Part shown: positions 1 through 64,000 of the stretch, piece by piece
Numbering within the stretch: the stretch's first letter is position 1
How the letters are laid out: the number at the start of each line of letters is the position of its first letter
NCBI GenBank assembly: GCA_947525975.1
Contig: CANNVE010000009.1
Coordinates: 43,546 to 107,545 of the forward strand
From: an uncultured Muribaculaceae bacterium
GTDB taxonomy: Bacteria; Bacteroidota; Bacteroidia; Bacteroidales; Muribaculaceae
Length of the DNA stretch: 64,000 nucleotides
Direction of reading: 5' to 3'
The notes under the pieces: model-generated
Told to the model about the DNA's origin: nothing
The model's input: the letters and a program-made list of their open reading frames with translations, nothing else
Database searches by the model: none
Made by a program: the position numbers and the translations under genes

Positions 1-2
1 GC

Positions 3-278
3 GGAGTGCCTTTGCAGCTCTACTGCTTCACCAACACCTCGGCATGGATCGACTACGAGCACATACAAGCCATGGTGTTTGAGCATGTGGCCGTGACTAT
101 GGCCAAATTCCATCTCTACACATTCGAGAACGCTTCAGGCCGCGACACTATCGTAGACGGATACATGAGCAACGGGCGCCTGCCCGACGGCCTGCTCGGC
201 ATCCCCTACCCATTCTATCTTGGAGCCGACAATCCCGAAAACCCGGGAGCACAGCCCAAGGCCCCGGCCAAACAATAA
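3..278 (+). CDS. Mechanosensitive ion channel (MscS) family protein, C-terminal part (5' truncated by window)
   Basis: LYCFTNTSAWIDYEHIQAMVFEHVAVTMAKFHLYTFE resembles the C-terminal cytoplasmic part of Bacteroidetes YbdG-like MscS proteins; reading frame open to the window edge. Confidence 0.6.
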   Translation, partial: GVPLQLYCFTNTSAWIDYEHIQAMVFEHVAVTMAKFHLYTFENASGRDTIVDGYMSNGRLPDGLLGIPYPFYLGADNPENPGAQPKAPAKQ

Positions 279-280
279 AG

Positions 281-317
281 AAAAGCGATATGGCTCAGAG
301 CCATATCGCTTTTCTTT
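281..317. terminator. Bidirectional hairpin terminator between convergent genes
   Basis: Near-perfect inverted repeat aaagcgatatggctc/gagccatatcgcttt with flanking A/T tracts, between a + gene ending at 278 and a - gene ending at 336. Confidence 0.7.
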
Positions 318-335
318 ATGTTATCAGATCGGGTC

Positions 336-1193
336 TCACCAAGTGAAATGCACGTTATCCACATCTTCGTAACTGTTTTTTCCAACCATTGATGTGGGCA
401 GGCCGTTGGCATTGAGGGTCCATGTGAAGTTATTGAAGTAGATGTAGGTCTGGCCGGGATACATCTCTTCCAGGCTCTCATTGCGCAGGGGAAGGCTTTT
501 GGTGGCCTTGCCAAGCAGACCGGCGTAATATGCCACATCCATCTCATCCATGTCGATGTCGAAGCAATCGTCAAAAAGCATGATGCCGCCCTTGTTGGCG
601 ATAGGAGTCTTCACATCATCATTCACGTAGAGTATGATAGTCTCATCGACTGACTTATCGTCGCGGTCCAAAGTGGCTACTTTCGTGATGTTTCCGTCAG
701 TGTAAGTGATAGTAGTCACCTCGTTGCCTTCGCTGCGTATCATTGATTTGAGCTGGCCGTCAGCGTTGTATTCGAAATCCCATGTATCCTCATCGTTGTC
801 CTCATCGTCAGCGTAGACTTCCAGGGCATGCTTGATGTATCCGTCTTCGTTGAGCTGGATGTAGAATATGGCATCCAACTCGTCGTTATCGTAGAGCGAC
901 ATTGTCATGTCGTAGTTTGCTCGAGACACGGGTGAATAGTCGAATACTACCTTGGTTGTCTCATTGTATGAGCCTTCCTGGTATACCGATAAAATCTCTG
1001 TGACGCGGCCTTGGGCATCGGTCTTGATGTCGGCGCCGTCCACGCTCTTGGGAAGACCTGCGGGGAAGACTTCGGCCACATGGTCTGAATCGATCGGCCC
1101 TACGGGGCCGTCGTTGTCGTCGCTGCACGAAGTGAAGCCGATCATGGCCACACCGAGCGAAAGCAGCGCGGCGAAAAATTTGTTGTTGTTCAT
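336..1193 (-). CDS. Secreted lipoprotein, DUF4595-like
   Basis: Lipoprotein signal peptide with lipobox (FTSC|SDDNDG), followed by YNADGQLKSM-type repeats. Confidence 0.55.
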   Translation of the reverse strand: MNNNKFFAALLSLGVAMIGFTSCSDDNDGPVGPIDSDHVAEVFPAGLPKSVDGADIKTDAQGRVTEILSVYQEGSYNETTKVVFDYSPVSRANYDMTMSLYDNDELDAIFYIQLNEDGYIKHALEVYADDEDNDEDTWDFEYNADGQLKSMIRSEGNEVTTITYTDGNITKVATLDRDDKSVDETIILYVNDDVKTPIANKGGIMLFDDCFDIDMDEMDVAYYAGLLGKATKSLPLRNESLEEMYPGQTYIYFNNFTWTLNANGLPTSMVGKNSYEDVDNVHFTW

Positions 1194-1371
1194 TTTTGGT
1201 TTTGGTGTTTGTGTATGTTATTTCATTTCCAACTTTTCAGACCGCAAAGTTACTGAATTAATCCGGAACAAAAAAGCTAAAAAATCGGCGCGAGAAACCT
1301 TATTATATGGAGGATTTTCGCTTACTTTGCAATATGAGGCAAATCCGCCTTTCTCAAGCCCTCAAATAATA

Positions 1372-2859
1372 ATGGAGATAACCTTAAGCAACATCATGTT
1401 TCTCGCGGCTGTGCTGCTCCTCCTGAGCGTGTACGCCGCCAAGGCCGGAAGCCGGTTCGGGGTGCCTACGCTGGTGCTGTTCCTCGGCGTGGGCATGCTC
1501 TGCGGTGTCGACGGCTTCGGCATCCACTTTGACAGCGCCGAAGCGGTGCAGTTCATCGGCATGACAGCCTTGAGCATAATCCTATTCTCCGGCGGCCTCG
1601 ACACCGCCATAAAAGACATCAGGCCCATAGCCGGCCCGGGCATAGTGCTCGCCACGGTCGGCGTACTGCTCACTGCCGGAATTACCGGCGCTTTCATCTA
1701 TTTCCTTTTCAATTGGATAGCGCCCGAGGCGCATTTCGGCATCATGGAGTCGCTGCTGCTGGCCTCGATCATGTCATCGACCGATTCCGCCTCAGTGTTC
1801 TCGATACTCAATTCGTCGCGCACAGGCCTAAAGCAGAATCTCAAGCCCACGCTCGAGCTCGAGAGCGGCAGCAACGACCCGATGGCCTACCTGCTGGTGA
1901 TAATCCTCATCAGCATCATCGAAAGCGGGGCGCAGATGTCGGCTCCGCTGATATGGAAATCGCTGGCCATGCTCGCCACCCAGCTCGCGCTCGGCATCAT
2001 GTGCGGCGTGGCCTTTGGCTGGATCACCGTGCAGCTGGTCAACCGCCTTCGCATAGCCAACGAATTCCTATATCCGGTGATGATGATCGGATGCGTATTC
2101 CTGTCGTTCTCCCTCACCGAGATGCTCGGAGGCAACAGCTATCTGGCAGTGTACATCGCCGGAGTGGTCGTGGGCAACATGAAACTTAGCCTGAAGCGCT
2201 CGATCACCACATTCTTCGGCGGATTCACCTGGCTGTCGCAGATCATAATGTTCCTGTCGCTCGGCCTTCTGGTCAATCCGCACGAGCTCCTCACTCCCCA
2301 CGTGATCATCCCCGGGCTCCTGCTCGGCCTCTTCATGATATTGGCCGGCAGGCCGCTGTCGGTGTTCATATCGCTGCTGCCGTTCCGCAATTTCACGCTT
2401 AAGGCCCGGGCCTACATCTCTTGGGTGGGCCTGCGCGGCGCGGTGCCCATCATTTTCGCCACCTACGCCCTGGTATCGCCTGAGCTGCTGCATGCCCGCT
2501 ACATATTCAACATGGTGTTTTTCATCACCCTTCTATCCCTATTGATACAAGGCACCACCGTCAGGAGCATGGCCCAATGGCTTGGACTGACCGAGGAATG
2601 CCATCAAAGGGAATTCAACGTTGACTTCCCCGATGAGATCACGGCAGAGACAGCCGAGAAGGAAGTAGACGCCGCGATGCTCGCCGACGGCAACACCCTG
2701 AGCGAGGTGCGCATAGCCCCTGACACCCTGGTAATGCTCATAAAGCGCAACGGCGCCTATCTCGTGCCCACAGGCAAGACGCGCCTATTTCTCGGCGACA
2801 AGCTGCTGCTGATATCCTCGGCGGCAAGCCGTACGCAGAAGGCGAAAACCCACCGATAA
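1372..2859 (+). CDS. Potassium/proton (CPA1, NhaP2-like) antiporter
   Basis: Multi-TM protein; MEITLSNIMFLAAVLLLLSVYAAKAGSRFGVPTLVLFLGVGMLCG and C-terminal TrkA-C-like segment. ATG at 1372 chosen over the long upstream extension of ORF 952. Confidence 0.85.
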   Translation: MEITLSNIMFLAAVLLLLSVYAAKAGSRFGVPTLVLFLGVGMLCGVDGFGIHFDSAEAVQFIGMTALSIILFSGGLDTAIKDIRPIAGPGIVLATVGVLLTAGITGAFIYFLFNWIAPEAHFGIMESLLLASIMSSTDSASVFSILNSSRTGLKQNLKPTLELESGSNDPMAYLLVIILISIIESGAQMSAPLIWKSLAMLATQLALGIMCGVAFGWITVQLVNRLRIANEFLYPVMMIGCVFLSFSLTEMLGGNSYLAVYIAGVVVGNMKLSLKRSITTFFGGFTWLSQIIMFLSLGLLVNPHELLTPHVIIPGLLLGLFMILAGRPLSVFISLLPFRNFTLKARAYISWVGLRGAVPIIFATYALVSPELLHARYIFNMVFFITLLSLLIQGTTVRSMAQWLGLTEECHQREFNVDFPDEITAETAEKEVDAAMLADGNTLSEVRIAPDTLVMLIKRNGAYLVPTGKTRLFLGDKLLLISSAASRTQKAKTHR

Positions 2860-2894
2860 GTCATCAAAGAAACACAGATAAAAATCTACCAAAC

Positions 2895-3965
2895 ATGAAA
2901 CTCAAAATCCTAATGGCCGCAACGGTTGCCGCGGCATCTTGCATCGGCATGTCGGCCAAAGGGCTGCCGGAAGAAAAAGACATGGCGGCATATCTGATGG
3001 TGTATTTCCTTGACTCTGACCACAGCCTGCACTATGCAATAAGCGATGACGGATACACCTTCACCGCCCTCAACGACAACAAGTCCGTGATCTCCGGCGA
3101 CAGCATCGCAGAGCAGCGGGGCATACGCGACCCGCACATATTCCGCGGTCCCGACGGGGCATTCTACATAGCCATGACCGACCTTCACATCTTCGGTCAG
3201 AGAGACGGCCTGCGGGAGAGCCATTGGGAACGCTCCGACGAATACGGCTGGGGCAACAACCGCGGCCTTGTGCTGATGAAATCTGATGATCTGATTGACT
3301 GGAGCCACAGCATCGTGCGCCTCGACAAGCTCTTTCCGGAAGAATACGGCGAGATCGGCTGCGCTTGGGCGCCGGAGGTAACCTATGACCCCGAAGCGGG
3401 AAAGATGATGGTGTATTTCACATTGCGCACAAGGGGCGAAAGGCTCGAAGGCGGAAAACCCGAAGAAAAGAAGACGCGCCTATTCTACGCTTACACCGAC
3501 CCCGACTTCACCACTTTCACCTCCAAGCCCGAGCTGCTCTTCACATATCCCGATCCCAATATACAGGTGCTCGACGCCGACATCATGCGCACTCCCGACG
3601 GCAGATACGTCATGACCTATTGCGCGCAGGAAAACCCCGGAGGCATCAAGATGGCCGTATCCGACAAAATCAACGGCGGATATGAATACCGGCCCGAATG
3701 GATCGACGCCGAGCCGGGCGCCTGCGAGGCGCCGACCGTGTGGAAACGCATAGGCGAGGACAAATGGGTGCTGATGTACGACGTATTCAGCATCAACCCG
3801 CATAATTTCGGATTTGTCGAGACCTCCGACTTCAAGACATTCACGCCCCTCGGCCATTTCAACGACGGAGTGATGAAAACCACTAATTTCTCCAGCCCCA
3901 AGCACGGCGCCGTCGTGCACATCACCAAGGCCGAAGCCGACAGGCTCAAAACCCATTGGAAATGA
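2895..3965 (+). CDS. Glycoside hydrolase family 43-like secreted protein
   Basis: Signal peptide plus five-bladed propeller-type motifs (RDPHIFRGPDGAFYIAMTD, WAPEVTYDPEAGKMMVYFT, CEAPTVWKRIGEDKWVLMYD). Confidence 0.8.
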   Translation: MKLKILMAATVAAASCIGMSAKGLPEEKDMAAYLMVYFLDSDHSLHYAISDDGYTFTALNDNKSVISGDSIAEQRGIRDPHIFRGPDGAFYIAMTDLHIFGQRDGLRESHWERSDEYGWGNNRGLVLMKSDDLIDWSHSIVRLDKLFPEEYGEIGCAWAPEVTYDPEAGKMMVYFTLRTRGERLEGGKPEEKKTRLFYAYTDPDFTTFTSKPELLFTYPDPNIQVLDADIMRTPDGRYVMTYCAQENPGGIKMAVSDKINGGYEYRPEWIDAEPGACEAPTVWKRIGEDKWVLMYDVFSINPHNFGFVETSDFKTFTPLGHFNDGVMKTTNFSSPKHGAVVHITKAEADRLKTHWK

Positions 3966-4011
3966 TCATAACGCCCCAAAAGCCGTAAAAAACCGCCACT
4001 TCTAACCACAG

Positions 4012-4044
4012 AGCCGCCGAGATACTCTCTCGGCGGCTTTTTTT
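4012..4044 (+). terminator. Rho-independent terminator
   Basis: agccgccgaga-tactc-tctcggcggct followed by a T8 tract. Confidence 0.85.
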
Positions 4045-4534
4045 TCGCAAAATACAGTCAATTACGATATGTTATACAGCATACACTCATTGTCATTTCA
4101 AATAATATTTGTAAATTTGCCTTTGTAGACCGCCATAGCAGACCGCCGCAGGCAGAGGCGAGGCTTGATTAAGCCCCCGCTCTGGGGTAAAGCGAAGCGG
4201 TATGTTTTAGACATAATTAAAAAGCGTTTATCCGCGCTGATTCTTGACTGCTTGAAATTCTCGCAAAATTTCGCGTCTATGTCAGGGATTGTGCAACGGT
4301 AGATGCCCGTGGATATGTAATATCATGCATCCGGCAGAATGCCTTGGGAAAGGTATAGCCGGACGCTATTGTTGCATATACAAGCGTGGGCTTCTGCGTT
4401 GCCGTCCGACATAGACAAGGCAATGCGAGAAGCCTCGATTCGTAGGACGGCAACAGATACAGATTCCTACGCTTTTTTCGTACAAACCAATCTAATGCCA
4501 ACGAGAGGAAGACCGCGGCATAAAAATTTACACG

Positions 4535-5560
4535 ATGGTTGATAATGCCAGACAGACTTTTCTTGAAAAATGGTGGAGCATCGCTTTTGCAATAGCGATC
4601 TTGGGAATTGCTGTTGTCACCGTATCCTTGGCCGATAGCCGTGAACTTCCATTGACAATAATTGGTGCGGTTCTTGGTGTGGCAATGACAGTCTTCGCCA
4701 CATTCTTTCTATTCAAGGGACAATCCAAACAGCAAATCGCGCTGCTGGAAGAACAACATCGTATAGAACGAGACCAGGAAAACGAAACAGAGATCTTCAA
4801 GCAGAAACTTAATGCTTACCAAAAGTTTCTTGATGCTCTTTGTAAATATGTAACAACAAAGAGCGATGGGGCACAGTCAGAACTGAAATTCCGAACTGCG
4901 GCTCTTGCCATGCATGGCGACACACAACAACTGACAGCTCTTAATCGAGAGATTTCAGAAATCATAGCTATCTATGATAATGAAGTGCCTGATGATAAGA
5001 TGCTAATACGAGCTCTGTTTTCAATTGCGGAATTATTTGGCAAAGAATTATATCCTGAAAAGACGTTTGTTCGTAACGCTGAATATGAGACTTCCATAGA
5101 GAATCTTGCACATATAATTGACGATAGTGCGTCAAGTTCTGAACTCAGTGAAATAGAGGCTGAGGATAAAGACAGTGAAAAGTCTGATGAGCAAGAGGCT
5201 GAAAACATGGAATCATGGGCACAGAAATTGTCTGAATTAAAATCGAATGGTTGGAATGTTGTGATAGATCCAGTTAAGGATACTATCTCATTGAGCAACT
5301 CTACGGCTCAAAATAATATATCCTTTTATAAAAAAGGCAGATTTTATATTGTTCAGGCGCAAGGCGCAGAAGGAGATGCGGAGTATTCTAAAACTCTTAA
5401 AACACTGCATAAAGGGTCTCGGCGCAGTAACATCTGGTGGCGTGAACTAACTTCACTGCCGAACTATGGTGTCAGCAATGGCCTCAGCAAGGCGGTTGAA
5501 ACCAACCCCAAAGCACGTGCTGTCGTGATTAAGTGGATTGACCGACTGATAAATTTCTAA
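4535..5560 (+). CDS. Membrane-anchored coiled-coil protein of unknown function
   Basis: 341 aa; two N-terminal TM segments (WWSIAFAIAILGIAVVTVSL, LPLTIIGAVLGVAMTVFATFFLF), then charged/coiled region with acidic linker. Confidence 0.6.
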   Translation: MVDNARQTFLEKWWSIAFAIAILGIAVVTVSLADSRELPLTIIGAVLGVAMTVFATFFLFKGQSKQQIALLEEQHRIERDQENETEIFKQKLNAYQKFLDALCKYVTTKSDGAQSELKFRTAALAMHGDTQQLTALNREISEIIAIYDNEVPDDKMLIRALFSIAELFGKELYPEKTFVRNAEYETSIENLAHIIDDSASSSELSEIEAEDKDSEKSDEQEAENMESWAQKLSELKSNGWNVVIDPVKDTISLSNSTAQNNISFYKKGRFYIVQAQGAEGDAEYSKTLKTLHKGSRRSNIWWRELTSLPNYGVSNGLSKAVETNPKARAVVIKWIDRLINF

Positions 5561-5574
5561 TTGTTATAATTACA

Positions 5575-6957
5575 ATGGCTAAAAAGAAGAATACATCAGC
5601 CGATGACGACTTGGGAAGTCTTTTTCTCAGGAAAGTTATTGATAGCGTTCCAACAATCATAGACACTGTGGGCAAAGTTGTGGCTAATGCAAAACCAGTT
5701 GAAAATTCAAAGCCTGCTGTTGTTCCATCAAAAAGTGAGAAACTATCAGAAGCCCCAACCGCCAATCATAAGGCTTCTGTAAAATCTCCGTATGCAATTT
5801 GGGAAGGAATCGGATGCTCTACTAAAACAGCTATGTTCATTGAAATGTCGTTGGTAGATGGTTTCATTGATGCCCAAGAACGAGCTTTAATTACAAAGAA
5901 AGCCTCTGAAGAAGGTGTTGACATGCAGGAACTCGATTTTCTCATCGCAAAAAAGCTCGAGGCCAACGAACTTATTAACAAAAATGCTGTCAAAGAGTTG
6001 TCCAATCTTTTCCGTGAGGCGACAAAAATGGCAGAGAAAGAAATTAAAGCGGACTCAAACGCTTTGGCTTCTGCGGTTCCTCAAGTCATGTCATTGGGCA
6101 AGGTTGCCTCAACATCTCATCCTGCGGTAGCCGGAGTCATGGTGGCTGGAGAAGTTGTTTCGACAATAGGCAATTTCATAAAAGAGCCATCAAAACTTAA
6201 TGAATTCAAGGCGGAGATAATCCGTATGATTCAAATACCGATGCTGCCTTCTGTCATCGTTGAATTCTTTGACTATGCCAATAGTCAGATAATTCAAGAG
6301 AAGCAGAAAAATGAAGGCAAAGGCTATTTTGAAATTTGTTCTGAGGCTCTCTTTGGCAAACAGCTTGATCTGGTTCCGATTTGGAATAACAAAATGACTC
6401 AAGTGATGACAAAAACTGTCCAACAGTTCGGTCATGATGAAAAGGTGATGGACTCCATCAAACCATATCGCATCACTCCTTTGAAAAAATTCATGGAAAT
6501 AAAAGACAACAACGATGCAGTCCTGACATTTCCAGTTCCTACATTAGCTCCTGACTTCATAGATTTATTGCGATACGTATTCAAACTATCACAAGACGCA
6601 AGATTCAAAGGAGGGGCACTTGGAGATGCCTATTATCATCTTTGCCAAAAGATGATAAATGACGGGAAGCATTTAGCCAATATATTCCCAAAAGTCGCCT
6701 CCGTCATTCAGGAATGTCGCCTTTCTCCTCTGTCTGAATTGAAAGCCAATATAGATAATCGTGACTTTTTGATAATGTTCAACATACCTGCGGATTTCAA
6801 CGATGCAAAGGAGGTGTTGCAATATTCCAGTTCAAAACCACAACTTAAAGAAGTGCATAAACGACTTTATAAACAAGCGGAACAAAAATTCAAAGAAACC
6901 CCCGATTTATTTGAGCAACTTAAACAGTTTAAACCTAAAGGGATATTCGGATTTTAA
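5575..6957 (+). CDS. Hypothetical protein with TerB-like helical region
   Basis: 460 aa; MSLVDGFIDAQERALITKKASEEGVD resembles TerB-like (tellurite resistance) metal-binding helices; follows the previous gene by 14 nt. Confidence 0.5.
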   Translation: MAKKKNTSADDDLGSLFLRKVIDSVPTIIDTVGKVVANAKPVENSKPAVVPSKSEKLSEAPTANHKASVKSPYAIWEGIGCSTKTAMFIEMSLVDGFIDAQERALITKKASEEGVDMQELDFLIAKKLEANELINKNAVKELSNLFREATKMAEKEIKADSNALASAVPQVMSLGKVASTSHPAVAGVMVAGEVVSTIGNFIKEPSKLNEFKAEIIRMIQIPMLPSVIVEFFDYANSQIIQEKQKNEGKGYFEICSEALFGKQLDLVPIWNNKMTQVMTKTVQQFGHDEKVMDSIKPYRITPLKKFMEIKDNNDAVLTFPVPTLAPDFIDLLRYVFKLSQDARFKGGALGDAYYHLCQKMINDGKHLANIFPKVASVIQECRLSPLSELKANIDNRDFLIMFNIPADFNDAKEVLQYSSSKPQLKEVHKRLYKQAEQKFKETPDLFEQLKQFKPKGIFGF

Positions 6958-6974
6958 TAACAAAAAAATCTAAG

Positions 6975-7473
6975 ACATGAATCCCTGATGCAATTATTCA
7001 AGATCTTGATGGACTTAATGACAAGATAAGCGCGTTGATATCACAATTTGGCGAACTCAATGACTACATAGAGTCGGCTCAACGATGCGATAGAAAAAGA
7101 CAGGCTGAGTGTCATGAAAGCCAAGGAAAGATGGGAGCAAGCCAAAGGCAAGGAGGCGTGCCGCGACACGTTCAGGGCTTTTTTATCAGCCTTGGCGCAA
7201 GATTTGGACGTATAAGGAAAACGACCAAAGGGGCACCCTCGCCGCAACTCAAATGCGACTATCACTGTGACGTATGGAGAAATTTCAGCTGATTGCGCCG
7301 TTACTGTTGAAGGCAAACAAGACGGCATCAACGCTATACCTGTGGATAAATCTGACACGATTATTGTCTACAACCTCCAGGGCATCAGAATTAAAGTTTC
7401 AAGTCCTGATGAAGTTAAAAACCTGCCAAGCGGCGTCTACATCATCAATGGGGAAAAAGTACTGATAAAGTAA
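6975..7473 (+). pseudogene. Decayed gene remnants (coiled-coil fragment, then Big_2/secretion-tail fragment)
   Basis: Broken frames: AIIQDLDGLNDKISALISQFGELNDYIESAQ; KERWEQAKGKEACRDTFRAFLSALAQDLDV*; then ATITVTYGEISADCAVTV...IIVYNLQGIRIKVSSPDEVKNLPSGVYIINGEKVLIK (Ig-like end plus T9SS-like tail) without its N-terminus. Confidence 0.5.
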
Positions 7474-7494
7474 AGTCCATACATTAGACAAGAT

Positions 7495-7543
7495 GCGGTC
7501 TGTAGAAATCCAGGACTCCAAGCCTGATATTCCTACAGACCGC
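7495..7543. terminator. Inverted repeat, possible terminator
   Basis: gcggtctgtag ... ctacagaccgc perfect 11-bp arms. Confidence 0.4.
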
Positions 7544-7747
7544 TTTCCATACATAAACCATCACTGCACAAAGGCAAACGACCCAAAATCCGCGATGCAG
7601 AGGCTTAATCCCTGATTTCATCGGGGATTGGGCATGTCTCAAAAAACGGAAAGGCACGGCTTTCAAAAGCAATCTTTTATTGCGGCTTTGTGGCTGTGCC
7701 GACTTCGATCTTGACGGTGAAGCGGTCGGAATGCCCGCTGGAAATGA

Positions 7748-8425
7748 TCAGGCTTTCACCTGCAGGATGTATCCCTTCTTCTTGACCGAAACGATTGTCA
7801 AGGCCGGATCGGCGAGCATCTTGCGGATATAGGTGATCTGCACGTTCAGGGCCATGGAGTTGGCGTAGCTGGCATCTCCCCACACGGCTTCGAGTATGGC
7901 GTCGCGCTCCACGAGCTTGCCGACATTGACAGCCAGAATCGCGAGAATCTCCGACTGCCTCACCGACAGAGAGTGGGTCTCTTCCCCATACTGCAGCGTG
8001 GAAAGGCTGGGGCAGAATACCGTGGCACCCAGCCTATGCTCCACGTCCTGGCTTATCAGCTCGCTCTCAAACCTTTCGTTGATCTTGGCCATCAGTTCTT
8101 CAGGATAGAATGGCTTGGGGATGTAGTCATTCCCCTTAAGGGAAAATCCGTAGAGGCGGTCGACTTTGTCGGTGCGGTCTGTGAGGAAAAATATGATCAC
8201 TTTGCGGTCATTCTGCCGTATAATCCTCGCCAGCTCAAAGCCATTGATTCCGGGCATGTTTATGTCGAGAAGAATCAGATCCGGCGCCGACTCGCGGTAT
8301 GCCTCGAGCCCGGCGCTTCCATTTGGGGCGTATGCCACCTCATATCCTTCCGCCTCTATAAATCGCTTAAGCAGCAAGGAATTGGTCATGTCGTCATCGA
8401 CCAGCAGTATCTTTTTTCTTTTCAT
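7748..8425 (-). CDS. OmpR/PhoB-family response regulator (RprY-like)
   Basis: Receiver domain (KKILLVDDDMTNSLLLKRF, PDLILLDINMPGINGFEL) plus winged-helix C-terminus (LEAVWGDASYANSMALNVQITYIRKML). Confidence 0.9.
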   Translation of the reverse strand: MKRKKILLVDDDMTNSLLLKRFIEAEGYEVAYAPNGSAGLEAYRESAPDLILLDINMPGINGFELARIIRQNDRKVIIFFLTDRTDKVDRLYGFSLKGNDYIPKPFYPEELMAKINERFESELISQDVEHRLGATVFCPSLSTLQYGEETHSLSVRQSEILAILAVNVGKLVERDAILEAVWGDASYANSMALNVQITYIRKMLADPALTIVSVKKKGYILQVKA

Positions 8426-9897
8426 TGCGGCAAACGCATTGTGATTGTGGTTCCCTCCCCTGCTTTGCTGCGGGCGGACACTTCACCGCCATGCGCCTCA
8501 ACAAGGAGCCTTACGTATGCGAGCCCGAGCCCCATGCCGGGCACTCCAGAGGCGGAAGCGTCTTTGCCCCGATAGAAACGGGCGAAAATCTCAGGCAATT
8601 CAGCCGAGGAGACGCCGTTTCCGTTGTCAGAGACAGAAATCGACACCGCGCCGTCAGCCACCGTGGCCGTGATGGCTATCTCCACCGATGCGCCGGAATA
8701 CTTCAAGGAGTTCTCCACCAGATTATTGATTATATTGAATATGTGCGACCTATCGGCCGACACCTCGATGCCCGCGTCGACACGATTGGCAAAATCCACT
8801 TTCTTTCCTACAGGCAGCGACACCGAAGATATCACATCATCCACCAGAGCCGACAGACTGAACTCGGAGATGTTGAGAGGAATCTGCTCTACGTCGTTGA
8901 ACGTCATGTCGCGCAGCTTGGAGAAATAGGCCGATAGATTATCGAGGGCAGTGCGCGTGGCCAAAGTAAGCTCCGCCTTAATCTCCCGGTCGGCCATCAT
9001 ATCGTCATTCTCTATCCCCGAGACACACATTTTAAGCGTGGAGATTGGCCTCTTGAGCTCATGGATCATTGTGGTCACAAACATATTGCGCATATTGTCA
9101 AGGCGCGTCAGCTTCACGATTGTGAGTATCTGCCACATAAGGCATATGATGAGCAGCAGCGACAATCCCACAGCCAGCAGCAGAGTGCTGCCCATATCGC
9201 CTAAGATCTGCAAGCCAGGAATCTCGCAGTCAATCATCACCGACTTTCTCTCAAGTTCGGAATACGGAATCATGACCGCGAAATGCGGATTGAACACCGA
9301 GGCATGCCGCTTCTGCGACGAGCGCCATTCCATGCTGTCGGTGACCATGAGGGTCACTTGCGCATCTATGCTCTCTCTCCTCAAAAGGGTGTCGATGCCC
9401 TCTGCCGTGAAGGGATGCATCGCCTCGATTTCAAAATTTTTCATAGCGCTCCACGATGCGGCGTCAGAAGGCGCGCCGGAGACATCGAATTCGCCTTTCC
9501 TGATGTCTATGGCAGAGATGCTGTCGAGCATAATCTCCGCGAGCAAGTCCTTCTCCGCCTCAGTCAGAGGCCTGTCCTCATATATGCCGAGTATCTTGCG
9601 CCCGTCATAGATCTTGGTCTCGACCTTGACCGTGCGCAACCGATTGCCGGTCGAATCCACGCCATTGTCAAGATTGTATGACGACTGCACCCTTCCCATC
9701 TCCCTGGGCATAATGACTTTTGACTCTCTCTTGGCCATATATTCCGCGAAAGCCTTGTCGATGGTCTCGGCGATGGCGTCTTCATGCTCGCGCAGCGAAT
9801 ACTCATAGCGAGAATACAGCCAGTAGACCTGCATGCCGAGATAGGCGATGATGGCGGCTATCGTGAGGATATACAATGCTTTTTTTCTTCTTTCCAT
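8422..9897 (-). CDS. Sensor histidine kinase (RprX-like)
   Basis: Two TMs, H-box (TTMIHELKRPISTLKM), N-box (NIINNLVENSLKYS), G-boxes (VSDNGNGV, GMGLGLAYVRLL); overlaps the response regulator by 4 nt. Confidence 0.92.
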   Translation of the reverse strand: MERRKKALYILTIAAIIAYLGMQVYWLYSRYEYSLREHEDAIAETIDKAFAEYMAKRESKVIMPREMGRVQSSYNLDNGVDSTGNRLRTVKVETKIYDGRKILGIYEDRPLTEAEKDLLAEIMLDSISAIDIRKGEFDVSGAPSDAASWSAMKNFEIEAMHPFTAEGIDTLLRRESIDAQVTLMVTDSMEWRSSQKRHASVFNPHFAVMIPYSELERKSVMIDCEIPGLQILGDMGSTLLLAVGLSLLLIICLMWQILTIVKLTRLDNMRNMFVTTMIHELKRPISTLKMCVSGIENDDMMADREIKAELTLATRTALDNLSAYFSKLRDMTFNDVEQIPLNISEFSLSALVDDVISSVSLPVGKKVDFANRVDAGIEVSADRSHIFNIINNLVENSLKYSGASVEIAITATVADGAVSISVSDNGNGVSSAELPEIFARFYRGKDASASGVPGMGLGLAYVRLLVEAHGGEVSARSKAGEGTTITMRLPQ

Positions 9898-9959
9898 GCG
9901 GCAAATTTACTATTAATCCGCCGAATGGCGACACTTTGGCGCCGACAAAATACATGCCG

Positions 9960-9981
9960 GTAATAATTTAGTAATAATTCC
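9960..9981 (+). promoter_or_regulatory. Candidate tandem operator (gTAATAATT x2, 11-bp spacing)
   Basis: gtaataattta gtaataattcc in the divergent intergenic region between the two-component operon and the GLPGLI gene. Confidence 0.35.
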
Positions 9982-10034
9982 ATAATGTTTGAGTAAGGAT
10001 TATTTTCGCGCCGAACGGATGATCAGGAGTAACT

Positions 10035-10949
10035 TTGCGTCATCAAATCACCAAACACTCCACATTCATGAAAAAGACATTGATAATAGTCCTCGCCATC
10101 GCGGCCATGTCAGCCTCGGTCTCAGGCAAAGTATTGCGCCGGCAGCTGTCGATTTTCCAGCCAACCGTGCCGGAGACCGAGACCATCGCCAAGGAAACAA
10201 TGGAATTTGTCTACGACTACAAATGGTGCGTCGACACCACCGCGCAGCTCAAAGACGATTATGACTCTGACCGGATGCTGCTGCAGATAGCGCCTGGCGG
10301 CCTTTCCAAATTCTCAAGCTACAAGAATCTGACCGTCGACTCCCTGCTCATGCGCAGCACCCAGGAGCAGATAGCCGCGGCCGCCATCGACGGCAAGCTG
10401 TCGACCGGAGAATTCATGACAATCTTCAAGAATTACCCCGAAGGAAAGCTTACGCACACAGAGAAAATATGTACCGACTGGCTGCGCTACGACGAAGAGA
10501 TGCCGGCGCTCGGCTGGACACTGACCGACAGCGTGGCCGATGTGCTCGGATATGCGTGCCGCACAGCCGTATGCGATTTCAGAGGCCGAAGATGGACTGC
10601 CCTGTTTTGCGAGGACATTCCCGTGATGGACGGCCCCTGGAAACTATGCGGCCTCCCCGGCCTGATCATGAAGGCGTATGACGATGACGGGCATTATGCC
10701 TTTGAGTGCATTGGCATTAAGTCGGCGGCCGACCGGCCTGTCACAATATACCAGGTGCCATATATCAACACTTCTCGCAAGAAATACTATGACACCAAGC
10801 ATCGTTGGGACATCAATCCATACGCCTATTACGAGGCCGCTGGGCAAGGCCACATCACCGTATCAGACGAAGACGGCAACCCGGTGCCTGATGCCTATGA
10901 CCCCATAGACCTGCCGTATGACTACATAGAACGAGACTGGAAGAAATGA
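10035..10949 (+). CDS. GLPGLI family protein
   Basis: Contains the family signature WKLCGLPGLIMKAYD; signal peptide after the MKKTLIIV start. Confidence 0.9.
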   Translation: MRHQITKHSTFMKKTLIIVLAIAAMSASVSGKVLRRQLSIFQPTVPETETIAKETMEFVYDYKWCVDTTAQLKDDYDSDRMLLQIAPGGLSKFSSYKNLTVDSLLMRSTQEQIAAAAIDGKLSTGEFMTIFKNYPEGKLTHTEKICTDWLRYDEEMPALGWTLTDSVADVLGYACRTAVCDFRGRRWTALFCEDIPVMDGPWKLCGLPGLIMKAYDDDGHYAFECIGIKSAADRPVTIYQVPYINTSRKKYYDTKHRWDINPYAYYEAAGQGHITVSDEDGNPVPDAYDPIDLPYDYIERDWKK

Positions 10950-13498
10950 ACAGACATTGCTTTTTCATACTTTTGATTCTTCTCGCCCTGCTGCCCGCAA
11001 TGGCGGCAGGGGCAGAAGAATTGCGGGGCGCAATCACAGATGCCGAGACCGGCGCGGCTGTGGGCGGCGCTGTGGTGCAGGCTCTTGACTCTGCGGGGAA
11101 GCCGATAGCGTTCGCTTCGTCAGCGCCCGACGGATCATTCAAGCTGAAAGTAGGCGCAAAGGCCGACAGCCTGGCTGTCAGATGCTTGGGGTATGAGTCC
11201 GTCAGGATATCCGCCGATGACCTGACTGAAGGCGTGAGGCTGCGCCCGGAAGCCACTCGCCTCAACGATGTGATAGTGCAAGCGCCTGACATATACGCCA
11301 AAGGCGACACCCTGGTGTTCAATGTCGCGCAGTACGCCAACGCGAAGGACGACGCCATTATCGACGTCATAAAACGCCTGCCGGGCATAAAGGTGGAGAA
11401 AGACGGCACCATTAAATACCAGGGGAAGCCCATCAACAAATTCTACATCGACGGAAACGATATGATAGGCGGCCAATACGGCCTCGCCACAGAGAATATC
11501 TCGCACGAAGACGTGAAAGCCGTAGAGGTGATGGAGAACCATCAGCCCGTGAAGGCACTCGAAGGCATCGAGTTCCCAGAAGAATCCGGCATCAACCTCA
11601 AGCTCAGGGACGACGCCCGCAGCCGCTGGGCAGGAGTGGCCAAAGCTGCGGCAGGAGCCGATCCGGCCATGGCCGACGCATCAGTCTACGCTATGCGCAT
11701 AGCGCCCCAGATGCAAAACATAGTCACACTGCGAGGCGGCAACACGGGCTGGAATCCTGCGGCGCAGATCACTGACCATGGCTTCCTCGACATGTTTTCG
11801 ACTGATTACTCCGAATCGCTTTGGCCTGAATACATATCGGCCGACATGATCAATGCGCCCCTCAGCGAAAAGCGCACGCGCGACAACCTGTCATGGATAG
11901 CAAATGCAATTTCAGGCTGGAAGAAGGGCGACAACTCCATGCGGCTTAAGCTGGACTACGTGGGCGACAGGCTCGACTACAACACAAGCCTGCGCACCGA
12001 CTACTTCAGCCAATCCATTCCCGACTTCCTGCAAAACAACAGCATGCGCACACAGTCGCATGAACTGTCGGCGCAATTCAACTCAGAGATAAACAAACGC
12101 GGATACTATTTCAAAGACCTTTTCACGGCCACAGCATCAACCCATCGCTCCGAATCAGCGGTCACCGGCACATCAAGCATCAGCCAGAGAGCATCACGCC
12201 GGAGGATAGACGCGACCAATGACCTTAAGCTGGTGAAGCGCACCGACAAGAGGCTGATTGAAATATCGTCGCGCAATTCATTCATGCGGTCGCCCGAAAG
12301 CCTCGACGTAAGCGGCGATGAAGGCGCATGGCAGAGTCTCGGCATCACCGATATCAGAAGCACCACCGAATCGAAATATGGCAGGCTTTCGCGATTCTGG
12401 AAATTCTACATAAGAGGAGGAGCCGACCTCAACTACCGGCGCATCGACGCACGCCTCTCGGGCATGGGCCCGCTCGACAACAACGGAGCTCACGACGCTT
12501 TTCTCGCGGCGATATACGCCACTCCGCAGATTGATTACGAACGCCACAACTGGCGCATATCAATGAGAATGCCCGTGAAATGGCTTCACCATTCGATCCA
12601 CGGAAGCCGCGACTACGCCAACGCGGCCCCGACACTGACGCTCAGAAAGAAGACGTCATCAAAATCAGAGATTGCGGGCATGCTGTCATACCGGCTGGGA
12701 TCGCCGCAGGCCTACCTCAACATCGAAGCCCCGATCATGGCCGACTACCGCAACATATTCGAGGGCGAGAGCGGAGGCGGATACACCCACGACACATCGG
12801 CAAGCATGACCTACCGATACCGCAATCCGCTGAATTCGCTGTTTGCCAACGCATCCGCATCATACGCCCACCGCCGCGAATCGCTCATGCCCGAGCAGCG
12901 CTTTGACGGCGACATCATAATATCATCATTCGCAAGCCGCCTCTCAGACTGCGACTCCTGGAGCCTGAGCGCCGGCCTGAGCAAAGGCCTCGGGCACAGC
13001 AAGATGGTGGTCGGATGCGATATCAGCGCCTCCGGTTCGTCGGCCTCGTCGATGCGCGACGGCAAAGTGAGCGGCAGCCGGCAGGCCACATTCGCAGCCA
13101 AGCCATACTTCAAAGGCAGTCTGGCACGATGGATGTCGGTAGACTACGAAGCCCGATACGGATACTCGCGCCTGACGGTGGGAGCAGAAGCCAAAGCCCA
13201 CCATGCGCTGAACCAGACGCTTATAGCCACATGGATACCAAGCGACAGGATGCAATTCACCATCGGAGCCGACCATTTCCTTACACATTCACAAGAAAGC
13301 GGGAATACTGGCATAGTGCTGCTCGACGCATCGGCAGTGTGGCGCCCGGGCAGAAAGATAAGGATATCCCTCACCGCCGACAATCTGCTCGACAAACGCC
13401 GATACAGATACGTCACCTACGGCACCCTCTCACGCACAGAGCACACATTCTCGATTCGCCCGCGCCGGGTGCTCGCCTCGGTGCAGGTCAGATTCTGA
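10946..13498 (+). CDS. Carboxypeptidase-like regulatory domain / TonB-dependent receptor-like outer membrane protein
   Basis: N-terminal CarboxypepD_reg-like (LRGAITDAETGAAVGGAVVQALDSAGKPIAFASSAPDGSF), plug-like DVIKRLPGIKVEKDGTIKYQGKPINKFYIDG, C-terminal beta strand ending in VRF; overlaps GLPGLI by 4 nt. Confidence 0.85.
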   Translation: MNRHCFFILLILLALLPAMAAGAEELRGAITDAETGAAVGGAVVQALDSAGKPIAFASSAPDGSFKLKVGAKADSLAVRCLGYESVRISADDLTEGVRLRPEATRLNDVIVQAPDIYAKGDTLVFNVAQYANAKDDAIIDVIKRLPGIKVEKDGTIKYQGKPINKFYIDGNDMIGGQYGLATENISHEDVKAVEVMENHQPVKALEGIEFPEESGINLKLRDDARSRWAGVAKAAAGADPAMADASVYAMRIAPQMQNIVTLRGGNTGWNPAAQITDHGFLDMFSTDYSESLWPEYISADMINAPLSEKRTRDNLSWIANAISGWKKGDNSMRLKLDYVGDRLDYNTSLRTDYFSQSIPDFLQNNSMRTQSHELSAQFNSEINKRGYYFKDLFTATASTHRSESAVTGTSSISQRASRRRIDATNDLKLVKRTDKRLIEISSRNSFMRSPESLDVSGDEGAWQSLGITDIRSTTESKYGRLSRFWKFYIRGGADLNYRRIDARLSGMGPLDNNGAHDAFLAAIYATPQIDYERHNWRISMRMPVKWLHHSIHGSRDYANAAPTLTLRKKTSSKSEIAGMLSYRLGSPQAYLNIEAPIMADYRNIFEGESGGGYTHDTSASMTYRYRNPLNSLFANASASYAHRRESLMPEQRFDGDIIISSFASRLSDCDSWSLSAGLSKGLGHSKMVVGCDISASGSSASSMRDGKVSGSRQATFAAKPYFKGSLARWMSVDYEARYGYSRLTVGAEAKAHHALNQTLIATWIPSDRMQFTIGADHFLTHSQESGNTGIVLLDASAVWRPGRKIRISLTADNLLDKRRYRYVTYGTLSRTEHTFSIRPRRVLASVQVRF

Positions 13499-13638
13499 AT
13501 CCTGAATCCTGATTTATTTTCTCGGTGTTCGCTGTCTGCAGGGCATTGCCCCCCTGCAAGGACTATGAAAATCTGTCGTGTCAGGCTGAAAATACACGGA
13601 ATTATCGTACTTTTGCACCGAAACAAAATCACACTCGC

Positions 13639-13992
13639 ATGAACGTAGAGGAATTCCGCGACTTCTGCCTGTCGCTGCCAGGCACCACCGAGAAGATGCC
13701 ATTCCAAGCATTTCAGTCAGTATCAGCCATACTCGCCTTCTACATCGGCGGCCACATCTACTGCTACGTCGACATAGACCGATTCGACGTCTGCACAATG
13801 AAATGCCCGCCTTCGCTGATCGACGCGCTCAAAGAAGCGCACGAAGCCGTAGGCCCGCCCCACAACATGAACCCCAAATACTGGATTGGCGTGAAATTCG
13901 GCTCCGACCTCACCGACAGCGAGATAAAATCGCTCGTGGAGCAATCATACTCCATCGTAAAGGACAGCCGCAAGCGCAGAAAATCAAATTAA
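13639..13992 (+). CDS. MmcQ/YjbR family DNA-binding protein
   Basis: MNVEEFRDFCLSLPGTTEKMPF...YWIGVKFGSDLTDSEIKSLVEQSYSIV matches the MmcQ/YjbR pattern. Confidence 0.85.
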   Translation: MNVEEFRDFCLSLPGTTEKMPFQAFQSVSAILAFYIGGHIYCYVDIDRFDVCTMKCPPSLIDALKEAHEAVGPPHNMNPKYWIGVKFGSDLTDSEIKSLVEQSYSIVKDSRKRRKSN

Positions 13993-14004
13993 TCGGAGTG
14001 ATAA

Positions 14005-14037
14005 TTTGTCAAGTTCGACATAAATTCGTAACTTTGC
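14005..14037 (+). promoter_or_regulatory. Bacteroidetes-type promoter upstream of the recombinase-NusG fusion
   Basis: TTTG (14005-14008) - 20 nt - TAACTTTGC (14029-14037), matching the -33 TTTG / -7 TAnnTTTG consensus. Confidence 0.6.
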
Positions 14038-14273
14038 ACTCAGAAAAGTTAAGGGAAGTAACCTATCGGCAAAAGGGCAAAGACCGCAGGGGCGCCCGCC
14101 CAAAGACTTGCGCGTCAGCCTAAATCGCTTTCCGCCAAACAATTCCAGAAGGTGAAAGCCTCCTATAAATATCAGATTTCCGCACCCCTTCCAGGCCACG
14201 AGGCCACAAGGCAGGGGGTCGGGAAGGAATGTGTCTCCGCAACCGCTTATTACATTTCCGCCACGCAGGCTAA

Positions 14274-15704
14274 ATGACTGATTCTCTCGAAAATAGACAC
14301 GATTCAGCCATCGACGCATTTCGGGTCAGGATCGACTGCACGCCCAATCCCGCCTCACGCAAGAGCCTCGGGCAGGCCCTTGACTCATTCCGCCGATTCC
14401 TCGCAGGCTCTGACGCGGCGCTGGCTGACATCGACGAAAGCATGCTCGGCGAATGGGTGTCATGGATGTTTGCCCAAGGCTATTCCCCAAAGACAGTGGC
14501 CTACTACGTCAACCGCCTCTCATCGCTCCACGGCAAAGCCTCGGAAAGCGGCCATCAGGCATTCTCGAGGATAAAAAGCCGCCTGGCCGACACGCAGGCA
14601 GCCCAAGCGCAGAGCCTGGCGCCGGCCGACTGCTTCGACAGGCTCAGGGCGCTTGTGCTGAAAGACTGCTCCAAGAGCCCCCTGCGCCAGCTGGCGAAAG
14701 ACATAGCCCTATTCTCGATCTATGCGGGAGGCCTCCCGCTCGAAGACGTGGCCCAATGCCGCAAGGACGACTACAGGGGCAGCGACGAAGCCGTAAAAGA
14801 AATCGTGGCTCGATACGCTAAGCCGCGAAACAAATACCTCTTCCCGCTCAACCAATCGGCGAAGACACCGGCCCAGACAGCCAGAGCCATAACGGCGCTA
14901 TACGCCGATGCGCTGAAGATGGCCGGATTCGATCAGGCAGCCATAAGCGCCCACTCCCCGATCGACCTATGGATAGCCGTGGCCACGCGGTGCGGACTGC
15001 CCGCCGCCGAAATATCGGCATGCGCGGGAGAGGCCGGAAGCGCCAACCCGATCACCGCCTTCGCGTCGCCGAAAGAAATCGGCTGCGAAGAAATCGGAGA
15101 AATGCGTGGTCGAGTGGCGAACGCGCTGGCCGAAGACCCCGAAAACTGGTACGCCATGCAATTCCGCCCCCACGTCAGCCACAGCATGCTCACCGACAGG
15201 CTCCGATCAGAAGGCATAACCCTCAGGCAGACCTACTACCCCATGGAGCAAATCATGAGGCAGATAGGCAAACGCCTCAAGCCGGAGACAAAGCCCGTGA
15301 TGCCCGGCATCCTATTCTTCAAAAGCAGGGCAACCGAGCTGCCCGACCTCTTCTGCGCCATAGGCGACCTGGCATGGGGATACCGCCAATCGCGCGCCGC
15401 GCGCAGCCCCTACGCAGCCATTCCCGCAGCCGACATCCACGCCTACGCCATGGCCGTGGGCCAATTCACTGACAGCATAGACCGGCATCCTGATGGCACC
15501 ATCGCCATAGAGCCCGGCGACAAAATCGAGATAACAGGCGGCCAGCTCAAAGGCCTCACGGCCATCTTCGAAAAAGAAATCCAAGACACAGACGCTCGCA
15601 TCACCTACCGCCTGCGCCTCACCGCCCAAAACAGCATCACCTGGACAGTCGACCTCGACCCCCGCCTCACCGCCAAGTCACATCAAAATGCCCCCAAAAG
15701 ATAA
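14274..15704 (+). CDS. Fusion of a degenerate tyrosine-recombinase-like domain with NusG-type NGN + KOW domains (UpxY-like antiterminator)
   Basis: N-terminus is core-binding/catalytic integrase-like (FRRFLAGSDAALADIDESMLGEWVSWMFAQGYSPKTVAYYVNRLSSLHGKA; ALFSIYAGGLPLEDVAQCRKDD). C-terminus NWYAMQFRPHVSHSMLTDRLRSEGI...MPGILFFKS is NGN-like, and IEPGDKIEITGGQLKGLTAIF is KOW-like. First gene of the EPS locus. Confidence 0.75.
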   Translation: MTDSLENRHDSAIDAFRVRIDCTPNPASRKSLGQALDSFRRFLAGSDAALADIDESMLGEWVSWMFAQGYSPKTVAYYVNRLSSLHGKASESGHQAFSRIKSRLADTQAAQAQSLAPADCFDRLRALVLKDCSKSPLRQLAKDIALFSIYAGGLPLEDVAQCRKDDYRGSDEAVKEIVARYAKPRNKYLFPLNQSAKTPAQTARAITALYADALKMAGFDQAAISAHSPIDLWIAVATRCGLPAAEISACAGEAGSANPITAFASPKEIGCEEIGEMRGRVANALAEDPENWYAMQFRPHVSHSMLTDRLRSEGITLRQTYYPMEQIMRQIGKRLKPETKPVMPGILFFKSRATELPDLFCAIGDLAWGYRQSRAARSPYAAIPAADIHAYAMAVGQFTDSIDRHPDGTIAIEPGDKIEITGGQLKGLTAIFEKEIQDTDARITYRLRLTAQNSITWTVDLDPRLTAKSHQNAPKR

Positions 15705-15833
15705 AAATGCCCCAACCCATTTACATGGATCGAGATAAAGTAAATCGCGTTGTCGTTATCAATATCTTTATGTGATTTTTTGCGAATATCTTTCATGTAG
15801 GCTACCCAATTCAGACTTCAACAAGTCTCGTTC

Positions 15834-16718
15834 ATGCTATTATCCATATTCACCCCGACATATAACCGAGCTCATACTCTTGGACGGATATTCAATAGCC
15901 TTTGCATGCAGTCCATAGATGATTTTGAGTGGATAATTATAGATGATGGCTCAACCGACAATACCGAAGATGTTGTATTTAACTTTAAGCGGCAGTCACC
16001 TTTCCTAATAAGATATTACAAAATACCCCACGGCGGGAAACATCGAGCTTATAATGCGGGGCTGAAATTGGCCAATGGAGAATTATTCTTTGTCGTTGAT
16101 TCTGATGATTATCTGACTAAAGACAGCCTCTCGGCCATCTCCTCATCGGTAGATGTCTTGAACGGAAGGAAGGATATCTGTGGCATTATAGCCTTAAAAG
16201 AAAACAGATACGGAGATCTGTATGGCACACCTATGCCCCATGAAGAATAAATCAACTCGTTAAAAGAGTTCTACGACTGCTGCAAAAACGGTGAACGATC
16301 CTTCATTTTTAAGACCGAGATAGCCCGCAAATATCCTTTCCCTGAGATTGAAGGTGAAAATTTTGTCACAGAAAGCGTCGTATATGACCGTCTTGGTAAA
16401 GATTTTGGGTTTATGATTATTAATGAACCTCTCACCATATGCGAATATCAACCAGATGGGCTATCAAGCAATATTTACAGTCTTATGCTCGCCAATCCTG
16501 TAGGGTATATGATTTATCATCATCAAAAAGTTTGCAACAGCACATCAATATACCAGGCATTACGGCACGCATTACGATATGTGGCATTCCGTTCAGCCTC
16601 TAAATCAAGAAGCGAATGGTGTAAATACGGTGGTCAATATCATTGGCTCATAGAATTGTTAACTCCGATTGGTAAAATCGGAGAGTATTATTACAAATAC
16701 AAATGCCACCGGAATTAA
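15834..16718 (+). pseudogene. Glycosyltransferase family 2 interrupted by a single in-frame TAA (16248-16250)
   Basis: ORFs 15834-16250 and 16413-16718 are in the same frame, and the gap (INSLKEFYDCCKNGERSFIFKTEIARKYPFPEIEGENFVTESVVYDRLGKDFGF) is open. Together they match the layout of the intact paralogue at 28692-29564. Confidence 0.8.
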
Positions 16719-17677
16719 TATCCTGCAAGCCACTCGTTTCAGTACTCGTGCCAATATACAATACGGCGCTGTACCTTCAGGAATGCATTGACAGCATATT
16801 ACGTCAATCATATAAGAATCTCCAGATAATTCTCGTGGATGATGGTTCTACGGATGATAGCTATAATATATGCAAACGATATAAAAATAATGATTCTCGA
16901 ATCGAAGTCCATCGGATTCCTCATTCAGGCATAGCGACAGTACGCAATCAACTTATAAAATTAGCCAATGGGAAATATTCCATATTTATTGATTCCGACG
17001 ACTATTATACGGAAAATCATTGTATAGAAAAATTGGTAGAATATGCCGAAAAAAACAATCTCGAAGTGTGCTTATTTACCAACAGGCAGGACGGAAACGA
17101 TGATTTGAAGATACTATCAAGAGAACAGGCGATTGTGACATTTTTAGAAGACAACTGTATACCATCGTCAATGTGGACGAAATTGGTGATAAGTTCCATT
17201 TTCTCCAAACTAAAATTTAACTCCCATATCGAATGTGGTGAAGATGTGTTGATGACATGGCAACTACTCAACTTCATAACCCACATAGGGGTTATCTCCG
17301 CCAAGTTCTACAACTATCGTAATAATCCAAGCAGCATAACGAGCGGCCCCTTCAGCGACGCTATCTACAGCATGCATCTTGTATGGGATAGAATTGTTGA
17401 GGATTGTGTCCACCAATATCCCAAATTGGAAAGATTAGCCAAACAAAAACTATTACAATGTTATGAAGGATTGCTTTGTTCGGCTATAAGGTCAAAAACG
17501 AATCTTGATCATAGAATAAATAATATACGTCACAACATTCACGACAATATTGACTTATTATTTACCAAAGATAAAAGCATCAAATACATAACATTCATAT
17601 TGCTGAGCGTATATTTTTACGATATTACACGAGCAATGTTCAGTCGACACATTCGTCATATCAATACAATTAGATAA
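16703..17677 (+). CDS. Glycosyltransferase family 2
   Basis: VSVLVPIYNTALYLQECIDSILRQSYKNLQIILVDDGSTDDS. Confidence 0.92.
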   Translation: MPPELISCKPLVSVLVPIYNTALYLQECIDSILRQSYKNLQIILVDDGSTDDSYNICKRYKNNDSRIEVHRIPHSGIATVRNQLIKLANGKYSIFIDSDDYYTENHCIEKLVEYAEKNNLEVCLFTNRQDGNDDLKILSREQAIVTFLEDNCIPSSMWTKLVISSIFSKLKFNSHIECGEDVLMTWQLLNFITHIGVISAKFYNYRNNPSSITSGPFSDAIYSMHLVWDRIVEDCVHQYPKLERLAKQKLLQCYEGLLCSAIRSKTNLDHRINNIRHNIHDNIDLLFTKDKSIKYITFILLSVYFYDITRAMFSRHIRHINTIR

Positions 17678-17713
17678 AGGCATAATTGATCTGCATATTG
17701 AAATCTAAATGTA

Positions 17714-19243
17714 ATGGAAGAGCGCAATAAGCGTATAGTCAAAAACACAATGGTGTTGTATATCCGTACATTCATCACCATGATTGTCGGGCTCTACACC
17801 GGACGTGTCATGCTCGAAGCTCTCGGCATAGACAACTACGGCATCCAGAATGCTGTGGGCAGCATTGTAGGCTTTTCAAGCATAATAACCGCTGCGATGA
17901 CGCAAGCCGGCAGTCGGTTCATCACATACTCTCTTGGCAAGGACGGCTTGACACGCCAACGAGAAGTATTTGCAACTGTGGTAAACGCCCAGATAATAAT
18001 CGCATTTATATGTGCATTAGTTTTAGAGACTATTGGACTGTGGTGGCTTAATACAGAAGCCAATATACCGAATGGCAGAATGTATGCCGCGAACTGGGTG
18101 CTTCAAACATCTATCATTTCTCTACTAATCTCTTTGGTTACAGTACCCTATCGTTCTTGTATAGTGGCTCACGAATACATGTCAATTTACGCATGGACTA
18201 GCATCGTCGATGTTATTTTGAAGTTGGCGATTGTCTTTGCTATTATGCAGTATGGAGGCGACCGCCTGATCTTATACTCTAATTTAGGCGTCCTTGTCAG
18301 CCTAACCATGACAATCTTTTATTGCTGGTACAGTAGGCACAACTTCCAAGAAGTTCGTTATCGTGCCTATATACACAAGCCATTGTTGAAAGAAATTACT
18401 CAATTCTCCGGATGGAATATGCTAAACACATCTTCCTGGGTAATGTGTACCTCCGGCGTGAACATGCTTGTGAATACTTTTTTTGGTGTCGCATACAATG
18501 CTGCGCGTGGTGTTGCAGGAACAGTAAATGGTGCCATACAAGGTTTTGTCGGTAATCTCACAACCGCGTTCGTCCCTCAAATTACAAAATCATACGCAGC
18601 TAAGGACTTCAACTATTGTTATACCTTGGTCAATAGGGGGATTAGGTATACATGGTTCTTAATGTACATATTTATAGTCCCTGTATGTATCGAAGCTGAT
18701 ACTTTGTTACACTTATGGCTAGTCAAAGTTCCACCAATGGCTGTCATTTTCCTCAGGTTTACAATGTTTGAGTCATTGGCACTTTCGACAGGTCAGTCAC
18801 TTTTAACCTTAATTCAGGCAGACGGAAAGGTGAAGGTATATACCATATTTGCGGCTTTGTATGCCGGCTTGATATTCCCATTGGTATGGATAGCATTTAC
18901 CCTTGGAGCCCCCGTATGGACCACTTACCCGCTTTTTATATTTATTTTCCTAACTATAAACATCATAAGGCTTTGGGCTTTGACAAGAAATACTACCTAT
19001 GATTGGCATACATACATACGTGATGTCCTCAAACCTGGCGTCACCATATCAGTATTGTCATTTGTTATTCCTTTAACAATTTCATTTTATTGGGAACCAT
19101 CCATACTCAGATTTTTTGTATTGAGTTTTATCTCCGCAGTCAATACAGCCAGTGTTATATATGTGTTTGGATTAAGACCTAATGAAAGACATATTATCCG
19201 GGAGAAAGTATCGGAATATTTATCAAAACTATACAATGGGTAA
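17714..19243 (+). CDS. Polysaccharide flippase (Wzx-like, MATE/MOP superfamily)
   Basis: ~12-14 TM protein; NTMVLYIRTFITMIVGLYTGRVMLEALGIDNYGIQNAVGSIVGF. Confidence 0.85.
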   Translation: MEERNKRIVKNTMVLYIRTFITMIVGLYTGRVMLEALGIDNYGIQNAVGSIVGFSSIITAAMTQAGSRFITYSLGKDGLTRQREVFATVVNAQIIIAFICALVLETIGLWWLNTEANIPNGRMYAANWVLQTSIISLLISLVTVPYRSCIVAHEYMSIYAWTSIVDVILKLAIVFAIMQYGGDRLILYSNLGVLVSLTMTIFYCWYSRHNFQEVRYRAYIHKPLLKEITQFSGWNMLNTSSWVMCTSGVNMLVNTFFGVAYNAARGVAGTVNGAIQGFVGNLTTAFVPQITKSYAAKDFNYCYTLVNRGIRYTWFLMYIFIVPVCIEADTLLHLWLVKVPPMAVIFLRFTMFESLALSTGQSLLTLIQADGKVKVYTIFAALYAGLIFPLVWIAFTLGAPVWTTYPLFIFIFLTINIIRLWALTRNTTYDWHTYIRDVLKPGVTISVLSFVIPLTISFYWEPSILRFFVLSFISAVNTASVIYVFGLRPNERHIIREKVSEYLSKLYNG

Positions 19244-19269
19244 CAAACCATAATTAGATCAAATGCTCA

Positions 19270-20268
19270 ATGAATGCACGGAATTCATATTTTGATTTCT
19301 TAAGAGGAATCGCCATAATGATGGTAATTGCAATCCATACAGTCCCCACAATACACGATTGGCATTCTTTTTATGGCTTGACGATAATAACACTGCGCCA
19401 ACTGTTAAATTGCGCGGTACCTATTTTTTTGTCCATCTCCGGTTATTTTATTGCGAAGAAAGATTTTTCGTCAAAAAAGAATACTATAAGATTCTATAAG
19501 CACCAGTTACCCACAGTGTATTTACCTTGTATTGTATTTTCTCTCGGATGGTTTTTTCTTGATTTGTATAGTCAAAATTTTTCAAGTCCTCTTGGCAGTC
19601 TGTGCACACTGATAATATGTGGTTACAGCATTTATTATTTTATTACCTTAATTATTCAACTGTACATTCTTACCCCCATATTGGTAAGATATAATAATTT
19701 ATGTTGGGGGATAATTATTCCTGCAATTGTGTCATGCGTCTCTATAGTTGTTGTCTCATACCTACTTCTAATAGAAGGCAGACAAATCTCTTTAATTGCA
19801 TATGCGGCACCTTTTGTGGTTTGGCTTATTTTTTTCATGATGGGAGTATATTTTTCAAATCATCAAAGAGACAAGATACTTTTTCCTGGAATTCTAATTG
19901 CGGCAATTGGCCTGACTGCCTCAGTTATCGAGTCAATATATTACCTGTCGTTGTATGGAAGTGGAATGGGAATAAAATTGAGTGCTTTCATATATTCAGC
20001 AGGCGTGCTTATGATTATTTTTTCCAAGCAGGCAGAATCAATCTTCAAAGAGAATAGAATGACAAAATTGATACTGTGGATTGGAGAAGTTTCGTTTGGA
20101 ATTTATTTGATTCACATGTATGTTCGTTATGTATTAAACTACATAGTTAATATAGACTCTTGGTTGCTGAATTGGTTTTTGATCATCACGCTGTCTTCGA
20201 TAATCATAATTATATTAAAAAAATTTGTTTCGTCACAAACCCTTATTAAATATTTTGGTATTAGATAA
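19270..20268 (+). CDS. Membrane acyltransferase family 3 (OafA-like)
   Basis: NSYFDFLRGIAIMMVIAIHTVPT, multi-TM. Confidence 0.88.
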   Translation: MNARNSYFDFLRGIAIMMVIAIHTVPTIHDWHSFYGLTIITLRQLLNCAVPIFLSISGYFIAKKDFSSKKNTIRFYKHQLPTVYLPCIVFSLGWFFLDLYSQNFSSPLGSLCTLIICGYSIYYFITLIIQLYILTPILVRYNNLCWGIIIPAIVSCVSIVVVSYLLLIEGRQISLIAYAAPFVVWLIFFMMGVYFSNHQRDKILFPGILIAAIGLTASVIESIYYLSLYGSGMGIKLSAFIYSAGVLMIIFSKQAESIFKENRMTKLILWIGEVSFGIYLIHMYVRYVLNYIVNIDSWLLNWFLIITLSSIIIIILKKFVSSQTLIKYFGIR

Positions 20269-20314
20269 AAACGTCTCCATTACTTAATCCAGTCGAAAAA
20301 GTCCACTCCAATAT

Positions 20315-21313
20315 ATGGATATATACATATTTAATAATACCAATTCCGACATACGCGCACGAAGTTCGGCAGGAGGCTTGTTTTCCATACTGGCCGAAAC
20401 TACAATCTCACAGGGTGGATCTGTATACGGAGCGACGTTCGACAACGATTGGAGAATATGTCATTCTCGCATTGATAACATCGCAAATCTCGATACCCTC
20501 CGCCGCAGCAAGTACGCCTTTACGAACATTAGTACATGTTTCAGTAAATTATCAGACGATATTTCTACAAATAAGCCCATATTAGTGGTTGGAACACCAT
20601 GTCAGATTGCCATTATCAGAAATAAATTTGGTGAAGTCACAAATATGCTACTTGTAGAAGTGGTGTGCCATGGCGCACCACACCCAAAGTATTGGGATTT
20701 ATACCTTGATGAGTTACTTCAATATGAAGGAAAAACTCGTGACGACATTGAATCTGTCAATTTCCGGGATAAATCAGAAGGGTGGAAAAACTACTCCGTG
20801 CGAGTTGACTTCAAGGATGGAAGTCACTTCATTCAAAATCACCGGGACAATCCGTACATCCTCGCTTTTGTGTATGACTATACCCTGCGTGCTGGCTGTG
20901 TCAAATGCCCATTCAAACACCCAAATAGTAAGGCAGACATATCAATGGGCGATTTCTGGGGAATAGAAGCGCTTGCTCCCGAACTAGACAACAATCTTGG
21001 CACAACGCTTGCGATAACTAACACAACCAAGGGCAAGAAAATATTGGAAAGCATGGCAACTCCGACTTCTCTATCTATTGAGGAAGTGGCAAAATATAAT
21101 CCGGCGATTGTGAAAGCTCCAAATGCACCATCTGACAAGTCAATGTTTGAAGACATTGCTGCCATTGATGGTTTCCACCCTGCCGCATCCCGGTTTCTCA
21201 AACCCGTTTTCAATAACAGAAAAAAAAACACATCTTTACGTAGCACAATAAGCCATTTTATTCGCTCTGTATACACATTCTTTACTAAGAGATGCCTAAA
21301 GATAAAGATTTAA
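20315..21313 (+). CDS. Coenzyme F420 hydrogenase/dehydrogenase beta-subunit family protein (EPS-associated)
   Basis: ARSSAGGLFSILAETTISQGGSVYGATFD...PCQIAIIRNKF...CVKCPFKHPNSKADISMGDFWGIE. Confidence 0.85.
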   Translation: MDIYIFNNTNSDIRARSSAGGLFSILAETTISQGGSVYGATFDNDWRICHSRIDNIANLDTLRRSKYAFTNISTCFSKLSDDISTNKPILVVGTPCQIAIIRNKFGEVTNMLLVEVVCHGAPHPKYWDLYLDELLQYEGKTRDDIESVNFRDKSEGWKNYSVRVDFKDGSHFIQNHRDNPYILAFVYDYTLRAGCVKCPFKHPNSKADISMGDFWGIEALAPELDNNLGTTLAITNTTKGKKILESMATPTSLSIEEVAKYNPAIVKAPNAPSDKSMFEDIAAIDGFHPAASRFLKPVFNNRKKNTSLRSTISHFIRSVYTFFTKRCLKIKI

Positions 21314-22242
21314 TTTCTGTAATAATTCCAGTATATAACGTTGAGAGATATCTCGATCGGTGTATAGAGTCGGTTGTTAATCAGGATTATCGAAATATTG
21401 AGATAATTTTGGTCGACGATGGATCTACTGACGCATCTTCTGATATATGTGAAAAGTGGAAGATTGTGTATCCCGAAATAATAAGAGTAATCCATCAGAA
21501 GAATCATGGAGCCTCTTTGGCAAGAAAAAAAGGTATAGAAAAGGCTTTAGGAACATTCATCACATTTGTTGACAGCGATGACTACATATCACCAAGATAC
21601 ATTTCCTCTTTACATTCAGCAGCAATAGATAATGATGCGCTATTGGCTGTATGTCCATTTACAAAAGTTCCTGTAGGAAAAACATTTGATTTTACTCAAG
21701 CAGCAGAATATAAGAATTTCGTTTTAAGTAGTGATGAAATCTTTAGACGATTCTTTAAATATGAATTTTGGGGATTTGGAGGAGGCATATATCATACACT
21801 ATTGTTTAACAATATAATATACCCTACGGCAACAATTAATGAAGATTATTTTGTAAAAGCACAAATATTTTCAAAAGTAGACAAAGTCGGATATTGCCCT
21901 GAATCTTTGTACGCATATGAAACACATCCAGGCAGTCTGTCACAACTTAAGTTGTCCATAAGAGCTCTTGGTGAATTTGACAATGCGAGAAACACTTGGT
22001 TACATATATCTTCTCATAAACCAAACTACGAAAAACATGCTTTAGCCATAGTTTCGGAGGCGACATGCAAATGGCTTGGCATTATCAACCAAACTCCAAA
22101 AGAAGAAGCAAAAGTGTATAAAGACTATAAAGACAAGATGCGCAGTTTCCTACACGATAACTTCTGTAGAGTATTTTCCAACAAACACCTTTTGTGGAAA
22201 ATAAGGCTTTTGCTGCTATTGGAATATCTAAAGGCCATTTAA
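21292..22242 (+). CDS. Glycosyltransferase family 2
   Basis: LISVIIPVYNVERYLDRCIESVVNQDYRNIEIILVDDGSTDASS. Confidence 0.92.
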   Translation: MPKDKDLISVIIPVYNVERYLDRCIESVVNQDYRNIEIILVDDGSTDASSDICEKWKIVYPEIIRVIHQKNHGASLARKKGIEKALGTFITFVDSDDYISPRYISSLHSAAIDNDALLAVCPFTKVPVGKTFDFTQAAEYKNFVLSSDEIFRRFFKYEFWGFGGGIYHTLLFNNIIYPTATINEDYFVKAQIFSKVDKVGYCPESLYAYETHPGSLSQLKLSIRALGEFDNARNTWLHISSHKPNYEKHALAIVSEATCKWLGIINQTPKEEAKVYKDYKDKMRSFLHDNFCRVFSNKHLLWKIRLLLLLEYLKAI

Positions 22243-22243
22243 A

Positions 22244-23392
22244 ATGAAGAAAAACATCATCTTAGTAAATGGTAATTTGGCTGTAGGGGGTGTAGAACGA
22301 GCCCTTGTCAGCCTACTGACTGCTATCGATTTCGATAAATACAATGTAGATTTGCTTCTGCTTCAACCGGGTGAAGATTATCTTGGCGAAATACCAAAGC
22401 AAGTTAATGTGATAAGACGAGATATCACTAAAGCATATGGTCCCATCTTCGGTACATTGAAGAGAACTCTGAAAGATGGCGACATGTTTTCCCTGGCATT
22501 TAGACTTTGCTTGTCTGTTGGCCATTGGAGTATGAAAACTTTTAGGAAACTGATTGGTTTAGAAGGCCGATATGATGCAGCTATTTCTTTTCGTCCGGGG
22601 ATAAGTGAAGAGATAGTTCTAAATGTCATAACGGCCTCTAAAAAATTCACATGGTGGCACCATGGTAATTTCGAAATTGGTATACCCACAGACAAACTAA
22701 TATCTAATTGGAAGAAATTTGATAAAGTAGTAACAGTGTCCGATGGCATCGCTATTCAGATAAAGTCTTTGTCTAACAAAATAGCCGATAAGGTCACAGT
22801 CATCCCTAATATTATTGATATTCATTATATCCGAATAAAAGCAGAGGAAACTATACCGTATGATTTTACTCAAAATCTAAAGATTGTGACCGTCAGCAGA
22901 CTCTCGAAAGAAAAAAATCTGTCTAAAGTTATAGAAGTCGCATTAACTCTTCTTCGTAGAAACATAGCTTTTGAGTGGCATATATTAGGAGACGGAGATA
23001 TGCGCACACAATTAGAAAATGAAATTCAAAATGCAAAACTTACCGAAAGACTCTTTATTCATGGGCAGAAGGAAAATCCCTATCCTTGGATAAAGAACGC
23101 TGATATGATGTTGCATCCGTCCGATGTTGAGTCTTTCGGCATAGTATTGCTTGAAGCAATGGCACTCGGGACACCATGCATATCCAGCCCCTCAATCGGA
23201 GCTATCGATTTAATTGATGGTACTAATGGACTGATTTCAGATAGCAGCACTTCCAACTTTGTGGCATTAATTGAAAAACTATCACACGACAAAGTGTTTA
23301 ATGATACAATTATAGAAAACGCCAAGAAAACAGTATTGAATTATACACCATCTAATGTGGTTGAAAAATTTTACACATTGATTGGGAAATGA
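22244..23392 (+). CDS. Glycosyltransferase family 4
   Basis: VTVSRLSKEKNLSKVIE...HPSDVESFGIVLLEAMALGTPCISS. Confidence 0.9.
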   Translation: MKKNIILVNGNLAVGGVERALVSLLTAIDFDKYNVDLLLLQPGEDYLGEIPKQVNVIRRDITKAYGPIFGTLKRTLKDGDMFSLAFRLCLSVGHWSMKTFRKLIGLEGRYDAAISFRPGISEEIVLNVITASKKFTWWHHGNFEIGIPTDKLISNWKKFDKVVTVSDGIAIQIKSLSNKIADKVTVIPNIIDIHYIRIKAEETIPYDFTQNLKIVTVSRLSKEKNLSKVIEVALTLLRRNIAFEWHILGDGDMRTQLENEIQNAKLTERLFIHGQKENPYPWIKNADMMLHPSDVESFGIVLLEAMALGTPCISSPSIGAIDLIDGTNGLISDSSTSNFVALIEKLSHDKVFNDTIIENAKKTVLNYTPSNVVEKFYTLIGK

Positions 23393-23949
23393 AAAACCTA
23401 TTGAAACGCATTTTGACAAAGTTTGGAATTAAAAATTATTCCGTGTCACAAAATGAGATCATAAATTACTATCGCAACCGTGGTGTTATTATAGGAGAAA
23501 ATGTAGATATCATTAACTCAATCCTTGACGGTGGCTTTGGTTCTCTTATACGTATTGGTGATAATGTGACCATTACCGGAGCCAGAATTCTAACACATGA
23601 TGCCAGCACAAAGAAGTTTCTTGGATATAGCAAAATCGGGCTTGTGACAATTGGCAATAATGTGTTCATAGGCAATGGAGCTATAGTATTACCAGGGACT
23701 AATATCGGGGATAATGTAATTGTCGGAGCAGGCTGTGTTGTGGCCAAGGATATCCCTAATGATTGTGTAGTTGTCGGAAATCCAGCGAAAGTATTGTGTT
23801 CCACAACTGAATACATTGATCGCAACCGAAAAAGATTGGAAAGCACAGATGCGTATGTATCAAACATCTTATTTAGCCAAAGGACAAGTGAAGAATGGGA
23901 TGATTTAAAAGAGAAATTAAAAAAATATAAATACGGATTTGACTTATGA
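23389..23949 (+). CDS. Hexapeptide-repeat acyltransferase (LbH)
   Basis: VTIGNNVFIGNGAIVLPGTNIGDNVIVGAGCVVAKDIPNDCVVVGNPAKV. Confidence 0.92.
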   Translation: MKNLLKRILTKFGIKNYSVSQNEIINYYRNRGVIIGENVDIINSILDGGFGSLIRIGDNVTITGARILTHDASTKKFLGYSKIGLVTIGNNVFIGNGAIVLPGTNIGDNVIVGAGCVVAKDIPNDCVVVGNPAKVLCSTTEYIDRNRKRLESTDAYVSNILFSQRTSEEWDDLKEKLKKYKYGFDL

Positions 23950-25109
23950 ATAACTACATACTATATGCAAACGGCGCATCGGGCAATCATGGGTGCGAGG
24001 CAATTACTCGTGCTCTCATCAAGATTTTAGATGCCAAAGGCTGTAAGATATTTTCACAAAATATAGCCGAAGATGAGAAATATGGAATTTCGGCTTTGGC
24101 TGATTTGATAGATGCCAAAGTAAGGAAAGATTATAATCTTAACTTTTTTAAATGCTACTTCAATTACAAGTTTAGAGACCAAAAATTTGCGGTAGACTTA
24201 TATCCTTACATACAGGCACTCGGAAAACTAAAGCATGGCATAAGTCGTCCTCTGGCAATCAGTATCGGAGGAGACAACTATTGCTATGGAGGAGCGAATT
24301 ATTATGGTCAGTTAGATTCTATTTTCCATAAAAGTAAAATTCACACTGCTCTGGTTGGGTGTTCGATAGAACCGGATATAATCAACCAAGCTGGAATTGC
24401 AAATGATCTGAGAAAACATTCGGCTGTCGTGGCTCGTGAGCATATCACTTATAACGCTCTAAAGGAAGTCGGATTGACGAATGTGCACCTTATGCCTGAC
24501 CCGGCCTTTATGCTCGACTTAATTCACAAACCTCTACCGAGAGAATTTCAATCAGGCAACACGGTGGGGCTTAATTTAAGCCCTCTTGTGGAAGAGCTCT
24601 CGTCGGGCGGCAACATTGTATATAGGAATGCTATAAACCTCATAGAGCATATACTGCAAAATACGGACATGTGCATATGCTTAATACCTCATGTGGTATG
24701 GAACCATAGCAACGACTTTAAGATATTGACGCCTCTATATGAGAAATACCGCAACACAGGTCGCGTGTCTCTGTTACCTGATTCTTCAGCAGAAGTATTG
24801 AAAGGATATATCTCACGGTGCCGATATATGATAGCCGCTCGCACACATGCGTCAATTGCCGCCTATTCTACCGGTGTCCCTACTTTCGTACTTGGATACT
24901 CCGTAAAAAGCTTAGGCATTGCAAGAGACATATTTGGTGATGAAACGGGCTATGTGAAATCAACTAAAAACTTTAGCTGTGATTCAGAACTCATCGATGC
25001 TTTTGAATTCTTGAAATCGGAGGAGTCCTCAATACAGGCAAAACTGCAACACTACACATCTATGGCAATAGATAAATTACATAATCTACCAAAACTTTTA
25101 GACATTTAA
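23946..25109 (+). CDS. Polysaccharide pyruvyl transferase family protein
   Basis: ANGASGNHGCEAITRALIKIL; SRCRYMIAARTHASIAAYSTGVPTFVLGYSVKSLGIARDIFG. Confidence 0.85.
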   Translation: MNNYILYANGASGNHGCEAITRALIKILDAKGCKIFSQNIAEDEKYGISALADLIDAKVRKDYNLNFFKCYFNYKFRDQKFAVDLYPYIQALGKLKHGISRPLAISIGGDNYCYGGANYYGQLDSIFHKSKIHTALVGCSIEPDIINQAGIANDLRKHSAVVAREHITYNALKEVGLTNVHLMPDPAFMLDLIHKPLPREFQSGNTVGLNLSPLVEELSSGGNIVYRNAINLIEHILQNTDMCICLIPHVVWNHSNDFKILTPLYEKYRNTGRVSLLPDSSAEVLKGYISRCRYMIAARTHASIAAYSTGVPTFVLGYSVKSLGIARDIFGDETGYVKSTKNFSCDSELIDAFEFLKSEESSIQAKLQHYTSMAIDKLHNLPKLLDI

Positions 25110-25116
25110 ATATTCG

Positions 25117-26328
25117 ATGGAGGAGAAACCACGAATAATCATATTGATGCATTATATGGAGCTCGGTGGTGCCGAGATGGCTTTAGTCGGCTTGCTCAAT
25201 GCATTGGATCCTGAACGCGTGGACGTGGATCTATTCATTTATGACCATCGTGGACCTCTAATGCAGTATATTCCAAAATGGATTAACCTGCTACCAGAGA
25301 AACTCGAGTACGCTGTTCTTGAGACTTCATTGAAAAATTGTTTAAGGAAAGGACAACTCGGAGTGGCGATAGGCAGAATTAGGTCGAAAGTACACTATCG
25401 TTGGCAATCAATCTGGCATAAAATCGATGAAGGGAGAGAAGATATATCTGTATTCCACTATTTGGGTCAATATACCTCGGTTTTTTTGCCCCGTATAAAT
25501 CCTAATGTCGAGTATGATTTATGCATCAGTTTTCTTCTTCCTCATAACATTGCCCTTAAAAATGTAAAGGCTAGAAAACGATTGGCTTGGATCCATACGG
25601 ATTATTCAACGGTCAGCGTCAATGAGAAGGCAGAGTTGCCGGTTTGGCGTGCATACGATTACATAGCATCGATATCTCAAGATGTTAAGCAATCTTTTTT
25701 GAGAACATTTCCTTCATTGGAACATAAGGTTATAGAGATAGAAAACATAATGTCATCGAAGTTTGTACGCAGAAGATCTGAAGAATTTGATGCGCGTCAA
25801 GAACTCGATGGAGAAGTGAAGTTATTATCAATCGGAAGATATACTTACGCCAAAAATTATGACAATTTGCCCGAAATTGCTCGACAAATAGTAGAATGCG
25901 GTGTTAAAAATTTGCGTTGGTACATTATTGGATTCGGAGGCCAAGAGGAACTTTTGCGACAAAAAATTGCAGAAAACGGTATGGAGAACCATGTAATACT
26001 GCTTGGCAAGAAGGATAATCCATATCCCTACATAAAGGCCTGTGACATATACGTTCAGCCATCGCGATATGAAGGGAAATCAATTACCGTCCGTGAAGCC
26101 CAGTTGCTCGGAAAACCAGTGGCTGTGACCAATTTTCCGACTGCCAAATCACAAATCAATGATGGTGTTGACGGAGTGATTGTCCCCCTTGACAACGAGG
26201 GTTGTGCACATGGTATAGTGGATTTTATAACTGACACCAAACTCCGCCAGGGAATCATCAATTATCTTTCCACAAATGACCTCGGGAACGAATGTGAAGT
26301 TGAGAAAATCTATGCTCTTCTAAAATGA
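25117..26328 (+). CDS. Glycosyltransferase family 4
   Basis: LSIGRYTYAKNYDNLPEIARQIV; YVQPSRYEGKSITVREAQLLGKPVAVTNFPTA. Confidence 0.9.
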   Translation: MEEKPRIIILMHYMELGGAEMALVGLLNALDPERVDVDLFIYDHRGPLMQYIPKWINLLPEKLEYAVLETSLKNCLRKGQLGVAIGRIRSKVHYRWQSIWHKIDEGREDISVFHYLGQYTSVFLPRINPNVEYDLCISFLLPHNIALKNVKARKRLAWIHTDYSTVSVNEKAELPVWRAYDYIASISQDVKQSFLRTFPSLEHKVIEIENIMSSKFVRRRSEEFDARQELDGEVKLLSIGRYTYAKNYDNLPEIARQIVECGVKNLRWYIIGFGGQEELLRQKIAENGMENHVILLGKKDNPYPYIKACDIYVQPSRYEGKSITVREAQLLGKPVAVTNFPTAKSQINDGVDGVIVPLDNEGCAHGIVDFITDTKLRQGIINYLSTNDLGNECEVEKIYALLK

Positions 26329-26876
26329 TGATAAAACTTCTTTATACGCTCCTACGTAATTTCGTATTCAATACCGTTCGAAAAGTTAAATATGGACATC
26401 GGTACAAATTCGATAAAATTGAACGCTTTGCGCATTCTGTAAACATAAATTTATACGGAAATGGCGAATGTCAGTTCGGAAGAAATATCGAATTGTCTAA
26501 TGATGTAGACATTCAGGTTCATGGTAGTGGCATATTAAGCATTGGAGCCGGCACCTATATGAACCGCTTCTGTATGATCAGTTGCCATGGCAGGGTCTCT
26601 ATCGGCGAAGGGTGCATGTTTGGTCCGTCTATAAAAATATTTGACAACAATCACAAATTCAATTCAGAAGATGGTGTTAAATGTGACTTGTCGATTGGGG
26701 AAATTTCAGTTGGAGACCACTGCTGGATCGCCTCGAATGTGATATTGCTTAAAGGTGCCCACATAGGCAAAAACTGTGTGATAGGTGCAGGATGCATTAT
26801 AGACAAAGCCATCCCAGACAATTCCATTGTAAGACTGAAGCCACAATACATTATCGAAACTATAACGAGCAAATAA
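26325..26876 (+). CDS. Acyltransferase, LbH/hexapeptide family
   Basis: VSIGEGCMFGPSIKIFDNNHKF...VGDHCWIASNVILLKGAHIGKNCVIGAGCIIDKAIPDNSIV. Confidence 0.9.
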   Translation: MMIKLLYTLLRNFVFNTVRKVKYGHRYKFDKIERFAHSVNINLYGNGECQFGRNIELSNDVDIQVHGSGILSIGAGTYMNRFCMISCHGRVSIGEGCMFGPSIKIFDNNHKFNSEDGVKCDLSIGEISVGDHCWIASNVILLKGAHIGKNCVIGAGCIIDKAIPDNSIVRLKPQYIIETITSK

Positions 26877-26877
26877 T

Positions 26878-27594
26878 TTGATACCTTTAAAGATACATTA
26901 CTGTTGGTTTGGGCGTGGCCCGCTTCCAGAGTCGGCGCAGAAGTGCATAGCCTCGTGGCGCAAATACCTGCCTGACTATGAGATAATCGAGTGGAACGAG
27001 GATAATTTTGATGTCAACTCAATACCTTACACTCAACAGGCCTATGAGGCAAAGAAGTACGCCTTTGTAAGCGACTATGCTCGTTTTAAGATTCTATATG
27101 AGCAAGGTGGCCTATACTTCGACACTGATGTTGAGGTGATTCGTCCAATGGACGATATCATCAGGAAAGGCCCTTTCATGGGTTTTGAGATTAATCCATG
27201 TTTAGCAAGGCCTCAAGGGGCCGTAAATCCTGGGCTTGGACTTGGCGCGACTGCAAGAATGTCACTTTATAAGTACATCTTGGACTATTATACCGGATTG
27301 AATTTCAAAAATACTGATGGTTCGTACAATATAACCGATGCTGTGGTTAATATCACAACACGCGAATTAATAAAATTCGGTATGAAAGATAAAGTGGGTA
27401 TCCAGATTGTTTCTGGAATTAACATTTATCCAGCTGACTATTTCAACCCATTAGACGATGCGATAGGCAAATTGAAAATTACATCGAATACGCATACAAT
27501 CCACTGGTTCACCAAAACATGGATGAAAGTAAATCCGGTACGCCAATGGTTTGCCCGTCGCTTGCATAGACTTCAACGCCTTATAAAAAAATGA
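26878..27594 (+). CDS. Glycosyltransferase, GT32/OCH1-like (TTG start)
   Basis: IPLKIHYCWFGRGPLPESAQKCIASWRKYLPDYEIIEWNEDNFD...YARFKILYEQGGLYFDTDVEVIRPMDDI. Confidence 0.9.
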   Translation: MIPLKIHYCWFGRGPLPESAQKCIASWRKYLPDYEIIEWNEDNFDVNSIPYTQQAYEAKKYAFVSDYARFKILYEQGGLYFDTDVEVIRPMDDIIRKGPFMGFEINPCLARPQGAVNPGLGLGATARMSLYKYILDYYTGLNFKNTDGSYNITDAVVNITTRELIKFGMKDKVGIQIVSGINIYPADYFNPLDDAIGKLKITSNTHTIHWFTKTWMKVNPVRQWFARRLHRLQRLIKK

Positions 27595-28688
27595 TACCGG
27601 CAAAATATTACGGCACCATATTTCTATATACTGTTATTGTAATGACAGTGTTATCGGCTTCAATATTATCGAACCAAAGTTTTTCTAAGATCAAAACAAA
27701 TGGAAGCACCCTTAGTTTGGCAATAATCATCTCTTTAGTCCTAGCCATTTTCTTGGGCAGCCGACCTATCGGTCCGTTGTTTGGTGATACAAGTGCGTAT
27801 GAATGGACATTCCGTCAGTATCAAACCGGAGGGAAGGTGTATGTTGGAGATGAGAATGAATGGCTGTGGGTTAAATTTGTGGCGATATGTGCCCAAATAA
27901 TGGATTCACGAACATTCTTTATTTTAGTTGACTTATGTTATTTTGGATTTACTCTTTGGGCATGTAAGCGTCTCTGTCATAATGAAATTTTGGTGACAAT
28001 GCTTTTCATGATGGGAGCATTTTCCTTTTTCACATATGGTACCAATGGCATTAGAAATGGATTTGCATGTAGTATAGTTTTAGCTGCAATTTCATTTCTT
28101 TGTAGCCCCAATAGAAAAATATTGATTACCGCCATTTTAGCTTTTTGTGCTATAAATATCCACAATTCTACACTTTTACCCATCTCTGTCGCCATAATTT
28201 CATATTTATGGATTAAAAATTTCAGATATGCATATTTGTTTTGGATATTATCCATAGCAATTAGCCTTACATTAGGCAGTTCTGTTACTTCTATATTTGA
28301 ATCGTTAGGGTTTGGAAATCGTAGTTCTTATTTCACTACATACGACTCTCAACAATTCTCTCATTCTGGTTTTCGTTGGGACTTCTTGATATACAGCATG
28401 ATGCCAATAGTTTTGGGCTACTATGTAGTTATCAAACGAGGCATCAGAGATAACACCTACGAATTATTGCTTAACACATATACCTTGGCGAATGCCTTTT
28501 GGGTGATGGTGATCCGAGCGAACTTCTCCAATCGATTTGCCTATCTCTCTTGGTTTATGTATCCGATTGTCTTGGCGTACCCATTACTCAAACTAAATAT
28601 TTGGGGAGAGCTTCAGGGAAAACGCGCGAGCCAAATCATGCTCGCCCACATTGCCTTCACTTGGTTTATGGAAACATTCTATTGGTAA
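27591..28688 (+). CDS. EpsG-family membrane protein, putative Wzy polymerase
   Basis: Multi-TM; LGSRPIGPLFGDTSAYEWTFRQYQ and GTNGIRNGFACSIVLAAISFL typical of EpsG. Confidence 0.85.
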   Translation: MIPAKYYGTIFLYTVIVMTVLSASILSNQSFSKIKTNGSTLSLAIIISLVLAIFLGSRPIGPLFGDTSAYEWTFRQYQTGGKVYVGDENEWLWVKFVAICAQIMDSRTFFILVDLCYFGFTLWACKRLCHNEILVTMLFMMGAFSFFTYGTNGIRNGFACSIVLAAISFLCSPNRKILITAILAFCAINIHNSTLLPISVAIISYLWIKNFRYAYLFWILSIAISLTLGSSVTSIFESLGFGNRSSYFTTYDSQQFSHSGFRWDFLIYSMMPIVLGYYVVIKRGIRDNTYELLLNTYTLANAFWVMVIRANFSNRFAYLSWFMYPIVLAYPLLKLNIWGELQGKRASQIMLAHIAFTWFMETFYW

Positions 28689-28691
28689 ACA

Positions 28692-29564
28692 ATGAGAACT
28701 CTTACCGTTTTTACTCCTACATACAATCGTGCACACACGATTGGGCGCACATACGAAAGTCTTTGCCGACAGACCTGCAGTGACTTTGAATGGCTCGTGG
28801 TTGACGATGGCTCTACAGATGACACAGAGGCACTCGTCAAGAGTTGGATTGCCGAGGCTCGCATCCCGATCCGCTACATCAAAAAAGAAAATGGTGGACT
28901 TGCCTCCGGCTATATAACTGCCTTTGCGAATATTGACTCCGAACTAAATGTATGCATCGATTCAGATGACTATATGCCGGATAATGCAGTTCAACTAATA
29001 GTCTCAACTTGGAAAGAGCGAGGAAAAGGAAGATGTGATATCGCAGGAATAAGAGGGCTTGACTTCTATATGGGAGGCGGCCCCATTGGTGGTTACTTTT
29101 CTGATCTTTCAGAAATGAATTATTGGGAACTGGAGAAGACTCATAGAGGAGACACGAAATTGGCAATTCGGACAGATTTATTGAAAGCGCTCCCTGTGAT
29201 GAAGATATATCCTGGTGAAAAAAATGCGAATCCTTCGTATTATTTCTGGCAAATATCTCAAAAATATATCCTGATTAACGAGAATCTTTGTTGGGTAGAT
29301 TATCAGCCAAATGGTATGGCGGCAGGCATCTTACGCCAATATCGGAATTCCCCGAACAGCTTCGCGCAATACCGCAGGATGCTCCTTGCCCACCCTTGTG
29401 TGTCATTTAAACGAAAGTTTATTGAGGCGATGCATTACGTCTCAAGCTGCATCTTCGCGAAGCAGTGGAATTTCATTGCCTCATCACCTAAAAAAATCTT
29501 AACGATTACCGCCCTCATCCCCGGTTGCCTATTAAATGCCTATGTCAGATACAAAACAAAATAA
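28692..29564 (+). CDS. Glycosyltransferase family 2
   Basis: LTVFTPTYNRAHTIGRTYESLCRQTCSDFEWLVVDDGSTDDTE. Confidence 0.92.
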   Translation: MRTLTVFTPTYNRAHTIGRTYESLCRQTCSDFEWLVVDDGSTDDTEALVKSWIAEARIPIRYIKKENGGLASGYITAFANIDSELNVCIDSDDYMPDNAVQLIVSTWKERGKGRCDIAGIRGLDFYMGGGPIGGYFSDLSEMNYWELEKTHRGDTKLAIRTDLLKALPVMKIYPGEKNANPSYYFWQISQKYILINENLCWVDYQPNGMAAGILRQYRNSPNSFAQYRRMLLAHPCVSFKRKFIEAMHYVSSCIFAKQWNFIASSPKKILTITALIPGCLLNAYVRYKTK

Positions 29565-30678
29565 TCCAATTAGAGTACTTCAGGTGCTCCATGTTCTCAA
29601 TCGCGGCGGCGCTGAGGCTATGGTGATGAATCTTTACCGCAGAATAGACCGATCAAGGGTTCAGTTCGACTTTTTGGTTCACTCTCAGGAACGTGGTCTC
29701 TTCGAAGCCGAGATCGAACAAATGGGTGGCCGTATCTATAGAATTTCACCTTTTAAAGGATATAACCTTATCCCCTACTATAAGGACTGCTTGGATTTTT
29801 TCAAATCCCATCCGGAAATACAGGTTGTGCATGGTCATCTTGGCAGTTGCGCCGCATATTATCTCCTTGCCGCAAAAAAATGTGGGAAATTCACGATAGC
29901 CCATTCTCACTCAGCCGGCAATATCCGTAGTTTCTACGATCTATCATATAAGATATTCTCTTATCCCACTCGTTGGATCGCGGATCAATTGTATGGATGC
30001 TCTACTGAAGCAGGTATCGAACGATATGGAAAAGCCGCTGTGAAAGGGAAAAATTATAGTAATTTCAACAATGCAGTTGACACAGATAGATTCAGATTTG
30101 ATTTAGAGCAAAGAGCAGCTATAAGAAATGAATTTGGAATAAACAAAAACACATTGCTGATAGGTACAGTAGGGAGAGTGACACCCCCAAAAAATCCTTT
30201 TCGCATATATTCAATTTTCAAAGAAATAGTCAGACAGGCTTCCAATGCGGTATGCCTATGGGTTGGCACGGGCGAACTGGAAGATGAAATCAAGAGGCTT
30301 ATTGCCAAGGACAAGTTAGCTCAGAAAATAGTTATGGCTGGTGTGCGCTCGGATATCCCGGCGATAATGTCAGCTCTTGACTGCATGTTATTTCCGTCGC
30401 TTTGGGAAGGGCTTCCGGTATCTGTAATAGAAAGTCAAATGGCAAATTTGCCGTGTGTCCTTTCAACGAACATTAGCAGGGAAACTCAAATTTCAGGCCT
30501 ATTGTCATGGTTCAGTCTCAAAAAATCAGACCAAGACTGGGCTGAGGAAGCTATCGAACTTGCCAATCAACATTTCAATAATCGCAACGACTATTCCTTT
30601 ACACCTCAGAATACGGGTTACGATATAAATAAGACCGTTGAACAACTTATGCAATTTTACGAAAGCCATATCAAATGA
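29536..30678 (+). CDS. Glycosyltransferase family 1/4
   Basis: VLQVLHVLNRGGAEAMVMNLYR; LFPSLWEGLPVSVIESQMANLPCVLS. Confidence 0.92.
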   Translation: MPMSDTKQNNPIRVLQVLHVLNRGGAEAMVMNLYRRIDRSRVQFDFLVHSQERGLFEAEIEQMGGRIYRISPFKGYNLIPYYKDCLDFFKSHPEIQVVHGHLGSCAAYYLLAAKKCGKFTIAHSHSAGNIRSFYDLSYKIFSYPTRWIADQLYGCSTEAGIERYGKAAVKGKNYSNFNNAVDTDRFRFDLEQRAAIRNEFGINKNTLLIGTVGRVTPPKNPFRIYSIFKEIVRQASNAVCLWVGTGELEDEIKRLIAKDKLAQKIVMAGVRSDIPAIMSALDCMLFPSLWEGLPVSVIESQMANLPCVLSTNISRETQISGLLSWFSLKKSDQDWAEEAIELANQHFNNRNDYSFTPQNTGYDINKTVEQLMQFYESHIK

Positions 30679-31574
30679 TACGAACAAAAGCCATTCTGAC
30701 GGACATATACAATTCGAATAAAGTAGGACATCAGCTCACAGATGAGGAATTATACAAACTTCAGAATCATCTGATAAAAATGTACAGAGACATCGAGGCT
30801 GTCTGCAAGAAACACAATTTGGGAGTATGTCTCGCTTACGGAAATGTAATAGGCGCTATGCGTCATGGCGGTTGGATACCTTGGGACGATGACCTTGATG
30901 TCCACATGTCGAGGGAAGACTACGAAAAGTTTCTCTCCATTTACGCAAAGGAGTTGCCTCCACAATATAAGGTTTCATCGTATCTTTCAGAAGGTGGCTC
31001 TATAGCGCGTTTTGCCAAGATTATAGATACATCAACGACTTTCGTTCCGGTAGGTGAAGAGAAAAGTGAGTATACAGGAGTTTTCATTGATATATTCCCA
31101 ATAGACTACGCTCCTGAAAATATTTTTCTGAATAAGATCCGAAAATATTGGGCGTATTTTTTGATGTACACCGCTACTTCTGTAGCACAGGCAAGAACTA
31201 ATTCGAAAGAATATAAGCAAAATATGTTCAAGACTTCGGCTGGACGAACAAATTGGAGATTACGTCAATGTTGGGGATATCTCTTTAATTTCGCGTCACC
31301 CAAAACTTGGCATAGATGGATTGAGAAATTCGCCATTCATAAGAAAAATACCGGCTATTGCCATGTTATCGCCGATCTGGACGTATGCTTCAAAAAAATA
31401 CCGTCCGATTATTATTTCCCATTTAGGACTGTAGATGTCCCGGAATTCGGAAAAATCGATATTCCCAATAAATATGATGATTATCTAAGACTGACATATG
31501 GCGATTGGACAGTTGTCCCTGACGAGAAAGATCGCTGGCATCACTATGTCCAAGAAATCAGCATTCCGGATTAA
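30675..31574 (+). CDS. licD: LicD family phosphocholine transferase
   Basis: CLAYGNVIGAMRHGGWIPWDDDLDVHMSREDYEKF; IDIFPIDYAPEN. Confidence 0.92.
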   Translation: MIRTKAILTDIYNSNKVGHQLTDEELYKLQNHLIKMYRDIEAVCKKHNLGVCLAYGNVIGAMRHGGWIPWDDDLDVHMSREDYEKFLSIYAKELPPQYKVSSYLSEGGSIARFAKIIDTSTTFVPVGEEKSEYTGVFIDIFPIDYAPENIFLNKIRKYWAYFLMYTATSVAQARTNSKEYKQNMFKTSAGRTNWRLRQCWGYLFNFASPKTWHRWIEKFAIHKKNTGYCHVIADLDVCFKKIPSDYYFPFRTVDVPEFGKIDIPNKYDDYLRLTYGDWTVVPDEKDRWHHYVQEISIPD

Positions 31575-31610
31575 CTAACGTATCATTTTGCTTAACAAAC
31601 CTATTTAAAT

Positions 31611-32396
31611 ATGAAATCAACACGTTTCTTCTTGTTATTGACTATTCTATTCATTTCCACTGTGGTTTACGCCCAGGAGGTTGTCAAGCCTTCAACAACA
31701 TCAACTAACAATTGGGGGCAGAAAATGATAAAGTCGCCCTTCGGACTTGGCTTGGATGTACAAACCAAGTACATCTGGCGTGGCATGGAGATGATTACGG
31801 AAGACGCAGCTCCCGTATTGTTCCCCTCTTTCAACTATTCATGGAAAGGCCTCTATGTATACGCAATGGGAGGATATGCAATCAATGGCAAATATGCCGA
31901 GGTTGACCTTGGTGCCAGCTATTCTTGGAATGGCTTTACAATAGGAGTCTATGACTATTATTATCCTACTGTAGATGGTAAGCATGATAAGTATTTGGGT
32001 GGAGGCAAACACACTGGCCATTGGCTTGAAGCGGCCATCAATTTTGCTCCAGAAAAGATACCCTTTACGGCGACTATTAGCAACTTCTTTGCTGGCGCCG
32101 ACAAATATGTCAATTCAAATGGCGAAGAAAAACAGGCTTATTCTACTTATATCGAAGTGGGTACTTATTACGATTTCCTCGACCTTAATCGTATCACTCT
32201 TAACGTGGGGGCTGCGTTCAACAAATCATGCTACAACAATTACGAGCATAATTTTTCGGTATGCAACCTTGAATTAAAATATTCATACATGGTTAAGTTT
32301 AAAAGTGGATGGACTCTACCTCTAAACGTTGCGTACATATACAACCCTGTATTTGACAAATCCTTTGTCAACTTCACCGCAAATTTCGCGTTCTAA
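31611..32396 (+). CDS. Outer-membrane beta-barrel protein (TorF/Gcw_chp-like)
   Basis: Signal peptide (VYAQ); FGLGLDVQTKYIWRGMEMITEDAAPVLFPSFNYSWKGLYV; alternating amphipathic strands, ends in aromatic residue (ANFAF). Confidence 0.6.
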   Translation: MKSTRFFLLLTILFISTVVYAQEVVKPSTTSTNNWGQKMIKSPFGLGLDVQTKYIWRGMEMITEDAAPVLFPSFNYSWKGLYVYAMGGYAINGKYAEVDLGASYSWNGFTIGVYDYYYPTVDGKHDKYLGGGKHTGHWLEAAINFAPEKIPFTATISNFFAGADKYVNSNGEEKQAYSTYIEVGTYYDFLDLNRITLNVGAAFNKSCYNNYEHNFSVCNLELKYSYMVKFKSGWTLPLNVAYIYNPVFDKSFVNFTANFAF

Positions 32397-32399
32397 AGG

Positions 32400-33272
32400 A
32401 TGACGGAAATAATAAGAAACGCAATAATTATGGCGGCCGGGGCATCGTCAAGATTTGTACCTCTGTCTGCGGAAGTACCGAAGGGACTGCTTGAAGTCAA
32501 GGGCGAGATACTCATAGAGCGTCAAATACGTCAACTCCAAGAAGCCGGCATTATAGATATCACTCTAGTCGTCGGCTACAAAGCAGAAATGTTTGAATAC
32601 CTAAAGGAGAAATTTGGAGTAGAAATTGTGTTAAATGAGGATTACTATAGGTATAATAATACGTCATCTTTAGTTCGCGTTTTAGATAAGTTGAGTAATA
32701 CATACATCTGCTCATCAGATAATTATTTCCCCTCAAATGTATTCCAAGGCAACCCAAAGCAAAGCTATTATAGCACTCTGTATTCAGTAGGAGATACTGG
32801 AGAGTACTGTTTAACTATAGACCATGAGGATAATATTACTTCAGTACACGTAGGAGGTCGTGGGGCATGGTATATGGTTGGTCATGCTTATCTCTCTGAA
32901 GACTTTAGCTCCAAATTTAAGGAAATTTTACTACAAGAATATAAAAAGCCAGAAACCAAACTACAGTATTGGGAAGATGTTTATATCAAGTTTATCCATG
33001 AATTGCCGATGATGAAAATTCATAGGTATAATGTGGGTGATATAAACGAGTTTGATTCAATCGATGAGCTCAGGCGCTTTGATGAATCTTATATCTCTGA
33101 TACACGTTCAAGTATCCTCAAATATATAGCATTAGAACTGAAATGTTCGGAATCTTCACTAAGTAACTTCTCCAAAATTTCAAAAACTGGCAACAATTTG
33201 AGTTTCTCCTTTCTTAAGGACAACATCAAATATCTATATGATGACTATTCTAAACAAATATGTCTCCTATGA
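32400..33272 (+). CDS. Nucleotidyltransferase, LicC-like (CTP:phosphocholine cytidylyltransferase-like)
   Basis: NAIIMAAGASSRFVPLSAEVPKGLLEVKGEILIERQIRQLQEAGI; ICSSDNYFPSNVF. Confidence 0.8.
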   Translation: MTEIIRNAIIMAAGASSRFVPLSAEVPKGLLEVKGEILIERQIRQLQEAGIIDITLVVGYKAEMFEYLKEKFGVEIVLNEDYYRYNNTSSLVRVLDKLSNTYICSSDNYFPSNVFQGNPKQSYYSTLYSVGDTGEYCLTIDHEDNITSVHVGGRGAWYMVGHAYLSEDFSSKFKEILLQEYKKPETKLQYWEDVYIKFIHELPMMKIHRYNVGDINEFDSIDELRRFDESYISDTRSSILKYIALELKCSESSLSNFSKISKTGNNLSFSFLKDNIKYLYDDYSKQICLL

Positions 33273-34858
33273 AAACGGCTGTAATTCTTGCGGCACGGAA
33301 AGAGCATGACTCTGAATTACCATATCCGTTGAAGCCATTCACCGATGGCATTTGTCTGATGGATAGGACTATCGGAATTCTTAGAGACAATGGGTATTCC
33401 AATCTAATTATAGTTACTGGATATCGGCACGAACTTTTCAGCAAATACAAGGCTGAAGATGTGAGTATCATAATAAATAATGATTATGAATTTACAGCCT
33501 CAATGGGATCGTTAGCTTTATGCAAAGATGTAATAGATGACGATTTCCTACTTGTCGAAAGTGACACATTCTTCGAATCCTCTGTGGTGCAAAAGTTGAC
33601 TGCCGTCGAAAAAGGCAACTGTATATCTATGACGGAAGAAAGTGGCTCTGGAGATGAATGCTTTGTGGAAACCAAGAATGGGTTTGTCACAAAAATAACC
33701 AAGGATCGTCATCGGGTCTGCAACTTCGAAGGTGAAATGATGGGAGTAACCCGCATCTCATATGATACTTTCGTAAGACTCGTAAACGCATGGGAACATT
33801 CTACAAATCCCTATCTAAATTATGAGTATCTCCTGATGGATGTCACAGATGCTCTTGATAGACCTTACATTAAATTTAAAAATGTAATTTGGGGAGACGT
33901 CGATTGTCAAGAAGATTTCAACAGACTTCAAAATGAAATTTATCGTGCACTTCGAAGAAAAGAAAATCCTTATGATGAGGAAAACCTTCGTAAACATTTG
34001 CAGTCTATTTTCCCGGACAAAAACGTATATACGGCCGAGATATTACAAATCGGAGGCATGAGCAATAAAAACTTCAAGGTTACTTTTGAGAACAAAAGTT
34101 ATGTACTCCGTGTGCCTGGCAATGGTTCAGACGGGATGGTCGAGCGCTCTAATGAAGAATTCAATGCAGGTGTCGCCTGCAATCTTGGCGTAAATCCTCC
34201 AATTCGATATTTCAACCATGGGAATGGAATAAAATTGACCGAATTTATCGAAAACGCTGAAACTTTGAATGCTGCGACCATCCAGCGTCATGATAATATG
34301 AGGAAAATCGCCAAAATATATCGAGTTCTTCACAACTCACATGTCAGGCTCCGCAACGAGTTCAATATATTTCATGAAATAGATAAATATGACTTGTTGA
34401 TGAAAAGGGCCAACGCTGTCATGTATGATGGATGGGAAGAGGTAAAGCCCCAAGTCTTGGCACTTGAAAACCGGCTTAATCATCTTGGTGTTGACCTGAA
34501 ACCATGTCATAATGACGCCTTGTATGAAAATTTCATCAAAGCTACAGATGGCACTGTTTACCTGATTGATTGGGAGTATTCGGGAATGAATGATCCTATG
34601 GCTGATTTTGCGGCACTATTCATTGAGGCTGGATTTGAAAAGGAGAACGAAGACTATATATTAGATGAGTATTTCGAAGGACAAGTACCATTGGATGTTC
34701 CGGAAAAAATCCTTTGCTACCAAATCCTTTGGGATTTCCTATGGTCTCAATGGACAGTGATAAAAGAGGCCAATGGTGATGACTTTGGCACTTATGGACA
34801 AGACAGATTCAATAGAGCAAAACATAATTTAATGAAACTAAACGAATGGAAAAAGTAA
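33260..34858 (+). CDS. Fusion: N-terminal nucleotidyltransferase + C-terminal choline/ethanolamine kinase (LicA-like)
   Basis: N: AVILAARKEHDSELPYPLKPFTDGICLMDRTIGILRDNG; C: MSNKNFKVTFENKSYVLRVPG ... LKPCHNDALYENFIKATDGTVYLIDWEYSGMNDPMADFAALFIEA (Brenner motif HNDxxxxN + IDWEY). Confidence 0.88.
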   Translation: MSPMKTAVILAARKEHDSELPYPLKPFTDGICLMDRTIGILRDNGYSNLIIVTGYRHELFSKYKAEDVSIIINNDYEFTASMGSLALCKDVIDDDFLLVESDTFFESSVVQKLTAVEKGNCISMTEESGSGDECFVETKNGFVTKITKDRHRVCNFEGEMMGVTRISYDTFVRLVNAWEHSTNPYLNYEYLLMDVTDALDRPYIKFKNVIWGDVDCQEDFNRLQNEIYRALRRKENPYDEENLRKHLQSIFPDKNVYTAEILQIGGMSNKNFKVTFENKSYVLRVPGNGSDGMVERSNEEFNAGVACNLGVNPPIRYFNHGNGIKLTEFIENAETLNAATIQRHDNMRKIAKIYRVLHNSHVRLRNEFNIFHEIDKYDLLMKRANAVMYDGWEEVKPQVLALENRLNHLGVDLKPCHNDALYENFIKATDGTVYLIDWEYSGMNDPMADFAALFIEAGFEKENEDYILDEYFEGQVPLDVPEKILCYQILWDFLWSQWTVIKEANGDDFGTYGQDRFNRAKHNLMKLNEWKK

Positions 34859-36366
34859 CAAATAAGACCGGCAGAATTGACTGGATCATAACAATTCTTC
34901 CTTTGGCCTTAATCTTGGCTCTGTGCACAACCTTTATGGTATGGCCAGAGAGATCCAACATAATACTCGGCCAGATTCGATTCTTTTTTGGAGATACACT
35001 CGGCACATACTATCTGATAATTGGATTGGGAATCTTTTTGGTATCACTCTTCCTATCCTTTTCAAAATATGGTGATATAGTTCTCGGAAACAAGAATGAA
35101 AAACCACAATACTCATTCTTTACTTGGGGGGCTATGATGTTTACAGCTGGCCTGGCTGCCGACATTCTCTTCTATTCTTTTTCTGAATGGTTAATGTATG
35201 CGGCAGATCCGAGAATGACTGAATTAGGAGGTATTTATGAATGGGCAGGAGTGTTCCCGGTATTTCATTGGAGCCTTATCCCATGGGGATTCTATCTGGT
35301 GCTCGCTGTTGCTTTTGGTTTTATGCTCCATGTCAGAAAGCGTGAAAGACAGAAATATTCAGAAGCTTGTCGCCCGATTTTGGGTAGATACACTGATGGC
35401 TGGTTAGGTCGTTTAATTGATCTATTGGCGGTCTTCGCCCTCATTGCTGGCACTGCAACAACTTTTTCCGTTGCAACACCACTCATGACAAGTATTATAA
35501 ATGAACTTTTCGATGTTTCAATAAATCCCACATATCTTACCATAGGCATTCTGATTCTTACATGTTGTATATATACCTTTGCGCTTCTTCACGGCTTTAA
35601 AGGCATTGGAATATTGGCAAAGGTTTGTGTATATATGTTCTTCGGTTTGCTCACTTATGTATTGTTATTCGGAGGAGAAACAAAATATATTATCGAAAAT
35701 GGAGTCTCTTCATTAGGCAAAATGCTACAAAACTTTTTTGAACTTTCTACATATACTGATCCACATAGGACAACGTCTTTCCCACAGAACTGGACGATTT
35801 ACTATTGGGCCTACTGGATGGTTTGGTGTGTGGCAGCCCCTTTCTTTATCGGAGGAATCTCTCGTGGCCGAACTATTAAACAAACTATTCTTGGAGGATA
35901 TGTATTTGGTGTAGGATCTACAATTATCAGTTTTATAATTCTCGGTAATTATTCAATGGGACTCCAAACAAGCGGGGCTGCAGACTTCCTTACTGAATAT
36001 ACAACTAACGGAGACACATATTCAATAATAATTGACATTATACGAACCATTCCTTGGTCTCCATTAATTCTACTAATTGTCCTTTTGACAATGTTTGCTT
36101 TTTACAGCACATCATTTGACTCAATAGCACTAACAGCCTCCACTTATAGCTATAGAAAACTTGGTGAAAAAGAATTACCAAATCGAGGTATTCAGTTGAT
36201 GTGGTGTATTCTCCTGATATTACTTCCTATTGCACTTGTATTTGCCCAAAGTTCTATGAACAATCTTCAGACAGTAAGTATCATAGCGGCATTCCCAATA
36301 GGAATTATAATGGTTATGATTGTTTTGTCGCTTATTAAGGATGCCAACGAGTACATCAACGAATAA
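34846..36366 (+). CDS. BCCT-family choline/betaine transporter
   Basis: ~12 TMs; FFTWGAMMFTAGLAADILFYSFSEWLMYAADPR, YYWAYWMVWCVAAPFFIGGISRGRTIKQTILG. Confidence 0.9.
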   Translation: MEKVTNKTGRIDWIITILPLALILALCTTFMVWPERSNIILGQIRFFFGDTLGTYYLIIGLGIFLVSLFLSFSKYGDIVLGNKNEKPQYSFFTWGAMMFTAGLAADILFYSFSEWLMYAADPRMTELGGIYEWAGVFPVFHWSLIPWGFYLVLAVAFGFMLHVRKRERQKYSEACRPILGRYTDGWLGRLIDLLAVFALIAGTATTFSVATPLMTSIINELFDVSINPTYLTIGILILTCCIYTFALLHGFKGIGILAKVCVYMFFGLLTYVLLFGGETKYIIENGVSSLGKMLQNFFELSTYTDPHRTTSFPQNWTIYYWAYWMVWCVAAPFFIGGISRGRTIKQTILGGYVFGVGSTIISFIILGNYSMGLQTSGAADFLTEYTTNGDTYSIIIDIIRTIPWSPLILLIVLLTMFAFYSTSFDSIALTASTYSYRKLGEKELPNRGIQLMWCILLILLPIALVFAQSSMNNLQTVSIIAAFPIGIIMVMIVLSLIKDANEYINE

Positions 36367-36467
36367 GTAAAACAGGTCCCTGTATTTTGGAGATATGACA
36401 ATTGTAATTTGTCGCTTGGACGAATCAATGTTTTTTGTGGATTGCAAGAAAACGAATTGAAAGAAAA

Positions 36468-37613
36468 ATGACAAAAATCATCCGCGCTTGCACTGTGGCG
36501 CAGTCTACCGGCTTCTTTGTAGGGATGATTCCCGATCTGAAGGAGATGGGGTATGTGGTGGTGGCGGTGTCTTCGGATGGGCCTGAGCTGGATGCGGTGC
36601 GCAGCGCCGGAGGGCGGTACGTGACTGTAGAGATGCAGCGGCACATTTCTCCGCTTAAAGATTTGAAGTCGCTTTGGCAGATGATCAGGGTGTTCCGCAA
36701 GGAGAAGCCGGCCATGGTTCATTCAATGACTCCAAAAGCAGGACTTATCTGTATGTTGGCAGGGAAATTAACGGGTGTCCCTGTAAGGGTTCATATGTTT
36801 ACAGGCCTTGTGTTTCCGACGTCTACGGGGCTTAAGCGCCGTATACTGATGTTTACCGATTGGCTCACATGCGCCTGCGCAACTCATGTGCTGCCCGAGG
36901 GCGAGGGCGTGAAGCGCGACCTTCTCGAAAACGGCATTACAAGCAAGCCCCTGAAAGTGCTTGGACATGGCAACTGCCGAGGCATCGACTTGAAGAAATT
37001 TGACCGTACTCCAGAGGTAATGGCTGAAGCGGAAAAACTGCGCAAAGCAGACAAATTCACATTCATCGCCATTGGCCGCCTTGTCGGGGACAAAGGCATC
37101 AATGAGCTTGTCGAGGCATTCTGCCGTCTGAACAAAGAGCTGCCGGATACGCTCCTCGTCCTCGTTGGCCCTTACGAGCCTGATCTCGACCCAATAAAGC
37201 CGGAAACTATAAAAGCCATTGACGAAAACCACGCCATTGAGGCCGTGGGGTCGCAGAAAGATGTGCGTCCCTGGCTCGCAGCCGCTGACTGCCACGTGCT
37301 GGCCAGCTACCGCGAGGGCTTCCCCAATGTAGTGATCGAGGCCGGCGCGATGGGCTTGCCCCAGATCGTGACCGACATCAACGGCGCCAACGAAATCATC
37401 ATAGAGGGCCGCAACGGCACCATCGTTCCCTCCAAGGACGCCGACACCCTGTGCCGCGCCATGCGCCGCATGGCCACCGACGCCCCCTGGCGCGCCACCA
37501 TGGCCTCCGCCGCTCGCCCACTCATCGCCTCCAGCTACGAGCAGGGCTACGTGCGCCGCTGCCTCTATGACTTCTACCGCGAAATCCTCAGTCCGGATTT
37601 GACTAACCGGTGA
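36468..37613 (+). CDS. Glycosyltransferase family 4
   Basis: FIAIGRLVGDKGINELVEAFCRL; DCHVLASYREGFPNVVIEAGAMGLPQIVTDINGANEII. Confidence 0.92.
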   Translation: MTKIIRACTVAQSTGFFVGMIPDLKEMGYVVVAVSSDGPELDAVRSAGGRYVTVEMQRHISPLKDLKSLWQMIRVFRKEKPAMVHSMTPKAGLICMLAGKLTGVPVRVHMFTGLVFPTSTGLKRRILMFTDWLTCACATHVLPEGEGVKRDLLENGITSKPLKVLGHGNCRGIDLKKFDRTPEVMAEAEKLRKADKFTFIAIGRLVGDKGINELVEAFCRLNKELPDTLLVLVGPYEPDLDPIKPETIKAIDENHAIEAVGSQKDVRPWLAAADCHVLASYREGFPNVVIEAGAMGLPQIVTDINGANEIIIEGRNGTIVPSKDADTLCRAMRRMATDAPWRATMASAARPLIASSYEQGYVRRCLYDFYREILSPDLTNR

Positions 37614-37632
37614 CAAAAAATAATATTGAAGT

Positions 37633-38760
37633 ATGGATACCAAGTGCGATGTAATTGTTACATATTGCTGGAACAGAGTAGGGTACAATATTCTTCGTAG
37701 CCTCTCGGCGCACGGATTGCATGTGTGGGCTGCGGACACTTCGCGGCGAAACATATGCAGCATGTCGAAGTTCTGCGACGGCAGCTTCACTTACCCTGAC
37801 CCTTTCACCGACGAGGAGCGATTTATCGATTGCTTAGTGGGCAATGTGAAGGAGCTGCGCCCGTCGGTGCTGATGCCGACCCACGACGAGGGTATTGTGA
37901 TTGCACGTCACCGCGACAGATTTCCAAGCGACCTGATAATTCCGGTAGAGTCTGCCGACAAGCTGCAAACGCTGTCGAACAAGAAGGCTGCTACCTTGTT
38001 GGCGGAAGAGGCCGGAGTGCCGGTGCCTGCCGTCTACGGCTCGCCCGACGAGGTGGAAAGCTACCCCGTAGTATACAAGACTACTGTCGGAAACTCGGCC
38101 AAGGGGGTGTTTTTCCCGAAGTCGCGAAATCAGCTTGACGAACTGAGCGAGCAGTACAAGGGCACTGAAACCCTCATCGAGGAGTGGATTGGCGGCAGCG
38201 ACGTGTGCATAGACTGCCTGCGCTACGGCGACTTCTTCTTTGCTTCGGTGTATCGCGCCCTTGTCACCAAGACCGATGGCGGAGGCACAACCACCCAGCG
38301 CGAAATAATAGAGATGCCCGAGCTTATCGGCTATGCCCGCAAGTTTCTTGACTATGTTGGCTACAACGGCGTTTGCGGCCTTGACTTCCGAGTAGACCCT
38401 GAGAAGAACCGTGTCGCGTTCATTGAGATGAATGCCCGCTTCACCGGCGGCTTGGCAACACCTATTGCGGCAGGCTTCGACATGCCTTATCTGCTCTACG
38501 CGCTGGCCACAGGAAAGAGTGTCGGCTCTGACATTCCGTTGAGGATTGGTACCAGAACAAAGTGGATACTCGGTGATGTGATAACCTTGGTCGGCAGGCT
38601 TCTGTCGTTCAAGATTAGCAAGGAGGAGATGAAGAAAGTGGCTGCATTCCGCGGCTTTGACGCCTTCGACGATTTCCGAGCCGACGACAAGCGCGCAATA
38701 CTGGGCGAGATGGCCTATTACCTGACCAAACTGATTAAGAACAGGAAACTTAACCCCTGA
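37633..38760 (+). CDS. ATP-grasp domain protein (EPS-associated)
   Basis: KLQTLSNKKAATLLAEEAGVPVPAVY; VYKTTVGNSAKGVFF; FIEMNARFTGGLATPIAAGFDMPYLLYALATG. Confidence 0.85.
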   Translation: MDTKCDVIVTYCWNRVGYNILRSLSAHGLHVWAADTSRRNICSMSKFCDGSFTYPDPFTDEERFIDCLVGNVKELRPSVLMPTHDEGIVIARHRDRFPSDLIIPVESADKLQTLSNKKAATLLAEEAGVPVPAVYGSPDEVESYPVVYKTTVGNSAKGVFFPKSRNQLDELSEQYKGTETLIEEWIGGSDVCIDCLRYGDFFFASVYRALVTKTDGGGTTTQREIIEMPELIGYARKFLDYVGYNGVCGLDFRVDPEKNRVAFIEMNARFTGGLATPIAAGFDMPYLLYALATGKSVGSDIPLRIGTRTKWILGDVITLVGRLLSFKISKEEMKKVAAFRGFDAFDDFRADDKRAILGEMAYYLTKLIKNRKLNP

Positions 38761-38765
38761 TTGCG

Positions 38766-39419
38766 ATGAAGCTGAAATGGATTTTTGACAGAGTTATGGC
38801 TTTAATCGGCCTGCTTGTTCTTTGGCCGATTTTGCTGGTTGTGGCTATTCTCATAAAAATTAAGATGCCGGGAGGGCCAGTCATTTTCAAGCAAAAGAGA
38901 GTAGGGAAGGACGGCAAGCTATTCACTTGCCATAAATTCCGCACTATGACAGTGAAGCATAGCGGCTCAACCGTTAGCGTAGCCGGCGACAACCGCATCA
39001 CCCCGCTGGGCGCCAAGCTCAGGCACTACAAGCTTGACGAGCTGCCGGGGCTGTGGGACGTGCTTGTCGGCAACATGTCCTTCGTCGGCCCTCGCCCCGA
39101 TGTGCCAGGATATGCCGACCAGCTTCGCGGCGAGAGCCGCGAAGTGCTGAAGCTGCGACCCGGCATTACTGGCCCTGCCACACTGAAATATCGCCTTGAA
39201 GATGAGATGATATCCGAATATGTGTCAAAAAGACAACAAAACGGCGACACGCGCCCGATTCAGGAAATCGCAGAAGAATACAACGACAAAACGATATATC
39301 CCGACAAAGTGAGAATCAACCTGTACTATTTGAGAAACTACAGCTTTGTCAAAGACATACAGATGATATTCTGCACAGTATTAGGCCGTAACATGAAATA
39401 CAACGGAGAAATAATTTAA
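38766..39419 (+). CDS. Initiating sugar transferase (WcaJ/PglC-like)
   Basis: MKLKWIFDRVMALIGLLVLWPILLVVAILIKIKMPGGPVIFKQKRVGKDGKLFTCHKFRTM; KLDELPGLWDVLVGNMSFVGPRPDVPGYAD. Confidence 0.95.
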   Translation: MKLKWIFDRVMALIGLLVLWPILLVVAILIKIKMPGGPVIFKQKRVGKDGKLFTCHKFRTMTVKHSGSTVSVAGDNRITPLGAKLRHYKLDELPGLWDVLVGNMSFVGPRPDVPGYADQLRGESREVLKLRPGITGPATLKYRLEDEMISEYVSKRQQNGDTRPIQEIAEEYNDKTIYPDKVRINLYYLRNYSFVKDIQMIFCTVLGRNMKYNGEII

Positions 39420-39427
39420 AGAACATT

Positions 39428-40696
39428 ATGAGAAAAGACAGGATATTGCTTTGCCTGGCGCACATGAGCGGCAGGGAGCAGGATTTCATCAAGGAGGCGT
39501 TTGACCAAAACTGGGTGGTGCCCCTGGGGCCGAACGTCAATGGGTTTGAGAAGGACCTTGAAGAGTTTGTTAACGATAGAGAGGGGGCTACACCTCTTGA
39601 CAAAAAGGTTGTTGCGCTGTCGGCGGGGACGGCGGCCGTGCATCTGGCACTGATTGCCTGCGGCGTTGGGCCGGGCGACGAGGTGCTGGTGCAGTCGTTC
39701 ACGTTCTGCGCCTCTTCACACCCGATCACCTACTGCGGTGCTACGCCGGTGTTCGTAGACTCGGAGAAGGAGTCGTGGAACATGGACCCTGACCTGCTCG
39801 AGGAGGCCATCAAGGACCGAATCGCCAAGACCGGACGCAAGCCCAAGGCCATCATCCCCGTGGCGCTCTACGGCATGCCTTATCGCATCGACCGCATCAT
39901 GGAGATCGCCGACCGATACGGGATTCCGGTGATCGAAGACGCTGCCGAGGGACTCGGCTCGCGCTTCGCCGGCAGGGTGCTCGGCACTTTCGGCAAGTAC
40001 GGCGTGCTCAGCTTCAACGGCAACAAGATGATCACCACCTCGGGCGGCGGCGCGCTCGTCTGCGACAATGCCGAAGACAAGAACACTGTGATGTGGTACG
40101 CCACCCAGGCACGCGAATCATACCCCTACTACCAGCATGAGGCCATCGGCTACAACTACCGCATGAGCAACATTTGCGCCGGCATCGGACGCGGCCAGAT
40201 GACCATAATCGACGACCACATCGCCCATCACCGCCATGTGCAGGAGCTCTACTGCGAGCTGCTGAAGGACGTGAAGGGCATCGAGATGCACTGCAACCCG
40301 TGGCCCGAATCTGACTCCAACTTCTGGCTGTGCACCGCCACGCTCGACCCCGCTCTCAAAATCAAGGGACAGGAGAACGCCTACAAGCAGATCGTGACCG
40401 GCGCCGTAGGCGGCGCGGCGGGCGTGATCCACTCGGCCTCGACCGCCACTACCGATTGCCAGCCCAACGACAACGTAGAGGCTCTGCGCGTATGCCTCGA
40501 CAAGGCCAACATCGAGGCTCGCCCCCTTTGGAAACCGATGCACAGGCAGCCCGTCTACAAAGACGCCCCTGCCTACGTCAACGGTGTGAGCGAAGCCCTC
40601 TTCGCCGTGGGCATCTGCCTCCCCGCAGGCCCCTACGTCACCGATGATGACGTCCGCTACATCGCAGACACCATCAAGGCCAGCATCGCCGACTGA
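39428..40696 (+). CDS. DegT/DnrJ/EryC1/StrS aminotransferase
   Basis: VVALSAGTAAVHLALIACGVGPGDEVLVQSFTFCASSHPITYCGATPVFVDSE; FGKYGVLSFNGNKMITTSGGGALV (PLP lysine). Confidence 0.95.
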   Translation: MRKDRILLCLAHMSGREQDFIKEAFDQNWVVPLGPNVNGFEKDLEEFVNDREGATPLDKKVVALSAGTAAVHLALIACGVGPGDEVLVQSFTFCASSHPITYCGATPVFVDSEKESWNMDPDLLEEAIKDRIAKTGRKPKAIIPVALYGMPYRIDRIMEIADRYGIPVIEDAAEGLGSRFAGRVLGTFGKYGVLSFNGNKMITTSGGGALVCDNAEDKNTVMWYATQARESYPYYQHEAIGYNYRMSNICAGIGRGQMTIIDDHIAHHRHVQELYCELLKDVKGIEMHCNPWPESDSNFWLCTATLDPALKIKGQENAYKQIVTGAVGGAAGVIHSASTATTDCQPNDNVEALRVCLDKANIEARPLWKPMHRQPVYKDAPAYVNGVSEALFAVGICLPAGPYVTDDDVRYIADTIKASIAD

Positions 40697-40734
40697 CGAG
40701 CTCTCTGCCCCGCCAAAGGCAGACATAAATAACT

Positions 40735-40778
40735 ATTGCGCGGATGGACACCGAAAGCCCATCCGCGCAATAATTTTA
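40735..40778 (+). terminator. Rho-independent terminator closing the EPS locus
   Basis: attgcgcggatgg ... ccatccgcgcaat perfect 13-bp arms, followed by aatttta. Confidence 0.85.
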
Positions 40779-40798
40779 TGGCCATACCTGAAGCCGAC

Positions 40799-41734
40799 TC
40801 AGAGTCCGAGCAAGTCATTGCGCAGTTTCTGATGCAATTCCTTTCCTCTCAATTCAGGATATGAAGGGCCCAATATCATCTGTATGATCTCGGCAGAAAT
40901 TCCCATCCTTTCTTTTTCGTCTGTGTTGTGCCCTTCATCTGCGCGTCGCAGTTCCAATAGCCTCCTGATCGCGGTATGATGATGGTTGTATCTGTCTTCA
41001 AGCCCAAGCACAGCCGAGTTTTGCACCATGCCGTTCTTTGCGAGCAGCCTGATCTTCACTTCTTCGTCATCGAGCGATTCAAGCAGCCTCGCTTCCGGCA
41101 AGTCGGGAACGAACACGCTCCATGATTCGATCTCCGGATTATGCGGAGACGCGCCTATCGGCACAGTGTTCATAGTCTGATTGCATCCTTTGCCGCTGGG
41201 CACAAGATTGAAGAAGCACATGGCAATGGCCGGATAGCCATCGTCACCGCCCTTGGCGTAGAAATGGTCTATGTCGCACGTCCGCCTCTCCCTGATGTCG
41301 GGATTCCCGTCTTCGTCTTCTCCGCGACAGGAGCTGAATATCTCGATATATTCGTCGTCGCAATACGGACACACTTTGAAATCCATGTTTCGCAGAAGCG
41401 CATAAGCGTTATACGTCTTCTCCGCGTCAAGGAATGTCGAAGGCGACTTCGCGAATTTCCTTTCGTACATGTCAAGGAAATAACGCGTGAACCTCAAATC
41501 TCCTCCCCGCCGGGCCACCCAATCCTCAAGAGTGGAGAAATCGGCCAGAATAAACCGCTTTACCCATCCGAAATCTTCAGCATCTCTCTTTTCGGGCAAA
41601 TCGGAGATCAGATTGCGTATGCCTGAATACAGCATGTCTATCATAGCCTCCGACTCCCCCCTGACCACACCGGCCACTTTGTCGGCATGGAGCTCCGCCA
41701 TCTCCATTTTCCGCGGATAATCCAGACTAATCAT
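40799..41734 (-). CDS. HNH endonuclease (PtuB-like, Septu-type)
   Basis: CPYCDDEYIEIF...RRTCDIDHFYAKGGDDGYPAIAMCFFNLVPSGKGCNQTMN: CxxC and DHF...N..C.N HNH layout; overlaps the upstream ATPase gene by 8 nt. Confidence 0.65.
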   Translation of the reverse strand: MISLDYPRKMEMAELHADKVAGVVRGESEAMIDMLYSGIRNLISDLPEKRDAEDFGWVKRFILADFSTLEDWVARRGGDLRFTRYFLDMYERKFAKSPSTFLDAEKTYNAYALLRNMDFKVCPYCDDEYIEIFSSCRGEDEDGNPDIRERRTCDIDHFYAKGGDDGYPAIAMCFFNLVPSGKGCNQTMNTVPIGASPHNPEIESWSVFVPDLPEARLLESLDDEEVKIRLLAKNGMVQNSAVLGLEDRYNHHHTAIRRLLELRRADEGHNTDEKERMGISAEIIQMILGPSYPELRGKELHQKLRNDLLGL

Positions 41735-43607
41735 TATTTGTCCTCCTTAAGATTTGATCAATCATCAGAATCATTGATTCGCGCAGAAGCCTGTCGCCTA
41801 TCTCCTGCGCCATTTCCCTGATGAGGATCAACAGCACCTTGGCGTCCTCATCAAGCACCTCCCTCTCCCCCACTTCTTTTATCTTGTCGATCAGCGTCAT
41901 AACCCGAATCCGACTGAGCTCGCCTATCGAATAATCGAAGAAGAAATCATTGGCCATGATAGCATGTATGTCTCCGGCGTAGGTCTTGAAATCCGGATTG
42001 GCGCCAATCTGCCGGCAGCAGCCATCATCATCTACAGAAATGCGTATGATCTGGGAGGGCATCGCGTCAGAGAGCATGAATGGCGAGTGGGTGGTCATGA
42101 TGAGCTGCACATCCACGTCCTTCAGATTATCCGTGATGATACGGTCAACCCAATACAGAAACTTGCGGCACATCTCCGGGTGCATGAAAGTCTCCGGCTC
42201 ATCAAGAAGCAGCACTATCGAATCGGGCCTCACCCCGCGGCGCGACCCCATCTTGCTTTTTGCCGTGAATTCGTTGACTATGCCGAGCACGCGCGCATAT
42301 TGGTATTCTCCGCTGCTGAGCGGGACGATCTCAAACGGCAACAATTCAGACGTGAATGCCCCGAGCTGGTCGGCTCTGTAGCCCGACATGCGCTCGAACA
42401 AATCACGCAGCGGATTAGCGTCACAATCCATGTCTTCGACATAGAATCTGAACACTCCCTCGGAAAAACATTCGTCGTCAAACTGCCCGAAAAGATCAGC
42501 GATGTCGATGATATCGCTGCCTATCTGCCACAAGAGGCCCTGGTTGGCGTTAAGTTCGTCTGTGTGCACATCAATGTATTGGCACAGCCAGTCAATGCGC
42601 CTCTTCAGATCATCGCACTTGCCATCAGGCAACGACGCGAAATCATCTATGCCGAGATCCCGAATCATGCCCATGGCCCGATACATCGCCAACCGACGTT
42701 CGGTGACAGGCGTTATGGTCTGCGCCCATTTCCTCAGGTAAAGGGCAAAATCCGTCAGCAAGTCATGCACAAACTTCTCTTTCTCCGACACGCCATCGCC
42801 CGGCAAGCGATTGTCTTCAAAAAAACGAGGCACATCGAGTACACTCTTCCAACTTTTATCATATAGATTGTCGTGGTAGAACCTGTACTCAGCCATCACA
42901 TCATCGGGCAGCTTCACATTAAGCCTCTCACTCCAATTGATTGACGCTATCTCCAACGCAGCATCGCGCTTCACATTGTCCTCCGGCAAATCCTCGATCA
43001 TTTCGCGCACAAACCAACACGCCACGCCGACATTACTCCTCTCAAACGGAATCGTGAATCTCTGAAAAAAGCGGCTTTCCTGAATCGCCCCGTCAACATG
43101 TATCTCGGGGAAAAGACGCGGAGACACCGAATTCCTGTCATAAGAATACACTACAACAGTGCCGTGCTCCTTCTTCGTGTCGACGCATTTGCTCTTCCGG
43201 ATCTTTCCATCGGCGTATTCAAACTCTATAAAGCGGGCTTTCCCTAGGCCGCCCCTGCCCAAAACGCCTTTGGGCATGACGTTATGGCATTCGGCCACGT
43301 ACCTGTTCTCATTGCGCTCATCGGCGTATAGCATAAGATATCTGGCATCAGGATACCGATCGAGCCTATGCTCCTCGGGCATGCCTATGAGCTGGAGTAT
43401 GTTTGACTTTCCTGTGCCCGTCTTGCCAACGATCAGAGTCATCCGCTTCTGAAAATCATCTAAAAGCATCTCCTCGGCCAAATCAAGACGACGCCTGCGG
43501 ATGCTCAACCTGCGATCTCTGAAATGACATTCATAGTCGATCGAAAAATTAAACTCCTGATCAAAAATATTTCTGAATTCTTCAATATAGCAGTAAATCA
43601 ATTTCAT
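41727..43607 (-). CDS. AAA/ABC-like ATPase (PtuA-like, Septu-type)
   Basis: Walker A MTLIVGKTGTGKSNILQLIG; PLSSGEYQYARVLGIVNEF signature-like; Walker B SIVLLLDEPETFMHPEMCRKFLYWVD; LIMTTHSPFMLSDA. Confidence 0.7.
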   Translation of the reverse strand: MKLIYCYIEEFRNIFDQEFNFSIDYECHFRDRRLSIRRRRLDLAEEMLLDDFQKRMTLIVGKTGTGKSNILQLIGMPEEHRLDRYPDARYLMLYADERNENRYVAECHNVMPKGVLGRGGLGKARFIEFEYADGKIRKSKCVDTKKEHGTVVVYSYDRNSVSPRLFPEIHVDGAIQESRFFQRFTIPFERSNVGVACWFVREMIEDLPEDNVKRDAALEIASINWSERLNVKLPDDVMAEYRFYHDNLYDKSWKSVLDVPRFFEDNRLPGDGVSEKEKFVHDLLTDFALYLRKWAQTITPVTERRLAMYRAMGMIRDLGIDDFASLPDGKCDDLKRRIDWLCQYIDVHTDELNANQGLLWQIGSDIIDIADLFGQFDDECFSEGVFRFYVEDMDCDANPLRDLFERMSGYRADQLGAFTSELLPFEIVPLSSGEYQYARVLGIVNEFTAKSKMGSRRGVRPDSIVLLLDEPETFMHPEMCRKFLYWVDRIITDNLKDVDVQLIMTTHSPFMLSDAMPSQIIRISVDDDGCCRQIGANPDFKTYAGDIHAIMANDFFFDYSIGELSRIRVMTLIDKIKEVGEREVLDEDAKVLLILIREMAQEIGDRLLRESMILMIDQILRRTNND

Positions 43608-43647
43608 AGCGATACAGATACATCAGTCCACCTACGCGGGTGGATAA

Positions 43648-43785
43648 TACTGCCCGGGCATCGACCCCACATCGGAGATCGACAAATACGTCAAGGCGGT
43701 GAAGGTGCTGCGAATAGACATCGACGCCATCAGCGGCAAGGAATCGATCGAACTCACGCGCCGACGTCCGCGAGTCAACAAATGA
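43648..43785 (+). pseudogene. Orphan C-terminal coding fragment
   Basis: In-frame YCPGIDPTSEIDKYVKAVKVLRIDIDAISGKESIELTRRRPRVNK*, preceded by an in-frame stop and lacking a start. Confidence 0.3.
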
Positions 43786-44602
43786 CCCACTTGGGCGATT
43801 TCCGCAAGCCGAAATTTTCAGACAACGCTTTAGCGAACGGCGAATGGAACACGCGCGCGCCCTGCGGACAGATTTTCACGCATGCACAGCATTTAATGCA
43901 TTTGGCCGCATCCGCCTCCCTGCGGTCGGGCGATATCGCCTCAGTAGGACAAACAGCATAGCAACATCCGCAATCATCGCAAAGCGATGCGTCTATTTCG
44001 GGAATATATGCGATCGGATTCGCTGCTTGCCGCTGCTGATAGCCGATCACGAAGTTGCGGAAATTAACCATTGATTCAGCCGGAGAGGCTTCGTCGGTCA
44101 GCAACGACGCACTGACCTCACACAATCCCCCAATTCTGATTCTTGATGCGATAACCTCCCCAAATGCCTTGGCGTCAGCCATATCCTGCCGGTCAGGGCG
44201 GCCTGGGGCGATGGGAGTGTCGGAGGCAGAATAAGAATGCTCACCAACGAACGCCGCGGCGCCGCAGACCAAGAATCCGCAGCCCGACATAAATGACGCA
44301 AAATCCGTCACTGCGCTCTCAAACGCGCGATTGCCATACACAGCCACAACTATGCATTTCGCGCCGTTTCCGCTTATGCCTTTGAGCCGCTGCTTTACGA
44401 TCGGGGCAATCTTCCCTCCGTACACCGGAGCGGCAACTATGACAATGTCATCAGATCTAAATTCGGCACCTTCTGCGATATGGTGGGTAAGGTCGCAGAA
44501 ATTGACATCAGCATCCAGCGCTTGGGAAACACCTTCGCCGATGCCACGCACAATCTTGGCCGAAGTCCCTGTCGGAGAAAATGAAAATGAATAAATGCCC
44601 AT
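43775..44602 (-). CDS. EFR1-family ferredoxin/flavodoxin-like protein
   Basis: N-terminal flavodoxin fold (SFSPTGTSAKIVRGI, APVYGGKIAPI) and C-terminal 2x[4Fe-4S] (CDDCGCCYAVCPTEAI, CIKCCACVKICPQGA). Confidence 0.9.
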   Translation of the reverse strand: MGIYSFSFSPTGTSAKIVRGIGEGVSQALDADVNFCDLTHHIAEGAEFRSDDIVIVAAPVYGGKIAPIVKQRLKGISGNGAKCIVVAVYGNRAFESAVTDFASFMSGCGFLVCGAAAFVGEHSYSASDTPIAPGRPDRQDMADAKAFGEVIASRIRIGGLCEVSASLLTDEASPAESMVNFRNFVIGYQQRQAANPIAYIPEIDASLCDDCGCCYAVCPTEAISPDRREADAAKCIKCCACVKICPQGARVFHSPFAKALSENFGLRKSPKWVIC

Positions 44603-44661
44603 AAAAACCTACGGATTAATTGATCAATGCAAAGTCACCTGACACTCAGGAGTCTTAGAGA

Positions 44662-44904
44662 TTATTCCAAATGTTTGAACAATGTGAAACTTGAAATTAT
44701 CAAGAATAGTCCAAGCATCAGATTCAGATAGGAGAAAATGTTTCGCTTACCGCCATTTTTCCTTACCGTACCACAGAATATCACAATATTGCAGATACCT
44801 ACAATCCAAAAAACAGTATTCATCTCTATAGCCTTTTCTTTATTAGACACAAATTTACGAAAAAATTCTTTATAACCAGCCCCCTCCTCTTGGAATATTT
44901 TCAT
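44662..44904 (-). CDS. Small membrane protein
   Basis: 80 aa with two hydrophobic segments (FWIVGICNIVIFCGTV, IFSYLNLMLGLFLIISSFTLF); ends 2 nt before the start region of the HxlR gene. Confidence 0.5.
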   Translation of the reverse strand: MKIFQEEGAGYKEFFRKFVSNKEKAIEMNTVFWIVGICNIVIFCGTVRKNGGKRNIFSYLNLMLGLFLIISSFTLFKHLE

Positions 44905-44905
44905 G

Positions 44906-45259
44906 TCAACGCGTATGCTTGTTTCGGATATCCATTATGCGGTCGAAATTATCGCGTCCCCACTCCATCAGCGCCTTGACATGAGGGAGCAACTCACGAC
45001 CAAGACAGGCAACAGAGTATTCCACCCTCGGCGGAACATCGGCGTAGAGCCTGCGCTCAATCAAACCGTCGGCCACGAGAAGACTTAATGCCTGGGACAG
45101 CACCTTCTCCGACACCGAGGGGATGGAGCGGTAAAGTTCGCTGAAGCGCGCCGGCTCGCTTTCAGAAATCCTTACAAGCACGGCCAGCGCCCACTTATTG
45201 CCAAACCATTCAAGCATAGGAGCAGCCTTGCAGTAGTCATAATCCAGTTTTTTCGCCAT
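44906..45259 (-). CDS. HxlR-family transcriptional regulator
   Basis: LEWFGNKWALAVLVRISESEPARFSELYRSIPSVSEKVLSQALSLLVADGLIERRLYADVPPRVEYSV. Confidence 0.92.
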   Translation of the reverse strand: MAKKLDYDYCKAAPMLEWFGNKWALAVLVRISESEPARFSELYRSIPSVSEKVLSQALSLLVADGLIERRLYADVPPRVEYSVACLGRELLPHVKALMEWGRDNFDRIMDIRNKHTR

Positions 45260-45440
45260 AACGCATCACTTAAACTGATTGAAAAATAGTGAAACAAACC
45301 AAGCGGTAAGGGCCAAACCTTTCGGTAAGATATTGTTCAGGCCGCACCCATTGCCTAACTTTGCATCACAAAATTAACGAAAAAAGCCGAAACCCTTAAG
45401 CATAAAAACTAAAAACACAAACATCTACAAAAAAATCACA

Positions 45441-46127
45441 ATGAAAATCATAATCATCAACAGCAGTCCGCGCCAAAACGGCAACACGGCTATGATGTGC
45501 GAAGCGTTTCGCCAAGGAGCCATGACAGCCACCCCAAGCCCCGAAATCAACACTATACACTTAAACGACCTCAACTTCAAGGGATGCCAAAGCTGCTTCG
45601 CCTGCAAGCTGAAAGGAAGCGCGCGATACGGAAAATGCTCGCTCCGCGACGACCTAACCCCGGTGCTTGAAGCCATCAACGACTCCGACTGCATAGTGTT
45701 AGCGTCTCCGATATATCTGATGGACCTCAACAGCAGCGCAAAAGCATTCCTCGAACGGCTCTGCTTCTCGCTCGGCTCATACGAAACAGGCTATCGCTCC
45801 CTCGCCCCAAAAAACATAGTCGTGGTCACGATCTACACAATGAACACCGCGGAGCCGCTCTCGCCCACAAGCGCGATGGACAACGCCGACGCATTCCTAA
45901 GCCACATCTTCTCCAAGACGCACCGCCTATGCGCCTACGACACATACCAATTCGCCGACTACTCAAAATACGTCATCGAAGTGTTTGACGAAGCCCAAAA
46001 ATCAAAACGAAGAGCCCGACAATTCCCCCAAGAACTCAAAAAAGCCCACGCCCTCGGTGCCAAAATCGCCAACCGCCCCCTCCCAGACGCCTGCCTCCTC
46101 CGCCACCGCATCGGAGACAACGCATGA
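45441..46127 (+). CDS. Flavodoxin-family NAD(P)H-dependent FMN reductase
   Basis: MKIIIINSSPRQNGNTAMMCEAFRQGA; CQSCFACKLKGSARYGKCSLRDDL; SPIYLMDLNSSAKAFLER. Confidence 0.9.
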   Translation: MKIIIINSSPRQNGNTAMMCEAFRQGAMTATPSPEINTIHLNDLNFKGCQSCFACKLKGSARYGKCSLRDDLTPVLEAINDSDCIVLASPIYLMDLNSSAKAFLERLCFSLGSYETGYRSLAPKNIVVVTIYTMNTAEPLSPTSAMDNADAFLSHIFSKTHRLCAYDTYQFADYSKYVIEVFDEAQKSKRRARQFPQELKKAHALGAKIANRPLPDACLLRHRIGDNA

Positions 46128-46230
46128 TATTCAGGCGGATTATGGGGAATTAACGATTTTATTCCGTTGGTGTATCGCATTTTGACACACCAATGGAATA
46201 TTTTTGCAGTGAATACAAAATTAGCCACTT

Positions 46231-47184
46231 ATGAAAGAAACGAAGCAATTTCATTGGTATAAGGATATCTCATATTTCCCAAGCCAATGTTACTATTATT
46301 TTCAAGACCCGCTGACGGGCAACAAGTACTGCATCTATCTGCGCATTCGCAGCGCAGAGCATTGGACGTGTGAGCTGGTAGGTTGCACGGAAACTGAAGA
46401 TGATGACTTTGATATTGATTGGAACATTCCTGTGCCAAATCTATTCGTTGCCGATAAGTTTATAGAAGATGATTACCCGGCACTTGAACTTGCCGCTCAA
46501 AAAGCCGTTGCCAAGATGTTTCCGCATATTCCGGAGTTGAAGGTGATGAAGTCGCATGCTGAAACTACATTCCCTATCCAAGCTATCGAACGCAATTGTT
46601 ATGACTTCCCCGAACCATTGCTGTCATTAGGATCCGATTGCCCGGATAAGATTTATTTCAAGGGGACTAAGGGCTGGCTTGCCTCAGGCAATCATGTGGC
46701 CATCATAGGAGCGAGGGACGCCACGGCTGAGGAATGCGAGTTGGCGCGTCAGCTTGGTCGATTATTTTCGTCAGACATTGTTGTCAGCGGCTTGGCTCGC
46801 GGCATCGACACGGCCGCTCATCAAGGTTGCGTGGAGGCCGGAGGCGTTTCGGTAGCGGTAGTTGCGACCGGGCTGGATAAAACCTATCCCAAGGAGAATG
46901 CCGACCTTGAATTGGCCACACTCCAAAAAGGAGGCATGATAGTTTCAGAATATCCCGAAGGGACAAAAGCAAACCCAACCCGGCTGATAGCTCGCACCCG
47001 GCTGCAAATGGCCATTGCCGACAAGGTTATTGTAGTAGCCTGCGAAAAAGAGTCGGGCACAATGCACGCCATGGACTGGGCCGTCAAGCTCGGCAAACCC
47101 ATCTTCGCCATCGACAACGACCGCTCCGGCAACCGCCACCTCATCGACAGCGGCATAGCAACGCCGATAGCGTTATGCACTTAA
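46231..47184 (+). CDS. DprA/Smf-like (SLOG) protein with an additional N-terminal domain
   Basis: VAIIGARDATAEECELARQLGRLFSSDIVVSGLARGIDTAAHQGCVEAGGVSVAVVATGLDKTYPKEN matches DprA; N-terminal ~140 aa not recognised. Confidence 0.85.
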   Translation: MKETKQFHWYKDISYFPSQCYYYFQDPLTGNKYCIYLRIRSAEHWTCELVGCTETEDDDFDIDWNIPVPNLFVADKFIEDDYPALELAAQKAVAKMFPHIPELKVMKSHAETTFPIQAIERNCYDFPEPLLSLGSDCPDKIYFKGTKGWLASGNHVAIIGARDATAEECELARQLGRLFSSDIVVSGLARGIDTAAHQGCVEAGGVSVAVVATGLDKTYPKENADLELATLQKGGMIVSEYPEGTKANPTRLIARTRLQMAIADKVIVVACEKESGTMHAMDWAVKLGKPIFAIDNDRSGNRHLIDSGIATPIALCT

Positions 47185-47252
47185 ATTTAATTTTTTATGT
47201 GCCGATTTTTTGCTAATTTTGCACATACTCCTAATAGAATCAATGCTTCGTT

Positions 47253-48416
47253 ATGAATTGGAACGAATTTCTGGAAGACCCAAAAATCATGGACATGATA
47301 AAAAATGCCCAAGAGCAAACACAACCTGAATCGAGTTTGAATATATTCATGTTAACGTCTGACTACTATTACCGTGAAAATTACCATAGTGACATAATAA
47401 AAGAGTTTCTTGCTCCAAAAGGAAATCATGGGGAGGGTAATTTGTATTTGACTCTATTCATTCAAATGTTAAAAAAACATGGGGCTAAAATTGATGAAAC
47501 TCAATACGGTATCGATTCGGAAGTCACTCGTGAAACTCATAAAATTGACATCTTGATAAAGGGAGATAAGCGCGATCTTGATGGAAAATATCATTTCATT
47601 ATCATTGAAAATAAAATCAATGATGCTGTTGATATGTACAGGCAGATTCCCCGCTATGTTGAGAGAATAGAGAAGGAAGTCGGCGGAATTGTAGATGCTG
47701 TAGTTTATATACCCAAGAACCCTTACAAATCAGTGGACAAAACAGGTTGGACCGACTATGAAATTAAACGGATTGACGATATCCTTCACCTTATTCCCGC
47801 ACATCATGCCGACATAATCAATTTGGTGAGCAACTGGATTGTTCCATGCATCAATGCGTCTAAGCACCTGGACTCTATCTCAATTTTACGTCAATATGCA
47901 TCTTTAATAAAATCTTTAACACCCCAAATTATGACTGACAACAATTTACAAAAGTTCGTTGAATATATAAATTCACCTGATAATCAAACTAATATAGAAA
48001 CCGTGATCAATCTTCGGAATATGATTGATAGAATTCCAGCTCAAGTGGCAAAAGAGCTGCGATACAATTTCTCCAATCTAAACAAAGTTGATGACGAATC
48101 TAATGAACTCAAGTACTTCAGTAAAATTTATGAATGGGAATCTAATTCTTGCGTACTAGATGTTCTTGATTTTATTCATCCTTCGCTCCAGATATTTATT
48201 TATACCGAATTATCAATGAACAACGCTTATACTTTGTCAATTCGTGATTGGAAAAATGAAGGGCAAAATTTCGAATGGTTAGGAAAACTATTAAACGAAT
48301 TCAAACAGGTGAATAACAAAAAGGGAGAATCAGTGTGTAGCCGAACTTTTTCCTTTTACCAAAAGGATGATATCATACAATGTGTTAAGGATATATTAAA
48401 CGCTATACCTAAATAG
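47253..48416 (+). CDS. PD-(D/E)XK nuclease superfamily protein
   Basis: TRETHKIDILIKGDKRDLDGKYHFIIIENKINDAVDMYRQIPRYVERIEKE (D...E-N-K catalytic layout). Confidence 0.8.
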   Translation: MNWNEFLEDPKIMDMIKNAQEQTQPESSLNIFMLTSDYYYRENYHSDIIKEFLAPKGNHGEGNLYLTLFIQMLKKHGAKIDETQYGIDSEVTRETHKIDILIKGDKRDLDGKYHFIIIENKINDAVDMYRQIPRYVERIEKEVGGIVDAVVYIPKNPYKSVDKTGWTDYEIKRIDDILHLIPAHHADIINLVSNWIVPCINASKHLDSISILRQYASLIKSLTPQIMTDNNLQKFVEYINSPDNQTNIETVINLRNMIDRIPAQVAKELRYNFSNLNKVDDESNELKYFSKIYEWESNSCVLDVLDFIHPSLQIFIYTELSMNNAYTLSIRDWKNEGQNFEWLGKLLNEFKQVNNKKGESVCSRTFSFYQKDDIIQCVKDILNAIPK

Positions 48417-49410
48417 CTGTTTTGATTCCGATGAATTGGAGTGCCATTTCGTTGGGGAGGGCGTTGTCGGGGGCGAAGAAGAGTTGCCAGTTGGAGTCGG
48501 GCGGGAAATGGTTGCAGAGGAATGAGCGCAGCCGAATTTTCTCGTCATCGGTCACAGGAGTAGTGTCGGCTGTATAGCAGACTACGATGTTGCGGTTACC
48601 GTACTGACAGATTTCGTCGAAATACAGGCAATAATTCTCGAGGAGGTCAATGAGGTAGTCGAGACGAGGAAGTTTGCCGTAGCTGTGGGAGTCAAACCAC
48701 TTTTCGTTGATTGCCTCCGCCTTCAGGATTTCTGATGCACGGGTTGCATCGGGGCCAAGTACTGCTTGAAGTCTGTTTATGAGGTGCTGGCGTTTATCGA
48801 ACTTTTTCAATAGCTCAATGCGTTGCGATATACGGTGGTAGCGGCGGCGCTTGCTCCGATTCTGATGGCGTTGGCGCTGATGTATTTTATTCCACACCTC
48901 CATAGTAAAGGCGATGCCAAATGGTATTTCTCCATTCTTTAATTCCTGTTTTATAGTTTTATCCCGAAGGTATGGAATGAAAAGTTTTCGTTCAAGAAGT
49001 TTCGCTTTTTTCCCATAAAGGGTATATGTCTCGTTGTTTGGTGGCCATACGTCCCGGTTTGTGAAGCCGTAAAATGTCATGCCCCACAGTATTGCTCCTG
49101 CAAGTTCGGCGTCAGAGAAAGGATTGTCATTGGGATAAATGACGGTTTTCTGAACTGTATTTTTCCAATAATCTCCCTCAACATTATTGGCGACAAGAGG
49201 CAGTGAGTGTGGTGTGAACCATTCTTCACGAGGGGAAATATCAAATGTCACTTCACCTCCCTCCCCTGCGGGCTTGAGGTTGCAAAACACATCATGAGCC
49301 TCCTTATATCCGGCCACATTCCGAATTGAACGATCGTTGCGGTGAGTGCACCGCAACGCCGCCATTATATCATCAAATGTGAGTGAGTTGAAAAGTTGCT
49401 GTACGGTCAT
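48409..49410 (-). CDS. Hypothetical protein, paralogue of 57531-58568
   Basis: Shares MTVQxL, GGEVTFDI, VANNVEG, ELAGAILWGMTFYGFT and a basic KRRRYHRISQRIELLKK stretch with the second copy. Confidence 0.65.
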   Translation of the reverse strand: MTVQQLFNSLTFDDIMAALRCTHRNDRSIRNVAGYKEAHDVFCNLKPAGEGGEVTFDISPREEWFTPHSLPLVANNVEGDYWKNTVQKTVIYPNDNPFSDAELAGAILWGMTFYGFTNRDVWPPNNETYTLYGKKAKLLERKLFIPYLRDKTIKQELKNGEIPFGIAFTMEVWNKIHQRQRHQNRSKRRRYHRISQRIELLKKFDKRQHLINRLQAVLGPDATRASEILKAEAINEKWFDSHSYGKLPRLDYLIDLLENYCLYFDEICQYGNRNIVVCYTADTTPVTDDEKIRLRSFLCNHFPPDSNWQLFFAPDNALPNEMALQFIGIKTAI

Positions 49411-49438
49411 AGTTTTAGCAATTTACAGTATGATTCAC

Positions 49439-49759
49439 TTACACATCTTCGCCGGTAAAGATGTTGGTGTCAGTGGTTGTGCAAAGGTCGTTCCATGTTA
49501 CAATGGGATCTACTTCCAAGTGTCCGTCTTTACCCATACCTATGTCATAATATTCGTAGTAAATATATTCCAGCAAAAGGTAGAGAGTAATTCCATATTC
49601 GCCTTGGGTTGCTTCAACTCCCCAAAGCGCCATCTTTTCATCCCAGTCGCGCATAAAATCGTCAAATGAGGTGTAATCTTTAACAATATCAGTGAAGAGC
49701 GCATGACGCTTGCGCATTAGTGCGAGAGATTCCTCTCTTGATGAGCCGTAAGGTTGCAT
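49439..49759 (-). CDS. Hypothetical protein
   Basis: 106-aa ORF in a co-oriented gene cluster. Confidence 0.5.
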   Translation of the reverse strand: MQPYGSSREESLALMRKRHALFTDIVKDYTSFDDFMRDWDEKMALWGVEATQGEYGITLYLLLEYIYYEYYDIGMGKDGHLEVDPIVTWNDLCTTTDTNIFTGEDV

Positions 49760-49797
49760 TGTTTTGTCGTTTAATCAATGAAAAAAGTGATTATACT

Positions 49798-50511
49798 TCA
49801 ATCCCACCAGGTGTGGAGGGCGTGTTGACGGATGTGGCAGTAGAGGCGGTGGGCTTTGTGCCAGTAGATTTTGCGGCCGTAGTGGAGTTTGTCGGACTCT
49901 TCAGTCGGGTTGTTGAAGTGGTCGAGTTCCCATTGGGTCACCGGGTAATTTATGTTGCGCGGGTTTACGGCGAGTATTTTATTCTCGGGGATGCTGTTTT
50001 CATTGACAAGATAACCAAGGAGCTTGATGCATAGGCGCAGCCATCGGCTCCCGGGGTAATTGCCGTTTTCGTCTGCTGTGACTGAATGGGAGAAGTAAGC
50101 ATCCATGCACTCCATCTTCCGTTTCTCAAGTTCGAGCAGAAAGCTGGCGTCATATTGGGGCGCGTCAAGCGCGTAGTCGGCAAGGTCTTTGACCATAGGA
50201 TCAAGCACCTCTTTTTCCCACACCCGATATATCTTTTTGTGGTAGTAAAAGCCTCGATGAATAGCAGCATACTCAGATATATCTTCATCGGTGACTTCGT
50301 TGTTACCCCAGTAGTAGGGAGCCAGACAGGCAAGTGCCAGTTCAAACTCTTCGTCGGATTTGAATTTCTCGTAGTCGTAGGTGCCGAATGCGCCCAAAGC
50401 CTTGCTTTTCAGACGGGCTTTCTGAACATCTGATAGATTGGAGATGTCGGCCAACGGAGCGTTGCACTCCACGCCTCCGAATGTCAGTGATTTAGGATTT
50501 GAATCGTTCAT
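49798..50511 (-). CDS. Hypothetical protein
   Basis: 237-aa ORF, overlaps the next gene by 20 nt; co-oriented cluster. Confidence 0.55.
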   Translation of the reverse strand: MNDSNPKSLTFGGVECNAPLADISNLSDVQKARLKSKALGAFGTYDYEKFKSDEEFELALACLAPYYWGNNEVTDEDISEYAAIHRGFYYHKKIYRVWEKEVLDPMVKDLADYALDAPQYDASFLLELEKRKMECMDAYFSHSVTADENGNYPGSRWLRLCIKLLGYLVNENSIPENKILAVNPRNINYPVTQWELDHFNNPTEESDKLHYGRKIYWHKAHRLYCHIRQHALHTWWD

Positions 50512-50920
50512 ACCTCTTTAATTTGTCTGTTATAAGTATTGAAATTATGTCAGCAGCCAGTTGATTGACATCCGCGCTGTCATCTGGAATTGTTTGGTCG
50601 AGCCATTCGTTCATCAACTCATCCGGCTTGGGCGCACTGTTGAATTCGAGGGCATCCAATGCGGCTTCAAGAAAACCTCTGAAGCCGGTCAACATCACAT
50701 TCGCTTGCGTAGGAGTAAACTTGAATTTCTTGCCGGAATGTATGATTTTTTCTATAGCAATCTCCTTCGGTTCGTCATACCTTTCGCCATGCGAAAAAAA
50801 TTTCAATCCCTTGCAGAGGTCAAATGCCTGCCCGGTACGATAAAACGGAACAAACTGACGGCAGTATATTTCATTCACTATGTGAGGGTCTGCTTGTAAA
50901 AATATTTCTCTGTATGTCAT
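50492..50920 (-). CDS. Hypothetical protein
   Basis: 142-aa ORF in a co-oriented cluster. Confidence 0.5.
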   Translation of the reverse strand: MTYREIFLQADPHIVNEIYCRQFVPFYRTGQAFDLCKGLKFFSHGERYDEPKEIAIEKIIHSGKKFKFTPTQANVMLTGFRGFLEAALDALEFNSAPKPDELMNEWLDQTIPDDSADVNQLAADIISILITDKLKRYERFKS

Positions 50921-51110
50921 AATCTAGTATTTTCTGCAAAGATACCCCCACACCAGTGTCAAAAGCCGACACAGCTCAATCAAAACTTCCATTTTTTAAC
51001 ATCATCTAAATAATGAATTTACAAAGGGCATAATACGGGCACAAAATTAGCAAGCGCGACTGCCAAAAAACTGACAGTCGCGCTCAGGGCTAAATTTATA
51101 TGATTGGGGA

Positions 51111-51797
51111 TTAGGTGTTGGTAAATTCTTGTTTTTTGAAGTCGTAATGTTGGCCGGCTTGGTTTGTGATGCTTTGGGCTTTGAAATTGACCTCCGACCA
51201 GAAGTCGTTGAGGCGGAGGAGGTCGGGGATGGAGTAGAGTTTATGGTCGGTTAGGTCGTGCGCGGCGTAGCAGATGATGTAGTCCTTGAATTCCAGGAAG
51301 CGGTTGAATGGGCATTCATACCAACTTACACCATCATCGAGCGGGCCACGATGCCCGTTGATGGTAAGGCCGGAATGAGAATACACTTCATAGAGAGTCT
51401 TTATCATTACCGCGAAGTTTGAGCCGTAGTAATCATCATCAGGCAAATGGCAGATTGAGGACGCATCGTTGAAAACGAATTTCAATGTACCCTCAAGCTC
51501 ATAGTCATCATCGAAATCAGGAGAGTCAAGCAAAATATCTTTCTTGCCGACAAATTTTTTCACCCTCTCATTGAGAGCGATAGTCAACCAATAGAGTTCA
51601 TCGTTGACCTTACGAAAGTGATCAAGATTTTCCTCGGTAGGCTGAAACATCTCGTTGAGGATATCGCGCCGCTCACGGAGAAGTCGTTTCACCTCCTCTT
51701 TCTGCTCTTTGGAAAGTTCATCATGCTTGAACTCATCAAGGTCAGAGCCGACAAGCTCGATGATTCGATACTCTATTTGCTTAAGCTTCTGTCTCAT
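51111..51797 (-). CDS. Hypothetical protein
   Basis: 228-aa ORF in a co-oriented cluster; helical N-terminus. Confidence 0.55.
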   Translation of the reverse strand: MRQKLKQIEYRIIELVGSDLDEFKHDELSKEQKEEVKRLLRERRDILNEMFQPTEENLDHFRKVNDELYWLTIALNERVKKFVGKKDILLDSPDFDDDYELEGTLKFVFNDASSICHLPDDDYYGSNFAVMIKTLYEVYSHSGLTINGHRGPLDDGVSWYECPFNRFLEFKDYIICYAAHDLTDHKLYSIPDLLRLNDFWSEVNFKAQSITNQAGQHYDFKKQEFTNT

Positions 51798-51803
51798 CGG
51801 CTT

Positions 51804-52166
51804 TTAGATCTCACCATTAAGATAATCTTGATAGTCTTCTTCGTTAGGGAACATTCCTCTAATAGAGTTCGTACCATCTAAGCCTAAAAGTTCCATTTGC
51901 AACTTCGTTATTTTACACATCATTTTCCTGTATAGTTCATTGATTTTATGGAATTTTTCAAGCTGTATGTACTCTTTTTCCGGATCATGTTCCATGCTGA
52001 AATAGCCTTCTTCTTCAAAATCTATTTGCGCACCAATCCCTTCAAGTTTATCTTTAATCACCACGAGTTCGCCGAGTGCTAAATCTGCATCGATAGTGTC
52101 TTGATCCTGAATTTCGTCAATGCGATAGCTTATTGACAAAAGGTCATCTGTTAATTTCTTAATCAT
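51804..52166 (-). CDS. Hypothetical coiled-coil-like protein
   Basis: 120-aa ORF in a co-oriented cluster. Confidence 0.5.
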   Translation of the reverse strand: MIKKLTDDLLSISYRIDEIQDQDTIDADLALGELVVIKDKLEGIGAQIDFEEEGYFSMEHDPEKEYIQLEKFHKINELYRKMMCKITKLQMELLGLDGTNSIRGMFPNEEDYQDYLNGEI

Positions 52167-52182
52167 AGTTATTTGGGGGAGT

Positions 52183-52677
52183 TTATAATATTTTCAATGC
52201 TATGGCGGCGCAGGCTTCTGCATCTGCAAGAGCGTCATGATGATTTTCGAGGTGGAAGCCGCAGGCTTCGGCTACGATGTGGAGTTGATGAGTGGGGAGG
52301 TCGAGTGCCCTGCGGGAGGCCGCAAGTGTGCAGTAGAACTCATAATCCGGATATTCCATGCCATATTCCGCGAATACCGCTTTGAGGCAGGACTCGTCGA
52401 AGGGCTTGTTATGGGCTACCAATGGAAGTCCCTTGATTGTTTCTTCGACTTGTGCCCACACCTCTGGAAATGTTGGAGCGCTGTCAGTATCGGCTTGTGT
52501 CAGACCGTGAATTTCAGTTGTCCAGTAAGAATAGTAATTGGGGGTGGGCTTAATCAGGCTATAAAAACGATCTGCTATATCACCGTCGCGCACTATAATA
52601 AGACCAACGCTGCACACGCTGCACCGGCGCGCGTTAGCTGTTTCAAAATCTATCGCTACAAAGTCTCGCATCTTCAC
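52183..52677 (-). CDS. DnaQ-like 3'-5' exonuclease
   Basis: DFVAIDFETANARRCSVCSVGLIIVRDG (ExoI DxE), LVAHNKPFDESCL (ExoII), HHDALADAEACAAIAL (ExoIII HD). Confidence 0.92.
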   Translation of the reverse strand: MKMRDFVAIDFETANARRCSVCSVGLIIVRDGDIADRFYSLIKPTPNYYSYWTTEIHGLTQADTDSAPTFPEVWAQVEETIKGLPLVAHNKPFDESCLKAVFAEYGMEYPDYEFYCTLAASRRALDLPTHQLHIVAEACGFHLENHHDALADAEACAAIALKIL

Positions 52678-53591
52678 TTTCTGTTATAGACGTTATACAA
52701 ATCATTGACCCAACCTTTCATCTGCTCTACTACATGTTCGGGTGACAGCACTTCTATCCATGAACCACCATGAAGCATTTCCATGAAAAACTCCTCGGTC
52801 GGGCGAACTGTGATGTCAAATTCGGCATATTCACCGTCCTCGTCAACAATCAGTTTCTGTGATGGATGTATGGGCAACGTCTTTACATAATGAGCATGAG
52901 GGTATTCAACCCTTATGCGGATTGTCTCAATTTTTACTTTCTCGTAGAGCGACACTCCGAGGGTGCCGTCGAAAAAATCTTCGGCATCGAAATCTTCTGG
53001 ATATTTGAATGTTTCGTCCAAGACTCTCGCTTCTTCAATCCGGTCCAGACCATAAATAATCTCCTGCCACTTATCTCTATAGAAACATTGTCCAACCACA
53101 TACCAGCGATTTTTATAGAGTTTCACACACAAGGGGCTTATCGGAAATGTGGAACTATAGTAACTTCCAAAGCCACGATAGGTAATCTGTATCCGATGAT
53201 TGCTTTTCATCGCTGTGATAATGGTGGCCAGATGCTCGTGTCCCGATGGTATCTGTTCCAGCAAAATGCGGTGTTTAAGACCGATACCTCCCATGAGCGT
53301 TGTACCCATCGACAAAGAGTCGAGTAGCCATTTGCTTACTTTGTCACCGTTGATTATTTCAGGATTCGTTATGTAATAACGATAGGGCGGTTTCTTTTCG
53401 TTTTCGATTATAACATCGAATTGTTCTTGAATGGCATCTTTCCATCGGTTGAATGTGGCACGGTCAAGCGGCTTGTTACTGAGGTTTTGATTAGTTAACC
53501 ATTTGTCAGAAATCTCTCTAAGCGAAAGCCCCCGTTCACCGCTCTGATGAATGGTATTAAATAGCCAGATGTATTTTTGTGTCTGAGTCAT
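52674..53591 (-). CDS. WYL-domain transcriptional regulator
   Basis: N-terminal HTH (IHQSGERGLSLREISDKWL), WYL core (MKSNHRIQITYRGFG...PLCVKLYKNRWYVVGQCFYRDKWQEIIYGLDRI); overlaps the exonuclease by 4 nt. Confidence 0.9.
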   Translation of the reverse strand: MTQTQKYIWLFNTIHQSGERGLSLREISDKWLTNQNLSNKPLDRATFNRWKDAIQEQFDVIIENEKKPPYRYYITNPEIINGDKVSKWLLDSLSMGTTLMGGIGLKHRILLEQIPSGHEHLATIITAMKSNHRIQITYRGFGSYYSSTFPISPLCVKLYKNRWYVVGQCFYRDKWQEIIYGLDRIEEARVLDETFKYPEDFDAEDFFDGTLGVSLYEKVKIETIRIRVEYPHAHYVKTLPIHPSQKLIVDEDGEYAEFDITVRPTEEFFMEMLHGGSWIEVLSPEHVVEQMKGWVNDLYNVYNRK

Positions 53592-53807
53592 AAGTAAAAA
53601 ATATTTCGACTGCAACCACGAAGTGCCCGCGTGTGACTTTGAAGCGAAAGTCGGCAAAGCCGGTTGCGTAGCAATCAAATGTCACCGCAAATATAACGCA
53701 TGTGGTGTAGCATTTAGTGTTACACGTCTGAAAAAGTGGAATAATTTTATTCTGTAATAATTTATGATACACCCATACGACTAACTTTGCCCTAAATTAA
53801 AATTTCA

Positions 53808-54048
53808 ATGGCAACAAATCAGTTAAATCAGTCTCTTTTGTTCATGAGAGAAATACTTCAGTCGGGAGTCCGTGGCATTTCCGGTAAGGAACTTTGCTCC
53901 AAGTGTGCACTATCTCCGCGGCTATTGGTGGCATGAAATGAAAGACCCGAGCCCTTTCTGTATGCCGTATGCTGCAGTGCCCGACAATGGAGAAATCATT
54001 GACCGTTATGAGTTAATTCTGAGTTTATTAAAGCAAGTAAACGTATAG
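53808..54048 (+). pseudogene. Remnant of a second WYL/HTH-type regulator fused to an out-of-frame tail
   Basis: MATNQLNQSLLFMREILQSGVRGISGKELCSK* resembles the HTH start of the divergent WYL gene; a different frame encodes NFAPSVHYLRGYWWHEMKDPSPFCMPYAAVPDNGEIIDRYELILSLLKQVNV*. Confidence 0.45.
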
Positions 54049-54053
54049 CCGAT

Positions 54054-54707
54054 ATGGATTATATTACAGCTTATATACATCCTTTGAAATGGACCGAAGG
54101 AAATATCTTCGGCATGTCGTTTGAACTGAATGGAAAGACCCCATCTATGCGCATCGACTGGGGCGACGGCAAGAGCAATTCTTTTACCGGAAAATCAATC
54201 TCGGCCATGCATAAATACCCTAAAGACGACAAACTATCATTCATGGTAACGGCAACAGCAACCTCCGGAACAATCGTGCATGCCCAATCCAGCGGTGGCG
54301 ATTGTTTTTATGAATCTGCGGATTTAAGCCATGCTCCAAGACTTCGCTCGGCGTATATTGAAAGTTATAAAGAAGTTAAGCTCAATAATCCTTTAATTGA
54401 GAGATTGACAATGCGAATATTGCTCGGTTCGGAATATGACTTGTCGAGTTGCGTGAATCTCCGCGAATTGATTTTTGACTGCGAAAGCGACTTCCGGCGC
54501 CTCGACCTCTCCATGTGTCATAAATTGGAAAAATTGGAATGTTGGGGCTTCCTATCCGATAAATTTACGCAAATAGCAGTCCCCAACGATGCACCTCTCA
54601 AATATGTCGATATAAAAGGTCATAACTTCACTTCCCAATGTCTGAATGCTTTGCGGCGAATCGTAGAGCGTAATGGCGGTACAATAATTGAAAAAATGGA
54701 AGATTAA
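54054..54707 (+). CDS. PKD/LRR-like hypothetical protein
   Basis: N-terminal MRIDWGDGKSNSF (PKD-like) and C-terminal leucine-rich-like repeats (CVNLRELIFDCESDFRRLDLSMCHKLEKLECWG). Confidence 0.5.
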   Translation: MDYITAYIHPLKWTEGNIFGMSFELNGKTPSMRIDWGDGKSNSFTGKSISAMHKYPKDDKLSFMVTATATSGTIVHAQSSGGDCFYESADLSHAPRLRSAYIESYKEVKLNNPLIERLTMRILLGSEYDLSSCVNLRELIFDCESDFRRLDLSMCHKLEKLECWGFLSDKFTQIAVPNDAPLKYVDIKGHNFTSQCLNALRRIVERNGGTIIEKMED

Positions 54708-54786
54708 GCAGCATAAAACGTTCCACTGACAGATTTTGGCAGTCATGCAGGCTAACTTTGCAAATAAAACTCTAATAACAAAAACT

Positions 54787-54984
54787 ATGTACTCATTTCA
54801 TTGGACAGTTAAGGCCGTAAAACAAGTCGGCAAACTACCGGCAGGAGCTTGGGTAGAGATAATCAAGACCACCACAAGCGCTAAACCGACCTCACTTGAG
54901 ATCTTCCGTGCTTTCGAGCAGAAGTATGGGATGAAGATTCCCAGTGTCTCAACCGACCAATACTTTACCTGCATCAAAGGCTAA
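54787..54984 (+). CDS. Small hypothetical protein
   Basis: 65 aa MYSFHWTVKAVKQVGKLPAGAWVEIIKTTTSAKPTSLEIFRAFEQKYGMKIPSVSTDQYFTCIKG. Confidence 0.5.
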   Translation: MYSFHWTVKAVKQVGKLPAGAWVEIIKTTTSAKPTSLEIFRAFEQKYGMKIPSVSTDQYFTCIKG

Positions 54985-55056
54985 TCCCCAAGTAAATGAT
55001 GCCAAGTGGCAGGGCAAATCTCATTCTCTGCCACTTGGCTACAGTGACTGACTGGT

Positions 55057-55608
55057 ATGAATAAAACAATGATAATAGGAGTAGGCGGTGCAGGATGTAA
55101 TATGGCCAACACCTTCCGTCTGGAAACAAAATCTGATTCCATTAAAAACGCGACCTATGTGTTCGCCGACCACCGCCAACTCGATATTGATTATTTTAAG
55201 CGGATTGATGACACCACCGTCTATTTGAATCTATATAACATTGATTTATACAACGATTTGCCGGAAGACTTTTTCATAGATGTGGAAAAGGTTTATGTCC
55301 TTGCCGGATTGGGTGGTCACACAGGGACAGTATGGACTCCCATTCTCGCTCAGTTTGCGAAATTCAGAGATGTAAAATCTGTATCGGCCATAGTCACCAC
55401 TCCTTTTAACTTTGAGGGAGAAAAGCTCATGGCACATGCGCTTGATGGACTCTCAAAGATTAAAGATCTGAATCTTGATTTGGTAATAGCCCTCAACAAC
55501 GAGAAAATTGCCAAGCAATATGCAAATATCAATTTTGCCAACGCATTTGACTATGCCGACAAAGCGGTTCTCGCAGCCATTGATGAAAACATCAAATTTG
55601 AACGATAG
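55057..55608 (+). CDS. FtsZ-like GTPase domain only (N-terminal half of FtsZ, through the H7-like helix)
   Basis: MIIGVGGAGCNMANTF; VYVLAGLGGHTGTVWTPILAQFAK; VSAIVTTPFNFEGEKLMAHALDGLSKI; LVIALNNEKI; NAFDYADKAVLAAIDE. Matches order and spacing of FtsZ motifs, then stops where FtsZ H7 would continue. Confidence 0.85.
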   Translation: MNKTMIIGVGGAGCNMANTFRLETKSDSIKNATYVFADHRQLDIDYFKRIDDTTVYLNLYNIDLYNDLPEDFFIDVEKVYVLAGLGGHTGTVWTPILAQFAKFRDVKSVSAIVTTPFNFEGEKLMAHALDGLSKIKDLNLDLVIALNNEKIAKQYANINFANAFDYADKAVLAAIDENIKFER

Positions 55609-55612
55609 TCTA

Positions 55613-55858
55613 ATGACAAAAGAGCAACTTTCCATAAAGATTACCAAACTGAGTATGGTCTTAGGCATTTGCGGTGGTATGGCACAAGCACTCGGCGCTC
55701 CCGAACATTCAACAAAATGGCTTGCTATTGGCTTGTTGACAGGCTTCGCAATAACCTTGCACGAGTGGCGCAAAGTAGCTGCAATACTCATCGCAGAGTA
55801 TAAGCGGCTGAAAAAGTTAGAGCCTGTCGAAAAAGACAAAGGCTGTAGTGAAAAATGA
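55613..55858 (+). CDS. Small membrane protein within the split-FtsZ operon
   Basis: 81 aa, hydrophobic LSMVLGICGGMAQALG and KWLAIGLLTGFAITL followed by a basic tail; starts 4 nt after the GTPase ORF. Confidence 0.6.
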   Translation: MTKEQLSIKITKLSMVLGICGGMAQALGAPEHSTKWLAIGLLTGFAITLHEWRKVAAILIAEYKRLKKLEPVEKDKGCSEK

Positions 55859-55895
55859 CGCACATAGAGCACTAAATTTGTGTCACAAACAATCA

Positions 55896-55975
55896 GGCCA
55901 GGTGGCGGAAAGGGATAGACGCGCCTTATTAATTGTTAAGGAAGACTGCTGGATCGTACCCAGCCCGGGCAGCCA
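55896..55975 (+). other. tRNA-like sequence (tRNA-Leu-like D arm, T arm and 3' CCA), probably atypical or degenerate
   Basis: GGCCAGG-TG-GCG-GAAAGGGATAGAC-CGC ... T arm GCTGG-ATCGTAC-CCAGC, then CCGGGCA-G-CCA; acceptor stem 5/7 paired; anticodon arm CCTTA/TAAGG with an 8-nt loop. Confidence 0.45.
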
Positions 55976-55994
55976 AAAATATAACTTCAACGAA

Positions 55995-56399
55995 ATGGAA
56001 AATCAAATGTCAAACTGGAATGGATTCAAAATCCATGGCGATACATCCGAACTCGATAAAATCGTTGAACATGGTGGAATGATTAGCCTTGACCTCAACG
56101 ACATAACCAGTACTCTATCGGAATCAGGAGAAAACTACATCACAGATGGTCTTGGCGCGAACATCTCAGAGGCTTTCAATGATGCTGTTCATAGCTTGCC
56201 TGTTCCAATCAGCACTGTAGAAAAGTTATTGATTCAGTTCTATATCGGTGCGAAACAACCGAACATTTCTGAATTATCTGTCATCTCAAAGACATTGAGC
56301 AATGGGAAAAATAATTTGCAAGTTATGTGGGGCGTCTCCAAAATTGAAAATCTTGGAGACGATATTAAAGTTGTTTTAGTAGCTTCTCTATCAAAATGA
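55995..56399 (+). CDS. FtsZ C-terminal-domain-like protein with T7-loop motif
   Basis: GGMISLDLNDITSTLSESG parallels FtsZ GLMNVDFADVRTVMSEMG (both T7 aspartates retained); continues LGANISEAFNDAVHSLP...QVMWGVSKIENLGDDIKVVLVASLSK like the FtsZ C-terminal domain. Start chosen at MENQMSN; the ORF itself is open from 55848. Confidence 0.75.
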   Translation: MENQMSNWNGFKIHGDTSELDKIVEHGGMISLDLNDITSTLSESGENYITDGLGANISEAFNDAVHSLPVPISTVEKLLIQFYIGAKQPNISELSVISKTLSNGKNNLQVMWGVSKIENLGDDIKVVLVASLSK

Positions 56400-56833
56400 C
56401 TCTCTACGACTTATTTCATTCAATTCCTCCCGAAGTGTTACTGGCAAGCGTCCTGGAAGTTAACGCACATAACAACGTTGTATCCAACTTGGAGGCATCA
56501 TTCCTTTCCGGTGTACTTAATGCTATGCCTGATGAATCGGACGATGACGAAAAATGCTTGTATATTCTAAGGGACAATCAGTTCCGCCCAATAGTGGCAT
56601 TCGACACTTCACTTGAAGCTGAAATCACTCTTGGCAAAGTTTTGTCGCGTCAGGTAATGACAAGCGATTTACTCAAGCATCTTCCTCCCGAAAAGATTGC
56701 GGCTTACTGTTATTGTTCTTTGCCGGTATGCATTGTTGTAGAAAAGGATGGTCATTGCCCTGTTAGCCGTGCGTTTGACACGGAAACTAATGCGGTAATT
56801 ACTAAGGTCCATGACTATATCCGTATGTATTAG
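56396..56833 (+). CDS. Hypothetical protein translationally coupled to the FtsZ-C-like gene
   Basis: ATGA overlap with the previous gene; MTLYDLFHSIPPEVLLASVLEV. Confidence 0.6.
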   Translation: MTLYDLFHSIPPEVLLASVLEVNAHNNVVSNLEASFLSGVLNAMPDESDDDEKCLYILRDNQFRPIVAFDTSLEAEITLGKVLSRQVMTSDLLKHLPPEKIAAYCYCSLPVCIVVEKDGHCPVSRAFDTETNAVITKVHDYIRMY

Positions 56834-56875
56834 TCGTTACAAATATCTGAGATGAATTTACTTCTGTGGGTAATA

Positions 56876-57538
56876 TCAGTAGGCGATAAGGTCGGACGCA
56901 TTGTTATCAATCACATTCTTTTCCAGCCAAGCCTTGGTCCGAGATTTAAGGTTGTCGCATGACTGAATGCAAAGTCTTTGAAGCGAAATTTGATTGCACA
57001 CTTTCAAGGCATTCATCTTGCTGCCGCAAAGGTCAAGAGAGAGAACGCCGGGGCTTTTCGACAAATCAATAGTCGCTGCCTCACCCGACCGACATTGTAA
57101 ACTTGTCAAATGCGGAAGTGCTGTCAAATCTAAAAATGCACCTTTATAATAATCACAATCAAGATATTCAAGATTCGGGCAGCCTGTAAAATCCAAACTG
57201 TTGACATTGTGAAACTTCATGCTCATCAACGATGGACAATCATGGATAATTACTGACTCCACCGTGGTATCCCATAGGACATCAACCATTTCCAAAATCG
57301 AAGAGGCATCTTCTGAATAAATTTCAATTATGTATGGTACAACCGCTCCAAACTTACTAAAACAGAATTCAGCGCGACACCATGTGTCATAGTCCGGCTG
57401 AGCCGTTAGCACGACATCACGGCACTTGCCACATCTGACTGTCACCGAACAACCACGACGCATTTTGATGTCAAGTGCGCCGTGGTTACCCTCCATCCAT
57501 TCGATGGTCTTGCCGGTGATTGTAATAAGTTTATCCAT
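56876..57538 (-). CDS. LRR-like hypothetical protein
   Basis: VNSLDFTGCPNLEYLDCDYYKGAFLDLTALPHLTSLQCRSGEAATIDLSKSPGVLSLDLCGS leucine-rich-like repeats. Confidence 0.55.
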   Translation of the reverse strand: MDKLITITGKTIEWMEGNHGALDIKMRRGCSVTVRCGKCRDVVLTAQPDYDTWCRAEFCFSKFGAVVPYIIEIYSEDASSILEMVDVLWDTTVESVIIHDCPSLMSMKFHNVNSLDFTGCPNLEYLDCDYYKGAFLDLTALPHLTSLQCRSGEAATIDLSKSPGVLSLDLCGSKMNALKVCNQISLQRLCIQSCDNLKSRTKAWLEKNVIDNNASDLIAY

Positions 57539-58568
57539 CGTTGATGCTGATAAATTGAATTTGTATTTCCAGATTCTCCGCTTGGGTTACACCGAATACG
57601 ATTTGTATTGACGATGACGGAAGCGCGAAGAATTTAATCAAGAATTCGTGCAGTTGTTTTCGCTCACCGAAATTAAGAGGATATGATTCTGAATTCCAAA
57701 TGATGATGGTCAGTTTGCTTTCCGAATTCGGCGGCCCTTTCATCTCACAGGCATACTTATCCAACAGCTCTTTCAGATATTCAACACGGTCTGTCTTCCC
57801 GTAGGCAAACGACTCCAGCATTACGTCATTGACCAATTTGGCGTTGTAAATTTTGTCGATAAGGCTTTCCATAAAGCCTGGCTTTTCGATAATGCCGAAC
57901 TTACGGAGCCGCTCAACGTTGTGATAAACCCTGTTCATTTTCCATAGTTCATCCTGCCGTTTCGTCATTCTATATTTACGCTTGCGTTTGCTCCGGTTTA
58001 GGTGCTTCCGTCGTTCCCATAGATATCTCATAGTTTCGCTACCGCACGGAACGCCATCCGGATTTCCTTTGCAGAGTTTCTTAAGTTCCCTACGCTCCTC
58101 TTTGTCTTTGATATACGGCAGCATCTCACGAATACCAAGCCTATACGCCTGCGTTGCAAACGGAGAATCATCATTAAAGAAGTCATCGAAACATCGTTCT
58201 TGTGAATGAGAAGTAAAACCATAAAATGTCGCACCCCACAGAATGGCACCAGCCATCTCTGCAGTGGTCACTTTTTGGTTCGTCGGTCGAATAACATCTT
58301 TTGCCAATATGTCTTCCCAATCTTGTCCCTCAACATTATTTGCAACGATTGCTTTTACTTCAGGATTTTCAAGGCTCTCCGGCGAAACTATATCAAAGGT
58401 CACTTCTCCGCCATATCCCCCAGGCCCGATATGGCATAACTGATCGTAAGCCATTTTGTATTCAGCTGACTGGCCTATGAAATTTTCAACTTCGCGAAAG
58501 TGAGTACGCTGCAAAGCTGTGGCGATTTCATCAAATGAGACGGACTTAACCAAATCTTGTACTGTCAT
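57531..58568 (-). CDS. Hypothetical protein, paralogue of 48409-49410
   Basis: MTVQDLVKSVSFDEIATALQRTH...GGEVTFDI...IVANNVEGQDWEDI...AEMAGAILWGATFYGFT. Confidence 0.65.
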   Translation of the reverse strand: MTVQDLVKSVSFDEIATALQRTHFREVENFIGQSAEYKMAYDQLCHIGPGGYGGEVTFDIVSPESLENPEVKAIVANNVEGQDWEDILAKDVIRPTNQKVTTAEMAGAILWGATFYGFTSHSQERCFDDFFNDDSPFATQAYRLGIREMLPYIKDKEERRELKKLCKGNPDGVPCGSETMRYLWERRKHLNRSKRKRKYRMTKRQDELWKMNRVYHNVERLRKFGIIEKPGFMESLIDKIYNAKLVNDVMLESFAYGKTDRVEYLKELLDKYACEMKGPPNSESKLTIIIWNSESYPLNFGERKQLHEFLIKFFALPSSSIQIVFGVTQAENLEIQIQFISINDG

Positions 58569-58710
58569 AACCTAATTTATTTCTCACAAAGTTAACATTG
58601 ATGGTGTAGCAAAAAGTGGTACACCTCCTAAATTATAGAAAAATACGATTGTGTATTGCTGTTTGATACAACTTGGGTATTATCTTTGCAAAAAATAGAA
58701 CTCCCTTGAT

Positions 58711-59304
58711 ATGAGAATCCTTCATTTATCAGACACCCACGGCAGTCACCATCGGCTTAAAAACCTTCCCGAAGCCGATGCCATAGTTCATTCCGGCGAC
58801 TTCACCATGACAGGAACCGAACAGGAAGCCATCGACTTCCTAAACTGGTTCTGCGACCTGCCCTGTGCCCAAAAAATTTTCATATGTGGCAATCATGATG
58901 ACTGTCTATATGGCGCCAATATCGACGGTCTCGACCCAAACGTACACTATCTCTGCAACTCTGGAGTGGAGATTGACGGCATAAAATTCTACGGCGTGCC
59001 AATGTTTATGGGAGATTGCGTCACCGACCGCCAACAACGCAACATCGCAAAAATCCCCTCTGACACCGACATTCTGATAACCCACAGCCCAGCCTACGGC
59101 ATCCTCGACTTCGACGACAACATAAACTACGGTGATGAACAATTATTCTCAAAAGTTTTGGAAATTAAACCCCGTCTCCACCTATTCGGCCACATTCACG
59201 CCCAACACGGCATCACAACCCTGCACGGCATCACATTCTCCAACGGAGCAATAATGAACGCCGACTACACCCACCTCGCCGCCCCCAACATCCTAATGAT
59301 ATAA
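58711..59304 (+). CDS. Metallophosphoesterase (calcineurin-like)
   Basis: MRILHLSDTHGSHHRL; AIVHSGDFT; ICGNHDDCLYG; LITHSPAYGILD; LHLFGHIHAQHG. Confidence 0.95.
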   Translation: MRILHLSDTHGSHHRLKNLPEADAIVHSGDFTMTGTEQEAIDFLNWFCDLPCAQKIFICGNHDDCLYGANIDGLDPNVHYLCNSGVEIDGIKFYGVPMFMGDCVTDRQQRNIAKIPSDTDILITHSPAYGILDFDDNINYGDEQLFSKVLEIKPRLHLFGHIHAQHGITTLHGITFSNGAIMNADYTHLAAPNILMI

Positions 59305-59400
59305 ACACTTGCACTCTAATGCTTTCAAAGCGTATTCGCAGGCAATAGTTGCGCGGAATATTTGGATTTTGCACGTAATATGCACGTAGAATAAAAAGAA

Positions 59401-59442
59401 AGCGAGATAACTATTGGATTTCCAATTAGTTATCTCGCTTTT
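59401..59442. terminator. Strong bidirectional hairpin
   Basis: agcgagataacta ... tagttatctcgct with A- and T-rich flanks. Confidence 0.75.
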
Positions 59443-59708
59443 GAGGTGCCCAGAACAGGAACACTAATATTGAATCGTAATGAATCGCTGTCAATTTTGG
59501 CTATTTTTGAGTCTAATTTATAAATCGCTGATTATTAGCAGTAAATGACTATGATGAATTAAACTGAAGCGTAAGTGAATTTGATTCTGATTTGTTAAAG
59601 TTCAGAACTTGCTGACAGAACGCTGACAAAAGTTGTTGTATATATGAGAGGGTATTATTACCTTTGTATCAGGATAGTAAAACATGTCGAATCAAAACAT
59701 TCTCTCCT

Positions 59709-61061
59709 ATGGCAACAATCAAAAGAGCCTTATCGGCGAAAGTAAACGCTTCCGGACGTGCTGAGATTCTTCTCCGCGTATCCGTTTCGCATAGCGTTTC
59801 CCACCGTATCAAGAGTGGGCTGTATATCTCTGCCGACCGCTTCAAAGATGGCAAATTCGCAAATCCGCGTGACCCGGAAGGGAAGCGTGAAGTGCGCGAG
59901 GTGCAGGATAAGTTGGAAAGCATTGAGAAGTTCCTCATCCGCTTGTGTGAGGATAATCCGGTTGAAAAAGTGACGAAAGATTTCGTTCTAGCACAGCTGG
60001 AGTCATTCCTCAATCCACCGAAAGAGGAAACTGTAGTAGTGCCAGAGGTGTCGTTCTTTGATATATTCGAGGATTATATCGCCAAGAAAAATATTTCGGA
60101 GTGGCGTATCAAGCATCTTCGTGTCTTGAAACGTGCACTAATGCGCTACGAACTATATGTGCAAGCCAACGGCAACAGAAAATATAAGATGAAACTTGAT
60201 GAGTTTACGGTTGATGATGTCAATAAGTTTGAGAAATTTCTGCGCTCGGAGCATCTTATCTACATGAAATATCCGAAAATTTATGATGCTATTCCGGCTG
60301 ACACTCATTCCCAGCGAAAGAAACCTAAGCCACATCCAAAGGGCGACAACACTATTATCGGCCTTTTCGGACTAATGAGGGCGTTCTATCGCTGGTGTCG
60401 TGAGCAGGATATGACCACAAATGATCCGTTTGCTAAATACAACGGCAAGACTACTGAGCGATACGGCACACCATATTACATTACCATCGAGGAACGCGAT
60501 AAGATTGCTGATTTCGATTTATCGGCGAATCCATCACTGGAGGCACAACGGGATATTTTTATTTTTCAGTGCCTTATCGGATGTCGAGTGTCTGACTTGT
60601 TATCGATGACACACGACAGCATCATAAACGGTGCAATCGAATATATGCCGCAGAAAACAGCAGGAGAAAGGCCGCAGGTGGTTCGCGTGCCACTGAATAC
60701 CCGAGCATTGGCACTCGTCGAAAAATACAAAGACCGCGAAGGTCTGAATGTGAAACTATTTCCGTTCATAAGTTCGCAGAAATACAATGTCGCCATCAAG
60801 AAAATATTCAAGACCTGCGGCGTAACGCGGATGGTGACGATACTTAATCCCACCACTGGAAAAGAGGAGAAACGGTCCATTGACGAAATCGCCAGCAGCC
60901 ACCTCGCCCGACGCACCTTCATCGGCAACCTCTACAAGAAAGTCAAAGACCCGAATCTTGTCGGCTCACTCAGCGGCCACACCGAAGGCAGCCGCGCCTT
61001 CGCACGCAACCGCGACATCGACGAAGACATGAAGAAGGAACTTGTCGGGTTGTTAGAATAA
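59709..61061 (+). CDS. Tyrosine-recombinase-family integrase with Asn at the expected catalytic Tyr
   Basis: Arm-binding N-terminus (MATIKRALSAKVNASGRAEILLRVSVS); CLIGCRVSDLLSM (Arg I); SSHLARRTFIGNLY (H-x-x-R); SGHTEGSRAFARNRDID where Y is expected in the RYR motif. Confidence 0.88.
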   Translation: MATIKRALSAKVNASGRAEILLRVSVSHSVSHRIKSGLYISADRFKDGKFANPRDPEGKREVREVQDKLESIEKFLIRLCEDNPVEKVTKDFVLAQLESFLNPPKEETVVVPEVSFFDIFEDYIAKKNISEWRIKHLRVLKRALMRYELYVQANGNRKYKMKLDEFTVDDVNKFEKFLRSEHLIYMKYPKIYDAIPADTHSQRKKPKPHPKGDNTIIGLFGLMRAFYRWCREQDMTTNDPFAKYNGKTTERYGTPYYITIEERDKIADFDLSANPSLEAQRDIFIFQCLIGCRVSDLLSMTHDSIINGAIEYMPQKTAGERPQVVRVPLNTRALALVEKYKDREGLNVKLFPFISSQKYNVAIKKIFKTCGVTRMVTILNPTTGKEEKRSIDEIASSHLARRTFIGNLYKKVKDPNLVGSLSGHTEGSRAFARNRDIDEDMKKELVGLLE

Positions 61062-61114
61062 TTAATTTGCTGAGATAATACGCTGAAAATCGGAGAAAAA
61101 TTCGTAAATTTGTA

Positions 61115-62578
61115 TTGCTGAATATGACCAAGAATGAACTTGTAGCAAAGCTACGCGACATAGAATGGGAAGATTTTGAAGTAAAAGAAGCAAAATCAGA
61201 ACTGCCGAAGACTATTTGGGAAACTGTAAGCGCATTCTCAAATACCTCTGGTGGTTGGATTGTACTCGGTGTCAAACAATCCGGCAAGACTTTTGAGATA
61301 CAGGGAGTCGGAAATATCGAAAAACTTGAACAGGATTTTCTAACTACGCTCCGCTCTGAGAAGTTTAATCAAAGATTGGCGGTAACATCTAAATCATATA
61401 ATATAGATGGCAAACGACTATTGGCATTCTATGTGCCGGAAGTTGAGATGAAGCCTGTCTATTACAACAATCCGGCCAACACGTTCATTCGCATGGGAAG
61501 CGGCGACCAACGGGCTACAGAAGGAGAAATACGGGCAATGTTCCGTGACCAATCGTTTGGCAAGAAAACGGAGGAGACAATCCCTGAAAGTGGGATTGAA
61601 ATGCTCAACCTTAATACTCTACGCAGCTATCGTTACGCTTTAAGCCAGACAAGCAACCTCCTCGAATATCGGGATGTTGATGATGTTGAGTTTTGTGAAC
61701 ACGTAAACATCACCAACAAGGGATTGCTCACATATGCTGGATTGCTGATGTTTGGAAAGGCTCCTTATGTGTTGAGATATGTACCGACATTTTGCGTTGA
61801 TTACATCGAGATTCCCGCTCCGACTATTCAGGAGGCAGAGGTGCGATATACCTATCGCATCCCCGAGCAGGAAAACATCTGGGAGGCAGTGCAGATTATA
61901 CTTCGCCGCTTTCGGACATTGGTGGATGCCCCCATACATATCAAGGATGATGGCTTCGCAACCACTGACGAAAGCCAATATAACGTACTGCGCGAAGCAT
62001 TGGCAAACATGGTCATGCACTGCGACTACTTCGATTCAATGCGATCCTGTATCCGTGTGTATACAGACCACATCGAGTTTATGAATGGCGGTTGCTTCCC
62101 ACTCCCAGTGAAGGACATCATCGGAAAGGTTTATTCAAAGTTGCGCAACCCGACTCTTGCAAAATTGTTCCGTTATGTCGGCATTGCGGAAAATGCGGGA
62201 TATGGCATGAACAAACTTGCAAGTTGGGAAAAATTGACAGGAACCACCCCCTCAATAACGAGTGACCGCACTTACGCTACAGTTTCATTCTCGTTGAAAT
62301 CCGCCATACAACGCAGGAATGACAATGAGGGTAAAAATGAGGGTAAAAATGAGGGTAAAAATGAGGGTAAAAATGAGGGTAAAAAATTAACTCCTCGTCA
62401 GCGATCTATTTTTAAACTTATTGAGCAAAACCCCAATATAAGTATGGTTGAAATGGCCAATCAATTAGCCGTTTCCATCAGTACAATAGAAAGAGAAATA
62501 CCGAAAATGGCCAATGTCATCAGACATGTTGGCCCAAAGAATGGCGGTTATTGGGAAATACTAACCTTAACAAAATAA
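61115..62578 (+). CDS. AlbA_2 / Schlafen-like putative transcriptional regulator with C-terminal HTH
   Basis: EDFEVKEAKSELPKTIWETVSAFSNTSGGWIVLGVKQSGKTFEIQGV; REALANMVMHCDYF; C-terminal ISMVEMANQLAVSISTIEREIPKM HTH. Confidence 0.88.
   Translation: MLNMTKNELVAKLRDIEWEDFEVKEAKSELPKTIWETVSAFSNTSGGWIVLGVKQSGKTFEIQGVGNIEKLEQDFLTTLRSEKFNQRLAVTSKSYNIDGKRLLAFYVPEVEMKPVYYNNPANTFIRMGSGDQRATEGEIRAMFRDQSFGKKTEETIPESGIEMLNLNTLRSYRYALSQTSNLLEYRDVDDVEFCEHVNITNKGLLTYAGLLMFGKAPYVLRYVPTFCVDYIEIPAPTIQEAEVRYTYRIPEQENIWEAVQIILRRFRTLVDAPIHIKDDGFATTDESQYNVLREALANMVMHCDYFDSMRSCIRVYTDHIEFMNGGCFPLPVKDIIGKVYSKLRNPTLAKLFRYVGIAENAGYGMNKLASWEKLTGTTPSITSDRTYATVSFSLKSAIQRRNDNEGKNEGKNEGKNEGKNEGKKLTPRQRSIFKLIEQNPNISMVEMANQLAVSISTIEREIPKMANVIRHVGPKNGGYWEILTLTK
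62324..62383 (+). repeat. Five tandem 12-bp repeats (aatgagggtaaa) encoding (NEGK)5
   Basis: Direct reading: NEGKNEGKNEGKNEGKNEGK. Confidence 0.97.
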
Positions 62579-62584
62579 TGAAAT

Positions 62585-63415
62585 ATGGAAACAATAATCA
62601 TTATAGCAATAATTAGCCTAACATTAATTGCATTAGCCTCTTGTTATCTAAATTATACTAGAATAAAGTATGGTCGAGAACATAATCCCATCTCATATAT
62701 ATTTTGGGGCAGCATTACTATATCTGTTGCTGTTCTCATCTATTCTCATTGTTATTGTGGTAATGAAAGAGTCTTGGACTTTTTTTCATTGGCTTCGGCC
62801 ATTATATCCATAATTTTAGCCATAATTACTATAGTATACTCTTTTTATACTAACAGCCGTTCTAATGGTCAGATAGAATTGTTGAATAATGCGGCAAGAG
62901 ATGTTCAAAAAGCCAGTATCTCATATTCCGAAAGTGCTGAAACGTTGGAAATTAATATTTCAAAAATAATAAACGCAATAAATAGAGTCGAGGCAAAAAC
63001 CGATAAAATACTAATTCAGTCATTATCCGAGAGTTCATCAAAGTCTAACGTCATAGACACAGAAGACAAACACGACAAATTTGATGTCAGAAACTATGTT
63101 AAGACCTTCATTGCCATTTCTTCCCCTCTTGGAATTCTTTCGATGTATGCGTGTGTATTGTCTCATGACAAATCAATACCATTTCTCCTGTCTTTAGTGT
63201 CTGACTCAGATGGGGTAATGTATTGTGCTGGTTTTTTAGTTGCAACTACAGGTACTGGAATTGTAAACTCATCTATTGACTTTAATACAGGTATGGTTAC
63301 CGTGAACGATTACGTTAACGTAGTTAAAGGCGATATCTTAGAGTGGTTGGAGAAGAATCCGCTTCAAAAGCCCCTTGATGAACTCAAAAATCGAATTGAT
63401 AATTATTTTAAATAA
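62585..63415 (+). CDS. Membrane protein of unknown function
   Basis: 276 aa; N-terminal TM segments (IIIIAIISLTLIALASCYL, ISYIFWGSITISVAVLIYSH, LASAIISIILAIITIVYSFY), central coiled-coil-like region, further hydrophobic stretches. Confidence 0.6.
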   Translation: METIIIIAIISLTLIALASCYLNYTRIKYGREHNPISYIFWGSITISVAVLIYSHCYCGNERVLDFFSLASAIISIILAIITIVYSFYTNSRSNGQIELLNNAARDVQKASISYSESAETLEINISKIINAINRVEAKTDKILIQSLSESSSKSNVIDTEDKHDKFDVRNYVKTFIAISSPLGILSMYACVLSHDKSIPFLLSLVSDSDGVMYCAGFLVATTGTGIVNSSIDFNTGMVTVNDYVNVVKGDILEWLEKNPLQKPLDELKNRIDNYFK

Positions 63416-64000
63416 CGTTAGCATAACTACCCTAACCGATACGAAACCGCGTCACTTTGAGGCACTGCGAGGCAAGATAGTCCCATGTGCCATGAATATT
63501 TGGATGGCGGTATGACTCTGACTTAACTTTGCATCACAATAATCGACCGCAACAACGAAGTCGCGGTTATGTTCATCTGAGAAATTATTGTTGGGCAATG
63601 TTGGGTAACTTTGTGGAAAGCGTGGGAAATGCACGGAAAACCGAAATCTTTTCCTTTTGATGGCTTGTTTCTCTTCTGAAATCCGAATCATTGTAGGCGG
63701 AAATATGCGACATTTTCTATACTTTATGCGGCCAAGGGGTCTGAAAATTTGGAAATCGAAGACCGCATGTTGTATATTTGTCGGGCATTACGGCTGATGA
63801 AGTCCTCTTTGCGTTCAAGATATTGTTTGCAGGAACGGCAAAAGCACGGCTTCTGAAGATTGTAATGCGACGCTTGTCGGACCACCCCGGAAATTAAAAA
63901 GAATATTCAAGACATTCGTCAGACACCGTCGGACTTTTCTCAATGCTCAACCTCTTATGGTTGAGTAAATACACGAGATAAATCACTGAAATATAGCAAT

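Follow-up and report, generated by a model that had tools for sequence, protein, structure and literature searches.

The window, a stretch of 64,000 nucleotides from an uncultured member of the Muribaculaceae, contains a single uninterrupted reading frame at 14274-15704, with an in-frame TAA directly 5' of its ATG. The product of this gene is one polypeptide in which a tyrosine-recombinase fold is fused to an NGN-KOW antiterminator of the UpxY/RfaH type (Table 1). Stand-alone UpxY proteins have a size of about 180 aa, and residues 1-286 of the 476-aa fusion protein form an extra domain pair. The genes downstream encode glycosyltransferases, a pyruvyltransferase, an EpsG-type polymerase, LicD together with choline genes, a sugar transferase and a DegT aminotransferase; a flippase-like membrane protein at 17714 was named from its translation and has no Pfam match. 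The first glycosyltransferase gene (15834-16718) is interrupted by a single in-frame TAA (16248-16250) in an otherwise open frame, which may mean either that the gene is broken or that the sequence contains an error. The genes for LicD, a nucleotidyltransferase, a choline kinase and a BCCT choline transporter at 30675-36366 suggest, from their predicted products, that the polysaccharide may bear phosphocholine. At 59664-62578 the window also holds a separate integrase gene (PF13102 and PF00589), followed by a gene for a Schlafen/AlbA_2 protein.

Table 1. Features of the fusion locus, in coordinates of the window
Feature	Position	Strand	Description
Promoter, Bacteroidetes type	14005-14036	+	TTTG - 20 nt - TAACTTTG; pattern match
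Untranslated leader	14043-14273	+	About 230 nt; start inferred from promoter position
Conserved leader element	14165-14232	+	Hairpin followed by GAAGAATTGT-like tail; proposed antiterminator loading site
Fusion gene	14274-15704	+	Inactivated tyrosine-recombinase domain and UpxY-type NGN-KOW antiterminator, 476 aa
SAM-like (core-binding-like) domain of recombinase half	14307-14591	+	Residues ~12-106; Pfam PF13102, model helices
Catalytic-like domain	14622-15131	+	Residues ~117-286; lacks catalytic residues and beta-hairpin
NGN domain	15141-15458	+	Residues ~290-395; Pfam PF02357, NCBIfam UpxY, model
KOW domain	15510-15677	+	Residues ~413-468; RfaH/NusG/SPT5 profile matches, modelled as beta structure
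Polysaccharide operon, presumed target	15834-40696	+	Same strand as fusion gene, 25 kb

The tyrosine-recombinase fold that had been proposed for the N-terminal half is found consistently by Pfam, by profile comparison with PDB sequences, by AlphaFold2 and by Foldseek, and the NusG-type assignment of the C-terminal half is likewise borne out, with an NGN domain recognized by Pfam and matches to UpxY, NusG and RfaH from profile and Foldseek searches. In the N half, Pfam Phage_int_SAM_5 matches residues 26-93 (E = 8e-6); in the C half, the NusG NGN model matches residues 291-354 (E = 2e-4, or 6e-5 if tested alone). The NCBIfam UpxY model (NF033644) matches residues 292-435 with E = 1.5e-14, at scores below its curated cut-off of 100 bits (54 bits with the whole protein, 57.5 bits when the C half is taken by itself). 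A profile of 51 relatives, compared with PDB sequences, has matches to Cre in residues 9-171 (E about 1e-5) and to NusG in residues 290-451 (E = 6e-8). AlphaFold2 gave a confident model of both halves in one chain, as the check suggested with the original prediction had envisaged (full-length protein, pLDDT 87, pTM 0.77; N half alone, pLDDT 93, pTM 0.89); in this single model the KOW part is a beta structure of lower confidence. For the full model, the best Foldseek match is RfaH in a transcription complex (E = 5.7e-7), followed by NusG and Cre, and the N half alone retrieves Cre, lambda Int, Tn1549 Int, YopR and XerH. TM-scores of the N half against DNA-bound recombinases are low (0.3-0.4), possibly because its two domains are set at a different angle to each other. 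As a separate observation, the N part of PDB 9i5v chain 14 (401 aa, named RaiA) matches the recombinase profile, and this chain is possibly another fusion of an Xer-like domain, in that case with a ribosome factor.

None of the catalytic residues of a tyrosine recombinase (R-K-(H/Y)xxR-H-Y) is present in the fusion protein. We aligned it with 22 active integrases from the same bacterial family; one row is truncated, and all the others carry R, K, R, H and Y. In this alignment, Arg I corresponds to G152, Arg II to I230, the His after Arg II to D231, the His of GxGH to E253 and Tyr to A262, and the beta-hairpin Lys is deleted. The residue-by-residue comparison agrees with the earlier reading that the catalytic residues have been lost; no intact R-HxxR-Y set was found elsewhere, and the NGN domain is present in the C half. 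The loss extends to the relatives: across 60 fusion proteins Arg I is kept in 4, the hairpin Lys in 0, Arg II in 14 and Tyr in 1, and none of the 60 has a complete catalytic set.

These relatives come from 60 fusion loci in 48 of the 247 Muribaculaceae genomes sampled, and they are 19-48% identical to the protein in the window. Their recombinase halves form one clade relative to 37 active integrases (support 100/99), and a single fusion event is therefore uncontradicted. Outside the Muribaculaceae, no fusions were listed in samples of 393 genomes from the order and 396 from the phylum, which are non-exhaustive and in which very divergent fusions might escape the profile; there the profile meets either integrases, about 400 aa long, or UpxY proteins, with about 185 aa, and those relatives of the N half that were checked appear active. 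The locus L072 had been considered a pre-fusion state with two genes and was rejected as such, being a frameshifted fusion in which the first of the two frames ends with the beginning of the NGN domain (RWYAMFMR); the fusion gene occupies 3586-5304, and the frameshift that splits it lies inside this domain. The genomic setting is also shared. Of the 45 other loci in which the downstream sequence extends for at least 3 kb, 37 have same-strand polysaccharide genes after the fusion gene, and such a gene lies upstream in only two loci. The originally proposed position of the gene, first in a polysaccharide locus, is supported. The host genome encodes a single housekeeping NusG and lacks a standalone UpxY; a UpxY-like match on its contig 15 was discarded, being a housekeeping NusG that adjoins rplK and rplA. 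We hold the architecture and the existence of the fusion family with high confidence, and no fusion protein of this type is described in the literature that we searched (open-licence PMC text).

The predicted promoter of the fusion gene follows the consensus of Bacteroidetes promoters. No inverted repeats were found flanking it, so it looks fixed in orientation. A motif of approximately AGGGGGAAGAGAAGAATTGT, unnoticed in the original prediction, lies upstream of most fusion genes and corresponds to the 3' side of a hairpin, whose arms at the window locus (14185-14192 and 14210-14217) form 7 of 8 pairs; the whole element ends 41 nt upstream of the fusion gene. Since the segments were picked by the 3' motif, the 5' arm was unselected. 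RNAalifold folds 28 leaders into an 8-bp helix with at least one double change at each of the 8 pairs, and 89% of the cells in this helix are paired versus 79% in shuffles. The covariation is 0.51 compared with 0.32 in shuffles, none of which reached the observed value in 500 trials, and it does not exceed 0.26 under sliding. In the host genome, a covariance model of the element, which includes the window leader among its 28 training rows, has a single match, at 14165-14232 (E = 2e-10). In 198 family genomes, 20 of its 25 matches belong to fusion genes, and three of these 20 fall outside the training rows (L039, L040 and a contig-end locus in genome G034). Four of the five matches without a fusion gene are probably due to chance. 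The other, on the minus strand of L165 in genome G008 (about 1501-1568, E = 1.3e-5), is a convincing leader hairpin that heads a glycosyltransferase gene; no fusion gene adjoins it and no full-length fusion is listed in G008, and it may be an orphan leader or a target in trans. The tail motif has no good match in 12 of the 60 upstream regions, partly through wrong or missing gene starts or contig ends. An outer stem (TTTCCGA/TCGGAAA) was rejected as a general part of the hairpin, being present in some leaders only. The window leader has no Rfam match, and no clear intrinsic terminator was found on its plus strand.

We read this element as the probable UpxY loading site, by analogy with the LoaP hairpin and the RfaH ops element. 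By eye, the leader of a standalone UpxY gene (L139) also carries a hairpin followed by AGAAGAATTGTC, with similar elements in L136, L148, L143 and L144, and because some standalone UpxY genes have such a hairpin, recruitment is probably of the ordinary UpxY type; on these standalone leaders the covariance model gives one weak match, at L144 (E = 0.16). A limited literature search found no description of a UpxY loading hairpin, and the covarying hairpin offers a concrete candidate for the loading site of UpxY-type antiterminators.

To what end the recombinase half is retained can be approached from the pattern of its conservation. The original prediction saw in it a DNA-binding module that targets the antiterminator to its locus, and the fold itself, together with dead recombinases that do bind DNA, such as MrpR/YopR (PMC10516654) and TnsF (PMC10293859), is compatible with a sequence-specific module of this kind. 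The surface of the domain argues otherwise. The median net charge of the catalytic-like part is 0 in the fusions versus +12 in active relatives, and that of the SAM-like part +1 versus +5; for the 17 alignable columns with a basic residue in active enzymes, the median proportion of fusions that keep one is 21%, so that by this alignment-based estimate the basic DNA-binding surface has been lost. The hairpin in the leader, together with its GAAGAATTGT-like tail, is moreover a simpler candidate for locus targeting: it provides the UpxY half with its own target, similar to that found at some standalone UpxY genes, which have no recombinase half. We thus regard DNA targeting by the dead half as improbable. 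The hydrophobic core behaves differently: 86% of 99 hydrophobic columns are kept in the fusions, W233 is invariant, and F190, A237 and V281 are kept in at least 90%. The fold is therefore constrained and the DNA-clamping surface apparently unconstrained, which argues against DNA targeting and for a protein-contact or regulatory role, a reading based on charge, conservation and exclusion. The same pattern, at about 20% identity, makes it very improbable that the half is an idle relic, folded and functionless. The recombinase half does diverge faster, its median pairwise identity being 20% as opposed to 30% for the UpxY half, as would be expected of a relic, but 58 of the 60 proteins exceed 400 aa and L072 is the single clearly frameshifted copy, though a few frames contain stops. 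The union of a dead recombinase with a UpxY-type antiterminator, as originally described, is conserved as a family, which indicates that the dead half is kept under constraint. There is practically no chance that the fusion is an artefact of assembly or annotation joining two genes: integrase and UpxY genes are sometimes neighbors in other families (for example, L135-L138), but 60 homologous fusion loci in 48 genomes, forming one clade, and one confident two-part model refute this explanation.

A role at invertible promoters has to be weighed against the same evidence. Perfect inverted repeats of at least 15 bp, mostly ATCTCTTnnnAAGAGAT, surround the promoter region of 20 of the 60 fusion genes, compared with 0-1 in shuffles and 0 of 54 in a downstream control. 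L039 and L040 come from two genomes, and the segment is inverted in one relative to the other, with both flanks unchanged; in L033 and L056 an active integrase is encoded directly upstream of the fusion gene. A layout of integrase, invertible promoter and antiterminator has been described at Bacteroidales capsule loci (PMC12118408, PMC12632263, PMC13114119). The dead recombinase might accordingly pair with an active invertase or occupy the repeats, biasing ON/OFF switching, and this would tie inversion to antitermination. However, the other 40 fusion genes, including that of the window, have no such repeat pair in the examined sequence (cut by contig ends in some cases) and still keep the domain, and the surface with which it would contact DNA is lost; we find this role unlikely. 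Two other contigs of the host genome (46 and 49, loci L114 and L115) carry ATCTCTTGGCAAGAGAT-type palindromes near their ends, one of them directly upstream of a small lipoprotein-like gene, and these may mark an invertible element that broke the assembly.

We consider it reasonably probable that the fusion protein is a processive antiterminator of UpxY/RfaH type, specific to its locus, with a dead tyrosine recombinase as N-terminal extension, working as follows. RNA polymerase would start at the promoter and transcribe the leader, where the hairpin and tail would load the NGN-KOW half onto the elongating enzyme. The polymerase so modified would ignore termination signals both in the leader of the fusion gene and across the polysaccharide operon. 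The recombinase half would no longer recombine and probably no longer grip DNA; most likely it acts by protein contact, through oligomerization, autoinhibition, or contact with the polymerase or with other antiterminators, and it perhaps restricts cross-talk among polysaccharide loci, the function of UpxZ elsewhere. UpxZ is a cross-locus inhibitor of UpxY. The host genome has no match to it (PF06603) and only 1 of 198 family genomes has one, which makes a built-in replacement conceivable; the recombinase half possibly stands in for the almost wholly missing UpxZ. We suggest only tentatively, as an idea with a modest chance of being right, that a dead recombinase has been domesticated as a locus-specific control domain that replaces UpxZ, the protein activating its own polysaccharide operon and restraining others. 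If this is true, it would constitute a distinct class of antiterminator, with both activities in one polypeptide. The dozens of divergent fusion copies amount to a natural series of mutants.

Among known systems, the closest is UpxY of Bacteroides capsule loci (NF033644), also an NGN-KOW protein that heads the polysaccharide operon it presumably serves, with a leader hairpin of similar plan in some standalone genes. UpxY has about 185 aa and no N-terminal domain, in contrast to the window protein with its dead recombinase. In Bacteroides, upxZ usually comes directly after upxY (PMC12632263), whereas it is almost absent from Muribaculaceae genomes. RfaH on a paused transcription complex is the best fold match of the fusion protein, but RfaH acts in trans at the ops elements of several operons, and the leader element of the fusion gene occurs once in the host genome, at this gene. 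The C-terminal domain of RfaH is helical in its autoinhibited state and refolds; the KOW part of the fusion protein is a beta structure in the one AlphaFold2 model, at lower confidence. LoaP depends on an RNA hairpin within its operon leader (PMC12691694); this hairpin is of the UNCG type, unlike that of the fusion gene, and both RfaH and LoaP are single-part proteins.

For the N-terminal half, a parallel exists in MrpR (YopR) of prophage SPbeta, a tyrosine-recombinase fold that has no recombinase function and controls transcription (PMC10516654), and which appears in the Foldseek search of this half. MrpR is a stand-alone DNA-binding repressor that keeps Lys and Tyr (PMC10516654), whereas the fusion protein has lost Lys, Tyr and the basic surface and is joined to an antiterminator. 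In TnsF of Tn6022-like transposons, an inactivated tyrosine-recombinase domain has likewise been co-opted for another job (PMC10293859), but it chooses the DNA target for a transposase and has no antiterminator part. The capsule layout of integrase, invertible promoter and UpxY is reproduced in L033 and L056 with the same parts in the same order, the fusion gene replacing upxY; the window locus differs in having no inverted repeats. In that layout the recombinase is active and separate, and the fusion family adds a second, dead one within the antiterminator. Recombinase and antiterminator, which are often neighbors at Bacteroidales capsule loci, have thus been merged in one family, with the loss of recombinase chemistry.
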